Source of the DNA: Synechococcus sp. WH 8016
GTDB lineage: Bacteria > Cyanobacteriota > Cyanobacteriia > PCC-6307 > Cyanobiaceae
Assembly (NCBI RefSeq): GCF_000230675.1
Contig: NZ_AGIK01000003.1
Location: 62,001-126,000, forward strand
Direction: 5' to 3'
Length of the DNA: 64,000 nt
A program made the position numbers and the translations under genes. Positions 1-64,000 of the stretch are shown piece after piece. A model generated the notes under the pieces. The model was given only the letters and a program-made list of their open reading frames with translations, ran no database searches and had not been told where the DNA came from. Numbering within the stretch: position 1 is the stretch's first letter; every line of letters starts with the position of its first letter.

Positions 1-452
1 AAGAACGGGGGTTGAGACCTGGCACCTTGCCGGTGCCGCTCATCATGGGCTTTGCCAAAGCGGCGGAGTTGGCCCTAAGCGATCTCGAAAGCCGCAGTCA
101 ACGCCTCGAACAATTGCGCAATCGGCTTTGGGAGGGCGTGAAACAGAGACACCCAACCGTTCTTCTCAACGGGCACGCCACGGCTCGACTCCCGCACAAC
201 CTCAACATCACCATTCCTGGTGTCTTGGGAAGCAAACTGCATCGAGCGCTGAGATCTCGCGTGGCCTGCAGCAGTGGCTCGGCCTGCAGTCGCGGTGAAC
301 CTTCCCATGTGCTGATGGCCTTAGGTCGAAGCCGCCAAGAGGCCGAAGCCTCCCTGCGACTCAGCCTGGGGCGCAGCACCACGGACGGCGACATCGACCA
401 AGCCATTCAGGCTCTTAACGACGTCATCCATCAATTGCGTCATAAAGCGTGA
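1..452 (+). CDS. Cysteine desulfurase (NifS/IscS class V aminotransferase), C-terminal part
   Basis: The 5' end lies outside the window; the frame is open from base 3 and reads ERGLRPGT, the block that follows the PLP-binding part in this family. The catalytic cysteine loop is visible as ACSSGSACSRGEPSHVL, where the Cys that carries the persulfide is expected in SGSAC. The enzyme takes sulfur from cysteine for Fe-S clusters, thiocofactors and tRNA thiolation. About 150 C-terminal residues are present out of a usual 380-400. The PLP lysine is not in view, so only the C-terminal identity is certain. The specific paralogue (IscS-like or SufS-like) cannot be settled here; the short loop before the Cys looks IscS/NifS-like. 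Confidence 0.9.
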   Translation, partial: ERGLRPGTLPVPLIMGFAKAAELALSDLESRSQRLEQLRNRLWEGVKQRHPTVLLNGHATARLPHNLNITIPGVLGSKLHRALRSRVACSSGSACSRGEPSHVLMALGRSRQEAEASLRLSLGRSTTDGDIDQAIQALNDVIHQLRHKA

Positions 453-506
453 AATGAAGAGTGCGCGTCGCTACTTTCCGGCCAAGCCTCTAATACAGAT
501 CCGGCA

Positions 507-1277
507 ATGAGCGACATCACAGGGAGCGGCAGACTCCACGTCCTGCAAGCCATCGAAGATGGCTGGAACGCATTTACTAAAGCACCTTGGACCTTTCTTC
601 TGTTTCAAGCACTGGTCGCAGTCATTGCTTTGCCCTTTGCAACACTCGCGGGCCTAAGCGGAGCTCGTTTAGCAGAAATGGAAGGGATTCCTGAAATTCA
701 CCCAGCAGGTGCGAAATTCCTTTTGGTCGTTGGCCTGGTTGGCTACGTGATTGTCGTTCTTTGGGGTGTGGTGGGCATCGTGCGCGGTGCCTGGTGCAGC
801 CTTGAAGGCCAAAAGCCTTCTTTCAGCACTTTTGTTCGCTGGGATGGCAACGCAGCTGGACGACTGTTTATTCGTGTAATTGAACTCTTTGTTGTCTTGT
901 TGATCATCGGTGGGATCTGCTATTTGGTCAGTTTTGGTCTCGGCCAGATCAACAACGTGCTTGCCATCATTCCTGCACTTATTGCTCTCGTTCTATTCAT
1001 CTATTTAGGCATAAATCAAAAGTTTCTCCCCTTCATCGCTCTGCTCGGAAAGAACTCCTCTTTTGCAGCAATCCAACGCGGACGCTCTGTGGTTGACCCC
1101 TCTTGGTGGACGGTCCTGTGGTTCTTCATCCTGGAAGCGGTGATCAACGCCATTGCCGCTGGATTCCAGTACGGCGGTTTGTTCGTTGTTGTTCCTGTCT
1201 TGGTGTGCATCTCGACAGCGGCTTACCGTCAGCTTTTCGGCACTGAGGACCAAGCCGGTCTGATCAACGAAAACTGA
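507..1277 (+). CDS. Polytopic membrane protein of unknown function
   Basis: A 256-residue protein I do not recognise by name. The first 25 residues are soluble (AIEDGWNAFTKAPW), followed by about five or six hydrophobic segments starting near residues 28, 75, 122, 150 and 205. The pattern GWNAFTKAPWTFLLF resembles the amphipathic entry of DUF975/glycerophosphoryl-diester-type integral membrane proteins, but that is only a hint. The start is ATG with weak Shine-Dalgarno. It converges with the DUF456 gene: its stop lies 14 bases inside that gene's 3' end, and a strong terminator-like hairpin for this transcript sits at 1391-1420, inside the opposing gene. Confidence 0.75.
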   Translation: MSDITGSGRLHVLQAIEDGWNAFTKAPWTFLLFQALVAVIALPFATLAGLSGARLAEMEGIPEIHPAGAKFLLVVGLVGYVIVVLWGVVGIVRGAWCSLEGQKPSFSTFVRWDGNAAGRLFIRVIELFVVLLIIGGICYLVSFGLGQINNVLAIIPALIALVLFIYLGINQKFLPFIALLGKNSSFAAIQRGRSVVDPSWWTVLWFFILEAVINAIAAGFQYGGLFVVVPVLVCISTAAYRQLFGTEDQAGLINEN

Positions 1278-1812
1278 GCCCAATAAAAGCCGCAATCCCA
1301 AGCAGCGCCAGAAACAGTTGAGCCAGACGACTCACAAGAAGTCCGGCGACAACGGCCAATCCCACGACGGATCCCTGGCGCAGTGCCTCAAGCCACCCCA
1401 AATTTCGGGGTGGCTTTTTTGTGACCCAGGTCTCCACCACCAAGGCCCCAAGCCAGGGGCCGAACAAAGCTCCAAGCAGTGGGCCTCCAAAAGGAAGGGC
1501 CGGAAGCAGGCCAAACACCCCTAAAACCAGACCTACCCCTGCCCCTGCTGCAGACCAACGGCTGGCCTTTAGGCGCATCGAGGCCAGGCCCAACGCCAAC
1601 AGGTCGGACACAAGGCCCAGACCAAACAACACCAAAGCGACGGCGAACTCAAGCCAGGCCTGCTGCCATCCGACAGCAGCGATCCACACCAGTCCCCCCA
1701 CAGGGAGCCAGATCAAGCCTGGGAGCAAGGGCAAGAGCGTGCCAGGAATCGCCAGCAGCTGCACCAACAGCGCCAGCCACCACAACCCGTCGGCAGACCA
1801 GGGAATGTTCAT
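1264..1812 (-). CDS. DUF456 family membrane protein
   Basis: The 182-residue product is almost entirely hydrophobic, with [10 protein letters not shown] near residues 23-32 and repeated small-residue segments such as [21 protein letters not shown] (around 98-118), typical of DUF456. The function of the family is unknown. The ATG overlaps the rsmH stop (ATGA), so the two genes are probably translated from one message. The 3' end overlaps the rightward gene before it by 14 bases. A plus-strand terminator hairpin is embedded in the codons for a [11 protein letters not shown] stretch near residue 132. Confidence 0.85.
1391..1420 (+). terminator. Intrinsic terminator for the 507-1277 gene, embedded in the convergent DUF456 gene
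   Basis: A 9-bp perfect stem, AGCCACCCC (1391-1399) with GGGGTGGCT (1407-1415), has a 7-nt loop and runs into a T-tract on the plus strand only. It lies about 114 bases after the stop at 1277. On the minus strand the same bases encode part of DUF456 and no U-tract follows the hairpin, so it should act in one direction. Confidence 0.8.
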
Positions 1813-2741
1813 GACTCAAGCCGAGTGTTGTCAGGCCTCCGCCTCGCAATTCTGAGTTTTGCGCTGCGACTGCGCGGATTCTCTTCCTGCTCCTGCTCTG
1901 ACGCCATCAACGGTTTGCGCGTGACCCGCTCGAGCCGTTCCTCTTGGAGGAAAGCGGTTTTGACGCGGCGATCTTCCAACGAATGAAAACTGATGATCGC
2001 CAACAACCCGCCTGGTTTCAGCCATCCAGGTGCTGTCTGCAGCAATCGGTCCAGCGCTCCCAATTCATCGTTCACGGCGATCCGCAGCGCCTGAAACGTG
2101 CGCGTGGCGGGATGAATCCTTCCCCGTCGTGCTTTCGGTGAATAACACCCCGCCACGGCATAAGCCAACGCTGCCGTGCCTGAATAGGCGCCTTCTGCCT
2201 CCAGATCCGCCTTGATCCGGCGAGCAATCCTGCGAGACAAACGTTCCTCACCAAAGGCGTAAATCAGGTCAGCCAGAGCATTCACATCCAACCGCTCGAT
2301 CATCTCCGCTGCCGTTTCACCCCCAGCCGCTGGGTTCATGCGCATATCCAAGGGACCATCCAGGCGGAAGCTGAAGCCTCTGGAGGCCACATCCAATTGG
2401 GGACTGCTCACCCCCAGGTCTGCCAGCACTAACGACACCGGTTCCTGCGGTTCAAAGGCAGCAAAGTTGATCGGCACGATTTGCACGCGCTCCAGGAAAG
2501 GCTCCAGCCTTGACGCAGCGGCAGCCCTGGCCGTGGGGTCCTGATCCAATCCAAGCAAACGAACGCCAGGACAGCGTTCCAGGATGAGTTCGCTATGGCC
2601 ACCACCACCCAGAGTGGCGTCGATCACAGCTGTGTTCTGCCAGAGAGATGGGGGCTGTTCAGACAGAACCTGCATCAGCATTTCTGCCAATACGGGCACA
2701 TGGCTGAACGTCACAGCAGAAGACAGCGAGTGATCGGGCAT
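1809..2741 (-). CDS. rsmH: 16S rRNA (cytosine-1402-N4)-methyltransferase RsmH (MraW)
   Basis: RsmH methylates the exocyclic N4 of C1402 in the decoding centre of 16S rRNA, using S-adenosylmethionine. The family marks are clear: [12 protein letters not shown] near the N-terminus, the SAM-binding block [14 protein letters not shown] (about residues 40-53), [12 protein letters not shown], the [12 protein letters not shown] block, and the C-terminal [13 protein letters not shown]. Length 310 is normal. The start is ATG (MPDHSLSS). It is divergent from ndhH, with 45 bases between the two start codons, and is followed with overlap by the DUF456 gene. Confidence 0.97.
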
Positions 2742-2786
2742 CGGTCCTTCCTAAGATCCCAATAACGCAATGAACCTCGGCTCACC

Positions 2787-3971
2787 ATGACGCAGCTGGA
2801 AACGCGCACCGAGCCGATGGTGGTCAACTTCGGCCCCCATCACCCCTCCATGCATGGGGTGCTGAGGCTCGTCGTGACCCTGGACGGTGAAGACGTTGTG
2901 GATTGCGAACCGGTGATCGGCTATCTCCACCGCGGCATGGAGAAGATCGCCGAGAACCGCACCAACGTGATGTACGTGCCCTACGTGAGCCGTATGGATT
3001 ACGCAGCGGGCATGTTTTACGAGGCCATCGTGGTGAACGCTCCAGAGCGCCTCGCCAACATCCCTGTTCCCAAGAGGGCTAGTTACATCCGGGTCTTGAT
3101 GCTGGAGCTCAACCGGATCGCCAACCACCTGCTCTGGCTTGGCCCCTTCCTCGCTGATGTTGGTGCCCAAACACCGTTCTTCTACATCTTCCGTGAACGG
3201 GAGATGATTTACGACCTGTGGGAAGCGGCCACGGGTCAGCGACTAATCAACAACAACTATTTCCGCATCGGTGGTGTGGCCGCCGACTTGCCCTGGGGCT
3301 GGCTGGAAAAATGTAAGGATTTTTGCGACTGGTTTGGACCAAAAATCGATGAGTACGAAAAGCTCATCACCAACAACCCGATTTTCCGTCGCCGCATTGA
3401 AGGCCTCGGCGTGATCGGCCGAGAAGAGGCCATCAATTGGAGCTTGTCGGGTCCCATGCTGCGCGCCTCCGGAGTGCCTTGGGATCTCCGCAAGGTGGAT
3501 CACTACGAGTGCTACGACGATTTCGATTGGGATGTGGTCTGCGAGAAGGAGGGTGACTGTTTTGCTCGCTATCGCGTGCGCATCGAAGAGATGCGTCAAT
3601 CGCTGAAAATCCTGCGCCAAGCCTGCGACATGATCCCCGGCGGCCCCACAGAGAATCTCGAAGCCCAGCGGATGGCAGAAGGGAAAGACAGTGCCTTTGC
3701 CGGATTCGATTACCAGTACGTGGCCAAAAAAGTGGCGCCTACCTTCAAGATCCCGAATGGCGAGCTTTACACCCGCCTGGAATCAGGCAAGGGCGAAATC
3801 GGGGTGTTCATCCAGGGCAACAACGACGTCACCCCCTGGCGCTTCAAGATCAGGGCCGCCGACAGCAACAACCTCCAGATCCTTCCTCACATCCTGAAGG
3901 GACACAAAGTCGCCGACATCATGGCGATCTTGGGCTCGATCGACGTGATCATGGGATCTGTCGATCGCTGA
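2787..3971 (+). CDS. ndhH: NAD(P)H-quinone oxidoreductase subunit H (NDH-1 49-kDa subunit)
   Basis: NdhH is a hydrophilic-arm subunit of the thylakoid NDH-1 complex, which passes electrons from ferredoxin to plastoquinone in respiration, cyclic electron flow and CO2 uptake; it forms part of the quinone site with NdhK. The 394-residue protein is full length. It has [16 protein letters not shown], the [14 protein letters not shown] block and the conserved end [16 protein letters not shown]. No other ndh genes are in the window, as is common for ndhH in cyanobacteria. The next two rightward genes (DUF2752 and menI) follow at short distance and may share its transcript. Confidence 0.98.
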
Positions 3972-4036
3972 TCGCCCTGAACGTCGTTCTACGCCGACTC
4001 CGCCAGTCAGGGTTCCTCGTCCCATGCACCCTGACC

Positions 4037-4390
4037 ATGGTCCTCTGGTTCAAAGGACGCTACCCGCAAATCCCAGGCTGGGACTGTCCATTTCGCGGTA
4101 TCACAGGAATTCCCGGCCCAGGCTGCTATCTAACGAGGGCCACCTCCGCCGCTCTCACTGGTGACCTTCACCGTGCCTTGGAGTTCCATCTGTTTGGGCC
4201 GATTGTGGCGGCAGCATTGCTGAGCTGGAGCGTCATGGCCCTTTGCAAGCGGCGGCTCATCCCGGTGCGTTTCAGGCTTGCACCCATCAGCATCGTTGCT
4301 TCCGCCTTCGCTCTGTATTGGCTCCTTCGGCTGGTGCTCAGCTATGGCTTTGGAGTGGTTGGTTCGCCGGGCTTTCCAGCTCCAGGCTGA
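4037..4390 (+). CDS. DUF2752 family small membrane protein
   Basis: The 117-residue product shows the DUF2752 signature: a CP-containing N-terminal segment (WDCPFRGITGIPGPGCYLTR, about residues 19-38), where GCYLTRA follows a GIPGPGC turn, then two hydrophobic segments around residues 53-68 and 83-105. The function is unknown. It lies 65 bases after ndhH and 27 bases before menI, so it may belong to the same transcription unit. The ATG at 4037 is the best start; a CTG two codons upstream is possible. Confidence 0.85.
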   Translation: MVLWFKGRYPQIPGWDCPFRGITGIPGPGCYLTRATSAALTGDLHRALEFHLFGPIVAAALLSWSVMALCKRRLIPVRFRLAPISIVASAFALYWLLRLVLSYGFGVVGSPGFPAPG

Positions 4391-4417
4391 ACCATTCCAC
4401 CGCCCTTCTCCGTCCCC

Positions 4418-4888
4418 TTGACCATCACCGTGCCATCCCCCGACCACTGGCTTCAGCTTCAACGCAACGTGCGCTTTGGGGAGACCGATGCCGCAGGCGT
4501 GATGCATTTTTATCAGCTGCTTCGCTGGTGCCATGAGGCCTGGGAAGAGAGCCTTAACCGTTATGGCATCGGCGCAGGCACCATCTTCCCTGGCTGTCGA
4601 GATGCCAGTGAAAGGCCCACCATCGCCCTACCGGTGGTGCATTGCGAAGCTGATTTCCAACGGCCGGTGCATGGAGGCGATGACCTGAGAATCCTGCTCG
4701 AACCTCAACGGCTCAACCCCGGCTGTTTCGAGGTGAGATATCGCTTTCAGATCGAGGAAACCGAGGTTGCGCGTGGTCTCATTCGGCACCTTGCCATCGA
4801 AACCGAAAGTCGCAGGCGCTGCGCCTTACCAGAGCCGATTGATCTCTGGCTAGAGGCCTCAACCGTAGGAAGACTCGAAGCGATCTAA
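4418..4888 (+). CDS. menI: 1,4-dihydroxy-2-naphthoyl-CoA thioesterase (MenI, Slr0204-like hotdog fold)
   Basis: The enzyme hydrolyses DHNA-CoA to free DHNA in phylloquinone (vitamin K1) synthesis, before MenA attaches the prenyl chain. The hotdog thioesterase motif RNVRFGETDAAGVMHFYQLL is at about residues 15-34, and its Asp (in ETDAAG) is the likely catalytic acid. Length 156 fits. The start appears to be TTG at 4418; a GTG at 4430 is an alternative. Its role is supported by the leftward menE-menC-menA group and menF only 0.5 kb away. It overlaps the convergent small gene at 4885 by 4 bases. Confidence 0.85.
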   Translation: MTITVPSPDHWLQLQRNVRFGETDAAGVMHFYQLLRWCHEAWEESLNRYGIGAGTIFPGCRDASERPTIALPVVHCEADFQRPVHGGDDLRILLEPQRLNPGCFEVRYRFQIEETEVARGLIRHLAIETESRRRCALPEPIDLWLEASTVGRLEAI

Positions 4889-5082
4889 CGGCAGCGGCGA
4901 TGCAAAGACACAGCGGTGATCGCCCACACCAATCCAGCCACCTGGAGCGGCAGCATGCAAGCCACCATCACCAAAGGATGAAAGCCGTTATGGGCGTGGG
5001 TGGATAAGGCCGTTCCACTCACGCAGGCTGCGATCGCAAGCAGCAGGGTGGGGGCGGATGGCCAGGAACGGGGCTTCGCCAT
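4885..5082 (-). CDS. Small membrane protein, unknown
   Basis: A 65-residue protein with two hydrophobic segments (about residues 11-28 and 38-58) and a basic C-terminus. I do not recognise the family. The ATG at 5082 shares a base with the stop of the TM2 gene before it (TAATG), which suggests coupled translation and supports this being a real gene rather than an open frame. Its 3' end overlaps menI by 4 bases. Confidence 0.55.
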   Translation of the reverse strand: MAKPRSWPSAPTLLLAIAACVSGTALSTHAHNGFHPLVMVACMLPLQVAGLVWAITAVSLHRRCR

Positions 5083-5360
5083 TAAAACCAAGCCTTTTGC
5101 TGCTCGAGATACATCTCCCTGAATTCATCTGTGGATTTGGTGAGGTAAATGATGCCTTCAATCATTCCGATCACGGACATCACGCCGGTCGCGACACCAC
5201 AGGTCACAACCCCGCCAGCCAAGCTCACCACCAACATGATGATTCCGGCGTTGTTGTATCCCAAAACAAACTTGTGAATACCGAATGAGCCCAAAAAAAT
5301 TCCCAACAGACCTGCTGCCAGCTTTTTGTTGCTGATTTCGGTTTCCGACAGCACGGTCAT
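5082..5360 (-). CDS. TM2 domain-containing membrane protein
   Basis: The 92-residue protein contains one TM2 domain: LGIFLGSFGIHKFVLGY (about residues 19-35) gives the first membrane helix with the conserved G-x-HKFYLG-type turn, then a second pair of segments with GVMSVIGMIEGIIYL. TM2 proteins are small membrane proteins of unknown role. It lies directly downstream of menE (4 bases) on the same strand and is followed by a small membrane protein in TAATG overlap, so all may be read through from the men operon. Confidence 0.88.
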   Translation of the reverse strand: MTVLSETEISNKKLAAGLLGIFLGSFGIHKFVLGYNNAGIIMLVVSLAGGVVTCGVATGVMSVIGMIEGIIYLTKSTDEFREMYLEQQKAWF

Positions 5361-5364
5361 GGAC

Positions 5365-6660
5365 TTAGCGCAGAAGACTTAATTCTTGCGACTCCAGCCA
5401 GCGCTGCCAACGACCCCGCTCCCATTTGCCCTCCAACGAGGGTTCAAGAACCGCGCACTCAAGCCATTGCAACGGTTGCTCGGCCGGTAGCCAGCCTGAG
5501 GTCATCTTGCGCATCGATGCTTGCACCGACGCCCAGCCCTCGGTCTCAATCCAGCCATCACGGCAACGAACCAACGCCACCAAACGCTGCCCCCATTCCT
5601 CACTAGGAACGGGCAGCAGCAGCACAGCTTCCAGCGGCAGACCCTGCTCCTGCGCATGATGCAGGAGGCGTTGGCTGAGCTGCTCTGGAAACACCGTTTC
5701 ACCCCCGGAATGGATGGCACCATCAACCCGGCCTCGTATCTGCACGCGCAGATCCCCCTCCCCTGCAGAAACGAGAGCGGCCGCATCTCCGGTGCTCCAC
5801 CAGCCCTCAGCATCCACGAGGGGATCCAGCCGACCATCACGCCAGCGAGCCAGCGCTAAACGCTCCGTTCGCACCCTCAACACACCAGCCCGGTCCAGCT
5901 GCAGCTCCACATCATCGAGGGGAGCACCACAGCCCAGCTCCCCTTGAAGGAAGCGATCGGGCGCCTGCGCCACCACCATCGCAGCGGTTTCGGTGGCGCC
6001 ATAGCAAGGAGCAAGGCGAATCCCCTGATCGCGAGCACGCTCCGCCAAGGGGGCAGGCAGCCCGGCGCCTCCCACCCAAACCAGTGCCAAATGCCGCAAC
6101 CAAGCCAGCCCCTCGGGGTGATCCAGCAAGCGTTTGAGCTGGGTTGGCACCAAAGACACCACGGCCGGTTTCTGGCCCCAACCAGGGACGTCCCGACAGG
6201 TCGCCAGCAAGGACGGCGGATCTTTCATCAGCAAAGGCGGAAGCAGAACGTGCTCTGCTCCCCAAAGGCGACTGCGCCACCAAGGCATCAAGCCACTGAT
6301 GTGATGAACCGGCAGGGGATTGAGCAGGATCACCCCCTCTGAGCTGAGGCCAATCCCCCCTAGCCAGCGTCCACACGCTGCCGCAGAGCCATCGAGGTGA
6401 GCCCACGGCTGCAGGCACCAGCTCCGCCCCCCCTGGCTACCACCACTGGCCAACACCACACCTCCCTTGCGCGGCCAAGCAAGGTCGGAGAGTGAGTCGG
6501 GGAGTGAGAGGTCTCCATCGGTTAGACGTCCACCATCCTGGCCCACCTGCAAGTGCAACCAGGCCCCCGCCTCCACCGCTTGCTCCAGGGCGGCGAACGT
6601 CGCCATGCCTCCCCCAGGCTGCACCACCCATCGAACCAATCCTTGGAAGCCTGCGCTCAC
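5365..6660 (-). CDS. menE: o-succinylbenzoate-CoA ligase MenE
   Basis: MenE activates o-succinylbenzoate with ATP and CoA to give the substrate of MenB. It is an AMP-binding enzyme: the adenylate motif CYGATETAAMVV, the WWSTGDAA motif, the hinge RVDGAIHSGGETVFPEQL and a C-terminal lysine motif EGKWERGRW are all present. A GTG at 6660 overlaps the menC stop as GTGA, giving 431 residues; an open extension to 6684 lies inside menC and is less likely. The enzyme is compact, as is usual in marine picocyanobacteria. Operon order menA-menC-menE. Confidence 0.93.
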   Translation of the reverse strand: MSAGFQGLVRWVVQPGGGMATFAALEQAVEAGAWLHLQVGQDGGRLTDGDLSLPDSLSDLAWPRKGGVVLASGGSQGGRSWCLQPWAHLDGSAAACGRWLGGIGLSSEGVILLNPLPVHHISGLMPWWRSRLWGAEHVLLPPLLMKDPPSLLATCRDVPGWGQKPAVVSLVPTQLKRLLDHPEGLAWLRHLALVWVGGAGLPAPLAERARDQGIRLAPCYGATETAAMVVAQAPDRFLQGELGCGAPLDDVELQLDRAGVLRVRTERLALARWRDGRLDPLVDAEGWWSTGDAAALVSAGEGDLRVQIRGRVDGAIHSGGETVFPEQLSQRLLHHAQEQGLPLEAVLLLPVPSEEWGQRLVALVRCRDGWIETEGWASVQASMRKMTSGWLPAEQPLQWLECAVLEPSLEGKWERGRWQRWLESQELSLLR

Positions 6661-7643
6661 CCGACCCCTCCGGCTGCTTCCCACACCTCTGCAGGATCAG
6701 AACTGAACAGGGGGCCAGCCGGACACCATCCCGGAGCCAGACCAGGAGCCGCCGGTGTTTCCCCCTGTGCCTGCAGGGCCGCTAAATGCGCCAGCCAACG
6801 GCCACCGATCCCGGTTTCAAACGTTGTGCTCAACATCAGGCGGGGCTTGCCGCGGCCCAGGTCCCGCAGGAGAGGCCTGGGGTCTCCCTCCAACAACGGT
6901 CGGCGCACCTGCCAGCTCTCCCACTGATCCCGCCAGCCGGGATGGGCCTGCAAGGACTCATCGAGAGCGACCGGCACCAGCGCAGCGATGGCCTGAAGGC
7001 CCTCCCAATCATCAGCCGCAAGCGGTTGCTCCAACCACTCCACCCGTGGATCCCCGCGTAGCTTCTCCACCCAGCGCCAAGCCTGAAGCCTGTCCCAACC
7101 GCCATTGGCATCGAGCCGCAAGCGTGCCGACGCAGGAAGCTTGTCGAGAAGACCCTGAAGCAAGCACCACTCCTGCTCGTGGTCGCAGGCCGCCACCTTC
7201 CACTTCAGCGTGAACGGCAGGCTGCAATTCACGCTGGACAGCAGGCGATCCAGGGCATCCTGCATCGCAGCTCCTGCCGGCAACAAAAACGCCGACGGTG
7301 GCGCTTGCAGCCAGCCAATACAAGAGGCACTCCCCAGCTCACCATCCAGCTCGGCGAGGGCAGCACCAAGGGCGAAAGCCAGCGCCGCCGGCCCGGCCGC
7401 CAGCAAGCGCTCAAGCTCGCTGGTGGTCCAAATAACCCCAGGCTCCATCATCGGCACCATGGCGTCTTGGCAGGCCTCGAGCTGCTGGAGATCCAAGGGC
7501 GACACCTCACCCCATCCGAGACGACCGGCCGAACTTTCCACGCGCAACAACCAACCCCGACGTTGCTCCAAGACACCAGTAGCAGTCTGGAGTGGGCGCG
7601 TGAGCTTGAACGCATAGGGCCTGATCTGCACGCGCAGCTCCAT
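6657..7643 (-). CDS. menC: o-succinylbenzoate synthase MenC (enolase superfamily)
   Basis: MenC dehydrates SHCHC to o-succinylbenzoate in phylloquinone synthesis. The ATG at 7643 (MELRVQIRPYAFKL) lies five bases after the menA stop and gives 328 residues; the frame is open further upstream but only inside menA. Enolase-superfamily residues are visible: the K-x-K strand (FTLKWKVA), metal ligands in LDANGGW, EQPL and ALDESL. The usual second catalytic Lys, expected in a V-x-K-P strand, reads QVRRPLLEGDP, so Arg stands where Lys is normal. Three men genes in a row support the call in spite of that change. Confidence 0.9.
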   Translation of the reverse strand: MELRVQIRPYAFKLTRPLQTATGVLEQRRGWLLRVESSAGRLGWGEVSPLDLQQLEACQDAMVPMMEPGVIWTTSELERLLAAGPAALAFALGAALAELDGELGSASCIGWLQAPPSAFLLPAGAAMQDALDRLLSSVNCSLPFTLKWKVAACDHEQEWCLLQGLLDKLPASARLRLDANGGWDRLQAWRWVEKLRGDPRVEWLEQPLAADDWEGLQAIAALVPVALDESLQAHPGWRDQWESWQVRRPLLEGDPRPLLRDLGRGKPRLMLSTTFETGIGGRWLAHLAALQAQGETPAAPGLAPGWCPAGPLFSSDPAEVWEAAGGVG

Positions 7644-7648
7644 GGGTG

Positions 7649-8557
7649 TCAACTCAGGAGGGGGCCGAGTGCTAATCCCGCGCTTAAGCCAAGACCGTTT
7701 AAAGCCTGAAAACGCAGCGCCAAAAATTTGCTGCCAGCAATCCGATCTGGTTCGGCATGGTGTTCCCGCAGCAAACGGATCAGCGCTGATGCCGCTGGCA
7801 GGCCAATCGCGCTGAAAAGGGCCGTCAGCGGCCAATCACCATGAAGAACCGGCACCCACTCGAGCGCGAGGGTGCCGGCCACAAACCAGGGCACCAAGGA
7901 AGCCGCTTTGGCCGTTCCCAAGCGCACCACGGGAGAGCGTTTGCCATGGGCCGCGTCCTCATCCAGTTGGTGAAAATGGGAGCAAAACAACACCAGAGAC
8001 GTGGCCAAAGCAGGGCCTGAGCCAAGCAACAACGCAAGCTGCCAAGGCACTCCCGCCTGATCAGCAGGAGCCAGTACAAGCAATGCCGCCGCCGTCGCAA
8101 AGGGACCAAAAGCAAGCCAGCAAAGCGGTTCCCCCAAGCCCCGATATCCCAAACGAAAGGGTGGGCCTTGGTACAGATATCCGAGCCCACAGCTCACAAG
8201 CACAAGCGGGAGCACTGCCAACGAACTGCGCAGAGCGAGCATCAGCATCAGGCCTAAACCCAAGATCAACGCCAGACCGGCCCAACGCCGAACAGACCGT
8301 CGCTGCCCTACCAGGGCCACGATCGAATGCGGCTTGCCGACCACATCCACACCGGTATCGGCGTCAAACAGATCATTGCTGAGGTTTTCCCAGAGAAGCA
8401 GCAGCACCGCCGCCAGCAAAAACCCCGAGAACTGCAACCAGCGCACCGACTCCTGGCCGCCTAGTCGCCAACCTGCCGCCAACAGCACGGGCATCACGGC
8501 AACCGAATACATCCGCCACTTGATGGCGGCCTTCCACAGGCGTCGGCGATCGGACAT
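7649..8557 (-). CDS. menA: 2-carboxy-1,4-naphthoquinone phytyltransferase (DHNA prenyltransferase) MenA
   Basis: MenA is a UbiA-family membrane enzyme that joins the phytyl chain to DHNA, committing it to phylloquinone, the electron acceptor of photosystem I. The prenyl-diphosphate Mg-binding motif NDLFDADTGVD is at about residues 62-72, and 8-9 membrane segments follow. The ATG at 8557 (MSDRRRLWKAAIKWRMYSVAV) matches the usual N-terminus; an in-frame ATG at 8593 would overlap the start region of menF. menC follows after five bases, so menA-menC-menE are one transcription unit. Confidence 0.95.
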   Translation of the reverse strand: MSDRRRLWKAAIKWRMYSVAVMPVLLAAGWRLGGQESVRWLQFSGFLLAAVLLLLWENLSNDLFDADTGVDVVGKPHSIVALVGQRRSVRRWAGLALILGLGLMLMLALRSSLAVLPLVLVSCGLGYLYQGPPFRLGYRGLGEPLCWLAFGPFATAAALLVLAPADQAGVPWQLALLLGSGPALATSLVLFCSHFHQLDEDAAHGKRSPVVRLGTAKAASLVPWFVAGTLALEWVPVLHGDWPLTALFSAIGLPAASALIRLLREHHAEPDRIAGSKFLALRFQALNGLGLSAGLALGPLLS

Positions 8558-8621
8558 GGAGTAACGGGTTGCGACAGCCTGGGGATCTGGCATGGGCAGG
8601 ATCCAGACACACTGCGACTTG

Positions 8622-8637
8622 GCTCATACATTTGAGC
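8622..8637. promoter_or_regulatory. Inverted repeat between divergent menA and menF
   Basis: GCTCA (8622-8626) and TGAGC (8633-8637) flank TACATT, which resembles a -10 hexamer. It lies in the 106-bp gap between the preferred menA and menF starts, so it could be an operator or overlapping promoter element. Assignment is tentative. Confidence 0.3.
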
Positions 8638-8663
8638 AGGACGCTGCACCGATCCGCCTGCAC

Positions 8664-10094
8664 ATGACAGCCGCTGCCAAACAACCAACGGCTGCTCAGC
8701 GGTTCGACACGCTGCTCAACACCGCTCAGCGCGCCTGGCAACAGCGCCAAGTGGAGGAGGGCACCTTCAGCCTCGCCCTGCAGATTCCTGCTCAGGATCC
8801 CCTGAAGCAGTTGCCCTGCCTAGCGGGAGAGAGCTCGTTCCGCTTCCTGTGGGACAGCGCCCCAGGCCTCTGCCTCGCTGCCGCTGGTCAATGCCAACAC
8901 CTTGACCTGGCAGGTCCACGCCGCTTTGAACTGGCCCAACGCTTCAGCGACACCACCCTGCAACGCCTGATCGATGCCAGCCCTGAGGCACCGTGCCAAG
9001 CCCGGTCTCGCGTCTTGCTCGCCTTCAGTTTTTTTGAGCAGAGCAGGGAACAGCAGGGCAGCGTGGAGGCGGCCCCCTGCTTGCAAGCGCTGCTCCCGCG
9101 CTGGCAGCTCAGTAGCCATGGCCAACAAAGCTGGTTGCGCATGCATGGCCATGCCTCCGATGCCTCCGATGTGCGGGTCTTGGTGGAAGTGCTTTGGCAG
9201 ATGGCCGAAGCGCTCAACGCAAGCTCGCCTCACGATCGGCCAGGCGATGCAACGGTTCTGGGGACCCCCGTAGGCTGCTGGCAAGAGCGCTATCAACCCG
9301 CACTCGAGCAAGGGTTGGCATTGGTGAATGAGGGAGCGCTGCACAAGCTGGTGCTGGCGGTTCGTCAGTCGATCGAACTCACCACACCTCTCTCCCCCTT
9401 GCCGCTGCTGGAGAGGCTGCGGCATCAGCAAACAGGTAGCTGCCGCTTCCTCTGGCAACGCGGCAGCCACGATGCTTTTTTTGGAGCCTCACCGGAGCGT
9501 CTGCTGAGCCTGCGAAACGGACGGTTACGAAGTGATGCCCTAGCCGGCACCGCTGGTCGAGGCGAAGGCGGCGAAACCCTGATGCAATCGAGCAAGGACC
9601 GCCATGAACATGAGCTGGTGGTGAAAGCGATCAGCGAGAGCCTTCATGAGGAAGGGCTTAAACCCCAGAGCCCCCGGCGGCCCCAACTGGCGCGCCACGG
9701 GCAACTGATCCATCTGCACACCCCGATCAGTGCCGATGCCACAGGGCATCAAGCCCTGGCCCTCGCCGCCGCACTGCACCCCACCCCCGCCGTCGCGGGA
9801 CTGCCAAGGCGGGAGGCAATGCATTGGCTGCAAACCCTTGAACCCTTCGAGCGGGGTGGGTATGCAGCACCCATAGGCTGGATCGACCAAGCGGGGGATG
9901 CGGAATTGCGGGTTGCGATCCGCTGCGGACACCTGCGCGGGCACCAGCTCGACCTCACCGCAGGCGCTGGCCTGGTGCGGGGATCGATTGCGGAGCGGGA
10001 ATTACAAGAGGTCAGTCAAAAGCTGGCCGTCCTCGCCGACCAGCTTGATCTTCATTCAGGGAGCAGGGAGCGAACGCAGTCACCACTCCATTAA
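8664..10094 (+). CDS. menF: Isochorismate synthase MenF
   Basis: MenF converts chorismate to isochorismate, the entry step to phylloquinone. The C-terminal chorismate-binding domain is complete: LHKLVLAVRQ with the catalytic Lys, the GASPERLLSL block, SDALAGTAGRG, and the end RCGHLRGHQLDLTAGAG with GLVRGSIAERELQEV. The ATG at 8664 (MTAAAKQPTAAQRF) gives 476 residues, and leaves a promoter-sized gap to menA; an ATG at 8592 would add 24 residues with no family similarity and share the CATG with an upstream menA start. It is divergent from the menA-C-E operon. gshB lies convergent downstream. Confidence 0.93.
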   Translation: MTAAAKQPTAAQRFDTLLNTAQRAWQQRQVEEGTFSLALQIPAQDPLKQLPCLAGESSFRFLWDSAPGLCLAAAGQCQHLDLAGPRRFELAQRFSDTTLQRLIDASPEAPCQARSRVLLAFSFFEQSREQQGSVEAAPCLQALLPRWQLSSHGQQSWLRMHGHASDASDVRVLVEVLWQMAEALNASSPHDRPGDATVLGTPVGCWQERYQPALEQGLALVNEGALHKLVLAVRQSIELTTPLSPLPLLERLRHQQTGSCRFLWQRGSHDAFFGASPERLLSLRNGRLRSDALAGTAGRGEGGETLMQSSKDRHEHELVVKAISESLHEEGLKPQSPRRPQLARHGQLIHLHTPISADATGHQALALAAALHPTPAVAGLPRREAMHWLQTLEPFERGGYAAPIGWIDQAGDAELRVAIRCGHLRGHQLDLTAGAGLVRGSIAERELQEVSQKLAVLADQLDLHSGSRERTQSPLH

Positions 10095-10124
10095 TGACTG
10101 ATTGAGAGGATCTTCCGCCTGAAT

Positions 10125-11048
10125 TCAGGACGCACCACTCAGACGTGCAATCACCATGTCGGCCAAAGGCACGTGCATCAGCCGCTCCACCTCACGAATG
10201 CCGGTTGGGCTGGTGACGTTGATTTCACTGAGCATCCCGCCAATCACATCGATACCCACAAAGAACAAGCCTTCCGAGCGCAACGCGGGAGCCAAGGCCT
10301 CACAAATCAAGCGTTCCCGATCCGTGAGCTCCGTGGCCTCCGGAAATCCCCCAACGGCCAGGTTGCTACGAAACTCCCCCTCTTTGGGCTTGCGGTTCAC
10401 AGCGCCTAGAGGTTCTCCATCCACCAACAAGATCCGCTTATCACCATCGGTGACGGCCGGCAGAAACCGTTGCGCCATCACCGGAAGGGAACCCTGTTCC
10501 GTGACCAGTTCCAGCAAAGCTCCTAGGCCTGGCGCTGACGCGGAGACGCGCACAACACCTAAACCAGCCCGGCCACCGAGGGGCTTCAGAACCACTTCCT
10601 CCTGTTCGCGCGCAAAAGCCGACAGCTCCGAAATTCGGCCCGACACCAACGTTGGAGCCATCCAACGACTGAAGCGCAGGGCACCAAGCTTTTCGTTCCA
10701 ACTGCGCAGCGATGCCGGACGGTTCAGCACCAGGGCTCCTGCTCGCTCGGCCACATCGAGCAGATGAGTTGCGTAGAGGTAGGCCTCATCAACGGGAGGA
10801 TCTTTCCGCATCCAGATCGCTCCAAAGCGCCTGAGCGGACAGCGTTCTGGTTCACCGATCTCAATCCAGGGATCCGGCTTCACCGGCACAGCCACCGCTA
10901 GGGGCTCATCACCGAGGGCAATCAAATCTGCAGGCGTGGACGCCCAGACCTCATGGCCGGCGCGCTGGGCCGCCTGCATCAACGCGGCTGTGGAATCTTT
11001 GGCAGGGTTGATCCGATCCAGCGGATCCAACACAAAGAGGTGGCGCAT
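10125..11048 (-). CDS. gshB: Glutathione synthetase
   Basis: GshB ligates gamma-glutamylcysteine and glycine with ATP. It is an ATP-grasp enzyme: [17 protein letters not shown] is the lysine and glycine-rich loop, MAQRFLPAV and [17 protein letters not shown] follow, and the Mg site is in [19 protein letters not shown]. Length 307 from the ATG at 11048 is normal; a GTG three codons upstream (11057) is an alternative. It follows grxC after 13 bases on the same strand, a common cyanobacterial grxC-gshB pair that ties glutathione synthesis to a glutathione-using enzyme. Confidence 0.96.
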
Positions 11049-11061
11049 GGCAGACACCTAT

Positions 11062-11325
11062 TCAGCCCTGACCGGCGAGCAGGGGATCCAGTTTCCCCGC
11101 GCGCTCCAGGCCATGAAGTTCATCGCAGCCGCCAACGTGTTGGTCATCGATGAAAATCTGAGGAACGCTGCGTTTGCCGTTGCCTCGAGCCGCCATCGCA
11201 TCCCGTCCAGGCTCATCCCCATCCACCGAGACTTCTGTGTAGGCCACACCCTTGCGGTCCAGCAAACCCTTCGCGCGGATGCAAAACGGGCAGGTGCTCC
11301 AGGTGTAAATCTCAACCTTGGCCAT
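11062..11325 (-). CDS. grxC: Glutaredoxin 3
   Basis: An 87-residue glutaredoxin with the dithiol active site STCPFCIRA (Cys at about residues 12 and 15), the TVP-like cis-proline region KRSVPQIFID and the glutathione-binding GGCDELHGL. It reduces disulfides with glutathione. The gene leads the grxC-gshB unit. It is divergent from prfB; the intervening 81 bases hold the prfB start region and probably both promoters. Confidence 0.96.
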   Translation of the reverse strand: MAKVEIYTWSTCPFCIRAKGLLDRKGVAYTEVSVDGDEPGRDAMAARGNGKRSVPQIFIDDQHVGGCDELHGLERAGKLDPLLAGQG

Positions 11326-11406
11326 CGAACTGCCGCATACGAAGGCTGAATCTTATGCAGGACGACCGCGCTGATAGCGTCGAGATAACAAGACTCCGTT
11401 GCCCCA

Positions 11407-12535
11407 TTGCTGGATCTCACAGACTTCAAACGCGATCTTTCCGAGCTCACTGACCGCCTGGGCCATGCCCAGGACTGTCTTTGACGTTCCTGCACTGAAT
11501 GCCAGGCAGCAGGATCTCGAGCAACTCGCCGCTCAACCCGACTTTTGGAACGATCAGCAAAACGCACAAAAGCAGATGCGTCGCCTCGACGAGGTCAAGG
11601 CGCAGCTTCAGCAACTTGTCGATTGGCGTGGAGCGATCGACGATGGGCAAGCCACCCTTGAGCTCTATGAATTAGAGCCTGACGAAGACCTGCTCGGTGA
11701 AGCTCAGCAAGGACTCAATCGGCTGCGACAAGCTCTTGATCGCTGGGAATTGGAACGGCTTCTCAGCGGCGAATACGACAAAGAAGGGGCGGTCTTAAGC
11801 ATCAACGCCGGTGCCGGAGGGACGGACGCCCAGGACTGGGCCCAGATGTTGCTGCGCATGTACACCCGCTGGGCTGAAGACCAGGGGATGAGCGTGACGG
11901 TCAATGAGCTATCGGAGGGAGAGGAAGCTGGGATCAAAAGCACCACGATTGAGATTGAAGGTCGCTACGCCTACGGCTACTTACGCAACGAAAAAGGGAC
12001 CCATCGACTGGTACGGATCTCCCCCTTCAATGCCAATGACAAACGGCAGACGAGCTTCGCGGGTGTGGAAGTGATGCCAAAGCTCGATGAAGAGGTTGAT
12101 CTCGACATTCCTGAAAAAGATCTGGAGGTCACGACCTCCCGCTCCGGCGGAGCAGGTGGACAAAACGTCAACAAGGTGGAAACGGCTGTTCGCATCCTCC
12201 ATGTGCCCACCGGCCTGGCAGTGCGCTGCACCCAAGAGCGCTCTCAGCTTCAGAACAAGGAGAAGGCCATGGCCCTTCTCAAGGCGAAATTGCTGGTGAT
12301 TGCCCAGGAGCAGCGTGCAGCAGAAATTGCCGACATTCGCGGTGACATCGTTGAAGCGGCCTGGGGAAATCAGATCCGCAATTATGTGTTTCACCCCTAT
12401 CAGATGGTGAAAGACCTGCGCACCCAAGAGGAGACCACAGATGTGCAAGGCGTGATGGATGGAGATCTCAACCCCTTCATCCAGGCGTTACTGCGCCAAG
12501 GTGTGGATCGCCCAGGCAGCGACGACGACGGCTGA
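11407..12535 (+). CDS. prfB: Peptide chain release factor 2, expressed by programmed +1 frameshift
   Basis: RF2 releases the finished peptide at UGA and UAA codons. The gene is split: the first 25 codons (TTG at 11407, [18 protein letters not shown]...) end at an in-frame TGA at 11482-11484 directly after CTT, and the rest continues in the +1 frame from 11483 ([14 protein letters not shown]). Joining them gives 375 residues with normal RF2 content: the SPF anticodon-like tripeptide in [10 protein letters not shown] and the catalytic GGQ in [13 protein letters not shown]. The downstream frame is open further upstream but that translation does not match RF2. It leads an operon with DUF3285, ybeY, dgkA, pabA/trpG and an MBL-fold protein. 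Confidence 0.95.
11469..11485 (+). promoter_or_regulatory. prfB autoregulatory +1 frameshift site
   Basis: The codons read CAG GAC TGT CTT TGA C. CTT followed by TGA and C is the slippery site known from bacterial prfB; the AGGA at 11471-11474 can serve as the internal Shine-Dalgarno-like stimulator. When RF2 is scarce, the ribosome pauses at TGA and slips from CTT into the +1 frame, making more RF2. Confidence 0.93.
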
Positions 12536-12566
12536 GCGACGCTCCATCCATCACGATCATTCCTCC

Positions 12567-12776
12567 ATGACCAAGGCTCCCGAAAACGACAGCAGCCCCT
12601 CCACCCCCCAAAGCGATGACAAGGGGGCTCCACCCCCCAGTTTCGTGAAATTGGCCATGCGCAACATGGTGCGCAAAGGAGGACAGAGCCTGTTCCACTT
12701 CGGCCTAACCGCTGCAGGGTTCATTGGGTTCATTCTTGTGGTGGCCTGGTTAGGGCGACCCACACTCCCGCAATGA
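12567..12776 (+). CDS. DUF3285 family small membrane protein
   Basis: A 69-residue protein: an acidic, Ser/Pro-rich N-terminus (MTKAPENDSSPSTP), then PSFVKLAMRNMVRKGGQSL and one membrane helix near residues 45-63 (GLTAAGFIGFILVVAWLG). This pattern is the DUF3285 family, found in cyanobacteria; function unknown. It sits 31 bases after prfB and its stop overlaps the ybeY ATG (ATGA), so it is part of the prfB operon. The reading frame is open upstream inside prfB, but the ATG at 12567 is the natural start. Confidence 0.88.
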   Translation: MTKAPENDSSPSTPQSDDKGAPPPSFVKLAMRNMVRKGGQSLFHFGLTAAGFIGFILVVAWLGRPTLPQ

Positions 12777-13354
12777 TCACGCTCGACCTGGCCTTCAGCC
12801 CTGCAGCCGCTGATCTCCTTGATGCGGCCGATGACGCGAGCACGCGCTCCAGGCTGCAGCAAGCCAGAGACTGGGAGTGTGACTTAAGCGCTTGGATTGA
12901 AGACCTTCGCCAGGGCCGCGACCACCCCTGTCCCGAAGCGGTGAGGACCTGCGAGTCGGTCAGCCTTGGGGTCTCGATGCTCGATGACGCAAGCGTCGCC
13001 GAACTGAATCTTCGCTGGCGCCAGAAACCCATGCCAACAGACGTGCTCTCCTTTGCAGCCCTGGAGAGTGAGATGCCGATGGCTGCTGGCCAGGAGCTTG
13101 AGCTAGGAGACATCGTCGTGTCGGTGCCCACCGCCCGTCGTCAAGCCTTGGAACAGGCGCATGGCCTGGATCGGGAACTGCGTTGGTTGATCAGTCACGG
13201 GCTTCTGCACTTATTGGGCTGGGATCATCCCGATGAAGACTCCCTCGCTGCAATGCTTCAGAAACAGGAGCACCTACTTGGCATGGGCGGTAACGTTCGT
13301 TCCTTAGTTGAGATCAACTGTGAATCAGCAGATGAAGTCACTGCTGAACCCTGA
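12773..13354 (+). CDS. ybeY: Endoribonuclease YbeY (rRNA maturation)
   Basis: YbeY is a zinc-dependent RNase for 16S rRNA 3'-end maturation and ribosome quality control. The zinc motif HGLLHLLGWDH (about residues 143-153) has its three histidines, and the strand LGDIVVSVPTA precedes it. Length 193 is at the long end because of an acidic insert near residues 20-60. Start ATG at 12773 overlaps the DUF3285 stop. The stop is followed by dgkA, whose GTG start lies 13 bases further. Confidence 0.95.
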   Translation: MITLDLAFSPAAADLLDAADDASTRSRLQQARDWECDLSAWIEDLRQGRDHPCPEAVRTCESVSLGVSMLDDASVAELNLRWRQKPMPTDVLSFAALESEMPMAAGQELELGDIVVSVPTARRQALEQAHGLDRELRWLISHGLLHLLGWDHPDEDSLAAMLQKQEHLLGMGGNVRSLVEINCESADEVTAEP

Positions 13355-13367
13355 AGACGGAGCACCG

Positions 13368-13805
13368 GTGTCAGAGGAGATCAGCCAGCGCAGCACCCAT
13401 CGAGCCCACCGTGCCGCGAAGCGGGGTGCTTGGCGGATCGCCGGGGATCTCCCCTCCAGCTTCCGCTACGCAGCCCAAGGGCTGGGCTATGGCTTCGTTA
13501 GCCAGAGGAACTTTCGTATCCACGTCTGTACGGGTGCACTGGTTCTAGGGATGGGGATTTGGCTCCAGCTGCCCGCGATCCAGCTGGCCGTGTTGGTGCT
13601 CACGGTGGCTGTCGTGTTGGTGCTGGAGCTGCTCAATACGGCCATCGAGGCGGTCGTGGACTTGGCGATCGGCCGCCGATTCCATCCCCTCGCCAGAATT
13701 GCCAAGGATTGTGCCGCTGCCGCTGTGCTCGTCTCTGCGATCAGCTCAATGCTGATTGCGCTCCTTCTTCTCGTTCCACCCCTGATCCTGCGCCTGGGCC
13801 TCTGA
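13368..13805 (+). CDS. dgkA: Diacylglycerol/undecaprenol kinase DgkA family
   Basis: A small membrane kinase that recycles diacylglycerol or undecaprenol. The motif ELLNTAIEAVVDLAIG (matching E-x-x-N-T-A-x-E) holds the metal-binding glutamates, and SFRYAAQGLGYGF with RNFRIH starts the domain. Three membrane segments follow. A GTG at 13368 preceded by GGAG five bases before it gives 145 residues; earlier in-frame starts (GTG 13320, ATG 13332) lie inside ybeY. The ybeY-dgkA pair is widespread in bacteria. The pabA/trpG ATG follows three bases after the stop. Confidence 0.9.
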   Translation: MSEEISQRSTHRAHRAAKRGAWRIAGDLPSSFRYAAQGLGYGFVSQRNFRIHVCTGALVLGMGIWLQLPAIQLAVLVLTVAVVLVLELLNTAIEAVVDLAIGRRFHPLARIAKDCAAAAVLVSAISSMLIALLLLVPPLILRLGL

Positions 13806-13808
13806 ACA

Positions 13809-14405
13809 ATGCTCCTGGTTATCGATAACTACGACAGTTTCACGTTCAACCTGGTGCAATACCTGGGCGAACTCGCCAGCCAGTTCCCCGTGGCGACCGA
13901 CTGTCGCGTCGAACGAAATGATGCCCTCAACCTTGAGGAGATTCGTAAGCTCAATCCATCCGCCATTTTGCTTTCACCGGGACCAGGCGATCCGGATCAA
14001 GCCGGTGTTTGCCTTGAGGTTCTCCGCCAACTCTCACCCACCATCCCAACCCTTGGCGTGTGCCTCGGACATCAATCGCTTGCGCAGGCCTACGGCGGAC
14101 GCGTTGTGAGAGCCCGCGAACTCATGCATGGGAAAACATCACCTGTTCAGCATCGCGGTGAAGGCGTCTTTGCCGGGCTTCCCCAACCCCTAACCGCGAC
14201 CCGATATCACAGCCTGATTGCTGAACGGGAAACCCTTCCTGAGTGCCTTGAAGTCACTGCCTGGCTCGACGACGGAACGATCATGGGGCTGCGCCATCGC
14301 GACTACCCCCATCTCCAGGGAGTGCAGTTCCATCCGGAAAGTGTGCTCACAGAAGCAGGGCACCAGCTGCTGGCCAACTTCCTGCGCCAAGCAGAACCCC
14401 AGTGA
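13809..14405 (+). CDS. pabA: Glutamine amidotransferase subunit of anthranilate or aminodeoxychorismate synthase
   Basis: The 198-residue class I glutamine amidotransferase supplies ammonia for anthranilate (tryptophan) or 4-amino-4-deoxychorismate (folate) synthesis. [16 protein letters not shown] begins the protein; the catalytic Cys is in [15 protein letters not shown] and the His/Glu pair is in [14 protein letters not shown]. The triad is intact. TrpG and PabA cannot be told apart by sequence alone, and one amphibolic subunit often serves both. The stop overlaps a GTG that could start the next gene (GTGA). Confidence 0.92.
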
Positions 14406-14443
14406 CAACACTGCTAGCTTCCTGGGCAAGAAGACGATCAACA

Positions 14444-15181
14444 ATGTCGGTCCACGAACGGGTTCAGAGTCTTTTCCGCATTGTTCTGAGTGGTTCCGCC
14501 CTGCTGGCGGTTGGAACGGTGGCTCCCGTTCGGGCGGCAGGCATCACCGTGACCAATTACGGCCATAGCGCCTTGCTCATCCGCGGAGGTGGCCAATCCG
14601 TGATGGTGAATCCATTTCGGGCGGTGGGCTGCGCCAAGGGACTGGCTGAGCCTCGCGTGAACGCAACGGTGATCCTCGCCAGTTCGGAATTACCCGATGA
14701 AGGAGCTCGCATCGGGGGCGGCACCTATTTGGCCAAACCAGGCTCCTATCGGGTCGGTGGCCTCAGGATCGAAGGGTTCGCCGCTCCCCATGACCGGGTG
14801 GGTGGCCGTCGTTTTGGCCAAGCCACGGTGTGGCGCTGGCAACAGGCAGGTCTCAACTTCGCCCATCTCGGCGGCACTGCCGCCACCCTCAGCGGTGAGG
14901 ACAAAGTGCTTCTCGGTCGCCCCGACGTCTTGATCATCGGTGTTGGCGGCGGCGGCAAGGTCTACAACGGAGAGGAGGCGGCCAAGGTGGTGCGCGCACT
15001 CAATCCCCGCAGGGTGATTCCCGTTCAATACGTGAATGGGGAGCCTCCTTCCGGATGCGACCTCGGCGATGTTCAGCCTTTTTTGGATGCGATGGCTGGG
15101 ACCGAAGTGCGCAAAGTGGGACCAAACCTCAACCTGCCTGGAACCCTCGGTGACAACACCGTGATCGATGTCATGCGTTGA
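14444..15181 (+). CDS. Exported MBL-fold protein with degenerate metal site
   Basis: The product resembles the UPF0173-like metallo-beta-lactamase fold: TNYGHSALLIRGGGQSVMVNPF at the start, LNFAHLGGTAA where A-H-x-GDT is usual, DVLIIGVGGG, and RRVIPVQYVNG where P-M-H-Y is usual. The HxHxDH zinc motif is replaced by ILASSELPDEG, the GDT Asp is Gly and the last His is Gln, so zinc hydrolase activity is doubtful. With the ATG at 14444 a signal peptide is visible (IVLSGSALLAVGTVAPVRA, cleavage near residue 33). A GTG at 14402 overlapping the previous stop is an alternative start. Confidence 0.75.
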   Translation: MSVHERVQSLFRIVLSGSALLAVGTVAPVRAAGITVTNYGHSALLIRGGGQSVMVNPFRAVGCAKGLAEPRVNATVILASSELPDEGARIGGGTYLAKPGSYRVGGLRIEGFAAPHDRVGGRRFGQATVWRWQQAGLNFAHLGGTAATLSGEDKVLLGRPDVLIIGVGGGGKVYNGEEAAKVVRALNPRRVIPVQYVNGEPPSGCDLGDVQPFLDAMAGTEVRKVGPNLNLPGTLGDNTVIDVMR

Positions 15182-16190
15182 TCGCCATCGAAACCAACAG
15201 CGCTGACAGCTCGGCCCGTTCCATCTCAGCAATCAAGGCCAAGAGCAAAAGAATCCTCGCCTTCTGAGGGTTGAGGGTTCCTGCCGGCAACAACCCCAGG
15301 GCATCCTGAAGCGCACAGGGATGAACGGGCCCGCTACCGCAACGACTCGCGCGCAGCATCAACGGCAAGGCCCCAGGCCAGGTTTTGATCGCTTCACACT
15401 CCCCTGCAGACAACTGACCGGCCCCGGTGCCGGTCCAAACCAGCCCCTTTACCCCCGCCTTGAAGAGGGCCGAAACCATCGACACCGGGGCATCCACACA
15501 GCCGTAAACAATGGCCACTTCAGGCCACTCGGGCGGCAATACCAATGGGGCGAACGGAACGAACCGGGCCCCGGACACCCCCGGCAAATGCACGCCGCTG
15601 TCATCCACCCAGCCCAAGGGGCCCAGGTCTGGACTTTGAAACGCACCCACCCCCTGGGTGGCCACCTTGGTGACAGCCCTGGCTCCATGGATCTGGCCAT
15701 CCATCACCACAAGCACCCCATGCCCGCGGGCCCGAGCACTCAATGCCACTTGCACCGCTTGAAAGAGATTGAGCGGACCATCGGCACTGAGGACTGTGGC
15801 CGGACGCATCGCTCCCACCAACACCACTGGCCGCGGATCATCAATCAGGAGCTCCAACAACCAGGCGGTTTCTTCCAAGGTGTTGGTGCCGTGGGTGATC
15901 ACCACGCCCGCCAGCTCGGGGGAGGCAGCGAAAGCCTCACGAATTCGCGTCACCAGCTGGATCCAATGCTGAAACTGCAAATCAGCACTATCCAAGTTGG
16001 CCAGTTGTTCCACCTGAATGTGGGCCAGCCCTTGCAGCTGCGGCAGCGCCTGGAGCAGCTCCGATCCAGCCAATGCCCCCGCGGTATAGCCGTTAAGGGA
16101 GGTGCTGGTGGCACCACGGCCAGCGATGGTGCCCCCCGTAGCAAGCAGGAGCAACGTTGGAAGTGATGATGTGGCCTGATCGACCGTCAA
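15171..16190 (-). CDS. L-asparaginase (type I/II asparaginase-glutaminase family)
   Basis: The 339-residue protein has the asparaginase nucleophile motif LLLATGGTIAGRGATS near the N-terminus (Thr in TGGTI) and the second active-site block VVITHGTNTLEETAWLL at about residues 95-111. In well-studied enzymes that block is HGTDT; here Asn replaces Asp (codon AAC). The third part, GAMRPATVLSADGPLN, is intact. It should release ammonia from asparagine. No signal peptide is visible, so it is cytoplasmic. It overlaps the hisC start by 4 bases, upstream of which it is the downstream partner; it converges with the MBL-fold gene (11-base overlap). Confidence 0.9.
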   Translation of the reverse strand: MTVDQATSSLPTLLLLATGGTIAGRGATSTSLNGYTAGALAGSELLQALPQLQGLAHIQVEQLANLDSADLQFQHWIQLVTRIREAFAASPELAGVVITHGTNTLEETAWLLELLIDDPRPVVLVGAMRPATVLSADGPLNLFQAVQVALSARARGHGVLVVMDGQIHGARAVTKVATQGVGAFQSPDLGPLGWVDDSGVHLPGVSGARFVPFAPLVLPPEWPEVAIVYGCVDAPVSMVSALFKAGVKGLVWTGTGAGQLSAGECEAIKTWPGALPLMLRASRCGSGPVHPCALQDALGLLPAGTLNPQKARILLLLALIAEMERAELSALLVSMAINA

Positions 16191-17299
16191 AGCTCGGAAT
16201 CAATCGCTTGATAAGCCTGCCAAAAGCGCTGCATCTGCTCCGTGGTGCCAATGCTGATGCGCAGTGAACCATCAATCTGAGGCTTCCCCGCCATCGATCT
16301 CACCAAAATCCCTGCCGCCCGCAGCGCGGCTTCCACGGCTTCAGGCGAACGACGAGGCCAAAGCAACAGATAATTACCACCAGCCGCATGGTGAACGACA
16401 CGCTGCCGCGTTAATTCAGAAACGATCCAGTGACGCGCACGTAACACCTCGGCAACATAGGCGTCGGTGTAGGGCTGATCCTTCAAGGCCGCCATCGCCG
16501 CCGTGACCGCCAAACTATTGACGTCATAGGGGCCCGTAACCCTGCCGACCCGGTCCACCACATCGGGATGACCCAGGGCAAACCCGATCCGCAAACCAGC
16601 AAGTCCAGCGGTTTTCGCCAATGAGCGGAGCACGAGCAGATTGGGAACAGCACGAAAATCAATCAACGGCAAGACGCTGTCTCCCGTGAAGGCCTCATAC
16701 AACTCATCCACCACCACGAGCGATTCAGGCGCCGCAGCCGCAAGTTCCAACACTTGATCCGCTGGCAAACGCGTTCCCGTGGGGTTGTTGGGATTGCACA
16801 GCATCAAGATGCGGGGCTTCTGCGACAAAGCCGCTCGAATCGCCTCCAGCGGAAACAAAAACCCGGGAAGCTCATGGGGCACGGCCTCAATCGCCATCCC
16901 CTGCATGCCCGCACAGGGGGCGTAATACCCAAAGGTGGGACTGGTGGTCAACAGCGTGTCACCAGACGCACCAAAGGCATGAATCACTGCATGGATCGCC
17001 GCATCCACCCCGTTGAACACCCCAACATGGGCAGGCGTCAGCACAGAAGCCAGGCCCGCCGGCGACACCTCAAGATTGGCAATCAGGGCTTCGCGAAGGC
17101 CGTCGTACTCGGGATAAATCGCGATCTGCTCGGCCGGAAAGGCGCGGATCGCCTCAGCGACCCTGGGGCTTGGGCCCATCGTGTTTTCGTTGAAGTCAAG
17201 CCGCAACAGATTGCGACGCCCTTCGAGAGGAGCGCTGTAGGCCTTCAACCTCTCCACCTCAGGCCGAGCATCGGGAGAAGGAATGGCCACAAGCTCCAA
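16187..17299 (-). CDS. hisC: Histidinol-phosphate aminotransferase
   Basis: A fold-type I PLP aminotransferase of 370 residues that makes histidinol phosphate. LRLDFNENTMGPSPRV is the family's N-terminal block, CNPNNPTGTRLP binds the substrate phosphate/PLP, VVVDELYEAF carries the PLP-ring Asp, and SLAKTAGLAGLRIGFALG has the Schiff-base Lys. The TTG at 17299 or GTG at 17290 may start it; no ATG is well placed. The stop overlaps the asparaginase start, so the two are co-transcribed. Confidence 0.88.
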   Translation of the reverse strand: MELVAIPSPDARPEVERLKAYSAPLEGRRNLLRLDFNENTMGPSPRVAEAIRAFPAEQIAIYPEYDGLREALIANLEVSPAGLASVLTPAHVGVFNGVDAAIHAVIHAFGASGDTLLTTSPTFGYYAPCAGMQGMAIEAVPHELPGFLFPLEAIRAALSQKPRILMLCNPNNPTGTRLPADQVLELAAAAPESLVVVDELYEAFTGDSVLPLIDFRAVPNLLVLRSLAKTAGLAGLRIGFALGHPDVVDRVGRVTGPYDVNSLAVTAAMAALKDQPYTDAYVAEVLRARHWIVSELTRQRVVHHAAGGNYLLLWPRRSPEAVEAALRAAGILVRSMAGKPQIDGSLRISIGTTEQMQRFWQAYQAIDSEL

Positions 17300-17538
17300 T
17301 CAGTGCCAACTCTTCAACACTGACAGACAAGTGCTTCAGCTGCTGCTCTAAGGCTCAGCGACTTCTAACAATCCGCCTCGTGAAGGTTGCAATTCCCATT
17401 TCCACCAAAACAAACTCGACCACAACAGACGTCTGAGACACAAAGATGTCCCGCGATTTAGCGATATGGCCACATCTGCCCTAGCGGCGACCATACCCCC
17501 AGTCGCCAGCAGCTTCGAACGAACTATCACAGGTGCAA
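17300..17538. other. Noncoding gap between hisC and a membrane protein gene
   Basis: The 239 bases hold the hisC promoter region and the end of the leftward membrane-protein transcript. No ORF with recognisable content and no clear terminator hairpin with a T-tract was seen. Confidence 0.5.
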
Positions 17539-19053
17539 TCAGGGTTTAGAGGGGAAGGACGGTGGCTGAGGCGCTTGAACCCCCTCCATCGGTGGCTCAA
17601 GCAAAAATGGTCCATCGAGCAGCGCGCACTGGGCATAAGGCGAGCGCGGGAACCAATCGACATTTCTCTGCACCAGAGGCGGAGATGGGGATGCAGCTTG
17701 GTACTCAGCCAATTCCTTGAAAAATTCCTCCATCACCAGCCTCCGCTCCTGATCAGGACGCTGCTCCGCGGAGGGACCCAGCAGAAGAACCACAAGAAAC
17801 GCCGCAACGGAAGCACCCACCAGCACTTGATTGAGAGGTCGGTCACTGATGGCAGCCGATGCAGATGCAATCACTACCACCTTCTCCAGCAAAACAGCCA
17901 TGCAAACCAACAAGAACGGCACGATCACCATGCCGGCATAGACGTGAAACACAAACAGGTTTTTCATCACGACCACCCAGATCAATGACGTCAGCCCGGT
18001 GCTCCAAAGCATGAGCCTGAGCGGGGAATTGCCGACCAACACCCTCTCGGCTGACGGACCATGTTTTAGAAGCACATGGGCGGTCAATCGCACAAGGCAC
18101 CAGAGCAGCAGCAGCAGACCTAAAACCGTCAGAAGCGGAAGCAGATATTCACCGAGATACGCGGCCATTTTGGGAAGAGCTCCGCCAAACCAACCCGTGC
18201 GCTCTAAGTGACGGGGAGCAAATCCTTCACCACTCAACCCCAGACGACGGAATGCCGACTGCACCACCGAGGTCTGCGACCAGCTGATCTGGTTGAGTCT
18301 CATCTCCCAGATCACGTTGTAGGTGGTTCCCGCCAAGACCGACCCGAAAGCGAATGGCACACCAAGCCAGACCGAACGAGACGCCCAAGGCGATCGAAAC
18401 ACGGCCAGCGTCAGCGGCAAGATCAGGGAAAAGATCAGCACCACGGCCGAACGACCAGACAACGCTGCAACCAGAAGCATTCCCCAGTACCAACGCACAT
18501 CGGGATGCGGCACTAGCAGCTTGCGCACCACCACCATCAGCAAAAGGGCGTAAGCCAAAAGTGCTGGCTGATCGAAGTGAAACATGCTGCGGTACTGCAG
18601 CACCACAGGGGCAGCTCCGGTGAGCAGAAGCGCTGCCATGGCAATTGGGCGCGAGAAGCGAATCGCACGCAACCACCACCACAACGCCACAGCCGTTGCA
18701 ATAAAAATCAGATTCATCCACTGCCGAGCCGCATACATCCAAGCGACGGCATCAACTGACCAGGGCGCGAGAACCCAGCGGCTGAGCAGGGCAAAAAATA
18801 ATGGATAGCGATTGAAGTAATCGTGAAAGAACTCGCCCTCAGGCCGAATCACCGCACAGGAAAACCCCACACCCCCAAACGCCAGATCGCTGTGCTTGGC
18901 GATAGCCAAGGAGTGCAGCGAAACCCAGTTGTAGTGGCCTTTCTGAAAGAAGTCCACAAGGTTTGGCTCTGCGAAAAGCAGCACAAACGACAGCAACAAG
19001 CCAACAGCCATGGGCCAGAGGCGCTGACGCGGTGGAGATAACCAATTTTTCAT
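17539..19053 (-). CDS. Large polytopic membrane protein, possibly GT-C glycosyltransferase-like
   Basis: A 504-residue protein with roughly ten to eleven hydrophobic segments and a soluble C-terminal tail of about 70 residues ending in a Pro-rich stretch. A periplasmic-type loop after helix 1 (EGEFFHDYFNRYPLFFALLS) carries acidic residues, as in GT-C lipid-sugar transferases, but no motif settles the function. The ATG at 19053 shares one base with the argS stop (TGATG), so translation should be coupled; an open extension runs 24 codons into argS. It might be an envelope sugar transferase; this is inference. Confidence 0.6.
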   Translation of the reverse strand: MKNWLSPPRQRLWPMAVGLLLSFVLLFAEPNLVDFFQKGHYNWVSLHSLAIAKHSDLAFGGVGFSCAVIRPEGEFFHDYFNRYPLFFALLSRWVLAPWSVDAVAWMYAARQWMNLIFIATAVALWWWLRAIRFSRPIAMAALLLTGAAPVVLQYRSMFHFDQPALLAYALLLMVVVRKLLVPHPDVRWYWGMLLVAALSGRSAVVLIFSLILPLTLAVFRSPWASRSVWLGVPFAFGSVLAGTTYNVIWEMRLNQISWSQTSVVQSAFRRLGLSGEGFAPRHLERTGWFGGALPKMAAYLGEYLLPLLTVLGLLLLLWCLVRLTAHVLLKHGPSAERVLVGNSPLRLMLWSTGLTSLIWVVVMKNLFVFHVYAGMVIVPFLLVCMAVLLEKVVVIASASAAISDRPLNQVLVGASVAAFLVVLLLGPSAEQRPDQERRLVMEEFFKELAEYQAASPSPPLVQRNVDWFPRSPYAQCALLDGPFLLEPPMEGVQAPQPPSFPSKP

Positions 19054-20825
19054 CACATGCGCTCCAGTGTTGCAATCCCGAGCAAACCCAGACCCACCTT
19101 GAGGGTGTCGGCGGTGAGACGGCACAACGCCAAACGGGATGACAGGGACTTGCCCTCAGCCTTGAGGACTGGAACCTGGTCATAAAAGCGATTAAACACT
19201 TGGGACAATTCGAACAAATAACTGCAGAGACGGTTCGGCAATAACTCCTCCTCCACCTCGGCAATCACCGCATCAAACTTGAGCAGTTCCCGCACCAAAG
19301 CCCACTCCTGCGGCTCGCTGAACTGCAGCATTCCAGCCTCTGCCTCAAGATCTCCCCCCTTGCGCGCAATGCCCGCAATTCGAACCACCGCATACAGCAG
19401 ATAGGGCGCCGTATTGCCTTGCAAGGCCAGCATCCGATCAAAGCTGAACTGATAATTGGTGATCCGGTTCTGACTGAGGTCGGCGTATTTCACCGCCGCG
19501 AGCCCCACCGTGCTCGCGACGTGCCGAATGAATGGCTCGTCCTCGTGACGTTCCTCCTCCTGCAAGCGCCGGCGGAGATCAGCTTCTGCCCGCTCCACCG
19601 CTTCATCGAGCAGATCCCGCAGCCGAACGGTGTCACCAGAACGGGTCTTGAGTTTCTTGCCGTCCTCACCCTGAACCAGCCCAAAAGGAACATGCTCCAG
19701 TCGGCCGTCCTCTGGAATCCAATTCGCCCGTTTGGCGACTTGAAACACACCAGCAAAATGATTGGCCTGACCTGCATCGGTCACGTAAATCACACGGCGC
19801 GCCCCATCCCCGTCCGAGCCGCCGGCAAAGCGATAACGGATCGCCGCCAGATCGGTGGTGGCGTAGTTGAACCCACCATCACTCTTGCGAACAATCACCG
19901 GCAGGGGCTTGCCATCCTTCCCGTTCACGCCCTCCAGGAACACACACTCCGCTCCGTCATCGGTGACGAGCAGAACAGCCTCCTTCAAGCCACTTAGCAC
20001 TGAAGCCAGATACGGGTTGTAGAACGATTCGCCTCGTTCGCTCAGACGAATATCAAGCCGGTCGTAAATCTTCTGGAACTCTCGCCGCGACTGATCACAG
20101 AGCAATCCCCAAGCCTTGAGAGACACCGGATCTCCTCCTTGCAGCTTCACCACCTCCTCGCGAGATGTGGTTTGAAACGCTTCGTCTTCGTCGAAACGCT
20201 TCTTGGCCTCGCGATAGAAAGCCACCAAGTCCCCCAGGTCAACAGCATCGGCCGTGTTAAGGGTCTCGGGCGCCACCTGTTTGAGATGGGTGATCAGCAT
20301 CCCAAACTGCGTTCCCCAATCACCCACATGGTTTAAGCGCAGCACCCGATGACCGCGGAACTCGAGCACCCGAGCCAGAGAATCGCCAATAATCGTGGAG
20401 CGCAGATGGCCGACGTGCATCTCCTTGGCAATGTTGGGGCTGGAAAAATCCACCACCACCGCTGAATCGTTGTGTACCTCCGGTACTCCCAGGCGCGGAT
20501 CACCAAGCCTTGCTGACACCTCAGCCGCTAAGCACTCAGGCCGAATGGTGAGGTTGATAAAGCCTGGGCCAGCGATCTGAGGCTCTAAACACAGGGCTGT
20601 GAAGGCTGGGTCAGCCTGAAGCGCCTCCACGATCGCCCCTGCTATTTGGCGAGGAGCCTGCTTGAGAGGTTTGGCCAAGGGCAGGGCGCCATTAGCCTGG
20701 AAATCACCAAATTCCGGCTTACTGGCAGGCGCCAGCTGGGGATCGAGCAGAGCATCCACCTCGGGGAAGGCCCGCTGCATCGCCTCACGCAACTGAGTGT
20801 CTAAAGCCTGGGCGATGCGCAGCAT
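19053..20825 (-). CDS. argS: Arginyl-tRNA synthetase
   Basis: The class I synthetase charges tRNA-Arg. The 590-residue protein shows the N-terminal additional domain, [17 protein letters not shown] with the HIGH-type signature (HVGH), the [10 protein letters not shown] block and the anticodon-binding C-terminal end (FYDQVPVL...). No KMSKS is visible, as is usual for ArgRS. The start is ATG at 20825. Its leader (20826-20890) holds competing GC-rich stems. The next gene is coupled through TGATG. Confidence 0.97.
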
Positions 20826-20847
20826 GGAAAGCAGCGGTGAACGAATT

Positions 20848-20889
20848 CAGCTCCTGATCATCCCCCGGCGCGGGGGAGCTGCAGCCCCC
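20848..20889 (-). promoter_or_regulatory. argS 5' leader with competing hairpins
   Basis: Three mutually exclusive pairings are visible: CAGCTCC (20848-20854) with GGAGCTG (20875-20881); CCCCC (20862-20866) with GGGGG (20872-20876); GGGGG (20872-20876) with CCCCC (20885-20889). It lies 23 bases ahead of the argS start and could control initiation or attenuation. No terminator U-tract follows it. Function is a guess. Confidence 0.35.
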
Positions 20890-21047
20890 AATCACGCCAA
20901 CCGGGGCTGAGAGAATGTTGGCGCGATCTCAACAAAACGCTCAAGCCATACAATTCAGCCACTCCCAAGTCTTAGACAAGACGACAGCAATGACCACGTA
21001 GATCTTGAATCCGGTTGAGCTTTAGGAACCAAAAAAGTAACATCAAT

Positions 21048-21407
21048 ATGGTCAAATTAATAGAACCAATTAGCCGTTACTGGATCAAGCTAAGCCTATT
21101 CATACTCTTGGCAATCACCATTCTGTCGTTGCATCCTCTGGAGAACTTGCCCGAAGCTCCAGGATCAGACAAAACGCATCATTTGATTGCCTATGCAGCT
21201 CTTGCCTTTCCAACGGCTTTACGCAAGCCAAAGCGATGGCCCATCATCATCATCATTTTTGCTCTTTACAGTGGCCTGATAGAGCTCATACAACCCTATG
21301 CCAATCGTTATGGGGAATGGATGGATTTTCTTGCCAACATCAGCGGACTCCTTGTAGGCATCTTGATGGCATTTTTCACTAACAAGCTTACGAAACGAGC
21401 TCAATAA
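21048..21407 (+). CDS. VanZ-like small membrane protein
   Basis: A 119-residue protein with four hydrophobic segments. SDKTHHLIAYAALAFPTA followed by SGLIELIQPYANRYGEWMDFLANISGLL in two pieces is the VanZ-like arrangement (D-K-x-x-H, E-x-x-Q, D-x-x-x-N). The role of VanZ-like proteins outside glycopeptide resistance is unclear. The gene is AT-rich compared with its neighbours (many AAA, ATA, ATT codons). The ATG at 21048 (MVKLIEP) is preferred to an upstream TTG at 21015. It converges with nadC. Confidence 0.75.
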   Translation: MVKLIEPISRYWIKLSLFILLAITILSLHPLENLPEAPGSDKTHHLIAYAALAFPTALRKPKRWPIIIIIFALYSGLIELIQPYANRYGEWMDFLANISGLLVGILMAFFTNKLTKRAQ

Positions 21408-21438
21408 AGCATCCCCGTAGATCACGGGCAGCCCATGA

Positions 21439-22329
21439 TCAGCTCCCTGCGGGGGTGAAGCGCATGCTCAGATCCAGCCAGGAGCTACGTGTCATCGGCG
21501 CACTGGAAGAAATCAGATCCACCCCCGTTGCGGCGTACAACGGCAATTCCGCTGGGTTGACCCCAGAGGCTTCCAACACAACGGATGTCCGTGCAGGACG
21601 CAATACCGCCTGAGCCCGCAGCGAGGGGACCAAGGTTTTCAACGCATCCGGGCTGAACTCATCAAGGAGCACCGCATCGGCACCGGCTACCACCGCAGCC
21701 TGGGCTTCCTCAGCCGATTCCGCCTCCACAATCACCCTGGCTGGCCAGGGTGCATCAGCGCGTACCGCTGCGATGGCGGCTGTGACGCCACCGGCCCAAG
21801 CCAGGTGGTTTTCTTTAAGCATGGCTGCGTCATCCAGCCCCATGCGGTGATTCACCCCACCACCGCAGCGGACAGCATATTTTTCCAGCGTTCGAAGCCC
21901 CGGAGTGGTCTTGCGCGTGTCGGCTAAAGCCACACCCGTACCCTTCAACTGAGCCACGAGAGCGGCCGTCGCCGTGGCAATGCCCGACAGCCGCATCGCC
22001 AGGTTGAGAGCTGTGCGTTCCAGTGCAACTAGATGTTCCGCCGGTCCCCTGAGCTCCAAGAGTCGCTGCCCAGCCTCGACTGGAGTGCCATCCCCCACGA
22101 GCAGCTGCCAATCCAGCCTCGGCTCTGAAGAACCCACCAATTCCCTGACCAAGGGCTCTAACAACACACCCCCACAGAACACCCCGTCGGCCTTAGCCAG
22201 CCAATGGGCTTCCCCCTCTCGCCCTCGCAAAGCGGACGTGGTGAGATCGCCGCGGCCGAGATCCTCCTGAAGCCACTCGGCCAACTGCTGGCGGAGTCGT
22301 GGAGTGATCGAGAGATCCGCTCGTGCCAA
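21439..22329 (-). CDS. nadC: Quinolinate phosphoribosyltransferase (nicotinate-nucleotide pyrophosphorylase)
   Basis: NadC makes nicotinate mononucleotide from quinolinate and PRPP in de novo NAD synthesis. The 296-residue protein shows LQEDLGRGDLTTSAL near the N-terminus, ERTALNLAMRLSGIATAT, the signature ADTRKTTPGLRTLEKYAV and GGVNHRMGLDDAAMLKENHL, and ends with LPLYAATGVDLISSSAPM. All the family residues I can name are present. No other nad genes are nearby. Confidence 0.96.
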   Translation of the reverse strand: MARADLSITPRLRQQLAEWLQEDLGRGDLTTSALRGREGEAHWLAKADGVFCGGVLLEPLVRELVGSSEPRLDWQLLVGDGTPVEAGQRLLELRGPAEHLVALERTALNLAMRLSGIATATAALVAQLKGTGVALADTRKTTPGLRTLEKYAVRCGGGVNHRMGLDDAAMLKENHLAWAGGVTAAIAAVRADAPWPARVIVEAESAEEAQAAVVAGADAVLLDEFSPDALKTLVPSLRAQAVLRPARTSVVLEASGVNPAELPLYAATGVDLISSSAPMTRSSWLDLSMRFTPAGS

Positions 22330-23013
22330 GGCGTATCAACAGTGACTACTCCCATGATGAACGCCTCTTCCCTCCCCCAATCGCAGACCGTGCCTCGAAG
22401 CGCAGCAACAGGACTGACAAGGCGCCACCGGCAAGAACTCCAGGCACCCGCGTAATGGAGAGGAAATACCAAACACTTCAGGAGCTTTTAGGGCACAAAA
22501 TAGAAGCAACATTTCCCCTTTAAACCCTCAGCTAAAAGAAGCTGATTCATGCCATCCATCAAGACCTCTGCGGTTCACGAAGAAACGCAAAAGCCGTCTA
22601 TATCCAGGGAGAATCCTATGGATCGCTACAGGCAAGTACATGAAAAATTGTCGAAGCCATAGACCCACCCGTGATCAGCCTCGGCATCGCCCTGAATAAC
22701 ACCATCTACCACACTTTGCCAGCAAAACCCTAAACCAAAAGCCCAGATTTCACAAATCTCTCATCTATCCATAACAGGATTAGCTCATCACACTAGAGAT
22801 ATCATTCTTTTTCTCGGACTTACGGAAAACAGATAATTTGAACCCGAAGAAAAAGATCAGAAGGCCAACATGCTCACGAACCAAGGACGCATTCATCGTG
22901 CCATTAGACCAATCACCAGACGACGCTCGAATCAGACATTCCTTCTTAAACTGGAAGGATGATCCCTAGGCCATCAAGGACATTCCGATTTACATCGAGA
23001 AGAACCTCTGCTG
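22330..23013. other. AT-rich gap without a supported gene
   Basis: These 684 bases carry no convincing gene. The only small plus-strand frame that starts well is 22549-22662 (37 codons, MPSIKTSAVHEETQKP...). Several stretches (22560-22720 and 22960-23010) look codon-like but are broken by stops, as expected for an eroded gene. The last part must hold the promoter of the hydrolase gene at 23014. Confidence 0.4.
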
Positions 23014-24216
23014 ATGGGAGCCATCCCGTACCTATTAGTTCTCTGGGATGATCTGAGCATTTTTTGTTATTCCTTTTTTGGTATTTTGCTCTCAATCCTA
23101 TGGATTACGACCCAGACCATGCCTGAACAAGCCTGGGCAAGCAATCACGAGCTTTTGCTTAGGCGGCCCAATCAACGGGTTCGTGCAGGGAGCATTGGGT
23201 TACCGAAGGGCGATGGCCCATTCCCTGTTGCCGTCCTGCTTCCGGGCTCAGGCAAACACAAGCGTGAGACTCCCATCGCTGGGTATCCATGGGGATCAAG
23301 TGTTACCAACGCTCTCTGCACCCATGGCATTGCATTGATCAGGCTGGATGATCCAGGAACTGGTGCCAGTAGCGGTGATAAGTTCCAGCTGACGATTCAG
23401 GACCTACTTGATGATGTCAGCGAAACAATTCAAGCGACCAAGGCTTTCCCATGCCTTGATCCACAAAAGATAGGACTCATTGGCCACAGCGAAGGAGGGA
23501 TGTTTGCGTACCTCGCTGGAAAAGAATTGATTGATCTTGAGTTCTTGGTTCTCATGGCAGCTCCGGCTCGACCATTAGGAGTGATCGTGCTCGAGCAATT
23601 CGAAGCAAACGCGCTTAGGAAGGATTTAACTCCTAAAGCAGCATCAACGGTGCGAAGGGAGTTGGGAGCGCTCTTCCAACAATTAAGCCAAGAGCCCATC
23701 GAAGCCGGGCGCCACCTCATGATGCAGCAGTTCCAAAAAAGAGTGCTCAGTCTGCATTCATCCTTGAACTGGTCGAGCTTTTGGCAGGAAGGACTTGTCG
23801 CATCTGGTTGGAACATCCGTTTTGCGAGTCCTTGGTTCCACTCCCATCTTCAGCGCAATCAAGCCTCCATCAACCACAGCATTCAAGCTCTTCCTCAGCG
23901 CGTTTTGGTGATGCAAGGATCCAGCGATATCCAAGTGAGTCCACAAAAAGATTTCAGCCTATTGACACAGTTAATGAAAGAATCTTCCATCGATTACAAG
24001 CAGGTCATGTTCAACGGACTTGATCATGTCTTTGGGTCTAATCCCGCAGGAGTGAGTGATCACTACGGCATGGATATGTCTACGCTCGAGCGGAAGGTAC
24101 TGCCGATGATCGCAGGCTGGATTACAGCACCACAAGCCCCAGACAAACGCACGAGCAATGACAACATTTTAAAGACAATGTCCCCAGACAAAAGACCACT
24201 GAACCCGAGAGCATGA
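23014..24216 (+). CDS. Exported or membrane-anchored alpha/beta hydrolase
   Basis: The 400-residue protein starts with a hydrophobic segment (about residues 13-33) that may be a signal anchor, then an esterase/dienelactone-hydrolase-like domain. PVAVLLPGSGKHKRETP holds the oxyanion region, LIGHSEGGMFAYLAGKE the nucleophile elbow (Ser in GHSEGG), an Asp lies in MQGSSDIQVSPQKD, and the His is in NGLDHVFG. All three catalytic residues are there. The substrate is unknown. An ATG at 23119 (MPEQAWAS) is an alternative start without the anchor. The region is AT-richer than average and stands alone as one transcription unit. Confidence 0.8.
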   Translation: MGAIPYLLVLWDDLSIFCYSFFGILLSILWITTQTMPEQAWASNHELLLRRPNQRVRAGSIGLPKGDGPFPVAVLLPGSGKHKRETPIAGYPWGSSVTNALCTHGIALIRLDDPGTGASSGDKFQLTIQDLLDDVSETIQATKAFPCLDPQKIGLIGHSEGGMFAYLAGKELIDLEFLVLMAAPARPLGVIVLEQFEANALRKDLTPKAASTVRRELGALFQQLSQEPIEAGRHLMMQQFQKRVLSLHSSLNWSSFWQEGLVASGWNIRFASPWFHSHLQRNQASINHSIQALPQRVLVMQGSSDIQVSPQKDFSLLTQLMKESSIDYKQVMFNGLDHVFGSNPAGVSDHYGMDMSTLERKVLPMIAGWITAPQAPDKRTSNDNILKTMSPDKRPLNPRA

Positions 24217-24324
24217 CGTCACTCCTCTCCTTGGCCACTGGCAGTCTTTGGCTGGCATCAGAGTGCAATCAGAGTGCAGAACTAGAACTCCATGGCGTCT
24301 GCCATCAGCCATGGAATCCTGGCT

Positions 24325-24759
24325 TTAGGCCGAAAGCCACTGCAGAGAAACCCTGCGCTGGCGTGGTCCATCAAGCTCTACCAGCATCACCTCTTGGTAC
24401 TGCCCCAACTGCAAAGCCCCCTTTCTGACATTCACGGTGACCTCATTGCCAAGCATCAGAGCTTGTAGATGAGCATGGGCATTGCGCGGTTCATCATCCG
24501 GAATACCCCGCCGCAGTTCCAGATCGTCATGCTTCCAGTTAGCTCCTGGGGGTGCCTGCTGGCTCAACCACCGCTGCAGATCCATCAGCAGTCGTTCCTC
24601 CATCTCGTTGATGATCACAGCGGTGGTGGTGTGCTGACCTGACACCACCACGGCACCATCCTGTCCACCATGCACTTGAACGAAGCGACGGAGCTCGGTG
24701 GTGATGGATAAGCATTGAAAAGGGGCCTCGGTGCGGAGGCTCAGGAGCTGATGGGTCAA
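24325..24759 (-). CDS. YjbQ family protein (UPF0047, secondary thiamine-phosphate synthase type)
   Basis: The conserved UPF0047 core is intact: SGQHTTTAVIINEMEERLL in the first half, then WKHDDLELR, PDDEPRNAHAHLQALMLG, and a C-terminal GQYQEVMLVELDGPRQRRV. These carry the His, Asp and Glu residues that define the family. YjbQ has been linked to a weak thiamine-phosphate synthase activity, but its natural role is not settled. A TTG at 24759 gives 144 residues, the normal length; the frame is open to 24867 but the extra 36 residues have no family likeness. Confidence 0.88.
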   Translation of the reverse strand: MTHQLLSLRTEAPFQCLSITTELRRFVQVHGGQDGAVVVSGQHTTTAVIINEMEERLLMDLQRWLSQQAPPGANWKHDDLELRRGIPDDEPRNAHAHLQALMLGNEVTVNVRKGALQLGQYQEVMLVELDGPRQRRVSLQWLSA

Positions 24760-24898
24760 GGAAATTTTGCAAGGCCCTGAATCCACTTTGAAAGGAAATC
24801 CGCCGAGAGCAAGGGGCTGGTCATCGCAATCGTGGCGTTGAGAGCGTAGAGGCGCCGATGAAGACAAAGCATGATGATGACGCCAGTCTCAGCTGACC

Positions 24899-26491
24899 AT
24901 GCGGCTCAAAATACAGCGCCTGATCGGGCCATGGTGGCCAGGCGACCTGGATGGGTTTCTAGCCCTGGGGCTCAACAACCTGATCCAAATCTTGCTGATC
25001 ATCAGCCTCTGCCGAAGTGTGCTCGGCTATCCAGATGCCTTGCTGTTCGGACAGATTCTTCCCGCCGCCGGCGTGAGTCTTCTGGTGGGGAATCTGGCCT
25101 ACACACGACTGGCCAGGCAACTGGCTGCCGATGAGCAACGGGACACCTGCACCGCCATGCCCTACGGCATCAACACCGTCAGTTTGTTTGCCTACATCTT
25201 TCTCGTGATGCTTCCGGTGAAGCTGGCAGCACTCAATGGTGGGATGACAGAGGCTGAGGCCATCAGCCGTTCTTGGCATGCGGGAATGGTGGCCTGCATG
25301 GGATCCGGCCTGATCGAAATCGCAGGAGCCTTCAGTGCCGACCGCTTAAGACGCTGGCTCCCGCGAGCCGCCCTGCTCTCCACCCTTGCCGGGATCGCCC
25401 TCGGTTACATCGCACTGGGCTTCCTGCTGCGGACCTATGCCCACCCTCTGGTCGGACTTACGAGTTTGGCCGTGATCGTTCTTGGCTATTACGCCAAGGT
25501 GCGCTGGCCGTTGCCCACAGGCCTGATGGCCGTTCTTCTGGGCATGGTTCTCGCCTGGAGTAGCGGCTTGATCACTCCCAGTCCAGGCGCTTGGCAGGAC
25601 AGCATCCGCACCATCAGCTGGCATCCACCAACCCTTCAGCTGCAAATTCTTTGGGAGAACCGAGCAGACCTCTTCCCCTGGCTCGGGGTGATCGTGCCGA
25701 TGGGGCTTTTCAATGTGATCGGATCCCTGCAAAACCTTGAAAGCGCGGAAGCCGCGGGTGATCGCTACGCCACCCGCACCTGCCTGCTGATCGACGGTGT
25801 TGGGACGCTCGCTGCTGCTGCCCTTGGCTCCTGCTTCCCCACCACGATCTACATCGGCCACTCCGGCTTCAAAGACATGGGGGCCCGCTCTGGTTATTCC
25901 TGGCTGAACGGAGTCGTGATGTCGGCAGCCTGCTTCTTTGGTTTATTCGAGTTGCTGGCGCTCTTGATCCCGATCGATGCCGGCATGGCGATCGTGCTCT
26001 ACATCGGCATCGCGATGACCGCGCAAGCGTTTCAAGCCACACCCTCACGCCATGCACCCGCCGTGGTGCTCGGACTGCTTCCTGGCCTGGCTGGATGGGG
26101 CGCCCAATTGCTGAAAGCCGGTTTACGCGCAGGCGGTCTGGGCACTGCAGAGCGACCTTTCAACCAAGAGATGGTTCAGCAGCTCGCCAGGGGAGATGTC
26201 TGGGCGGCGGGTGCGTTTGCTCTGGAGCAAGGACAAATCATCACAGCCATGCTGCTTGCAGCGTTGCTGGTCTTTGCCATTGAAGGCCGATTCCTCGCCG
26301 CGGCAAGCTGCAGCGGATGCGCGGCCGTATTCGCTTGGTTTGGCGTGATTCATGCCTGGCAATTTTCCACCGCTGACACCGTTGTGCACTTGGGTTGGGG
26401 AACGGGTCAGCCCTGGGCCATCGCCTATGCGGGGATAACCGTGTTGGTGTTGATCGCCCGACGCTTACCCAAACAGCAGCAAGGGAACTGA
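24899..26491 (+). CDS. NCS2/AzgA-like nucleobase permease
   Basis: The 530-residue polytopic protein has 12-14 hydrophobic segments. DTCTAMPYGINTVSLFAYIFL resembles the AzgA/NCS2 region that lines the substrate site (about residues 80-100, given here in part), and FPTTIYIGHSGFKDMGARSG the second half-helix, with VPMGLFNVIGSLQNLESAEA before it (NxxxSxxxL/E-type). It probably takes up or exports a purine or related base; the substrate is not readable. No purine catabolic genes are beside it. It ends one base before the convergent mnmE stop. Confidence 0.85.
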   Translation: MRLKIQRLIGPWWPGDLDGFLALGLNNLIQILLIISLCRSVLGYPDALLFGQILPAAGVSLLVGNLAYTRLARQLAADEQRDTCTAMPYGINTVSLFAYIFLVMLPVKLAALNGGMTEAEAISRSWHAGMVACMGSGLIEIAGAFSADRLRRWLPRAALLSTLAGIALGYIALGFLLRTYAHPLVGLTSLAVIVLGYYAKVRWPLPTGLMAVLLGMVLAWSSGLITPSPGAWQDSIRTISWHPPTLQLQILWENRADLFPWLGVIVPMGLFNVIGSLQNLESAEAAGDRYATRTCLLIDGVGTLAAAALGSCFPTTIYIGHSGFKDMGARSGYSWLNGVVMSAACFFGLFELLALLIPIDAGMAIVLYIGIAMTAQAFQATPSRHAPAVVLGLLPGLAGWGAQLLKAGLRAGGLGTAERPFNQEMVQQLARGDVWAAGAFALEQGQIITAMLLAALLVFAIEGRFLAAASCSGCAAVFAWFGVIHAWQFSTADTVVHLGWGTGQPWAIAYAGITVLVLIARRLPKQQQGN

Positions 26492-27883
26492 TCACTTGCC
26501 GATACAGAAGCGAGAAAAGATCCGATCCAACACCGACTCCGTGAGTTGCTCACCGGTGATCTCACCCAGGCTGCGAATCGCCTGACGCAAGTCAATCGTC
26601 CAAAAATCCCAAGGAAGGCCATCGGCCGCCACCTGCTCACTGCGGGCCAGGGCCTCAGCCGCAGTGGACGCCAGATCGGACTGACGCTGATTCAAGGCCA
26701 AGAGCAGAGGCTGCTCGCTCAAGCCTCCACAACGCTCCAACACCGCACGGACGAGATCCTGCTCCCCCTCTCCAGTGACGGCGCTGAGGCGCACATCGGC
26801 AACCGGCGAGGACACAGGCCCAGCAACGGAATCAGCCTTGAGAGAAAGGTCGGCTTTGTTGCCCACCCGTAAGCAGGGAACCCCTTCAGGGATCTGGGAA
26901 AATAGGGCTTGATCCTCCTGCGACCACCCCTGAGCGAGATCAAACAACAGCAGCACCAGATCGGCACTGGCCAGGGCATCGCGGCTGCGGGCAATCCCCA
27001 ACTGTTCCACGGCATCACAGGTGGCCCTGATCCCTGCAGTGTCGAGCAGGGTGATCGGCACGCCATCCAGCACGATCTCACTTTCCAGTAAATCTCTTGT
27101 GGTGCCAGGCAAGTCGGTCACGATCGCCCGCTCCCGGCGACTCAACAGGTTGAGCAGGGAGCTCTTCCCCACGTTTGGCCGGCCCACCAGCGCCACCCTC
27201 AATCCATGGCGAACAACGGATCCCCGCTCGCCATCGGCCACCAGCGTGTTCAACTCCATCCGCACTGCCTGCAACTCCTGCAGAAGCGCCGCACCATCTA
27301 AAGGGGGAAGATCCTCTTCAAAGTCCACACGGGCCTCCAACTCACTGAGCTGATCGAGCAAGCGCTCCCGCAGGACCACCATTTTTTTCTGGATCCCGCC
27401 ATCAAGACCCGCCATCGCCAGCTGCGCTGCCCGCTGGCTGCGCGCTCCCACCAGATCACCAATCGCCTCCGCCCGGGTGAGATCAAGACGGCCATTCAGC
27501 ACAGCCCGCTGGCTGAATTCACCGGGCAGGGCCCGTCGCACACCCGGCTGCTCCAAGACGCGCGCCAGCACCTGCTGCACAGCGATGACCCCGCCGTGAC
27601 AGTGGATTTCGACCACGTCCTCCCCGGTGAAACTGCGCGGCGCCAACATCACGAGCACCAGCACCTCATCGAGCCGTTCCACACCACCGGCAGCCACCAC
27701 ATGGCCATACACAATCCGGTGGCTCTCCCACAGCTGTTGACCAGGAATCACCGTGATCGCAGCAACGGCGCGCACAGCACTGGGACCCGACAAGCGAATC
27801 ACGGCGATGCCCCCCTGCCCCGGTGCTACAGCCGTAGCGATCGCGGCGATCGAAAGTGCCTGATCTGGCCCAATCCCAGACAT
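26492..27883 (-). CDS. mnmE: tRNA modification GTPase MnmE (TrmE)
   Basis: MnmE works with MnmG to make 5-(carboxymethyl)aminomethyl-U34 in tRNA. All parts are seen: the N-terminal folate domain (AIATAVAPGQGGIAVIRLSG), G1 GRPNVGKSSLLN, the switch DLPGTTRDLLESE, G3 DTAGIR, G4 NKADL and the C-terminal catalytic FCIGK. The ATG at 27883 (MSGIGPDQAL) gives 463 residues; GTG at 27910 is an alternative. The gene is divergent from the DUF2062 gene with a short gap. Confidence 0.97.
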   Translation of the reverse strand: MSGIGPDQALSIAAIATAVAPGQGGIAVIRLSGPSAVRAVAAITVIPGQQLWESHRIVYGHVVAAGGVERLDEVLVLVMLAPRSFTGEDVVEIHCHGGVIAVQQVLARVLEQPGVRRALPGEFSQRAVLNGRLDLTRAEAIGDLVGARSQRAAQLAMAGLDGGIQKKMVVLRERLLDQLSELEARVDFEEDLPPLDGAALLQELQAVRMELNTLVADGERGSVVRHGLRVALVGRPNVGKSSLLNLLSRRERAIVTDLPGTTRDLLESEIVLDGVPITLLDTAGIRATCDAVEQLGIARSRDALASADLVLLLFDLAQGWSQEDQALFSQIPEGVPCLRVGNKADLSLKADSVAGPVSSPVADVRLSAVTGEGEQDLVRAVLERCGGLSEQPLLLALNQRQSDLASTAAEALARSEQVAADGLPWDFWTIDLRQAIRSLGEITGEQLTESVLDRIFSRFCIGK

Positions 27884-27963
27884 TCCCCGATCCCTGCCGC
27901 CATCACGCACTCCTTCCTACGATCCCGAAGCTTCCATAGCCGCACGATCGGCAAGCAGTTTCG

Positions 27964-28452
27964 ATGAAGCGGTTGCGGAACACATTTCAGCGACGCTTGA
28001 ACCGATGGCTGCAGTGGATCTGGCGGCAGGAAGGAACGGCGGGCCAACGCGCCCGCGGACTCGCCGCAGGGGTGTTTTGCGGCTGCTTTCCCTTTTTTGG
28101 ATTTCAAACCCTGCTGGGAATTGGCTTGGCAAGCCTGGTACGCGGCAACCATCTGCTGGCCGCCGCAGGCACCTGGATCAGCAATCCATTCACCTATGTG
28201 CCGCTGTTTTGGTTCAACTACCGCCTAGGGGCACTGATCCTCGGGGAAGGCGCTGGCTGGCCGGGGCTCAACAATCTCAATCAAGAGCTGCTCGCCACGG
28301 CAGGGTGGGATGTGATGAGCCGGCTTTTGCTTGGCTCAAGCCTGACTGGAACAGTGTTTGGTGGCCTGAGCTGGTGGCTCACCCTTCACTGCCTGCAACC
28401 CAAAAGAACTGGCAGCCCCAACCCTCATCGTCGAGAGCGAGGCCAAAGGTAA
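27964..28452 (+). CDS. DUF2062 family membrane protein
   Basis: A 162-residue protein matching DUF2062: a basic N-terminus (MKRLRNTFQRRLNRWLQ), then ARGLAAGVFCGCFPFFGFQTLLG and RGNHLLAAAGTWISNPFTYVPLF, the family's two marked blocks, and a further hydrophobic segment near residues 118-140. The function is unknown; it is an inner or thylakoid membrane protein. ATG start. It converges with selO, whose stop is 17 bases away. Confidence 0.88.
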   Translation: MKRLRNTFQRRLNRWLQWIWRQEGTAGQRARGLAAGVFCGCFPFFGFQTLLGIGLASLVRGNHLLAAAGTWISNPFTYVPLFWFNYRLGALILGEGAGWPGLNNLNQELLATAGWDVMSRLLLGSSLTGTVFGGLSWWLTLHCLQPKRTGSPNPHRRERGQR

Positions 28453-28469
28453 CCCCCTTCCGTGCGCTC

Positions 28470-29939
28470 TCAGGCCTGCATCACAGATGAAATCCACGTT
28501 CCAAGAGGCAGCCAATCATCTTCTTGATCAATCGGCTCCCAAAGCGATTCGATCACGGGGCGGGTGGGTGTCTGGCTCAAGTTCCAGCGCCTTAAGCGTT
28601 CCGACACGGAGGCTTCTGGCTCAGATGCTGCTCGTGCCTCGCTGGCCTGGGTCTGCCACCACCAGGCATCGCGCCAGGCTTGCCACACCTCCCTGCTAGG
28701 CGCTTCCCCATCGCTCAAGACAACAGGCAAGCCCTCAGGCTCCTGGGGCAACCCAGCGGATTGAATCGTCGAAGCGAGACCAGTAAAAAAGTCTCCATAA
28801 GCAACGGGCCAGCTCGCGAGTAAATCCTGCGTTGCGCTCACCAGGCGATCATCACTGTCCACATCAGGATTGGGGGTCAATCCCAATCGCCTCAGCAAAC
28901 AGAAGCGATAGTGATTTTGATAGCTGCTTGCATACTGCTCAAGCGACTGCTCCATGGACGACCGAGCGAGCAACATCGCCAAAGGGTTTTGGAGAAGCTG
29001 CAAATTCTTTCGGCAGATCGCTGGCTGACGTCCATAGGAATACAGCCCGGTCTGATCGAAATAAGCCGCCGTAAAACTCGGATCCCAGCGGTCTAAAAAG
29101 GCAAACGGTCCGTAATCAAAGCTTTCACCAACGAGCGACATGTTGTCGGTATTGAGCACGCCATGCACAAAACCAGCTGCCATCCACTCAGCTGCCAAGC
29201 GAGCCACCCGCCGCACCAACTCTGCATAGAAGGCGAGAAGCTGATGCTCCAAAGCCGGGCGATCGCCATCAGGGGCTGGATGGGCTGCCGCAACATCGGG
29301 GTAATACACCGCCACCACATGGCGGAGCAAGCGCTCCAACCCCTGGGGGTCACGCAAAGACAACAACCGCTCACAGCTACCAAAACGCAGATGGGTCCGT
29401 GCCATCCGAACCATCACCGCACTCCGCGTCGGCGATGGTTCGTCCCCACGCCAAAGGTCCTCACCGGTTTCGATCAACGACAACGTGCGGCTCGTGGTCA
29501 CCCCAAGACGATGCAACGCCTCGGAGGCGATCACTTCACGAACCCCTCCTTTCAAGGTGAGGCGTCCATCCCCACCACGACTCCAAGGGGTGGTGCCACT
29601 CCCCTTGCTGCCGAGGTCTTGAAGCAAACCGGTTCGATCGCGCAGTTGGCCATAGAGAAAGCCGCGGCCATCTCCTAGCTGGGGGTTGTAGGTGCCGAAC
29701 TGGTAGCCGTGATAGCGCAGAGCAAGCAGGGGCACACGCTCTTCAAAACGGCCATAGGCCCCCTCGAAGTCTGGGTCCGAAACAGCCTCTGGCTCCAACC
29801 CCAGCTGACGCAACAGGGCGTTGTTGCGAAAGCGCAACTGCGTTCTGGGGAACACTGCCGCCTCCACCACATCCCAATACGACTCACCCAAACCCTCGAT
29901 GGAGGGTTCGAACGGCAAGGACAACAGCGGATTCCTCAA
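28470..29939 (-). CDS. selO: SelO/YdiU family protein adenylyltransferase (UPF0061)
   Basis: SelO is a pseudokinase-fold enzyme that transfers AMP from ATP to Ser, Thr or Tyr of proteins, linked to redox stress. The 489-residue protein has YHGYQFGTYNPQLGDGRGF, KGSGTTPWSRGGDGRLTLKGG (nucleotide region, in part), REVIASEALHRLGVTTSRTL and FVHGVLNTDNMSLVGESFDYGPFAFLD, all SelO blocks. No C-terminal Cys is present (ends WISSVMQA), so it lacks the redox Cys seen in some members. The start is TTG at 29939, overlapping the RelA/SpoT stop as TTGA. Confidence 0.92.
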   Translation of the reverse strand: MRNPLLSLPFEPSIEGLGESYWDVVEAAVFPRTQLRFRNNALLRQLGLEPEAVSDPDFEGAYGRFEERVPLLALRYHGYQFGTYNPQLGDGRGFLYGQLRDRTGLLQDLGSKGSGTTPWSRGGDGRLTLKGGVREVIASEALHRLGVTTSRTLSLIETGEDLWRGDEPSPTRSAVMVRMARTHLRFGSCERLLSLRDPQGLERLLRHVVAVYYPDVAAAHPAPDGDRPALEHQLLAFYAELVRRVARLAAEWMAAGFVHGVLNTDNMSLVGESFDYGPFAFLDRWDPSFTAAYFDQTGLYSYGRQPAICRKNLQLLQNPLAMLLARSSMEQSLEQYASSYQNHYRFCLLRRLGLTPNPDVDSDDRLVSATQDLLASWPVAYGDFFTGLASTIQSAGLPQEPEGLPVVLSDGEAPSREVWQAWRDAWWWQTQASEARAASEPEASVSERLRRWNLSQTPTRPVIESLWEPIDQEDDWLPLGTWISSVMQA

Positions 29940-32272
29940 CTCTGGCCGGTTCGGGCGATGTCGATCACATCGGCCATCGAGCGGATCTGGTCCATCGTGC
30001 GCTGCAGCTGCGCTGAACTCCCAAGCTCCACCATCAAATCGATCCGAGCCGGCTTGCCGTAGGCCGTTCTCACCTGCGCATCACTGACGTTGATCGAACC
30101 ATCGGACAAACGCATCAGGATGTCCTTCAAAATGCCAACGCGATCAATCACCTCAATGCGCAATTGAGCAGGGAATCGCGATCCCGCTTCTTGCAGCGAT
30201 GGATTCCAACGAACCGGTAAGCGACGTTCCGTCGGGATCGCTTCCAGGTTGGCGCAATCTTGACGATGGATGGTGATGCCGTGATTACCAAGGGCCACAG
30301 CACCCAGGATCGGCTCTCCTGGCAGAGGACTACAACAGCCACCAAGGCGATGATCCAAGCCCTCCACCCCAAGGATGGGCGCCGCTCCCGCAGACAGCAC
30401 CTCACGATGGGGCGTGTGCTCGGACTGCTTGAGCAGTTGCTTGGCAACCTCCTCATTGCTCAGGGGTGCCTCCACCGCAGCCGTTTGCAGGCGAATTTCT
30501 TCGCGCAAACGATTGAGCACTTGATGCAGCGTTAACGCCCCAAAGCCAAGACCAGCCAGCAGATCTTCCGTGGTTTGCAGGTTGCAACGCTCAGCCACCC
30601 TGCGCATGGCTTCACTGCCCAACAAGGCATCAAAACCACTCCGTCCCAGCTCGCGCTCAAGCAACTCTTTGCCGCGATCGATCGTCTCATCACGATGGCT
30701 GCGTTTGTACCACTGACGGATGCGATTTCGTGCGGTTGGAGTGGCTACAAAATTGAGCCAATCCAAACTTGGATGGGCACTTTTTGTTGTGAGAATATCA
30801 ATGAAGTCACCATTTTGAAGTGGGGTCGACAAGGGCACCAGCCGATCATTAATTCTCACGCCATGGCAATGATTTCCCACCTCGGAGTGAATGCGAAAGG
30901 CAAAGTCAACGGCCGTTGATCCCTTACGGAGCCCCACCACATCGCCCTTAGGCGTAAACACAAACACTTCCTCGTCGAAGAGGTCTTCCTTGATCGACGC
31001 GAGGTAGTCGTTGTGATCATCCGAGCCCCCCTCCTGCTGCCAATCCACAAGCTGACGCAGCCAGTTGAAACGCTCGGTGTCCCCTCCGGTCGCCGGGGAT
31101 CCACCCTCTTTGTATTTCCAATGTGCGGCAATGCCAAATTCCGACACTTGATGCATTTCCCAGGTCCGGATCTGCACCTCGATCGGACGATGGCGACCAA
31201 TCACAGCGGTGTGAAGGGATTGATAGCCATTGGGCTTCGGCAGCCCGATGTAGTCCTTGAACCGGCCAGGGATCGGCCTAAACGTGTCGTGAACAACGGC
31301 GAGGGCGCGATAACAGCTCTCAACATTCGGCGCAAGGATCCTCAACGCCGCCACGTCGTAGATCTCGTGAAACTCCTTTTGCTGGCGCTGCATCTTTGTC
31401 CAGATGCCATAGAGATGTTTCGGACGACCACTTACCTCACAGCTGTCGAGGCCCACGGCAGCCAAGCGATCGCAGAGCAACTGAACCGTGACCGAGAGGC
31501 GATCCTCCCGCTCACTGCGCTTGGTTGAAACCTCCTGCTGCATTTCACGGAAGGCCTCAGGCTCCAGCAACTTGAAAGAAAGATCCTCGAGTTCCCATTT
31601 GAAGCGTCCAATCCCCAAGCGATTGGCCAGCGGGGCATAGATCTCACGCGTTTCCCTGGCGATGCGTTGCCGTTTCTCCTCTTTGAGCGCCCCAAGCGTG
31701 CGCATGTTGTGCAGACGGTCCGCCAGCTTCACCAACACCACTCGGATGTCACTGGCCATCGCCAAAAACATCTTGCGCAGATTCTCGGCTTGCGCCTCAG
31801 TGCGATTGGTGAAATGCAGGCCGCCCAGTTTGGTGACGCCCTCCACCAACTCACGCACCTCAGGTCCGAAATGGCTTTCGAGCTGATCGGGGGTGACATC
31901 GGTATCTTCCACCACGTCATGGAGGAAGCCCGCTGCAATCACGCTGGCACTGGCCCCGATGTCTCGCAAAAGATCCGCGACGGCCACCGGATGCACGATG
32001 TAAGGGTCACCGCTGGCGCGGAACTGCCCCTCGTGCAGTTGAAACGCAAAATCAAAGGCAGCCGCTAATAGGGCCTCTGGATCGGTTGGACAACTGTGGC
32101 CGATACCCGGAGGAACGTGCGTCAAACATTGCTTCAACCACTCGGGAAGCTCGATGCCGTAGTCATCAGGCGTGCGAGCGGGACGTTCACGCAATGCCGT
32201 TAAACCGCAGGCCGCAGGAGTCGATCCAGACTGAGTCTGGGAGGGATCCGGTGCAGAGGTTGCGTTGAGCAT
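29936..32272 (-). CDS. Bifunctional (p)ppGpp synthetase/hydrolase, RelA/SpoT homologue
   Basis: This Rel-type enzyme makes and degrades the alarmone (p)ppGpp. In order: an HD hydrolase domain (YIVHPVAVADLLRDI and AGFLHDVVEDTDV), a synthetase domain (GRPKHLYGIWTKM, YDVAALRILA, NGYQSLHTAVIG), a TGS domain (VFTPKGDVVGLRKGSTAVDFA) and a C-terminal ACT domain (IEVIDRVGILKDIL). Both active sites look intact. The ATG at 32272 gives 778 residues; the frame is open to 32335 with weak starts that overlap the divergent ABC gene. selO follows in TTGA overlap, tying the two stress functions together. Confidence 0.95.
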   Translation of the reverse strand: MLNATSAPDPSQTQSGSTPAACGLTALRERPARTPDDYGIELPEWLKQCLTHVPPGIGHSCPTDPEALLAAAFDFAFQLHEGQFRASGDPYIVHPVAVADLLRDIGASASVIAAGFLHDVVEDTDVTPDQLESHFGPEVRELVEGVTKLGGLHFTNRTEAQAENLRKMFLAMASDIRVVLVKLADRLHNMRTLGALKEEKRQRIARETREIYAPLANRLGIGRFKWELEDLSFKLLEPEAFREMQQEVSTKRSEREDRLSVTVQLLCDRLAAVGLDSCEVSGRPKHLYGIWTKMQRQQKEFHEIYDVAALRILAPNVESCYRALAVVHDTFRPIPGRFKDYIGLPKPNGYQSLHTAVIGRHRPIEVQIRTWEMHQVSEFGIAAHWKYKEGGSPATGGDTERFNWLRQLVDWQQEGGSDDHNDYLASIKEDLFDEEVFVFTPKGDVVGLRKGSTAVDFAFRIHSEVGNHCHGVRINDRLVPLSTPLQNGDFIDILTTKSAHPSLDWLNFVATPTARNRIRQWYKRSHRDETIDRGKELLERELGRSGFDALLGSEAMRRVAERCNLQTTEDLLAGLGFGALTLHQVLNRLREEIRLQTAAVEAPLSNEEVAKQLLKQSEHTPHREVLSAGAAPILGVEGLDHRLGGCCSPLPGEPILGAVALGNHGITIHRQDCANLEAIPTERRLPVRWNPSLQEAGSRFPAQLRIEVIDRVGILKDILMRLSDGSINVSDAQVRTAYGKPARIDLMVELGSSAQLQRTMDQIRSMADVIDIARTGQS

Positions 32273-32327
32273 CCGACCCGGCGGGTGCATCCATGGTATG
32301 TAGGCATGAGGCACCGTGCTTTCTTTC

Positions 32328-33941
32328 ATGCCCAACGCGCCAGGAACGGTTCTGTCGCTGAATCAGTTGCGTCTGCGCTACCCGGGAAGTCCGTCCTGGA
32401 CGCTGGACGGATTGGATCTCAGCCTGCAATCGGGAGATCGCTTGGCACTCGTTGGTCCGTCTGGATGCGGGAAGAGCACCGTGGCAAGAGCGGCCTTGCA
32501 ACTACTGCCTCCAGGGAGCTGCTGCGAAGGAGATCTCCTTCTGAATGGTCAAGATCCACGCCAACTGAGTCGGCCTGCCCTGCGCGCCCTGCGCGGGGAA
32601 GCGGTGGGCCTGGTGTTTCAAGACCCGATGACTCGGCTCAATCCATTGATGACCGTGGGCGGCCACCTCCTCGACACCTTTGCCGCTCACCGGCCAGGCA
32701 TGGGGCATCACGAGCGGAAAGACCGCGCAGAAAGCTTGCTGGAACAGGTAGGCATCGGGGCCGAGCGCTTTCGGGCCTACCCCCACGAATTCAGTGGTGG
32801 CATGCGCCAGCGTTTAGCCATCGCCCTGGCCATTGCCCTGGCACCACCGCTGGTGATCGCCGACGAACCCACCACCAGCCTGGATGTGGCAGTGGCGGGG
32901 CAGGTGATGGCGGTGCTGCGCAATCTCTGCGAAGAGCTGGGCAGCGCCCTGCTGCTCATTACCCATGACTTGGCCATGGCCAACCGCTGGTGCGAAGACA
33001 TGGCGGTATTGGACGGGGGCCGTCTTGTGGAACAAAACAGCAGCGATCAGGTGCTGACCCATCCCCAATCCGAGATCGCCAAGCGGCTTGTTAGCGCGGC
33101 CAGGGCCAGAGAGGGAGGCGATACGCCGGAAACACCTGACGGCACCCCCGTCCTGCAGGTGGAAGGCTTGCGCTGTTGGCACAACCTCGGCGGACCACCC
33201 TGGTCTCCCAACTGGCTGAAAGCGGTTGATGGCGTGAGCTTCAGCTTGCAATCCGGAGAATCACTGGGAGTGGTCGGCGGCTCTGGCTGCGGGAAAAGCA
33301 CCCTGTGCCGAGCCTTGATGGGACTCACGCCCATTCGGGGGGGCGACGTTTGGCTGCAGAACCAGAACCTGCTGCAACTGCGCGGCAGCGCTGAACGCCA
33401 AGCACGACGCACCATTCAGATGGTGTTTCAAGACCCGCTGGCCTGTCTGAATCCAGCCCTCAGCGTTGCCGACGCCATCGCAGACCCCCTGCTGATCCAT
33501 GGACTCGCCTCACGGGCAGCCGCTCGAGAACGGGCAAGGGAGCTCCTGGAGCTGGTGGGACTATCACCAGCGGATCATTTTCAAAATCGACTGCCCAAGC
33601 AACTATCTGGTGGCCAACAGCAACGCATCGCCATTGCACGCGCCCTGGCTTTAGACCCGCAGGTGCTGATCTGCGACGAAAGCGTGAGCATGCTCGATGC
33701 GGAGATCCAAGCCGAAGTCCTGGCACTGCTCAGAGGTCTGCAGCAAGACCTCGGCCTGGCGATGATTTTTGTGACCCATGACCTCTCGGTGGCGAGCGGC
33801 TTCTGCCACCGCGTGCTCGTGCTGGATCGAGGGCATGTTGTGGAAGAAGGTCCCGGAGATCGGTTGCTCCATCAACCGCAAGCAGCCATTACCCGCACCT
33901 TGGTGGAAGCCTGTCCACTGCTGCCAACCAGCACCCCATGA
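32328..33941 (+). CDS. Double ABC ATPase of the dipeptide/oligopeptide importer type (DppD-DppF fusion, YejF-like)
   Basis: Two ABC ATPase domains in one chain. Domain 1 (about residues 8-255): Walker A GPSGCGKST, signature EFSGGMRQRLAIALA, Walker B LVIADEPTTSLD, switch His in LITHDLAM. Domain 2 (275-530): Walker A GGSGCGKST, signature QLSGGQQQRIAIARAL, Walker B VLICDESVSMLD, THDLSV. Both lack defects, so both should hydrolyse ATP. This is the layout of peptide, nickel and microcin-C importers. No permease or binding protein is adjacent. ATG at 32328 (MPNAPGTVLSL); another at 32316. Confidence 0.9.
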   Translation: MPNAPGTVLSLNQLRLRYPGSPSWTLDGLDLSLQSGDRLALVGPSGCGKSTVARAALQLLPPGSCCEGDLLLNGQDPRQLSRPALRALRGEAVGLVFQDPMTRLNPLMTVGGHLLDTFAAHRPGMGHHERKDRAESLLEQVGIGAERFRAYPHEFSGGMRQRLAIALAIALAPPLVIADEPTTSLDVAVAGQVMAVLRNLCEELGSALLLITHDLAMANRWCEDMAVLDGGRLVEQNSSDQVLTHPQSEIAKRLVSAARAREGGDTPETPDGTPVLQVEGLRCWHNLGGPPWSPNWLKAVDGVSFSLQSGESLGVVGGSGCGKSTLCRALMGLTPIRGGDVWLQNQNLLQLRGSAERQARRTIQMVFQDPLACLNPALSVADAIADPLLIHGLASRAAARERARELLELVGLSPADHFQNRLPKQLSGGQQQRIAIARALALDPQVLICDESVSMLDAEIQAEVLALLRGLQQDLGLAMIFVTHDLSVASGFCHRVLVLDRGHVVEEGPGDRLLHQPQAAITRTLVEACPLLPTSTP

Positions 33942-34309
33942 GCATCCAGGCTTTCGTCCATGACATCGACATCGTGGGGTGCATGTACCCCTTCACCTTC
34001 ATGTTCCAGCCGCTGACCAAGGTGATTGAACTCAGAGTCTGGTGTTGATTTATGAGCAACAAAAAATGAGATCCCGCCTCGATTTACGCAGAGAGATTAA
34101 ACACTTGAATCCTTGCTCCGTTAACGCAAATCACTGTTGAACAAAGCCATCCGTTTGAAGGAGAGTTATTCCGATTGAATCGGACGGGAATGGGAAGCAC
34201 AACCACCCATCTCTGCCGTGAAAATATTCAGACATAGGTTCTGCTTTTACAGTCATAACTTGGTTGGAATTCAGCGCTGAGATGACATCGTCCCCCCATA
34301 TCAAGGGTC
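33942..34309. other. Noncoding stretch between the ABC gene and the CBM2-type gene
   Basis: These 368 bases have no supported gene. A 36-codon frame (33938-34048, MSIQAFVHDIDIVGCMYP...) starts in the ABC stop codon as ATGA and has an odd Tyr/Phe/Met-rich composition; it could be a remnant. A perfect inverted repeat CCGATTGAATCGG lies at 34171-34183. The rest is AT-rich and likely contains the promoter of the next gene. Confidence 0.4.
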
Positions 34310-35974
34310 ATGGCATCTACAAATTCCTTGCAAATCTCCATCTCCGGTGATCGGTGGTGGGGAGGGTTCACAGCGGAAATCACACTCACCAATTCATCCA
34401 CACAAGATCTTGCGAATTGGAGCTACAGCTTTGATAGCCCCCACCTCATCAACACCGCTCCTTGGGGAGCCGAGATCAGTGCTGTTCTTCTCGACAACGG
34501 CCTCACCCGCTACACCCTGACGGGACAAGACTGGGGAGAAAAGATTCCAGCCGGAGAGTCGGTCACCATTGGATTCAATGGAACCCAAGGCACGGATCTA
34601 GGCAATCAAGGGGAACTGTCTGCGGCCATGCTCTTCGGCTCAGACAGCGCGGAAGCCGTGATGTCTCAGGTGAGTGAAGAGAGCTCTGAGAGTTCTGACA
34701 CGACGACTAATCCAGGGTTTGAACCAGGCATTGAGACCCCTGCGATGACGTCGCAGGTGACGTCGCCGATGGAGTCAACCATGGCGTCACCGATGTCGGA
34801 GCAGAGCGTGGGAGATCACGGGATGAACCATGGTTCCAGTTCTGGGGATTACATCGACATCAACACCTGGGGTTCCTTTCATGGCTCCAATCACAACTCC
34901 GAGCACGATGAGTTGGTGGGTGGTCGCACAGCGATCACGACAGAAGCGATGCTTGCCTACAACGGCTTGCGTGCCTTTGCGGGCCTGGATGTTGTTGAGA
35001 TTGAGGAAGTTGGTGAGTGGGCATTCGCCCAGGGTCTGACGAACAACTCCGAGGCTTGGGGTGATGACACCAAAGGGGTGGGACTTTGGTTTGCCATGCA
35101 GGGAGCCAAGGTGGGCTGGATCTCCGATGCGTCCTACGACCCGCAAATTTTGGCCGACATTCAACGCACGGCTCGTTTGGGCAGCAGTGGTGAAGTGATG
35201 CAGATGATTGAGCAGTTTGGCCATGAGGGTTTTGCCGACCATCTAACAACCAATCAACTGGAAGAAAATTTCATCAATACCCTCAAAATGGAGCCACACT
35301 ACGGAGGTTGGATGCATGGACGCACCCACGGCTTTCGTGACATCGAAGGCGTAGCTATTGCCCATGATATTCACCATTTAACAGTGTTGGGATGGGATCA
35401 GAATGAACCCTTTATGAATGACACCTTCGACTGGCCCCAATGGCCTGCCCTCGATGTCAGCGACAACACAGTCATCAACTATTTCCAAGGAATTGTTGCG
35501 CTGGGAGATCCACTTTCTGAGAACCTAGAAAATCTTTCTGGAAGCACACCATCGCCTGGTTCAAGCGATACAGAGCCTTCACAAAGCTCCTCACTGTCTG
35601 ATCCCGGACCGTCTGATCCCATCACGGGGTCCCCCCTGGAGATTCAGGTCAGTGGTGATCTTTGGGAGGGTGGCTTCACCGCCTCGATGAATGTGACCAA
35701 TCAAAGCGAGCAAACATTGGACGATTGGGGGGTCAGTTTCATCAGCACGCATCAGTTTTACGGAGAATCTTGGGGGGTTGATGTCTCTACGCAAGAGATT
35801 GGAGACGGCCTTTACAGCTACGAGCTCACAGGGGCTGATTGGGCGCAATCGCTCGCCGCTGGTCAAGCCATGACGGTGGGATTCAATGCCTTGAGCGCAG
35901 AGGACCTCAGCGGGGATGCGTCTCTGACATCCGAACTGCTGATGGCACCTGGAACGGAGCTCACGCTCCTCTAA
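34310..35974 (+). CDS. Protein with two CBM2-like cellulose-binding modules flanking an unknown histidine-rich domain
   Basis: The 554-residue protein has two related modules: residues 7-110 (ISGDRWWGGFTAEITLTN, W-x-x-W pairs, WGAEISAVLL, GESVTIGFNG) and 443-547 (VSGDLWEGGFTASMNVTN, SWGVDVSTQEI, GQAMTVGFNA). These match the CBM2 pattern. They are joined by Ser/Thr/Pro/Glu-rich linkers (111-165 and 405-442). The middle, residues 180-400, is new to me: INTWGSFHGSNHNSEHDELVG in part, GGWMHGRTHGFRD and AHDIHHLTVLGWD cluster the histidines. No Cys and no N-terminal signal peptide are seen; export by a type I route or by an unusual route would be needed. It could be a polysaccharide-bound surface or extracellular protein. 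Confidence 0.7.
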   Translation: MASTNSLQISISGDRWWGGFTAEITLTNSSTQDLANWSYSFDSPHLINTAPWGAEISAVLLDNGLTRYTLTGQDWGEKIPAGESVTIGFNGTQGTDLGNQGELSAAMLFGSDSAEAVMSQVSEESSESSDTTTNPGFEPGIETPAMTSQVTSPMESTMASPMSEQSVGDHGMNHGSSSGDYIDINTWGSFHGSNHNSEHDELVGGRTAITTEAMLAYNGLRAFAGLDVVEIEEVGEWAFAQGLTNNSEAWGDDTKGVGLWFAMQGAKVGWISDASYDPQILADIQRTARLGSSGEVMQMIEQFGHEGFADHLTTNQLEENFINTLKMEPHYGGWMHGRTHGFRDIEGVAIAHDIHHLTVLGWDQNEPFMNDTFDWPQWPALDVSDNTVINYFQGIVALGDPLSENLENLSGSTPSPGSSDTEPSQSSSLSDPGPSDPITGSPLEIQVSGDLWEGGFTASMNVTNQSEQTLDDWGVSFISTHQFYGESWGVDVSTQEIGDGLYSYELTGADWAQSLAAGQAMTVGFNALSAEDLSGDASLTSELLMAPGTELTLL

Positions 35975-36975
35975 GCACTTCGTTTCCGCAGCACGATCAA
36001 CAGTTTCTCCATCACCTCTGGGAGCGGGGCCTCAAACACCATCCGCTCTTTCGTGATCGGATGGTCGAGGCCCAACTGAAAGGCATGCAGGGCTTGCCCA
36101 GGAAGCTCCATCGGCAATTTCCTGCAGCGGCTGTAGGTGATATCCCCCACCACGGGGTGATTGATATGGGCACAATGCACGCGGATTTGGTGCGTTCGTC
36201 CCGTATCGAGCTTGAAGCGCAAGAGGGAGTAATCGCCCAATCGCTCCTGGAGGGTCCAGTGCGTGCGCGCATAGCGGCCGTTTTCATCACTTACCACCGC
36301 ATATTTTTTGCGATCCACAGGGTGACGGCCAATCGCACCAACGATCGTGCCCGACTCCCCTTGCGGCACCCCATGCACCACCGCCAGATACTCGCGCGAG
36401 GCAATCCTTTGTTGGATCTGAGACTGCAAACGCACCAAAGCCACCTGTGATTTGGCCACCACGATGCAGCCCGTCGTGTCTTTATCAAGGCGATGGACCA
36501 CACCAGGCCTCAATTTGCCGCTGATTCCTGGTAAGTCCGGGCAGTGATGCAACAGGCCATTCACCAGGGTTCCATCCTTGTTTCCAGGGGCTGGGTGCAC
36601 GGTCAAACCGGCTGGCTTGTTGATCACGATCAAGTGCTCGTCTTCAAAGAGCACATCGAGATCCATCGGCTCGGGTTTGAGGTAAGGCAGCGGTTCTGGC
36701 GGTGGCATCCAGAGCTGCACCTGGTCTCCCTCTCGCAAGGGAGTTTTGGCTTTCCCCGTCTTGCCATTCACCCGCACATATCCAGCATCAATGAACTTCT
36801 GGATCCGAGACCGGCTTTGCTCAGACCGCTGACTGACCAACCAGCGATCCAAACGCATCGGCAGCGGTTTGGGATACGTAAGCGTCAGCAGATCACCCTC
36901 ACCCTCACCAAAACCATGCGTAAACACCTCCTCCGGCAAAGGGGGTCTCACACGCCCTTGGCCTTCAACGCTCAA
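35971..36975 (-). CDS. rluD: RluA/RluD family 23S rRNA pseudouridine synthase
   Basis: The 334-residue protein has an N-terminal S4 RNA-binding domain (RIQKFIDAGYVRVNG, about residues 57-71) and the catalytic domain with the signature HRLDKDTTGCIVVAK, in which the Asp of RLDKDT is the nucleophile. HINHPVVGD and HAFQLGLDHP end the domain. RluD makes pseudouridines in helix 69 of 23S rRNA, though RluC-like activity cannot be ruled out. TTG at 36975 overlaps the rbgA stop (TTGA). Its stop overlaps that of the CBM2-type gene. Confidence 0.9.
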   Translation of the reverse strand: MSVEGQGRVRPPLPEEVFTHGFGEGEGDLLTLTYPKPLPMRLDRWLVSQRSEQSRSRIQKFIDAGYVRVNGKTGKAKTPLREGDQVQLWMPPPEPLPYLKPEPMDLDVLFEDEHLIVINKPAGLTVHPAPGNKDGTLVNGLLHHCPDLPGISGKLRPGVVHRLDKDTTGCIVVAKSQVALVRLQSQIQQRIASREYLAVVHGVPQGESGTIVGAIGRHPVDRKKYAVVSDENGRYARTHWTLQERLGDYSLLRFKLDTGRTHQIRVHCAHINHPVVGDITYSRCRKLPMELPGQALHAFQLGLDHPITKERMVFEAPLPEVMEKLLIVLRKRSA

Positions 36976-37850
36976 GCCTCCTCCAGTTCCGGCAATTCCA
37001 AAGCAATCGAGCCCAACAGCGATCGCCGGAAATCATCGAGCAACCGCTGCGCCATCCGTGCCGTATCGCCGGAGGTATGGCGTTCGGCCGTTGCTGCCAA
37101 CCAAAACGCTGGATCCGCGGTCTGCCCAGACACCGGTGTGCCATATCGCTGTTCAAGGACGGACAAAACCACCCCGGAAGCCTCCCGTCCCTGCGACTCG
37201 ATCAACAATTTCAAGAACGCCTGAGCCACCAACTCACCGTCATAGGCCGCCTGTCCGATGTCATCACAAAGGGCCAAATGCAGCGCCGCCCGTTGATCAT
37301 CCAAGCGGGGTGGCAGAACACCCGGAGCATCGAGCAAGTCCAAATCTTGGCCCAGCCGCACCCAGCGCAAGGTGCGGGTCACGCCAGCCCGACGGGCACT
37401 CGCCACCACCTTTTTCTTGACCAGACGATTGATCAAGGCCGACTTCCCCACATTGGGAAATCCCAGGGTGAGGGCGCGCACTGCCCGCGGGCGCATCCCC
37501 CGGGTCTTCCGCCGCTCATTGAGTTGATTTCCAGCTCGAATCGCCGCCTGCTGCACCAGCTTCACCCCCGTACCAGCCTTGGCATCACACCAAACCGTGC
37601 GCTGCCCCTGCGCTTTAAACCACTGATCCCAGGCCTCCCATGCCGCAGGCGTCACCATGTCGCGTCGATTAATCACCAGCAAATGCTGCTTCCCCTTCAA
37701 CCAGCGGTTGAGATGGGGGTGTCCGGTGGCGAGGGGAATGCGAGCATCACGCACCTCAATCACCAAATCAACCTTGTCGAGGTTGCGCTTGAGCTGCTGT
37801 TCCGCCTTGGCGATATGCCCCGGGTACCACTGAATCGGAGGTGTGCTCAC
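36972..37850 (-). CDS. rbgA: Ribosome biogenesis GTPase RbgA/YlqF
   Basis: A circularly permuted GTPase for late 50S assembly: WYPGHIAKAEQQLKRNL at the N-terminus, then the G4-like NRRDMVT, then G1 GFPNVGKSALINRLVKK and the G3 DAPGVLPPR. The order G4-G1-G3 is the mark of the family. Length 292 is normal. The GTG at 37850 overlaps the usp stop (GTGA), and rluD follows in TTGA overlap, so usp-rbgA-rluD form an operon. Confidence 0.95.
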   Translation of the reverse strand: MSTPPIQWYPGHIAKAEQQLKRNLDKVDLVIEVRDARIPLATGHPHLNRWLKGKQHLLVINRRDMVTPAAWEAWDQWFKAQGQRTVWCDAKAGTGVKLVQQAAIRAGNQLNERRKTRGMRPRAVRALTLGFPNVGKSALINRLVKKKVVASARRAGVTRTLRWVRLGQDLDLLDAPGVLPPRLDDQRAALHLALCDDIGQAAYDGELVAQAFLKLLIESQGREASGVVLSVLEQRYGTPVSGQTADPAFWLAATAERHTSGDTARMAQRLLDDFRRSLLGSIALELPELEEA

Positions 37851-38230
37851 GGCACCACCAAAACCGGACAGGGGGCGAGCTGAATCACCCGCGCTGCCGT
37901 GCTGCCACTTTCGGCTTCAAGATTCACGCCGCGGGTGCCCATCACAATCACATCCACATTCAACTCGTCTGCCACGTCGCAAATCACAAACGCTGGCATC
38001 CCCTCACGCTCCACCACCTCACAGGACACCCCAACCTGCTCAAAGCGGGCTTTGGTTTCGGCCAATAGCGTTGCCACCACTGCATGGTCATGCATCTCAG
38101 GGCGCTCGGACTGAATCACAGACAACAGGATCAGCCGGCTGTCATGGCTGCGTGCCAAGTCCAGGGCTTTGCTCGCCGCTTCAACAGCCTCTCGGCTCTG
38201 ATCAAGCGGAAACAACACGGTTTCAAACAT
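37847..38230 (-). CDS. Universal stress protein (UspA family)
   Basis: The 127-residue protein has a typical single Usp domain: FETVLFPLDQSREAVEAASKA at the N-terminus and the ATP-binding-type loop VIVMGTRGVNLEAESGSTAA in the second half, followed by APCPVLVVP. The G-x2-G-x9-GS/T pattern is present, so nucleotide binding is likely. It starts the operon usp-rbgA-rluD and is divergent from pgk, whose start is 90 bases away. Confidence 0.92.
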   Translation of the reverse strand: MFETVLFPLDQSREAVEAASKALDLARSHDSRLILLSVIQSERPEMHDHAVVATLLAETKARFEQVGVSCEVVEREGMPAFVICDVADELNVDVIVMGTRGVNLEAESGSTAARVIQLAPCPVLVVP

Positions 38231-38274
38231 TGGGCCACCTCCGTTAGTACCCCTCTTTTTCAGTGCTAGCGCGT

Positions 38275-38298
38275 AATCGGGTTAATCTCGCCCCGATT
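38275..38298. promoter_or_regulatory. Inverted repeat upstream of pgk
   Basis: AATCGGG (38275-38281) and CCCGATT (38292-38298) form 7-bp arms around TTAATCTCGC. It lies 22 bases before the pgk ATG, in the 90-bp gap with the divergent usp gene. It could be an operator or a leader hairpin. A -10-like TAATCT is in the spacer. Confidence 0.4.
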
Positions 38299-38320
38299 TC
38301 ACACCTCACGACATAACCAC

Positions 38321-39529
38321 ATGGCGAAGCGTTCCCTGGCAAAACTGAATACCGGCGACTTGAGCGGCAAACGCGTTCTCGTGCGGGTCGACTTCAACGT
38401 GCCTCTGAACGACGCCGGTGCCATCACAGACGACACCCGCATTCGTGCAGCACTGCCAACCATCAACGACCTGATCAGCAAAGGCGCCAAAGTGATCCTC
38501 GCGGCACACTTCGGCCGCCCCAAGGGTCAGGTCAACGACAAGATGCGCCTCACCCCAGTCGCTGCACGGCTTAGTGAGCTGCTCAGCAAGCCTGTTACAA
38601 AGACCGACAGCTGCATCGGACCCGATGCCGAAGCCAAAGTGAATGCCATGGCCAACGGTGACGTGGTGTTGCTCGAGAACGTGCGCTTCTTTGCTGAAGA
38701 AGAAAAGAATGACGCCAACTTCGCCAAACAGCTTGCTGGACTGGCTGATGTCTACGTCAATGATGCCTTCGGTGCCGCCCACCGTGCCCACGCCTCCACC
38801 GAAGGCGTGACCAAGTTCCTCAAGCCCTCCGTGGCTGGCTTCTTGATGGAGAAGGAACTTCAGTATCTCCAGGGCGCCGTGGATGAGCCCAAGCGTCCTT
38901 TGGCGGCCATCGTTGGTGGCTCCAAGGTGAGCAGCAAGATCGGCGTCCTCGAAGCCTTGATCGACAAGTGCGACAAGGTGCTGATCGGCGGCGGCATGAT
39001 TTTCACCTTCTACAAAGCACGCGGTCTGGCCGTCGGCAAGAGCCTCGTGGAAGAAGACAAGTTGGAACTGGCCAAGGAATTGGAAGCCAAAGCCAAGGCC
39101 AAAGGCGTTGAGCTGCTGCTCCCTACCGATGTCTTGCTCGCCGACAACTTCGCTCCTGATGCCAACAGCCAGGTGGCAGACGTGACTGCGATTCCCGACG
39201 GCTGGATGGGACTCGACATCGGCCCTGATGCCATCAAGGTGTTCCAAGCAGCCTTGGCTGATTGCAAGACCGTGATCTGGAATGGCCCCATGGGCGTGTT
39301 CGAATTCGACAAGTTCGCAGCCGGAACCAACGCCATTGCCACAACCCTGGCTGAACTCGGCGGCACAGGCTGCTGCACGATCATTGGCGGTGGCGACTCC
39401 GTGGCGGCTGTTGAGAAAGCTGGCCTGGCCGAGAAGATGTCTCACATCTCCACCGGTGGTGGCGCCAGTCTCGAGCTGCTGGAAGGCAAGGTGCTTCCCG
39501 GCGTCGCTGCCCTTGACGACGCCGCTTGA
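38321..39529 (+). CDS. pgk: Phosphoglycerate kinase
   Basis: Pgk moves phosphate between 1,3-bisphosphoglycerate and ATP in the Calvin cycle and glycolysis. The 402-residue protein shows [15 protein letters not shown], the HFGRPKGQ block, [14 protein letters not shown], the [16 protein letters not shown] nucleotide region and the C-terminal [14 protein letters not shown] and [14 protein letters not shown]. The codon use is strongly biased, as for a highly expressed gene. The start is ATG with an inverted repeat just upstream. A strong terminator follows 45 bases after the stop. Confidence 0.98.
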
Positions 39530-39559
39530 TGTAAGCCGCTGCAACACTCAGCTGATTAA

Positions 39560-39982
39560 TTAGCTGAACTCAGGGCCGTTCCAATGGGAGCGGCCTTTTT
39601 TTTGCAATCGACGCCTCTCTGGCCGAGGAGGAAGTCCCAGTCGCTGCCGTTCTGCCGTCATGGCAGCGCGTGCCTCCCGAAACAATTCGCGTCGGCCTTG
39701 GCGTTGCTCCTGCTTGCACAAACGAAAGGCCTCGATCGTTGTGGCTGACTGGAGACAACGTTGCTTGGCTGCTAACAACGCTTGTTGCTGATCCATGCTG
39801 CTCAGCTCCCAACGGCGCCTTGCTTCAAACAGCTGCTGCTTCTGCGCTTCGGTGAGCTCGGCTCGCGCAGCACGCAACGTCATCGGAGACTCTGCCCAGC
39901 CGGTGGCTGGATGAAGGGCAGCGGCTGCAAACGCAGCGCAGGGGATGAACAGGTAACGCTTCCAATGCTGAGGGGTGACCAT
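39560..39982 (-). CDS. Exported small alpha-helical protein, unknown
   Basis: A 140-residue protein with an N-terminal signal peptide (YLFIPCAAFAAAALHPATGWA, cleaved near residue 30) and a mature part of charged, probably coiled-coil helix rich in Arg, Gln and Ala (RAARAELTEAQKQQLFEARR). The LTEAQKQQLF stretch recalls LTxxQ/Spy-like periplasmic chaperones, but I would not name it. Two cysteines are present (about residues 90 and 104). Its C-terminus is encoded by the pgk terminator, so translation and termination signals overlap. Confidence 0.6.
   Translation of the reverse strand: MVTPQHWKRYLFIPCAAFAAAALHPATGWAESPMTLRAARAELTEAQKQQLFEARRRWELSSMDQQQALLAAKQRCLQSATTIEAFRLCKQEQRQGRRELFREARAAMTAERQRLGLPPRPERRRLQKKGRSHWNGPEFS
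39574..39603 (+). terminator. Intrinsic terminator of pgk
   Basis: A 9-bp stem GGCCGTTCC (39574-39582) with GGAGCGGCC (39587-39595, one G-U pair) has an AATG loop and is followed by eight T. It also encodes the C-terminus of the convergent gene. Confidence 0.9.
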
Positions 39983-40078
39983 CTAAGGCGTTCAAACAAC
40001 GCCCTCATGCTGAAAGCAAGCTTCCGTGGAAATCTGACGAGAACGGCCCCTAAGCATGACTGGATCTAACCGATCCCA

Positions 40079-40627
40079 TCACCCTTTAAGCCATAAACCC
40101 AGCGACAGCAGACCGGCTGCAGCAATCCAGCTGCCCGTGACCCTCACCGCGATCTTGAGCCCCAGGCTGCGCATCACCACCACCTGGCCGCTGATCAACA
40201 CCGACAGCACGGCCACGGCACTCACCACCCCCAGCATGTCGAGCGAGCCCCCAGAGCGGGCAGACGGCATGGTGAAGCCATTCACCAATCCAAACAACGC
40301 CCCAGAGGTGATGACCAGCAAAGCCAACAGAGAGGAACGAACCCTCTGGGCCAGGGCCACCAACACCCCCACCCCAATCACCATCAAGGTGGTGATCAGG
40401 CCCAGCGTTTGATCCAGTCCCCAGATCCGGCCCACCGAACCGCCCAGCCACCAGCTCACGGGCAAGAGAGCAAGCAGTAAGCGCCCTCCAGCCGCACCCT
40501 GCTGACCCGCCAACAGGGCCAGGCCAAGAACCAGCAACACATCCGACGGCGTGATCAGGAGGTGGACGATGCCGTCATAAAAGCCCCCGAAACCGGTCTC
40601 CGTGAGATGGGCAAAAAGCAATGGCAT
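40079..40627 (-). CDS. HupE/UreJ-like membrane protein, divergent third copy
   Basis: A 182-residue polytopic protein with about six hydrophobic segments. FYDGIVHLLITPSDVLLVLGLAL (about residues 15-37, shown in part) matches the G-x-x-H-x-x-x-x-x-D-H-L-L-L block of its neighbour at 41237, with fewer histidines. The ATG at 40627 shares one base with the previous stop (TGATG). HupE-like proteins are metal (nickel or cobalt) permeases in well-studied cases; the specificity here is unknown. It is the last gene of the DUF3604 cassette. The downstream 96 bases hold nothing obvious. Confidence 0.75.
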   Translation of the reverse strand: MPLLFAHLTETGFGGFYDGIVHLLITPSDVLLVLGLALLAGQQGAAGGRLLLALLPVSWWLGGSVGRIWGLDQTLGLITTLMVIGVGVLVALAQRVRSSLLALLVITSGALFGLVNGFTMPSARSGGSLDMLGVVSAVAVLSVLISGQVVVMRSLGLKIAVRVTGSWIAAAGLLSLGLWLKG

Positions 40628-41235
40628 CAGGCACCTCCCAGCTGCATTAACGACCAAACACCCACCAAGGCGATCAGCACCCCACAAGCCCGCTGCACCC
40701 GCAGGCCCCATGGGAAGCGATCCAGTTCACCCAGCGCAATACCCACCAAATGCAGCAAGCCGGTGGCCACCACAAAAGCGAGGCTGAACAGCAGCGCATC
40801 CGCTCCATCGGGCAACTCCTCGCCATGGGCATAGCCATGAAAGAGGGCGAACAGCCCCACCAACCCGGCCGCGACCGTTAGGGGCAGACGCTGCTGAAGC
40901 ATCACCATCACCCCCAGCACCAAAGCCGACAGGGCAATTCCCGTTTCCACACCCGGCAGGGGTAGCCCCAACATGCCTGCCAAGCCGCCGAAGGCCATCA
41001 CCATCGGGAAGGCCACGGGCAACAACCAAATGGCTGGCATGCCCAGAACAGCCCCCCAAAGGCCAACAGCCACCATCGCCACCACATGATCCAATCCGGT
41101 GACGGGATGCAGCAGCCCTGCCAGCACACTGCTGGCACCACCGTCCGCGACATGGGCCTGCGCCGCCGGTGCCATCACCAAGGCCACCAGCGCCAACAGC
41201 ACAAACGCTTTGTTGAACATGCTCCGCTGCGTCAT
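40627..41235 (-). CDS. HupE/UreJ family protein
   Basis: A 202-residue protein with a signal peptide (FVLLALVALVMAPAAQA, cleavage near residue 26) followed by HVADGGASSVLAGLLHPVTGLDH, the HupE N-terminal metal block (His-rich after cleavage), and a further histidine pair in LFHGYAHGEELP. About six membrane helices. HupE/UreJ proteins move nickel or cobalt across the membrane. The ATG at 41235 follows the hupE2 stop after one base; the upstream open frame inside the neighbour is not coding. The next gene is coupled through TGATG. Confidence 0.85.
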   Translation of the reverse strand: MTQRSMFNKAFVLLALVALVMAPAAQAHVADGGASSVLAGLLHPVTGLDHVVAMVAVGLWGAVLGMPAIWLLPVAFPMVMAFGGLAGMLGLPLPGVETGIALSALVLGVMVMLQQRLPLTVAAGLVGLFALFHGYAHGEELPDGADALLFSLAFVVATGLLHLVGIALGELDRFPWGLRVQRACGVLIALVGVWSLMQLGGA

Positions 41236-41236
41236 C

Positions 41237-42253
41237 TCAGGCACCTCCGCTGAGCATCGCCAGCGTGGTCTCGATCGTCCAATAAGCACCAGCACAGCCA
41301 ATCGCCCAGGCCGGGAGGCGCTGCACCCACAACGGCCAGCGGATCTGCAACTGCCGAAAGCTGCGCTGCAGGCCCAGCACCAGCACCACAAACAGGTCTT
41401 GGCCAATTTCAATCCCCACGTTGAACAGCAGCAACGCCAGCAGCAGCTCATGGTGAGGAAGGCCCAGGTCCGCCAAGCCCCGGGCATAACCAAAGCCGTG
41501 CAGAAGACCAAAGCCACAGGCCAGAAGCCAGGGATGGCGGAGGGTGAAGCTGGTGCGCCCACGCAGGAAGCGGACCACTTCCGTGCCCATGAACAGGATC
41601 GAAAGCGCAATCGCGGCATTGAGAGGCGCCGCCGGAATCTGCACGATCCCCACCGCCGAAACCGACAAGGTGATGCTGTTGGCGAGCGTGAAGGCCGTGA
41701 CCGTTTTCAGCAGCATCCAGCCATCGCGCACGATCAGCACGAGACCGAGCAGCAACAACAGGTGATCGCCCCCCAGAAGGATGTGCTCGATCCCGAGACG
41801 CAGATAGGACCACACCCCTGGATGGCCATCGGCCTCGGAGGCCGAGGGAATCACAGCCGAAGGCCGTTCCGGCTGGATCAACAGGGTCTGGAGGGAATCC
41901 GTCTGCCAGGGCTTCACCCGCAGCAGCACCTCCGTGCCGGCGCCTCCCAAGCCATCGATGCTGATGGCTCGGCCCTCAAGGGGCTCACGGCAACGGAGCT
42001 GGGCGCGATACACCAAGGCCCGGGCCTCTCGGCTTGTGGCCAGATCGCCGTTGAGGGCGCAGTCATCCGGGAAGCGAGGCGCAAGCGGCAGTTCCCGCCC
42101 CTGGAGCAAGGGCAATTTCCACAGCATCTGGTAATCGCTAACCCCGGTGGCCTCGAGCTCCAGAAAGCCAGGAAACAGGTCGTGAGCAGTCGCCCAACGG
42201 GGCAGCAGCAACGCCGCAACCAGTAACAGGGGAAGAAGACAGCGACGCACCAT
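41237..42253 (-). CDS. HupE/UreJ family protein with extracytoplasmic N-terminal domain (HupE_UreJ_2 type)
   Basis: The 338-residue protein has a signal peptide (LLPLLLVAALLLPRWATA), an extracytoplasmic domain of about 130 residues and a HupE-like membrane part. The histidines are in the helix GIEHILLGGDHLLLLLGL and in FGLLHGFGYARGLADLGLPHHE. The second block is typical of the HupE_UreJ_2 family. A metal transport role is inferred from the family, not proved. ATG at 42253 comes two bases after the ppiC-type gene's stop, so the gene is in the same operon. Confidence 0.85.
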   Translation of the reverse strand: MVRRCLLPLLLVAALLLPRWATAHDLFPGFLELEATGVSDYQMLWKLPLLQGRELPLAPRFPDDCALNGDLATSREARALVYRAQLRCREPLEGRAISIDGLGGAGTEVLLRVKPWQTDSLQTLLIQPERPSAVIPSASEADGHPGVWSYLRLGIEHILLGGDHLLLLLGLVLIVRDGWMLLKTVTAFTLANSITLSVSAVGIVQIPAAPLNAAIALSILFMGTEVVRFLRGRTSFTLRHPWLLACGFGLLHGFGYARGLADLGLPHHELLLALLLFNVGIEIGQDLFVVLVLGLQRSFRQLQIRWPLWVQRLPAWAIGCAGAYWTIETTLAMLSGGA

Positions 42254-42255
42254 GA

Positions 42256-43110
42256 TCAGGGCTGAGGCATGCGCACGCTGTATTTCGCCAGCAGCTGGCG
42301 GTACAGCCCCTCTTGTTGGTCTTGACGCTGGGCAGCCTGCCAATCGCGTAGGACCGCATCACGCACCTGCTCCAGAGGCGGCAGCGTGCCTTGCTTCACA
42401 GCCGACACCCGCACAAGATGCATCCCATAGGCGGAGGGGATGGGCCCGACCCAAGCGCCGCGCGGTTGCTCAAGCAAAGCATCAGTGAAGCTGGAGCCGA
42501 ATTGGGCCACCAGTTCACTGCGACGTTCTTCGCTCCAACGGCTCTCAATCATCGCCAGCGGGTCGCCAAGGGCCGAGGGGTTCACGCCTTGGCCGTTGCT
42601 ATTGAGCTGGGCTTTCAAAGCTGCGGCATCCCGGTTCAAGCGATCACCTCGACGGGCAGGGTCAAGAAACACCTGTTCAAAACTCACCAGCGGTTCAGTG
42701 CGAAAGCGATCGGCATGGGCGATGAGATGGCCCTGCAACTCTTGATTGCTCGCGAGCGACAGCTTGAGCTCGCCCTCGTTCACAAACTCCATCTTCTGGC
42801 GCAGACGGCGGCGCACGATCGTGTCGTTGCGATCAAGCCCCAGAGCCATCGCCTCACGCACCAGCACCTCAGTGCGCACATGATCGTCAAACAGGCGCTG
42901 CAATTCCTCCTGAGAGGGAGGCCGTTGCCAGGTGCGCACGAATGCCTTCACCATGGTGGCCGCCTGCTCATCACTCACCACAATGTCCGCCGAGCCCTTC
43001 CCACCATCAGGGCTCCACAACGCCTGGAGCCCGAACAGGGCAGCACCCACCAGCAGAAAAGGAATGATGGGTTCCTTCAGGAGGGGCTGCAGGCGTTCGC
43101 GCCAGGGCAT
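42256..43110 (-). CDS. PpiC-type peptidyl-prolyl isomerase, membrane-anchored
   Basis: A 284-residue protein with an N-terminal membrane helix (IIPFLLVGAALFGLQAL, about residues 15-31), a SurA/PpiC-like helical region (VRTWQRPPSQEELQRLFDD) and a parvulin domain (VSFEQVFLDPARRGDRL, then WVGPIPSAYGMHLVRV). It should assist folding of exported proteins. It sits between the DUF3604 lipoprotein (TGATG overlap upstream) and the HupE-like genes, so that lipoprotein or the HupE extracytoplasmic domain may be its client. Confidence 0.85.
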   Translation of the reverse strand: MPWRERLQPLLKEPIIPFLLVGAALFGLQALWSPDGGKGSADIVVSDEQAATMVKAFVRTWQRPPSQEELQRLFDDHVRTEVLVREAMALGLDRNDTIVRRRLRQKMEFVNEGELKLSLASNQELQGHLIAHADRFRTEPLVSFEQVFLDPARRGDRLNRDAAALKAQLNSNGQGVNPSALGDPLAMIESRWSEERRSELVAQFGSSFTDALLEQPRGAWVGPIPSAYGMHLVRVSAVKQGTLPPLEQVRDAVLRDWQAAQRQDQQEGLYRQLLAKYSVRMPQP

Positions 43111-45038
43111 CAGGTGGGGTTGTACCAGATAGGACTGGTATAGGCCCGTTCCTGACTGGTGTAGGGCGCTTGGTCCGGCATCTCGTCGTAGAGGTTGAAA
43201 TTCTTGCGGTCGTAGGCCAGCCAGGTGGGTGTGGGGATTTCGAGCACACGCACGTAATAGAACGCCTTGTGGCTGGGATCAAAGGAGGGATCGGTCCAAT
43301 GGGCCGTGAGGTTGGTGGCGCCAATGGTGTTGGTGTACGTCGCCTCGCGCACGTTCACGCTGCTACCAACCGACGGGACCTTACCGTCGGCGCCGCGGGG
43401 GCGCTTGTCGGCGTCACTCCAAGAGACATCGAACACTTGCTCGTGGGTCTTGCCAGAGGCATCCAGCCAGCCTTTGACGACCTGAATGCGATCGAGATTG
43501 GCGCCATCGGGGTCCTTGCGGGCCTGGATGAGGAACGAGGGGACCTGCCCCTCGGCGGCAGCCATCAGATCACCACCCATGGGAACCCCCTTGGCACACG
43601 CGGACTTCGCCCAGTTCGCGGACTTGATCTCCTCACCGGTGTAGTCGTAGCCGCCATACACCCGCGCCGTCAGGCGGGTGCCGCTGGTCCCGAAGACTTC
43701 CTTGCGGGCCATGGCATCCCAGAGCGCCGTCCGGGTGTTACCCGAGGCCCACACTCCAGCCAAACCGGATGCCCCGAGCTGAAGAGCGGTGAGGTCGAGG
43801 GACGCATCTTTCGACGACTTGATCAGCACATCTTTCCAGCGCTCCGGGCTGGGCTCAAGGGCAGGAGACTTGCCCCACCAGTTGTCTTCCGCTGTGGAGG
43901 GCAGGCTGGAGTGCGAATCGGTGGAGCCGATCAAACCAAACTTGAACGGGTTCACCCCAAGCTCCTGCTCGAGCTGGAGACCACGCCGAAGGGCCTCTCG
44001 GGCGTACTCGTAGGGAATCATCTCCGGCGTCGTGGGCTTGAACCCGCCGAGGTTTGAGTTGTCGACGATGTTGAAGCTGGCGAACTCATCCTCCGGCGAC
44101 AGCAGGGGATGGGTCTCACCGGTGCCCTTTGCCTGAGTGACCTCGATGATCGGCTCGAAGCGTTGGCGCATGCGGGCATAGTCCGCATCGATCGCCATCC
44201 TGGTCTTCTGATGCTGCGGCAGGAACATCGTGCCGCTGGAGAGGTTGCCGTTGTGGGGAATAGCCAGCACCCGACCGCCGAGCTGCGACTCATAGGCCTC
44301 CATGAACGCCCACAGATCCTCCACATCTTCTGAATCGAAAGCGGAGAACGGCAGGATCCTGTCCGTCATGGCTTTGTCGTCGCGGAAGATGACGACGCGG
44401 TGGAGATTGCCACCGCCGGGTTGACTGGTCCACTCGTAGCCAATCAGGCTGGTAAAGGTGCCGGGATTGTTGTAGCGCTCAGCAACGGTGTTATTCATCT
44501 CCCAGACGCTGGTCATATACGCGTCATTGGAGACCAAGGCCTCATCACCCTTGGCCATCCACTGCACAAGCAGATAAAAGGCTTCTCGGCCCTTGCCCGC
44601 CTTAAGCAAGTCGTGGAGTTCCTGGCCCAACGACGACTTAAGCAGTTCCGGATTGGATTCCTCCAAGCCCTGAGCAAGACCGAGATTCTCGGAGTGGTCG
44701 GCCACCACCAGGAAGTCGAGAGGGCGCTTCAGGGCCGCTTGCTGCCCTGAATTACTGGTAACCGTTTCGCCGCGGGCAAAGCGATAGGCCTCATCAAGTC
44801 CCAGCTTGGTGCCCGCCAAACCCGCGTCCGGAGATAAAGCGGTGTGCAGGTGGGTGTCCCCGAAGAAGGGACGGTTGCCAATGGCGCACTGGGCATCAGG
44901 CCCCGTCTGCGCAGCCGCATTCGCTTTGCTCTCCAAAGAAGGGCCTGGGCCGTTGGCGCAGGAGGCGAGCCCAGGGAGCACGGCGATGACAGCAGTCAGC
45001 GCTAGGGAGCGAAGTCGTCTAGCCACAAAAACCCTCAA
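43110..45038 (-). CDS. DUF3604 lipoprotein, PHP-like putative metal-dependent hydrolase
   Basis: A 642-residue protein with a lipoprotein signal: the lipobox LASC has its Cys at residue 27, followed by ANGPGPS. The main body matches DUF3604 with His/Asp-rich stretches of the PHP type: FFGDTHLHTALSPDAG (about 58-73), LVVADHSENLG, LAIPHNGNLSSGTMF and GLIGSTDSHSSLPSTAEDN. The order and spacing of HxH, DH and H-N suggest a metal centre. The substrate is unknown. It heads the five-gene cassette with ppiC and three HupE-like genes; it starts 112 bases from the divergent dehydrogenase. Confidence 0.88.
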   Translation of the reverse strand: MRVFVARRLRSLALTAVIAVLPGLASCANGPGPSLESKANAAAQTGPDAQCAIGNRPFFGDTHLHTALSPDAGLAGTKLGLDEAYRFARGETVTSNSGQQAALKRPLDFLVVADHSENLGLAQGLEESNPELLKSSLGQELHDLLKAGKGREAFYLLVQWMAKGDEALVSNDAYMTSVWEMNNTVAERYNNPGTFTSLIGYEWTSQPGGGNLHRVVIFRDDKAMTDRILPFSAFDSEDVEDLWAFMEAYESQLGGRVLAIPHNGNLSSGTMFLPQHQKTRMAIDADYARMRQRFEPIIEVTQAKGTGETHPLLSPEDEFASFNIVDNSNLGGFKPTTPEMIPYEYAREALRRGLQLEQELGVNPFKFGLIGSTDSHSSLPSTAEDNWWGKSPALEPSPERWKDVLIKSSKDASLDLTALQLGASGLAGVWASGNTRTALWDAMARKEVFGTSGTRLTARVYGGYDYTGEEIKSANWAKSACAKGVPMGGDLMAAAEGQVPSFLIQARKDPDGANLDRIQVVKGWLDASGKTHEQVFDVSWSDADKRPRGADGKVPSVGSSVNVREATYTNTIGATNLTAHWTDPSFDPSHKAFYYVRVLEIPTPTWLAYDRKNFNLYDEMPDQAPYTSQERAYTSPIWYNPT

Positions 45039-45150
45039 CCGTATTCATTCAGCTTCTTAAAAAACAACGCCGCAAACAACAGAGGGCAGGCACAGCCCAG
45101 AAGGATCACGCACAATCGGGATCATCTTGATTGGATCGGCTTCGTTCCTG

Positions 45151-46065
45151 ATGCCCGGATTTCCGCTCATCGCTCCCGCCCAGCTGGCCGTGGTGGGGCT
45201 CGGCGCACTTGGTTTACCCATGGCGATCAACCTGCGCGAAGCCGGCTACAGGCTTCATGTGCACACCCGCAGCCGCATCGCAGAGAGCGATCCAAGCCTG
45301 CAAGCAGGTGCCTCCTCAGCAGCGGCTGTCTGCTGTGCCTCCCCCGCCGCAGCCGCCGGCGGCTGCCAAGCCCTGTTGCTCTGCGTCAGCGATGACGCCG
45401 CCGTGGAAGCGGTGCTCTGGGGAGAGCACGGAGCAGGCTTTGCCCTCGCACCAGGAAGCTTGGTGATCGATTGCTCCACGATCGCGCCAGCCACAGCGGA
45501 AGCGATGGCGAAACGGCTCGAGGAACGCAACGTGCACTACATCGATGCGCCTGTCACCGGAGGAACGGAAGGCGCCAAAGCCGGCACCCTCACCGTGCTC
45601 TGTGGTGGAGAAGCCATGGCACTGGAGCAGGCCCGACCGCTCTTGGAGGTGATCGGTGGCTCGATCCATCACTTCGGGCCCGTTGGCAGCGGCCAACAGG
45701 TCAAAGCGGTGAACCAGGTGCTGGTGGCCGGCAGCTATGCCGCTGTGGCAGAAGCCATCGCCCTGGGTCAACATCTCCAGCTGCCCATGCACCAGGTGGT
45801 GACCGCCCTGCAGCACGGAGCCGCTGGGTCATGGGCCCTGCAACATCGTTCAGCCGCGATGCTTGCGGATCACTACCCGCTCGGCTTCAAGCTCGCACTC
45901 CATCACAAAGACCTCAAGATCGCGCTGGATGCCGCCAAGGAGCAGCAGTTGGAACTCCCCATCACGCAACGCGTCCTGGAACAAGAGTCGGAACTCATGC
46001 AACAGGGGCTCGGGAACGCCGATGTGTCCGCGCTAAGGCGTTGCTACCCAGCTGATCCCCATTAG
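45151..46065 (+). CDS. NAD(P)-dependent beta-hydroxyacid dehydrogenase (3-hydroxyisobutyrate dehydrogenase-like)
   Basis: The protein has the Rossmann motif VVGLGALGLPMAINL at residues 14-28, and the family marks DAPVTGGTEGAKAGTLTVLCGG and GSGQQVKAVNQVL, where the Lys in QVKAVN is the likely catalytic lysine. Length 304 from the ATG at 45151; a TTG at 45127 adds eight residues. The substrate could be tartronate semialdehyde, glyoxylate/succinic semialdehyde or 3-hydroxyisobutyrate; the sequence does not decide. It converges with a short exported-protein gene (4-base overlap). Confidence 0.88.
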   Translation: MPGFPLIAPAQLAVVGLGALGLPMAINLREAGYRLHVHTRSRIAESDPSLQAGASSAAAVCCASPAAAAGGCQALLLCVSDDAAVEAVLWGEHGAGFALAPGSLVIDCSTIAPATAEAMAKRLEERNVHYIDAPVTGGTEGAKAGTLTVLCGGEAMALEQARPLLEVIGGSIHHFGPVGSGQQVKAVNQVLVAGSYAAVAEAIALGQHLQLPMHQVVTALQHGAAGSWALQHRSAAMLADHYPLGFKLALHHKDLKIALDAAKEQQLELPITQRVLEQESELMQQGLGNADVSALRRCYPADPH

Positions 46066-46823
46066 GGCTGGAGCTGACGTTTGTCGTCGACAACACGCAC
46101 CTGCTTGCTGACGCTCACCACACCCTCTGGGTGCACCAACAACGCTGCCCACGTTTGGATGCCGGGTTGAAATGGAGCTTGCACTGACTTAAATAAGCCG
46201 CCCCCGCCGAGGGGCTGAAGCTGGATATCTGGACTTTCTTGCCCCAACACCTGCTCAGGGGTGAGGGCGATCAAACCACCCGCCAACAGAGCATCACCCA
46301 AGGGCTTGTCCACCACGACATCAACGTCGTAGCGGCTGCCAGTGAGCACACTGTCGGGAATGAGCAAGCTGATCGGCAGAGACTCCTTGGCCGTGGTCAT
46401 GACCGATTGATCGCTCAGAATTTCCTGATTCGTAATCAAGCCGCTGTCCGTGGTCACCGCGAGACGCTGATTCGCATAAAAGGAATAGCTCAAGCCATCC
46501 TGCTGGCGTCTCCCGCTGACGGAAATCTGCATGGTAGAGCGACCATCTGAGGTGGCAGTGCCGGGCCTCACCGACCAATTCAGCTGAGGGAAACGGCTGC
46601 TGAACAGGCGATAACGCTCCTCCAGACCAGCGAATTGCTCCGGCGTAAACAGAGACTTCAACGCGGCAACATTTCCCTCGGACTGATTGAGGGCGGTTTC
46701 CAACCGCTCACTCAAATCAAACGGAGCTTGGGTCACAGCCCGCCCGGACAAGGGGAGTGCCAGAGCGGAGCCAAGCAGCAATGACACCAACGAGGCACGG
46801 AGAGCCCGAGACATGAAAGACAT
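46062..46823 (-). CDS. Exported protein, unknown
   Basis: A 253-residue protein with a signal peptide (LRASLVSLLLGSALALPLSGRA, cleavage near residue 29). The mature part is rich in short beta-strand-like stretches (STMQISVSGRRQQDGLSYSF, PLGDALLAGGLIALTPEQVLG) and has no Cys. I do not recognise a named family, although the pattern is that of a conserved cyanobacterial exported protein. It is divergent from murG with a 50-base gap and overlaps the dehydrogenase gene's 3' end. Confidence 0.65.
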   Translation of the reverse strand: MSFMSRALRASLVSLLLGSALALPLSGRAVTQAPFDLSERLETALNQSEGNVAALKSLFTPEQFAGLEERYRLFSSRFPQLNWSVRPGTATSDGRSTMQISVSGRRQQDGLSYSFYANQRLAVTTDSGLITNQEILSDQSVMTTAKESLPISLLIPDSVLTGSRYDVDVVVDKPLGDALLAGGLIALTPEQVLGQESPDIQLQPLGGGGLFKSVQAPFQPGIQTWAALLVHPEGVVSVSKQVRVVDDKRQLQP

Positions 46824-46873
46824 CCCCTGAGTGCCTTTAAGTTAAGTCGCTCTTTCTCATCCTGCTCGTCCTC

Positions 46874-47950
46874 ATGCCTCGGCTTCTAGTTGCTGCCAGC
46901 GGCACCGGAGGGCACTTGTTTCCGGCCCTTTCCGTTGCGGATGCCCTGCCGGAGCCATGGAGCGTGCGCTGGGTGGGCGTTCCCGACCGCCTGGAAACAA
47001 GCCTGGTGCCAGGCCGCTACCCCCTCACCACCGTCAAAGCTGGTGGATTGCAAGGTCGAGGACTGCGCAAGCTGATCCAACTGATCCAATTGCTGGCCGC
47101 CAGCGGCAGCATCCGCCGCCTGGTCCAACGGGAAGGCATTGATGCGGTCTTCACCACAGGCGGATACATCGCTGCACCAGCCATTTTGGCGGCGCGATGG
47201 TGCGGCATCCCCGTGGTGCTTCACGAATCCAATGCCATTCCCGGCCGGGTCACACGCTTGCTCGGACGCTTTTGCACCCGTGTTGCCGTGGGGCTTGAAG
47301 CGGCCGCACCACGCATCCCGGGCTGCCGAGCGGTGGTGACCGGAACCCCAGTGCGGGCTGCTTTTCTCCAGCAACACTCCCTACCGGAGTGGGTGCCTCA
47401 GGGCGACGGCCCCCTGCTTTTGGTGATTGGCGGAAGCCAAGGCGCTCTGGGGCTGAATCGGATGACGCGCGTGCTGTTTCCTTCCTTGCTCAGCAACGGC
47501 TGCCGCGTGGTGCATCTCACCGGCAGCCATGACCCCGACGTGGGTTGCATCGAACACCCCTTGCTGGTGGAGCGACCGTTCAGCGATGAGATTCCGGCCT
47601 TGCTCCAACACGCCGACCTCGCCATCAGCAGAGCCGGTGCCGGCAGCCTCAGTGAACTGGCCGTGAGCGGAACACCCACCGTGCTGGTGCCCTTCCCCCA
47701 AGCGGCCGATCGCCATCAAGATGCCAATGCCGTCTGTGCTGCAGCGGTTGCCGCCGCCGTGATCGTGCATCAACACGACCCCAGCGAGACGACTCTTCGC
47801 GACACCGTTTGGCGGCTGCTCGGAGCCAGGCTTCAAGGAGACGATCCAGCCGTTGACCCCTTACCCGAGATGGGGCAGGCCATGCGGGAACTTGGCGTGG
47901 AGGATGCGGATCAGAAGCTGGTGGCCCTGCTCCAAGCCCTGTTGGCCTGA
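46874..47950 (+). CDS. murG: UDP-GlcNAc:undecaprenyl-PP-MurNAc-pentapeptide GlcNAc transferase MurG
   Basis: MurG adds GlcNAc to lipid I to give lipid II for peptidoglycan. The 358-residue GT-B protein starts with [20 protein letters not shown] (G-loop 1), has [37 protein letters not shown] (G-loop 3) and the UDP-binding block [31 protein letters not shown] in part. It ends inside the convergent CobD-like gene, which overlaps it by 40 bases. No other mur genes are in the window. Confidence 0.97.
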
Positions 47951-49083
47951 GCACGCTTGAGCGCGCGAAGGATGCGTTGATTGCCTCGCCGATCTTGCAA
48001 GCCAATCCGCAGCCAACACTCCCCCAAGCCTGCAAACGAACGGCAATCCCTGAGCAAAACGCCGTCGAGCGCTAAACGCTCGCGCAGCTCCAGCAAGGAC
48101 TGCTCTCCTTGAATCAGCAGATAGTTGGCAGCTGAGGGGTAAGGCTTGACTCCAGGAATGGCCTCGAGTTGTGCCCGAAACCACGTCCCTTCCTGTTGCA
48201 CCCACTGCTGAACGCGCTGTTGCCAACGCTGCAGTCCCACCCGATCGTTCATCACAGCCACTCCAGCCGCAATCGCCAAGCCATTCACAGGCCAGGGATC
48301 GCGCCATCCATGCCATCGCTGCAAACGATCGGGTGCCGCCACGGCGTAGCCAAGACGCAACCCCGCAATCGCAAACAGCTTCGTGAGACTGCGGATCACC
48401 ACAAGATTGGGATGATCTGCCACCAACGGAAGTAACGACTGATCTTCCCCCCCCGGCACCAGGGGCAGGAAGGCCTCATCACAGATCACCAGCGAATAGC
48501 GAGCCAACAATGGCTCCAGCGAACAACGGCTCCAAAGCTGACCGGTGGGGTTATGGGGATTGGTGATCCAAACCACCTCACTCGTCTCCTTCACGGCGCC
48601 CAGCGGAAAGGATTGCGGCCAGCTATCCCCCCACGCCAAGGGCAAAGGCCGCGCCTCCATCGCACCACTCCAACACGCCAAAGCGCGGGAATAGTCGGCA
48701 AATCCAGGCTGTGGCAGAACACTGAGCCCAGCGGCGGTGGCATCGCGAGCCGCCCATGTGAACAACTCCGCAGCCCCATTCCCTGCCAGCACCTGATCAG
48801 GATCCAGCCCATGCCATGACGCGATCGCAGAGCGCAAATCAGCCTGAGCGCGGTCGGGATAATCACGCAGAGCCTGGCCCTGAATGGCGGCGGCAAGAGC
48901 TCGGCGCAGCGCGCGAGGCGGACGAAAGGGCACCAACGAAGCGCTGGCATCCAGCAACTGGGAGGGCTTCATCCCAAGCCGCCGGGCTTCCTGGCTGAGA
49001 TTGCCTCCATGGGGAGGAAGGCCGTTGCTCACGCCGACTGGTGCTGGATGCACCCATCCTGCCCATCCAGCCTTCTGCGCCAT
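47911..49083 (-). CDS. CobD-like PLP aminotransferase (threonine-phosphate decarboxylase type)
   Basis: A fold-type I PLP enzyme. [15 protein letters not shown] near the N-terminus is the CobD mark (HGGN), [14 protein letters not shown] is the phosphate-binding part, [14 protein letters not shown] the PLP Asp, and [18 protein letters not shown] holds the Schiff-base Lys. CobD makes (R)-1-amino-2-propanol phosphate for the cobamide nucleotide loop; a HisC-like role is the alternative. The ATG at 49083 gives 390 residues; a longer frame to 49131 is open. It overlaps murG by 40 bases at the 3' end. Confidence 0.75.
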
Positions 49084-49137
49084 GGTAGACGAAGCCCGAG
49101 AAGGCCGATACAACGCAGTACAACCAAGCAAGCCCCC

Positions 49138-49935
49138 GTGTTGAACCCGTCCCGCTGGATGCCCTTGCTGGGTTTATGGCTGATCGCCATCCCTGTGCAT
49201 GCCAAGAACATGGACGATCTCATCAAAGTGCTCCAAGACGGTGAGTGCCGCAACTGCCGCCTGGCCGATGCCGACCTTGTGCATGCCGATCTACGCGATG
49301 CCGACCTAAGAGACGCGCGCTTGCAGCGAGCCAATCTCGGAGAAGCCAGGTTGGATGGGGCTGACTTACGCGGGGCCAATCTCAGCTTCACCAGCTTGCG
49401 CGGGGCTTCCCTCCGTGGCGCCAATCTCGAAGACAGCGTCTTGCATGGCACCGACTTGCGTTATGCCGATCTCAGTGGCGCTCGCTTTAGCCCAAACGCC
49501 CTCGAAGAAGCCCATTGGAGCGGCGCAACCGGACTTCCGGCAAAGGCCCAGAGCCATGCCGCGCTGCACAATGCCGGCGTCGCGGCCGCCGAAGGCGATC
49601 GCTGGAAGCAAGCAGAGGACTTGTTCGGTTTGGCAATCCGAAACCAACCAGATAGCGCAGAAAGCTGGGTGGCACGAGGGATCGCCCGCGAACAATTAGG
49701 CAAACGTCAGCTGGCGATTCAAGACTTCAGCTATGCCAGCAGTCTCTACAAAGCTGATGGCCAAACCGCCAACGCCGAACAACTCCAAGCCGCTGCTCAA
49801 TCCATCCAGGACAAGGTGCACAAAAAACAAGGCGGCAACGGCATGGGATCAGCCCTGCTCGGGGGACTGCTGTCCACGTCCAAGGCACTGATGCCCCTGG
49901 CGATGAAGTTATTCGTGCCAGCTTTCGGCATGTAA
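49138..49935 (+). CDS. Exported pentapeptide-repeat protein with C-terminal TPR-like part
   Basis: A 265-residue protein: a signal peptide (MPLLGLWLIAIPVHA, cleavage near residue 22), then pentapeptide repeats of the A(D/N)LxxA type (ADLVHADLRDADLRDARL, ANLGEARLDGADLRGANL) over about residues 35-115, forming a right-handed quadrilateral beta helix, then a tetratricopeptide-like helical region (AEGDRWKQAEDLFGLAIRNQ). A CxxC pair (GECRNCR, about residue 37) sits before the repeats. GTG at 49138 or TTG at 49141 starts it; ATG at 49159 is the next choice. The function is not known. It is divergent from the CobD-like gene. Confidence 0.8.
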   Translation: MLNPSRWMPLLGLWLIAIPVHAKNMDDLIKVLQDGECRNCRLADADLVHADLRDADLRDARLQRANLGEARLDGADLRGANLSFTSLRGASLRGANLEDSVLHGTDLRYADLSGARFSPNALEEAHWSGATGLPAKAQSHAALHNAGVAAAEGDRWKQAEDLFGLAIRNQPDSAESWVARGIAREQLGKRQLAIQDFSYASSLYKADGQTANAEQLQAAAQSIQDKVHKKQGGNGMGSALLGGLLSTSKALMPLAMKLFVPAFGM

Positions 49936-50128
49936 AATTTAGCCCACCTCATGAACTAGTGAGCTACCTGCAAAGAGGTAGATATCTACAGTCACAAATT
50001 ACTCACTCTTCATCTCCGACGAAGCAATTAGCGAAGTTTAGACTCGCATTATATTAAGTCTACCTTTACCTTGCATGCACCAAAAAACTTTTTCCACATA
50101 TTAATCATACAACCATTAGGACACTAAT
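49936..50128. other. AT-rich convergent gap
   Basis: No gene is seen. CTACCTGCAAAGAGGTAG (about 49963-49980) and the palindrome GTAGATATCTAC beside it can form alternative hairpins but have no T-tract. The base composition is like the AT-rich 3' half of pilQ. Confidence 0.4.
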
Positions 50129-52492
50129 TCAACCTTGCCCCATGAGCTCGCGGGATTCACGAGTAGAAGGGCGATATCCATAGCCATAAGCACCACCCGC
50201 CTCGTCGTCAATAATGGATGGAGTCACAAGGATAACGAGTTCTTGTTTTTCTCTTTGATTATCAGAGCTACGGAACATTTGGCCAATAAAAGGCAAATCA
50301 CCAAGTATTGGCCACTTCCGGACCGTCTCACGATCGGAATCCTGGATAACACCTGTTAAAACCAAAGTCTGACGGTCACGCAACCGAACGCTACCGGAAT
50401 TCAACTTACGACTGATTATGTTGAAAATAGGTACACCTTGCTGAGTACCAGCAGGTTGAGGAACAGACACCGATGGAACTAAATTCAGTGTCACAAAACC
50501 GTTGTCATCAATTTTCGATACAACCACATCAAGAGTTAACCCAGCATTCTCACGCGTATTTTGGAATTGGGTTGAACCATTTGCAGTTTCGGTAGAATCT
50601 ACCCCAGTAATAACGCTAGTTCCAGTCTCCACACTAGCACTTTCCCCTTCCTGGACCAGCAAAGTTGGGGACGCTAACGTCTTAGCACTGCTCGACTGAA
50701 TCATGGCCTCTAAGTAACCATAGAAAGAGTTTTTGGGGTACGAAAAACCATTATCTTTGGGATTATCAGCAGGATTAGAAGAAGGAACATAAACGGGACG
50801 CCCTAAATTATCGTAAACCGGCACTAATTGATCCGCAGCATTTGGATTCGTATCAGGAACATATTCCCTCTGCTTATCAGAATTGATAAATGGAATTTCT
50901 CTAATACCAATGAAGTTACCATCTTTGTCAAAAGCCTCTTCAGCTCGATCAAGTTTTTGTACAAAAGGAGAGACAACCCTCTGCTGCGGAACAAAAGCAT
51001 CGGAGTCATCGGCCAGAGCAGTTTCATATACCCCAGGCTCAGCAATCGCACTACCCCTACCCAAAACGCCCGTACCAGAACTATTACCGGGCCTGTAATC
51101 ACCAAAGTTCATAAACGCTTTACCACTTTCACTCACCATAAATGTGTTGCCAATGCGAGCAGAAAAACTAGAGTCAACTGATCGATCATTCTTCAAATCA
51201 ACATTCAAGATTTGTACCTTTACAGCCACCTGCCGCTTCCGCAGATCGAGATTTTTGAGGTATTTTTCAGCGATCGCTATCTGACGAGACTCACCCACAA
51301 GAGTCACAGTTGACAACCTCTTATCCGTGGTGCCCTCTAGGCCAAAAAGCGGCCCATCGCCAGACATAGAATTACCTTCTTTTCTCCCACCTCCATAGCA
51401 GCTTATCTCCGTTTTTTCACTGGACGTTGTTTCACTTTGCTCTGTCGTTGAAGATGCCGTTCCTTGCGTAGCACTATTTGAGCTATTAAATGTCGTTGTC
51501 GTTGGGGTACAAACACTGGCGCCAAGACTTGCCAAATATTGCGCAGCCGAATCAGCTGAAATTTGATTTAAGCGATAAACCTTGGACACTTGAGGCGAGA
51601 AACTTGCCCCCACAACCGTTTTCCCTACAAAGAGTGAGTTGCCGCTCAAACGCCCCTTCAGACCAGAAGCAAGCAGGACGGAGTTAAAGGCTCTACCAAA
51701 CTCTTCATTGAGAAAGGCGAGAGAGACCAAACGTTTTGCCGTCTGTTGCTGCCCCGTAGAGACCTGCTGAGTGGCACCTCCCGACTCTCCCCCCACATAG
51801 ACAAAGCCATAACCGCCCAGCCTTGCCAGCGCCATTAAGGCATCTTTTGCCGGCGCATTATTAAGCATGAGGGTGACCGGCGGCCCGCTCACATTCACAT
51901 AGCTGCGGTTCTGCATCACCATCGTCCCCACCGCCATATCACCGAGGGGCGGTGCAACGGCCCGCGGACGCAAGGGAGGGGCGTACTGCGTTTGAGGGAC
52001 GCGCCCTGGCGTATTCAGATTGAGGCGTCCCGTTTGCAGGGTGGGAGCAACAACCAAACCGGGAAACTTGAGAATCAGATCCCGCCCATTGGCGCTCACC
52101 ACAGGATCTTGCAAGGGCTGGCCAGGACTCGGCGTTACCTTCAAGGCATAGGAGCTGCCGCTACCAACCAAGGTGGCGGATTGAATTCCAGTTGCTGGAT
52201 CCGTGAGCCGCACCTGGCCATTGCGGACCCCCGGCTCACCCTGGGTCCGCAAACTCCCCTCCCAAGCTTGCCCGTTCATCCGCTGCTGAAGCTGCGGCTG
52301 CGCTCCAACTCCTTCAATCACAAGTTCCACGCCTTGACTACCACGTCGCAAGCGCAAATTCATCGAGCCCTGGCTCTGAGCTCGGATCGCCCCAGCACCT
52401 CCGAGCCCAAACACCACATCACATTCAGCGAGCGCCAAGCTGCCAATCAACGCCAATGGAATCAGCCGGGAGGCTCTCGAGGGAATGCCCAC
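50129..52492 (-). CDS. pilQ: Type IV pilus secretin PilQ (GspD family)
   Basis: The outer-membrane secretin through which type IV pili pass, or DNA is taken up. The 787-residue protein has a signal peptide (start to about residue 22), an N-terminal AMIN-like region (LRLRRGSQGVELVIEGVG), a STN/N0-like domain (VTLMLNNAPAKDALMALA), a low-complexity Ser/Thr insert near residues 340-380, an N1/N3-type region (DLRKRQVAVKVQILNVDL) and the secretin core (SSAKTLASPTLLVQEGESA; TLVLTGVIQDSDRETVRKWP; GDLPFIGQMFRS). The 3' two thirds is clearly AT-richer than the 5' part. GTG start at 52492. It is the last gene of pilM-N-O-Q. Confidence 0.93.
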   Translation of the reverse strand: MGIPSRASRLIPLALIGSLALAECDVVFGLGGAGAIRAQSQGSMNLRLRRGSQGVELVIEGVGAQPQLQQRMNGQAWEGSLRTQGEPGVRNGQVRLTDPATGIQSATLVGSGSSYALKVTPSPGQPLQDPVVSANGRDLILKFPGLVVAPTLQTGRLNLNTPGRVPQTQYAPPLRPRAVAPPLGDMAVGTMVMQNRSYVNVSGPPVTLMLNNAPAKDALMALARLGGYGFVYVGGESGGATQQVSTGQQQTAKRLVSLAFLNEEFGRAFNSVLLASGLKGRLSGNSLFVGKTVVGASFSPQVSKVYRLNQISADSAAQYLASLGASVCTPTTTTFNSSNSATQGTASSTTEQSETTSSEKTEISCYGGGRKEGNSMSGDGPLFGLEGTTDKRLSTVTLVGESRQIAIAEKYLKNLDLRKRQVAVKVQILNVDLKNDRSVDSSFSARIGNTFMVSESGKAFMNFGDYRPGNSSGTGVLGRGSAIAEPGVYETALADDSDAFVPQQRVVSPFVQKLDRAEEAFDKDGNFIGIREIPFINSDKQREYVPDTNPNAADQLVPVYDNLGRPVYVPSSNPADNPKDNGFSYPKNSFYGYLEAMIQSSSAKTLASPTLLVQEGESASVETGTSVITGVDSTETANGSTQFQNTRENAGLTLDVVVSKIDDNGFVTLNLVPSVSVPQPAGTQQGVPIFNIISRKLNSGSVRLRDRQTLVLTGVIQDSDRETVRKWPILGDLPFIGQMFRSSDNQREKQELVILVTPSIIDDEAGGAYGYGYRPSTRESRELMGQG

Positions 52493-52573
52493 GCCTGATT
52501 CACAAACACTGTGAGCGGATGGTATCGAGCCAAACCCTTAGGAGCCAGCCCCAAAACACAGCATTGAGACGAT

Positions 52574-53320
52574 TCAGGATGGTGCTCTGACCCTGGACTG
52601 AGACGAAGATTCAACGGGTTCCTTTTCGTCTCGATCCCCATCGTTTGTCTTGTCAAAAAAGCTCAACCTGAGCTTGAGCTCGGTCAGCGGTTGGCCTACA
52701 GGGAGTCCCTCAGGATTGGCCTCTGGCGGTAGGGCCTTAAGCCCAAGATCACTGGGCTGAACCAGAAGTTCCAGTTCCTCCATGGCACGCAAAAACTGCA
52801 GCACCCCTGTGTAAGGCCCACGTACCTGCAGCAAAACCGCCGTTTTCTCATACCCCTTGATCTCTGGAGGCGCTACGCCCTTGCCTTCAGCTCCTTCGTT
52901 CTGATTCCTGGTTGCTTGCTTAGGAGGGTCCGTCACACCAGGAGCCGCGGTGGCGGGTTCATACCGTGCAATCACCACACCCGTCTCCGTCGCCGTACGA
53001 CTCAACTGGGCGAGAAAGGTCTCGATCTGGCCACGGCCCGCCACCAAATCCACCACCAGATCTTGCTGTTGTTGGGCCGCCGCAAGCTTTTGTTGCTCTT
53101 GCTTCACCCGAGCCGCGATCAACGGAAGGGACTGCTGCTGCACTTTGAGCTCAGCGATCCGACGGGTCCGCTCCCCTGATTCAAGCCAATAGGGAAGTCC
53201 AGCTATCGCAAACAAACCAGCACCGATGAGCGCAGCAACGAGGAGTGGGATACCTACCAACACCCGCTGACGCGTCAGATAGTTCTGCCAAGGACTGCCC
53301 GTGCCATTCAGATTCGTCAC
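52574..53320 (-). CDS. pilO: PilO-like type IV pilus alignment protein
   Basis: A 248-residue protein with one N-terminal membrane helix (VLVGIPLLVAALIGAGLFAI, about residues 18-37), a coiled-coil (RIAELKVQQQSLPLIAARVK) and a C-terminal ferredoxin-like fold (KTAVLLQVRGPYTGVLQFLRAM). This is the PilO layout. The GTG at 53320 overlaps the pilN stop (GTGA); the open frame further upstream is inside pilN. It is followed by an 81-bp gap and then pilQ. The C-terminus is Ser/Glu-rich and not conserved. Confidence 0.85.
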   Translation of the reverse strand: MTNLNGTGSPWQNYLTRQRVLVGIPLLVAALIGAGLFAIAGLPYWLESGERTRRIAELKVQQQSLPLIAARVKQEQQKLAAAQQQQDLVVDLVAGRGQIETFLAQLSRTATETGVVIARYEPATAAPGVTDPPKQATRNQNEGAEGKGVAPPEIKGYEKTAVLLQVRGPYTGVLQFLRAMEELELLVQPSDLGLKALPPEANPEGLPVGQPLTELKLRLSFFDKTNDGDRDEKEPVESSSQSRVRAPS

Positions 53321-54009
53321 AACGGCACCCCACGCTGCTCGATCAGCCGGTAGCGCTCTGCCAAACCGGTCGCTCCCAGCTCCTGAAGTTGGAGCAGGGA
53401 CAGGCGAGCCTTGGGATTCAGCGCCCACTCCACGCTGAAGGTCACAGCCGGATCATCCCCGTCCTCCCGCGTGATCTTCATCACCTTGACGCCCTGTTCC
53501 AGGGTGATGGGCAGTTGAGCCAAGGAGAGCACAAGGGCATTGATGCGTTCAAGAGGCCCTGGGGACGCTCCAATCTGCGCCTTGCCAGACAGTTGGATCT
53601 GCGCCTGACCAACCGACAACTCCTGCAACTGAACCCCAACAGGAGTAACCCGTCGGAGCTGCTCCAACAAGGGAGATCCGACGGGGAACGCCACCAGCTG
53701 TTGCGCAATCCTGGTGGTGTCCTTGTTCACCGCGGCGGTCTTGGTGCTCAGCCGCCGCAGCTGCGCTTCTGCCGAGGCGAGGCGTTGTGCCGTCGGCGCC
53801 AGCGCCTGCAGCTGCTGCTGTTGCTGCTGTCCCCGCCAGTTCACAGCTGCGGTGATTGCTCCACTCACTAACAACACAGCCCCGCCCAGCAACGCACCTC
53901 GACGCAACAAAAGCCGGGTGGGAACAAAAGGGGCGGGCTGAGCAGGCAAACCCAACTCGATGCGCCGCTCCCGCAGCAAATCAACGGGAACTCCTGCCTG
54001 TCCCCTCAC
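53317..54009 (-). CDS. pilN: PilN-like type IV pilus assembly protein
   Basis: A 230-residue protein: a short cytoplasmic N-terminus (PVDLLRERRIELGLPAQ), the conserved N-terminal PilN peptide that binds PilM being altered, one membrane helix (LLGGAVLLVSGAITAAVNW, about 39-57), a coiled-coil (GQQQQQQLQALAPTAQRLAS) and a C-terminal domain. The GTG at 54009 overlaps the pilM-like stop (GTGA) and the stop overlaps the pilO start (GTGA). Position and layout, more than any single motif, define it. Confidence 0.82.
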   Translation of the reverse strand: MRGQAGVPVDLLRERRIELGLPAQPAPFVPTRLLLRRGALLGGAVLLVSGAITAAVNWRGQQQQQQLQALAPTAQRLASAEAQLRRLSTKTAAVNKDTTRIAQQLVAFPVGSPLLEQLRRVTPVGVQLQELSVGQAQIQLSGKAQIGASPGPLERINALVLSLAQLPITLEQGVKVMKITREDGDDPAVTFSVEWALNPKARLSLLQLQELGATGLAERYRLIEQRGVPL

Positions 54010-54905
54010 GCTGCGATCTCCGCGGAAGGAGCCTTCAAGGCCAACTGAAGCAGTGACATCTCACCATCTGAAACAAGCGGGCCATGGAGACCAGCACCAT
54101 GACCTTCCGCCCAACGTCCCTTCCATCTTGGCCCCGCCGTAATCCACCAGCTACGCCTTGCACCAGCCTGCCGTTGTCTCTGATCCCATGCCTCGAGCAG
54201 GAACAGCACCTCCTCTCTGATGGACGGAAGCTGCGTGGCTTGTACGCCAACATCCAACTCCGGGAGGCCATCACGCAGCAATACAAAACGCCAAACCCCT
54301 TCGGACTCAATCAGCCAAGACCACTCTCCTTTGAATGGTGCATTGAGAGCCTGCAGTGCTCGCCATGCAGCAACCAACAGCCACTCCGCTTGGCAGAGAT
54401 TGAGATCTGCTAAAGCCACCGTGTCGATCCAGGCCTGCAAGATCAGGCGATCAGCGCCTACCACCATCGCCATATCGCTATCTTTCCACGAGGACAAGGC
54501 GACATAGGACTCCTGCCATTGCAGTGGCCAGGTCATCTCCGGTGCCAGCACACGTAAGGAGCTGGCATCCACCAGACCAGAGGCACCATCCAGCAGCCGC
54601 CAATCGCAACTCGGCAGAGGCAGCAACAATTCCAACTCCACAGACCCGGAGGCAAGGCCCTGGTCGATCAGCAGATCCGCAACCATCTCAGCAAGCACCT
54701 CCCGTTGAAGCGGAACCCCTTCCTGACAAAGGCCCAGAGGAAGGTTGGTATCGATGCTGTGCTGCTCACCCTGATCCCACCACACCAAACTGAGAACACG
54801 GTCAGAAGCAGCAAGAACCACACGCCGTCGCGCGAGGAAGCCGGTGATCTGAACCAACAGGCCGTCCAGGGCAGGGAAGCGATCGCGCAGATCAGCCAGC
54901 TCCAA
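54006..54905 (-). CDS. Divergent PilM-like protein
   Basis: A 299-residue protein in the position of pilM, directly before pilN and pilO. I see no clear actin-like phosphate-binding motif, so its similarity to PilM is inferred from gene order and from short stretches (LVQITGFLARRRVVLAASDR, ADRLILQAWIDTVALADLNL). A TTG at 54905 preceded by GAGGAG six bases before it looks like the start; the open frame upstream runs into pyrD. Soluble, no membrane helix. In the pilM-N-O-Q operon it should face the cytoplasm and contact PilN. Confidence 0.6.
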   Translation of the reverse strand: MELADLRDRFPALDGLLVQITGFLARRRVVLAASDRVLSLVWWDQGEQHSIDTNLPLGLCQEGVPLQREVLAEMVADLLIDQGLASGSVELELLLPLPSCDWRLLDGASGLVDASSLRVLAPEMTWPLQWQESYVALSSWKDSDMAMVVGADRLILQAWIDTVALADLNLCQAEWLLVAAWRALQALNAPFKGEWSWLIESEGVWRFVLLRDGLPELDVGVQATQLPSIREEVLFLLEAWDQRQRQAGARRSWWITAGPRWKGRWAEGHGAGLHGPLVSDGEMSLLQLALKAPSAEIAA

Positions 54906-54951
54906 GTTCTGCTCCTCGATGCGTCTGAAGGATGTGCAGGAAGCGTATCGA

Positions 54952-56130
54952 CTACTTCCAGGGCGCGCCGCTTCCGATCGCCTCACTCAGATGGCGAAAG
55001 CCATGGAGATCGAGTTGGCTGATCAGACCTTCCAGGATGCGTGGAACCAAATCGGGACCTTCAAAAATCCAACCGGTATAAACCTGCACGAGGGACGCGC
55101 CAGCCGCAATCCGTTCCCAGGCCGCCTCAGCGGATGAGATTCCCCCCACGCCAATCAACGGCAACGCCGGACCAGCGCTGGCACGCAGTCGTCGAATCAC
55201 CTCCACAGCGCGGTAGCGCAAAGGATCACCACTCAACCCACCAGCCTCTTCCGCAAGGGTGCGGCCGGTCTGCGCAATCAGCCGCTGCCCTAAGCCAAGG
55301 CGATCCAGACTGGTGTTCACAGCAATGACACCGGCCAAACCCTCCTCGTAGGCCAATCGAGCAATGCCATCAATGGCATCGTCCTCAAGATCGGGCGCGA
55401 TCTTTACCAGAAGTGGAGGACAAGCGGGCAGACGGCGTAGCCGCTCAACCAACCGCCGCAATTGGGTTGAATCCTGCAGATCTCGCAAGCCAGGAGTATT
55501 GGGAGAGCTCACATTGATTACGGCGTAATCGGCCATCGGCGCAAGACATTCCAAGGAGGCGGCGTAATCATCAGGGGCCTGATCCAGAGGAGTGAGTTTC
55601 GACTTCCCGAAATTGATCCCGAGCACGGCCGGACGATGGCCTGGTGCCGGCAACGCCTGGCGCTCAAGGGTGCGTTGCATCGCCTCCGCACCCTTGTTGT
55701 TGAAGCCCATCCGGTTGAGAGCAGCCCGTTCAGCAGCAAGCCGAAACAGGCGGGGCTTGGGGTTTCCTGGTTGACCATGCCAAGTGACGGTGCCCACTTC
55801 AGCAAATCCGAACCCAAAGCAATCCCACACCCCTGCGGCAACACCGTTTTTGTCGAACCCTGCCGCCAACCCCACAGGATTGCTGAAGCGACAACCAAAC
55901 AGCACTTGCTCCAAGCGCAGATCCCGACGCTGAAGCTCCGTGGCAACGCCCTCCAACACGGATGAGATCCCAGGCCAACGGCGGCGCAAGCTGACCTGAG
56001 CAAGGGCTTGCAACGCTGTCTGGCTGAGCTGTTCTGCATCCACCCCCTCATCACGAGCCAATTGGGGGCCCAACCATCGCCGATAAAAGCCGGCGGTGGA
56101 TAGCACCCTGGGGGATGACGCATCAGCCAT
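54952..56130 (-). CDS. pyrD: Dihydroorotate dehydrogenase (quinone), class 2
   Basis: PyrD oxidises dihydroorotate to orotate with a quinone in pyrimidine synthesis. The 392-residue protein has the class 2 N-terminal extension and FMN barrel: [62 protein letters not shown] (catalytic Ser in SSPNT) and [19 protein letters not shown]. The final block [18 protein letters not shown] is normal. It reads in the same direction as the pil genes, with 46 bases before the pilM-like start, so it may precede them on one transcript. Confidence 0.97.
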
Positions 56131-56138
56131 CTGGGCTC

Positions 56139-56909
56139 CTAGGTCTGTTTCAATCCTGCCGGGTCGCGTCGCAACCGCCAGCGATCATTCTCCACAGGCT
56201 CCACCATCCAGTCACGCCAACGCCAAGAACCTTGACGTTCTGACAAACGATTGAGGGGCTGTTCCACCAACTGAGCCAACTCCACAGCCGTTAAGGCATA
56301 GCCTCCGGATGCCAGGCGATCAGCCAATTCCATTCGCGTGAGGAGCTTCTGCAGAGACGCAGGCGCCGGATCCGCCAAGGGCTGAGTCGGGGCAGCGGAT
56401 GGTGGGGCAACTGAAGGCGGGGCAACGGAAGGTGGAGGCGTTTGCGCCCGGCCTTTGGAATACGCCACCGCAATTTGATCCACCCTGTCGTTGTCAGGAT
56501 CTCCGCTGTGACCTTTCACATAGCTGAGCGGCACCTCTGCAAGCCGAGCCTGATCCAGCGCCTGCCAGAGATCCTGGTTGAGCACTGGCTTACCAGCCGC
56601 AGTGCGCCAGCCCTTGCGCTTCCAACCGGCCATCCAACTGCTCAGGCCATCGATCAGGTATTTGCTGTCGGTGCGCAGCGTGAGATCGGGATGCAGCGGT
56701 AATTCAGCCAGGCGTTGCAACGTGGCAAGCGCAGCTTGTAACTCCATCCGGTTGTTGGTCGTGGCCGGATCCGCACCGCCAAATTCCTCCACACTCCCGT
56801 CTTCGAAACGAATCAGCGCACCCCAGCCACCAGGCCCTGGGTTGCCGCTGCAAGCACCATCCGTCGCTGCTGCAACGACGCGACCACGTCCATCAGGTCC
56901 ATCAGCCAT
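56139..56909 (-). CDS. rnhA: Ribonuclease HI with an extra C-terminal module
   Basis: RNase HI cuts RNA in RNA-DNA hybrids. The catalytic residues are present: [40 protein letters not shown] and [16 protein letters not shown]. After about residue 158 a Pro/Ser-rich linker with repeated APPSV units leads to a further 65-residue module ([20 protein letters not shown] ... [18 protein letters not shown]) that standard RNase HI does not have. Total 256 residues from the ATG at 56909. The start overlaps nothing but abuts the divergent DUF3747 gene (62 bases). Confidence 0.93.
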
Positions 56910-56971
56910 TGATTCCACCACCGGATGTTCGGTACAACAGGTCGTTGTTCTCCACTTTGGAGCCCCCGTTT

Positions 56972-57670
56972 ATGCGGCGAACCTACCTCCGGCGGCTCCT
57001 TTTGACTGGAACAGCCCTGGTCTTGGGGGCCAGCTCCGCTGCGTTGCCAGGGTGGACCCGATCGCTATTTGACAGCAAGCCCCTCAACCAAGAGCAGTTT
57101 GCGATCCTGGCCCGCGCCGTTGGCCGTGACAGCTGGAAACTGTTGGTGCTTGAGCAGATCAAAGCCCGTCCTCTTTGTTGGAAAGATCAAGCCGATGGAT
57201 TGGTTGAACCATCGTTGAACAGCTTTGATTTCACGGGTATTTGCAGCCGCTATCTCGATAGCAATGGGTATTCACTGCGCACGGCTGGAGAAGACACACA
57301 AAAGTCCGTTCGCTTACGCCTTCGGCAAGGACAACGGGGGCTGGAGCTTCACGCCCTGGACCCCAACCGCAGCACAGCAGTCGTTGTGGCCAGGGCCCGA
57401 CAAGCCAGACGCAACAAAGATGCTTTCGTCAAACTCAAACTGGAACCGGGTTGGCAACTGGAGCGTCGGGCCTATCAGGGGCGAACCCTGAGCCACGTGT
57501 ATTTCGCCAACAGGGAATCGCTCAATCAATTGCGAGCAAAGGCCTCAAATCGTCCAAGCCGTTCGGTTCGGATGGCGACAGTGGCCCAAGCGCCAAGGGC
57601 ACCACGATCCCCATCCAGCTACGCCGGGAAGGGGCCCATCCCCCTTGAAGTGATTCCATTCCGCCCTTAA
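56972..57670 (+). CDS. DUF3747 exported protein
   Basis: A 232-residue protein with an arginine-rich signal (MRRTYLRRLLLTGTALVLG, cleavage near residue 27), possibly Tat-dependent but without a clear RRxFLK. The body starts NQEQFAILARAVGRDSWKLLVLEQ in part and contains SFDFTGICSRYLDSNGYSLR, typical of DUF3747, which is found in cyanobacteria. The tail is basic and Ser/Pro-rich. The ATG at 56972 is chosen; an upstream GTG/ATG extension to 56909 overlaps the rnhA start. Two cysteines (about 73 and 88) may pair. Confidence 0.85.
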   Translation: MRRTYLRRLLLTGTALVLGASSAALPGWTRSLFDSKPLNQEQFAILARAVGRDSWKLLVLEQIKARPLCWKDQADGLVEPSLNSFDFTGICSRYLDSNGYSLRTAGEDTQKSVRLRLRQGQRGLELHALDPNRSTAVVVARARQARRNKDAFVKLKLEPGWQLERRAYQGRTLSHVYFANRESLNQLRAKASNRPSRSVRMATVAQAPRAPRSPSSYAGKGPIPLEVIPFRP

Positions 57671-57744
57671 ACAAAGCATCAGGGACAGTTGGATGAGCGA
57701 CAACCTGCCATCACCCCAACCAAGCAAATCTTCTTAGGTTCTAC

Positions 57745-57840
57745 CTGTGAGGAGTGCTGTTCGCCTCTTCAGGGTCGAAACAAGGAAAGACTCCTGAATG
57801 CGTTGTTCTTTAAAAACTCTGCCTTTGGCAGGGTTTTTTT
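57745..57840 (+). ncRNA. Yfr2-like small RNA candidate
   Basis: Three hairpins in a row: GAGG (57749-57752) with CCTC (57764-57767); TTCAGG-GTC (57768-57776) with GAC-T-CCTGAA (57789-57798), 9 bp with one bulge and a purine loop GAAACAAGGAAA (57777-57788); and a terminator at 57817-57840. A loop with two GGAAACA-like repeats between a stem and a terminator is the pattern of the cyanobacterial Yfr2 family. Length about 95 nt. A -10-like TAGGTT is at 57735-57740. The 5' end is estimated from it. Confidence 0.6.
57817..57840 (+). terminator. Intrinsic terminator of the small RNA (and DUF3747 read-through)
   Basis: CTCTGCC (57817-57823) pairs with GGCAGGG (57827-57833, one G-U) around a TTT loop and is followed by seven T. 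Confidence 0.9.
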
Positions 57841-57870
57841 ATGGGCCAAAGCCGCAGGCTGGAGGCCATC

Positions 57871-57896
57871 AAAAAAGCCGGTTCAGAGAACCGGCT
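57871..57896 (-). terminator. Intrinsic terminator of the rpl operon
   Basis: On the minus strand, GCCGGTTC pairs perfectly with GAACCGGC around a 3-nt loop and runs into TTTTTT. It lies 54 bases after the rplL stop. Confidence 0.92.
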
Positions 57897-57950
57897 AGGG
57901 ATGATTGGAGGGATAGAGCCCTGTTGCTTAGAAGCAAGGACTCCAACAGA

Positions 57951-58337
57951 TCACTTGATGGTGACCTTGCCACCCACCTCTTCGATGGCCTTTTTCAAGG
58001 CTTCAGCGTCATCCTTGGAGACACCTTCCTTGATGGCCTTTGGAGCAGCTTCGACCATGGCCTTGGCATCGCCCAGGCCGAGACCTGTGGCTTCGCGAAC
58101 AGCCTTGAGCACTTTGATCTTGGCAGCAGCATCGAAGCTTTCCAGCACAACATCAAATTCGGTCTTCTCTTCAGCCGCTTCACCACCACCGGCAGCGCCA
58201 GGGGCAGCCATCACTACACCAGCAGATGCAGCAGCAGACACACCAAAAGCATCCTCGATTTGCTTGACAAGCTCGGAAGCTTCAAGCAATGAGAGTGATT
58301 TCAGTGATTCAAGAATTTCGTCGGTTTTTGCAGACAT
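57951..58337 (-). CDS. rplL: 50S ribosomal protein L7/L12
   Basis: L12 forms the stalk that recruits translation factors. The 128-residue protein has the N-terminal dimer part ([20 protein letters not shown]), the Ala/Gly hinge ([20 protein letters not shown]) and the C-terminal domain with [20 protein letters not shown] and [20 protein letters not shown]. It follows rplJ by 49 bases, and a strong terminator follows it. Confidence 0.98.
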
Positions 58338-58386
58338 GATTGGGAATCAGCAACAGATCAGGGAAAAAAAGTGAGGTCGAAAACGT

Positions 58387-58914
58387 TCAGCTCTCGCCGC
58401 TATCGGCGTGCTGCTTGAGCGCTCTTGCAAGACCGGAGGGAACCTCGTTGACACCCACAGCAACCTTGGTAGTCACTGCATTGATGGCGCCTGCGATCTG
58501 GGCCATGAGCACTTCCCTGGAAGGAAGATCCCCAATAGCTTTGATCTCGTCCTGAGACAGGAGCTTGCCTTCGAAAAGGCCGCCCTTGGTCTCGGATTTT
58601 TTCGTCTCTTTCTGAAAAGCTTGAACAGCTTTAACAGCACCACCAACATCACCCTTAATCAGGACGAAGGCGTTAGTACCACTCAGCAGAGAGTCGAGGC
58701 TTGACCAGACACTGTCACCATCAATGGCACGACGCATCAAGGTGTTTTTAGTCACCTTGCAAACGCCGTTGCTGGCTTGCAGACGAGTCCGCAAGTCAGA
58801 CATTTCTTTGATGGAGAGGCCCTGATAGTCCAGGACCAGTGCCATTTCGGCCTCGCCAAGAAGCTTTTTAAGCTCCTCGACGATCTGTTGCTTGCTCTCC
58901 AGAGTGCGGCCCAT
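58387..58914 (-). CDS. rplJ: 50S ribosomal protein L10
   Basis: L10 anchors L12 to the ribosome. [19 protein letters not shown] starts it, with [32 protein letters not shown] and the C-terminal L12-binding helix ([20 protein letters not shown]). 175 residues, normal. It is preceded by an L10-leader-type structured region and by rplA. Confidence 0.98.
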
Positions 58915-58929
58915 AGGGATTAAATCGGA

Positions 58930-58995
58930 GGAACAAGCTGGACACGCGGGCGTTTCAGGGCTCCCGAAGGAGACGAGGCCGCGTGTCGATCCAAT
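58930..58995 (-). promoter_or_regulatory. Ribosomal protein L10 leader (rplJL autoregulation)
   Basis: On the minus strand GACACGCG (58980-58987) pairs with CGCGTGTC (58941-58948) to form a long arm with an inner CTCC/GGAG stem capped by TTCG. This is the layout of the L10 leader, where L10-L12 binding limits rplJL translation. It sits 27-80 bases ahead of rplJ. Confidence 0.7.
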
Positions 58996-59083
58996 CCAAT
59001 GGGAAAAAATCGTCGCATTTACCTCGGCAGGACTTATGAAACAGGCTCAACAAAGCTGAGCTGAAATCACCTGCTGTCTTAGG

Positions 59084-59121
59084 CCGGGCGCGTGCCCGTG
59101 GACTGGCATCAGCCAGTCCAC
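59084..59121 (-). promoter_or_regulatory. Tandem hairpins between rplA and rplJ
   Basis: GTGGACTGG (59098-59106) and CCAGTCCAC (59113-59121) form a perfect 9-bp stem, and GGGC/GCCC (59084-59097) a smaller one next to it. They lie just after the rplA stop and have no U-tract, so processing or partial attenuation is more likely than termination. Confidence 0.6.
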
Positions 59122-59139
59122 AAATTTACATCACTAAGT

Positions 59140-59847
59140 TCAACCTTCCTGCTCGATGTCCTGAAGCAAGGCGATATCGACTTCGACAGACGGTCCCATC
59201 GTGGAGGTGACGTACAGGCTTTTCCAGTAACGCCCTTTCGCGCCACTGGGCTTGTTGCGATCGATGGTTTCCTGCAAGGTCTTGAGGTTCTCCAGCAAGG
59301 CCTCAGCCTTAAAGCTCGCTTTGCCAAAGCGAACATGCACAATTCCGGTGCGGTCAGCACGAAATTCAAGCTTGCCTGCCTTGAATTCCTGAATTGCCGC
59401 TGCCAAATCGGTGGTAACCGTTCCGGCTTTGGGGTTGGGCATCAAGCCACGTGGACCAAGAACACGGCCCAACTTGGCCACCTTCGGCATCATGTCCGGG
59501 GTAGCAATCAGAAGGTCGAAATTCATCTCGCCCTTGGAGATGGCCTCCACAAGGTCCTCATCACCGGAGAGTTCAGCGCCGGCGGCCTTGGCCTCAGCCA
59601 CTTTTTCACCCCGGGTAATCACCGCGATGCGGACGGTTTGACCCGTTCCTTGTGGAAGAGCGACTGTCGTACGCAGCTGCTGGTCGGTGTATTTGGGATC
59701 GATACCAAGGCGCACATGCGCCTCCATGGTTTCGTCGAATTTGGCTGTGGCGTTCTCCTTGACCAATTGAATGGCTTCAAGAGGTGAATAGGCACGGTCC
59801 TCGATTTTTGTAACGAGGCTGGCCAGGCGTTTGGAAAGTTTTGGCAT
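59140..59847 (-). CDS. rplA: 50S ribosomal protein L1
   Basis: L1 forms the mobile stalk near the E site. [20 protein letters not shown] begins it; DKxxS-type [49 protein letters not shown] and the end [18 protein letters not shown] are conserved. 235 residues. It follows rplK by 76 bases. L1 is also known to regulate its own operon. Confidence 0.98.
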
Positions 59848-59923
59848 GACAGGTGTGGGGTTCGAACGGCACTGAGGCCTCCCCCGAAATCAGTGAACGG
59901 AACAAACAACGAACGCAGAGCAT

Positions 59924-60349
59924 TCAGTCGCTAACGGCAACACCCATGTTGCGGGCGGTGCCTTCAATGATGCGCATCGCCGACTCAACACTGGTGCAGT
60001 TGAGGTCGGGGAGTTTGGTCTTGGCGATCTCCTCAAGCTGGGAGCGATTGATGGAGCCAACACTGCCCTTAGCGGACTCACCGGAACCCTTTGGAATTCC
60101 AGCGGCCTTGGTAATCAGAACCGAGGCAGGAGGGGTTTTCGTGATGAAGGTGAAACTGCGGTCTTCGAAAACCGAAATTTCAACCGGAATCACGTATCCG
60201 GCCTTGTCCTGGGTGCGAGCGTTGTACTCCTTGCAGAACGCCATGATGTTGACCCCGTGCTGACCGAGGGCAGGACCCACCGGTGGTGCGGGGTTGGCTT
60301 TGCCGGCCTGAAGGGCCAGCTTGATCACAGCTACGACTTTCTTGGCCAT
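59924..60349 (-). CDS. rplK: 50S ribosomal protein L11
   Basis: L11 belongs to the GTPase-associated centre. [20 protein letters not shown] and [20 protein letters not shown] are at the N-terminus, [16 protein letters not shown] in the middle and [17 protein letters not shown] at the end. The ATG at 60349 (MAKKVV) gives 141 residues; an ATG two codons upstream is also in frame. A structured leader separates it from nusG. Confidence 0.98.
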
Positions 60350-60402
60350 CGGCAAGCGGAGTTAAACATCTGCGGATCACCGACCTCGGGGGGCGGTGCG
60401 GC

Positions 60403-60447
60403 GAAATGGCGAACCATTTCTAAGGCCGTCCTCCGCAGGAGACGGCC
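60403..60447 (-). promoter_or_regulatory. Two hairpins in the nusG-rplK gap
   Basis: GAAATGG/CCATTTC (60403-60420) is a perfect 7-bp stem capped by a UUCG tetraloop on the minus strand. GGCCGT/ACGGCC plus CTCC/GGAG (60424-60447) is a 10-bp stem with one bulge. They could form the L11-L1 leader or a processing site. No U-tract. Confidence 0.5.
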
Positions 60448-60457
60448 GCCGAATCAA

Positions 60458-61138
60458 TCAGTTTTGTTTGCTGATTTGAGAGAACTCAAGCTCAACTGGG
60501 GTTTCCCGACCAAAGATCGACAACAGAGCTTTGAGCTTGCTGCGTTCCCCAGACACTTCGATGACCTCGCCTTGGAGGTCTTTGAAAGGGCCCGCGGTCA
60601 CAAGGATTTGATCGCCCTCTGCGAGATCGACTTTGACAACGGTCTTCTTCTCGGCCGCGCGCTTGAAAATGCGGTCCACCTCCTGACGACTCAGGGGACG
60701 AGGCTTGATATGACCACGGGCTTTACCCGTGGCACGACGATCTTCAGCACCCACAAAGTTGATGACATTTGGCGTGCTTCTCACCGCCATCATCGTGTCT
60801 TCATCCAGAACCATCCGGACGAGCACATAACCGGGGAACACCTTCTCCTCGGTGGATTGACGACTGCCGTCCTTTTTGACTTTCACCGCCGGTGTCTCGG
60901 GAATTTCGATCTCAAGGATGCGATTGCTCACCCCAAGCGTGACGGCACGCTGCTCGAGGGTGGCCTTGACCTTTTTCTCACAGCTGGAAGCCACCTGAAC
61001 CGCATACCAACGGGCGACGGATGTGCGTGCAGGCATCGACTCAAGCGTGCCTTCCTCTCCCTCATTGGGTGCTGGCAGATCAAGCACCTCGGTGCTCTCC
61101 TGCTGGGTGGTATCGAGGTCAGACACGGATGCGGACAA
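60458..61138 (-). CDS. nusG: Transcription antitermination/elongation protein NusG
   Basis: NusG binds RNA polymerase and links it to Rho or the ribosome. The NGN domain starts with ARWYAVQVASSCEKKVKATL and has FPGYVLVRMVLDEDTMMAVR; the KOW domain has VDLAEGDQILVTAGPFKDLQGEV. The 226-residue protein has an acidic N-terminal extension of about 40 residues, as in other cyanobacteria. It follows secE after 39 bases. Confidence 0.97.
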   Translation of the reverse strand: MSASVSDLDTTQQESTEVLDLPAPNEGEEGTLESMPARTSVARWYAVQVASSCEKKVKATLEQRAVTLGVSNRILEIEIPETPAVKVKKDGSRQSTEEKVFPGYVLVRMVLDEDTMMAVRSTPNVINFVGAEDRRATGKARGHIKPRPLSRQEVDRIFKRAAEKKTVVKVDLAEGDQILVTAGPFKDLQGEVIEVSGERSKLKALLSIFGRETPVELEFSQISKQN

Positions 61139-61177
61139 AAAGTTGGGACAAAGGCGATCTGCTGTGAAAGCAACAGA

Positions 61178-61417
61178 TCAAAGGAACACCTGAGAGGCAG
61201 CCCAAGCGTAGAAACGGCTGAGGGCTGAAATGGCCGCGGCCGAAAGGCTCACCATCAAGATCACAGCCACTGATTCACTGAACAGCTGCTGTCGGCTGGG
61301 CCAAACCACCAGCTTGAGCTCTTCGAAGGTTGCAGCTAAAAAACCACCCCTTCGGCCTGTTTCAGCCGATGTTTGCGGGGAGGCTGTTTCGGTGTCCTCG
61401 GAGGTAGGGCTGGTCAC
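61178..61417 (-). CDS. secE: Preprotein translocase subunit SecE
   Basis: SecE is a small essential part of the SecYEG channel. A 79-residue protein with a soluble N-terminus, the amphipathic block FEELKLVVWPSRQQLFSESV (P-S-R-x-x at the membrane edge) and one membrane helix (AVILMVSLSAAAISALSRFY). GTG at 61417 (MTSPTSEDTE) is the likely start; the frame is open to 61468 but with no family residues. Position before nusG confirms the identity. Confidence 0.93.
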   Translation of the reverse strand: MTSPTSEDTETASPQTSAETGRRGGFLAATFEELKLVVWPSRQQLFSESVAVILMVSLSAAAISALSRFYAWAASQVFL

Positions 61418-61499
61418 GAATCTTGCGATGCCGGAACTGACGCCGGTGCCTTGGGCACGTGACGGCAAACAAGCATCCTACTGGACGCTTATCAACAGG

Positions 61500-64000
61500 T
61501 CATTCCGCTTCGAATCGAAACGACTCTGTTGAGGTATCACTGGAGTACACCCGAACCGCCTGAGCCCCGTTAAACCGCTCTTCCAGCAATTCGGTCGCCA
61601 GCGGATTTTCGATGCGACGACGCAAGACCCGACGCAACGGTCTCGCGCCATATTCCGGCTCATACCCCAGGGTCGCCAATTCATGCGCCACCGCATCATC
61701 CACGCGCAGTTCAAGCCCTTGTTCCGAGAGCAAGTGGGCTAGATCGGCAAGCTGCAAGCGCACAATCCGTTCCAGATCTTCCACCCCAAGCGGACGGAAG
61801 CGAATGACCTCATCGATCCGATTCAAAAACTCTGGTCTGAAATGGTGGGCCAAGGCATCGTCCACGGCGGTCTGGAGCGCCTGAGCAGCTCCGGCCTCAT
61901 CCCCCGATTGGGCTTGTCGGGCCGAATCGAGAATCGCCCGACTGGCCAGATTGCTGGTCATCACCACCACGGTGTGGCGAAAGTCAACGGTCCGGCCCTG
62001 TGAGTCGGTGAGCCGACCATCGTCGAGCACTTGGAGCAGCACATTGAACACATCCGGATGGGCTTTCTCCACTTCATCCAGCAGCAACAGCGCATAGGGG
62101 CGACGCCGAACAGCCTCGGTGAGTTGGCCACCCTCCTCGTAGCCCACATACCCCGGAGGAGCCCCAAGCAAGCGCGCTACAGCGTTGCGCTCCATGAACT
62201 CACTCATGTCGAGACGAACAAGCGCCTCCTCCTCGTCGAACAACAGCGCGCCAAGCGCTTTCGCAAGCTCCGTCTTGCCCACGCCTGTCGGTCCTAGAAA
62301 CAAGAATGAACCCACCGGACGGCGTGGGTCTTTCATGCCAGCACGGGCACGACGAATCGCCGCCGCTACGGCCTGCACCGCCTCCGGCTGGCCAATCACC
62401 CGCTCGGCAAGACGCTGTTCCAGTTCCAACAACTTTTGACGCTCACCAGCGAGAAGGCGCTGGATCGGAATCCCCGTCCAACGCGCCACCACATCAGCGA
62501 TATCAGCCGCTTCCACCTGTTCTCGCAACAGCGCAGACCCCTCCTCCTGGGCCTGACTCAGCAACTGTTCAAGATCGGCGCGGCGTTGCTGGACGCGATG
62601 CAATTGGTCGTACTGAAGCCGGGCCGCTTCCTCCAAATTCCCGTCCCGTTCTGCTTCGGCAATGGCATGGCGAAGGTCTTCATCTTCCTGAAGCAACTGA
62701 CGCAACTCCTCGAGCTGCTCGCGTTCGGCCTGCCAACGCTCCCGGAGCTGACCCAGTCGGTCAGACGCCTCAAGACGATTGCGCTGGAGCTGAACCCGTT
62801 CCCCTTCCGGCGCGTGCTCCGCAGCGAGAACTGCCAACTCCACTCGACGGAGATCAGCCTCGGCATCCTCCACTACCTGGGGTTTGGAGGTCACATCCAT
62901 CTTCAGCTGAGCAGCGGCTTCATCGATCAAATCGATCGCCTTGTCCGGTAAACAGCGGTCACTGATGTAGCGATCCGCCAACTGTGCAGCCGCCATCACC
63001 GCCTCATCGGTGATGGTCACCCCGTGATGCAGCTCATAGCGCTCCTTCAATCCACGGAGGATCTCCACACTGAGTTCGATCGATGGTTCCTGAATCGGCA
63101 CCTTCTGAAAGCGCCTGTTCAAAGCCGGATCCTTCTCCACCGTGCGGCGATAGTCCTCTGGAGTGGTGGCGGCAATACAGCGCAACTCCCCGCGTGCGAG
63201 GGCCGGTTTCAACAAACTGGCCGCATCCGCACTGGATCGGTCACTGTTCACCACCGTGTGGAGCTCATCAATGAACAACACAACGGCCGCTTCCGGATCG
63301 CTCACCTCATCGAGAACGGCCCGAAGACGTTCCTCGAACTGACCGCGGAATTTGGCTCCAGCGATGAGGGCACCGCCATCAAGGGCAACAAGGCGCAAGC
63401 CCTGCAGGGATTCCGGCACCTCACCAGCAACGATCCGTTGGGCCAGGAGCTCTGCCACAGCGGTCTTGCCCACTCCAGGCGCACCAATTAAGACCGGGTT
63501 GTTTTTGCCGCGTCGCGACAGCACCTTGATCAAGCTGCGAATCTCGCCGTCCCTACCGATCACTGGATCGAGCAGTCCAGCGGCCGCAGCAGCGGTGAGA
63601 TCGCGGCCGTAGCTCTCCAGCGCTGTCGGTTCGCTGACCAACTCATCAGAGCGATCCATCCCATCGCCCTGGGGCGGAGGCGATGCAGCCCTTTGCCCTT
63701 GTTGTGGCTGAGCTGAAGCAGGCTGCACGGGAGGCATCTGCGCTGGCGGCATCTGCACAGGAGGCATCTGCGCTGGAGTCATGGGTGCAGGAGAGGCTGC
63801 GGGGAGGCGCGACCTCGGGGGAGGAGGCGCAATAACGCTTGAAGCCGACCGATCGGGCGCTCGTGTCAGCTCTGCTTCAAGCCGATCGGCGGGCAGACCA
63901 AATTGAGCAAACAACTCCGCACCCACACGAGGGTCGCGCCCCATCGCAATCAAGAGGTGGGAGACATCGATTAACCGGGAGCCCCAAAGCGAGCGCACCC
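61500..64000 (-). CDS. clpB: ClpB-type AAA+ disaggregase, N-terminus cut by window edge
   Basis: The protein runs off the right edge; 833 residues are in view. After the tail of a Clp N-domain ([20 protein letters not shown]), a linker rich in Met, Pro, Gln and Ala carries repeated [10 protein letters not shown] units (about residues 72-106). Then NBD1 ([20 protein letters not shown]), a middle coiled-coil ([20 protein letters not shown]) and NBD2 ([30 protein letters not shown]). The protein should disaggregate proteins with DnaK. The linker and the short N-domain suggest the ClpB2-like paralogue rather than ClpB1; that is inference. It is followed by secE after 82 bases. Confidence 0.9.

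Follow-up and report, generated by a model that had tools for sequence, protein, structure and literature searches.

The window, a stretch of 64,000 nt from Synechococcus sp. WH 8016 (genome of 2.69 Mb in 16 contigs), contains an open reading frame that begins with an ATG codon and encodes a protein of 554 aa. The features of the gene are listed in Table 1, and the central part of the protein is called domain X throughout. As had been predicted, the protein does not contain a single Cys. A signal peptide was not seen by eye, and the N-terminal CBM2 match starts already at residue 14. The gene had been described as standing alone beside an AT-rich gap, and this description holds insofar as the neighbours and the gap are of the following kind. 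The other genes between 29936 and 37850 encode RelA/SpoT (-), an ABC-transporter ATPase with two ABC domains (+), a pseudouridine synthase with an S4 domain (-), and a ribosome-binding GTPase. The upstream gap is mildly AT-rich (GC 0.47 versus 0.587 for the window), and an Rfam scan of 33900-34400 at E values up to 1 yielded zero matches. The X gene is located between the ABC-transporter ATPase and the pseudouridine synthase both in the window and in RCC307, and likewise in WH7803, where a solute-binding protein and a small ORF are also present. The comparison of these three genomes makes the position look old within the genus, not freshly acquired.

Table 1. Features of the gene for the CBM2-X-CBM2 protein; positions refer to the window.
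Feature	Position	Strand	Family
Whole gene, 554 aa: CBM2, His/Met-rich linker, domain X, linker, CBM2	34310-35974	+	
N-terminal CBM2, residues 14-96	34349-34597	+	Pfam PF00553
40 residues (141-180) before X, with 2 His and 5 Met	34730-34849	+	
Domain X, residues 181-407, predicted mainly helical; no family in the libraries searched	34850-35530	+	
E212, start of a predicted helix; unvaried in 66/66 aligned members	34943-34945	+	
M327-E328-P-H330 ... M335-H336; named residues unvaried in 66/66 aligned members	35288-35317	+	
H352-D353-x-x-H356, one predicted helix; H, D and H unvaried in 66/66	35363-35377	+	
FMNDTFDW (368-375) including D371; strongly conserved, lower model confidence	35411-35434	+	
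C-terminal CBM2	35660-35908	+	Pfam PF00553
Upstream gap, mildly AT-rich, GC 0.47	33942-34309	.	

The original prediction had assigned both ends of the protein to CBM2 and had found no recognisable motif in the centre. Both assignments were borne out by the profile searches, which revealed neither a known enzyme family in the centre nor ends that fail to match CBM2. The whole protein scored 69.2 bits against the Pfam family CBM_2 in two stretches (E 4.3e-19; cut-off 24), and singly the N-terminal and the C-terminal module reached 45.1 and 42.9 bits, both also above the cut-off of 24. The two modules are identical to one another at 34 of 77 positions. The likeness to CBM2 is confined to the ends, and none of 53 X domains matched CBM_2 (0/53).

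No credible family was found for domain X in Pfam, NCBIfam, PHROGs or the sequences of the PDB. The window X itself (residues 181-407) stayed below the cut-off of every Pfam family and did not match NCBIfam. When 53 X members were compared with Pfam at E values up to 1, seven families were matched, none of them credible, and neither an LPMO family nor any of the glycoside hydrolase families held in Pfam was among them. The two candidates DUF6600 (20 of 53 members, best E 0.0081; the window X reached 12.1 bits with a cut-off of 27) and DUF7453 (5 of 53 members, best E 0.0055) were counted as chance matches. The same 53 members gave scattered weak matches, each with one or two members, to NCBIfam (best E 0.021) and PHROGs (best E 0.0039), which were also ascribed to chance, as were pieces of cytochrome P450 that an X profile retrieved from the PDB sequences at E 0.14 and above.

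The structure of X was predicted with AlphaFold2 for the window protein (model 1; pLDDT 87.6, pTM 0.89) and, with a different alignment, for a Mycolicibacterium protein (model 2; pLDDT 90.8, pTM 0.91). Both models are helical and contain the same twelve helices in the same order. Foldseek did not find a match to either model in the PDB at E 0.001 or better, which is not proof of a new fold. The best Z values of VIA-align were 2.5 over 77 residues for model 1 and 2.6 over 89 residues for model 2, and a comparison of model 2 with the predicted viral structures of BFVD yielded nothing at E 0.001 or better. Neither Foldseek nor VIA-align matched the X models to the type 3 copper (tyrosinase-like) fold, a result that does not exclude that fold. 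In summary, X appears to be undescribed in the libraries and the literature searched, and a description may exist in chitin-use literature beyond these.

The conservation of X is high. The alignment of 66 members, in which the numbering equals the residue number of the window protein minus 180, contains 60 unvaried columns, 15 of which are His, Asp, Glu, Arg or Lys. One set of X rows was prepared by leaving out sequences below 215 aa, sequences containing the letter X, and those with an identity of 93% or more. E212, E328, D353 and D371 did not vary in any of the 66 members. The His clusters that had been noticed earlier (H330, H336 and H340; H352, H355 and H356) were found at the expected places. 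Among 100 distinct X sequences with at least 100 bits, H330, H336, H352 and H356 were unvaried in all 100, while H340 was kept in 87. These four residues agree with the earlier suggestion that the His might form a metal site. H195, a further candidate for an unvaried residue, was rejected, because it varies in the X alignments.

Domain X was present in 24 of 31 genomes of the same genus, and no match contained an internal stop. Seven of the 31 genomes are less than 90% complete or more than 5% contaminated, and two of these are among the seven genomes without X. The ratios of dN/dS were quantified for ten pairs of five close orthologues and amounted to 0.07-0.14 for X, 0.09-0.30 for the CBM2 modules, and about 0.2-0.7 for the linkers. 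The occurrence of X in the genus without internal stops and its low dN/dS values show that the open reading frame is real, beyond chance.

The protein had been regarded as unusual for a phototroph. For the genus this did not hold, as the frequency given above shows X to be common there; for cyanobacteria at large it did, because in an even draw from the larger group only 9 of 386 genomes contained X, all nine from the window's own family. In a species-level collection with one genome per species, 95 loci encode X, 80 of which were kept. Judged by the record titles, the hosts are many Planctomycetota, the cyanobacteria Synechococcus and (once) Prochlorococcus, the genera Mycobacterium and Mycolicibacterium, alphaproteobacteria such as Roseibium, as well as Haliea and a few bins from further phyla. 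In the order around one host genome (G408), X was found in 1 of 200 genomes, namely G408 itself. The identity to the window X was at least 59% across the alignment of 53 rows. In 12 members from other phyla or from an IMG/VR contig it was 62-73%, whereas the CBM2 modules of the same members were 27-49% identical to those of the window. Seven proteins contain two copies of X (L017, L018, L033, L042, L051, L058 and L098).

A tree of 66 X rows was calculated with a quick method, after removal of sequences shorter than 200 aa and of those that shared 92% identity or more with a row already included. The X domains cluster by phylum, with exceptions, and therefore horizontal transfer of X may have occurred. 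The X domains of five loci from bins labelled Dehalococcoidia, Deltaproteobacteria, Spirochaeta and Micrococcales (L047, L049, L051, L052, L058) are placed among those of the planctomycetes; for L051 and L058 this applies to one of the two copies, and the other copy is found elsewhere in the tree. Either mis-binning or transfer could account for these bins. The window X did not match any sequence in the comparison with plasmids and phages. On one IMG/VR contig (L141), CBM2, X and GH18 are combined in a single protein.

The domains that accompany X were analyzed next. A home-built CBM2 model, made from nine modules of the same X-bearing proteins, matched 57 of 81 X-bearing ORFs. A Pfam scan of 54 of the 81 ORFs, some of which are cut by contig ends, revealed CBM2 in 34, Calx-beta in 14, GH5 in 10, GH18 in 7 and GH9 in 2 cases, whereby the counts for the three hydrolases may overlap. 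Examples are CBM2-X-CBM2-GH9 in Synechococcus UW140 (L043), a protein with X, CBM2 and GH9 in another genus of the window's family (L122), one with CBM2, X, GH18 and CBM2 in a planctomycete bin (L050), and, in Mycolicibacterium rhodesiae (L087), one with CBM2, Calx-beta and GH5 that carries X at its C-terminus. X is often C-terminal in proteins of bins labelled Phycisphaerae or Phycisphaerales, and one member carries RTX repeats. A GH6 domain in L055, guessed by eye, was dropped because Pfam did not find one. The window protein has no hydrolase domain, and X is accompanied there solely by CBM2. Several X proteins from planctomycetes, Haliea and mycobacteria begin with a stretch that resembles a signal peptide by eye, and this suggests that X proteins may act outside the cell. 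Marine Synechococcus chitinases lack a signal peptide and have been detected in exoproteomes (PMC4949707).

The genome of WH 8016 encodes its own ChiA, a CBM2 and GH18 protein of 1033 aa, on a gene separate from the X gene (L113, C1, 1458-4559). It resembles proteins from elsewhere that unite X and GH18 in one chain. In comparison to L141, 215 of 407 residues of the GH18 part and 140 of 236 residues of the N-terminal part are identical, and the N-terminal part shares 134 of 218 residues with L048. The GH18 part is 46-53% identical to those of five X-bearing proteins (L141, L050, L055, L048, L082), with lower values for L052 (38%) and L074 (30%). The N-terminal approximately 236 residues of ChiA, common to L141 and L048, did not match any Pfam family. 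The chains of L050, L055, L048 and L141 have CBM2 and GH18 in common with the ChiA of WH 8016, and differ in that X resides on a separate gene in this genome. Because X and GH18 form one chain elsewhere and are encoded by two genes here, the comparison suggests that the X protein and ChiA may work together.

Within the genus, X and the GH18 of ChiA co-occurred in 18 of 31 genomes, X alone was found in six, ChiA alone in four, and neither in three. In two of the 18 genomes just remains of chiA are present. The association of X with ChiA in the genus was not significant (Fisher p 0.38; 0.68 when the remains were counted as absent). The six genomes with X alone are all at least 93% complete, and the ORFs in which CBM2 was matched there correspond to the X gene in size and place. 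X is thus kept without ChiA in six genomes, and therefore it must be useful without ChiA as well. In G021 (C1:941478-942816) the GH18 of ChiA is split into three pieces with internal stops, and in G001 (C1:758901-759032) it is reduced to a match of 44 residues; X is intact in both genomes.

Experimental results are available for WH7803. In this genome (G420), three ORFs with CBM2 were found at E values up to 0.1, with lengths of 1058 aa, 624 aa and 537 aa. The 537-aa protein (L044) contains X at 155-386, identical to the window X at 177 of 228 positions, and CBM2 at 23-103 and 433-513, and it is the only one of the three with CBM2 at both ends. Capovilla et al. described ChiA as a GH18 protein with two N-terminal CBM2, WH7803_2345 as a protein with two peripheral CBM2, and WH7803_2069 as a protein with one central CBM2 (PMC10651935). 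The X protein of WH7803 is thus most likely WH7803_2345, an assignment made by elimination on the CBM2 layout and not by locus tag. WH7803_2345 resembles the window protein in having CBM2 at each end, and its central domain is not described in the main parts of that paper (PMC10651935). A full-text literature search with the locus tag WH7803_2345 retrieved this paper alone.

Deletion of WH7803_2345 lowered the chitinase activity although chiA expression was increased, and the attachment of the mutant to chitin was unchanged (PMC10651935). Deletion of chiA alone abolished the endochitinase and chitobiosidase activities measured in the spent medium, and knock-down of WH7803_2069 lowered chiA expression (PMC10651935). 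The authors favoured an indirect or regulatory role of WH7803_2345 and suggested complex formation or regulation; with E. coli expression constructs of the full-length WH7803 genes they did not obtain colonies (PMC10651935).

In about half of the copies, the linker upstream of X is rich in His and Met. The 40 aa before X were counted when at least 38 aa were present upstream, and 140 copies were reduced to 64 nonredundant copies with less than 90% identity. They contain 7.03% His and 5.12% Met. At least three His were found in 33 of the 64 copies, in contrast to 2.7% of 15,213 overlapping control windows (40 residues of the same ORFs, outside of X, the 60 residues before X, and CBM2) and to 0 of 31 stretches downstream of X. 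The fraction with at least three His was 8/11 for genus-mates, 4/4 for other cyanobacterial copies, 13/23 for Planctomycetota, 2/7 for Pseudomonadota, and 1/13 for Actinomycetota. The window's own linker contains 5 Met and just 2 His. The feature extends beyond the X proteins. Of 11 ChiA loci (two of which are apparently the same WH7803 gene), 10 contain three or more His within 40 residues, and in the 624-aa protein of WH7803, apparently WH7803_2069 (L145), the CBM2 is flanked on each side by a very Met-rich linker of the MDMDMGM type. Because ChiA and the apparent WH7803_2069 are rich in His or Met without containing X, the richness is a trait of the whole set and not of X alone. Met-rich segments of CueO-like proteins bind copper(I), and a function as copper sponge has been proposed for CueO, though binding of Cu(I) to the His of its Met-rich domain could not be identified (PMC11840665).

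Taken together, the fusions and the published mutant support a helper role in polysaccharide breakdown. The reading that we prefer, tentatively, is that the protein is a secreted helper in the breakdown of chitin or cellulose and that X is a metal-dependent catalytic domain, anchored via CBM2. Export, catalysis, metal and copper are what we infer for the X protein, catalysis and the metal because His, Asp and Glu are unvaried and the linker is rich in His and Met. The protein would leave the cell although it lacks a classical signal peptide, and its two CBM2 modules would bind insoluble chitin or cellulose and thus hold X at the polymer surface. The metal ligands of X would come from the set of H330, H336, H352, H356, D353 and E328. 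The linker rich in His and Met may gather the metal for X, with copper as the first guess. X could then act on the polymer or on breakdown products and render glycoside hydrolases such as ChiA more effective. X occurs with GH5, GH9 and GH18, and therefore its action would be one common to both polymers and not that of a chitin deacetylase. The GH5, GH18 and GH9 fusions are also compatible with a secreted enzyme of a new type, which the original prediction had put forward. H352, D353 and H356 lie on one and the same helix of the AlphaFold2 model of the window X, and for a metal site the four His would have to come together in space. What has to be weighed against the preferred reading is that X and ChiA are not significantly associated in the genus, that the linker of the window protein and those of most Actinomycetota and Pseudomonadota copies are poor in His, that ChiA and the apparent WH7803_2069 have such stretches without X, and that Cu(I) binding to the His of the Met-rich domain of CueO could not be identified (PMC11840665). 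The published results weigh against it as well, since the mutant still attaches to chitin, the measured activity disappears on deletion of chiA alone, and the authors favour an indirect or regulatory role (PMC10651935).

Two known enzyme classes invite comparison with the preferred reading. LPMOs (AA9, AA10) resemble the X protein only in the proposed job, in which a metal-using protein assists hydrolases in their work on insoluble polymers. However, LPMOs have a beta-sandwich fold and a catalytic domain whose mature N-terminus is a His. In contrast, X lacks an LPMO match in Pfam, is predicted to be mainly helical, and is internal, starting at residue 181 behind a CBM2, and thus does not have an N-terminal His, though a cleavage before X is possible. 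HExxH metallopeptidases are defined by the HExxH motif, whereas the motif of X is HDxxH, with D353 unvaried throughout the 66 aligned members. None of the 31 genomes of the genus yielded a match to Pfam LPMO_10; an oxidative helper of another kind would thus have a place, but nothing is proven by this. A more specific version of the catalytic reading would be that X represents a new class of helical copper-dependent enzymes that attack chitin and cellulose oxidatively, with a job like that of LPMOs and an unrelated fold. It would be fused to chitinases or cellulases in planctomycetes, mycobacteria and alphaproteobacteria, and marine Synechococcus would mostly keep it as a separate partner. This version we regard as unlikely.

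The best alternative to a catalytic X, though still rather unlikely, is that X is a non-catalytic module, a scaffold, adhesin or regulator that attaches to the polymer or to a partner such as ChiA, and that its conservation reflects binding. Part of the chitinase activity persists when WH7803_2345 is lost, and the complex formation or regulation suggested by the authors would fit (PMC10651935). The restriction of the window protein to X and CBM2, without a hydrolase, points in the same direction. However, the unchanged attachment of the mutant to chitin argues against such a module (PMC10651935). The extent of conservation is a second difficulty for this alternative. The 60 unvaried columns among 66 members, with 15 charged or His residues, exceed what is usual for a binding module.

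It is distinctly unlikely that X is a new family of glycoside hydrolases or lyases that operates via acidic residues, e.g., E212, E328, D353 and D371, and in which the His are structural or bind the substrate. The four residues are indeed invariant, and X is fused to CBM2 like known hydrolases, but the Pfam matches of 53 X domains do not include a GH family. Furthermore, deletion of chiA alone removed the measured activities, so that X showed none of them under those conditions (PMC10651935), and X often shares its chain with another hydrolase, although this is still compatible with a hydrolytic X. Very improbable is a role of X and the His/Met-rich stretch in storing or buffering copper or zinc at the cell surface or at particles, with polysaccharide binding for placement only, because, despite the His- or Met-rich linkers of many X proteins, most examined ChiA loci and the apparent WH7803_2069, and despite the copper sponge proposed for the Met-rich domain of CueO (PMC11840665), the unvaried core of X is that of a folded domain and is kept by members with a His-poor linker.

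What is known is the polysaccharide-acting setting of CBM2 and, via the apparent orthologue of WH7803, the protein itself; the central domain X appears to be new to the libraries and literature searched. X would add an undescribed and widely spread domain to the machinery for chitin and cellulose breakdown. The unexplained chitinase phenotype of the WH7803_2345 mutant gains a concrete target, namely a small number of unvaried His that are open to substitution. Should X be non-catalytic, its fusions still mark polysaccharide-acting proteins that were missed by the family libraries searched. If X is catalytic, this would bear on the use of particles by marine picocyanobacteria and on enzyme discovery, and should X turn out to represent a new enzyme class, it would be categorically new.
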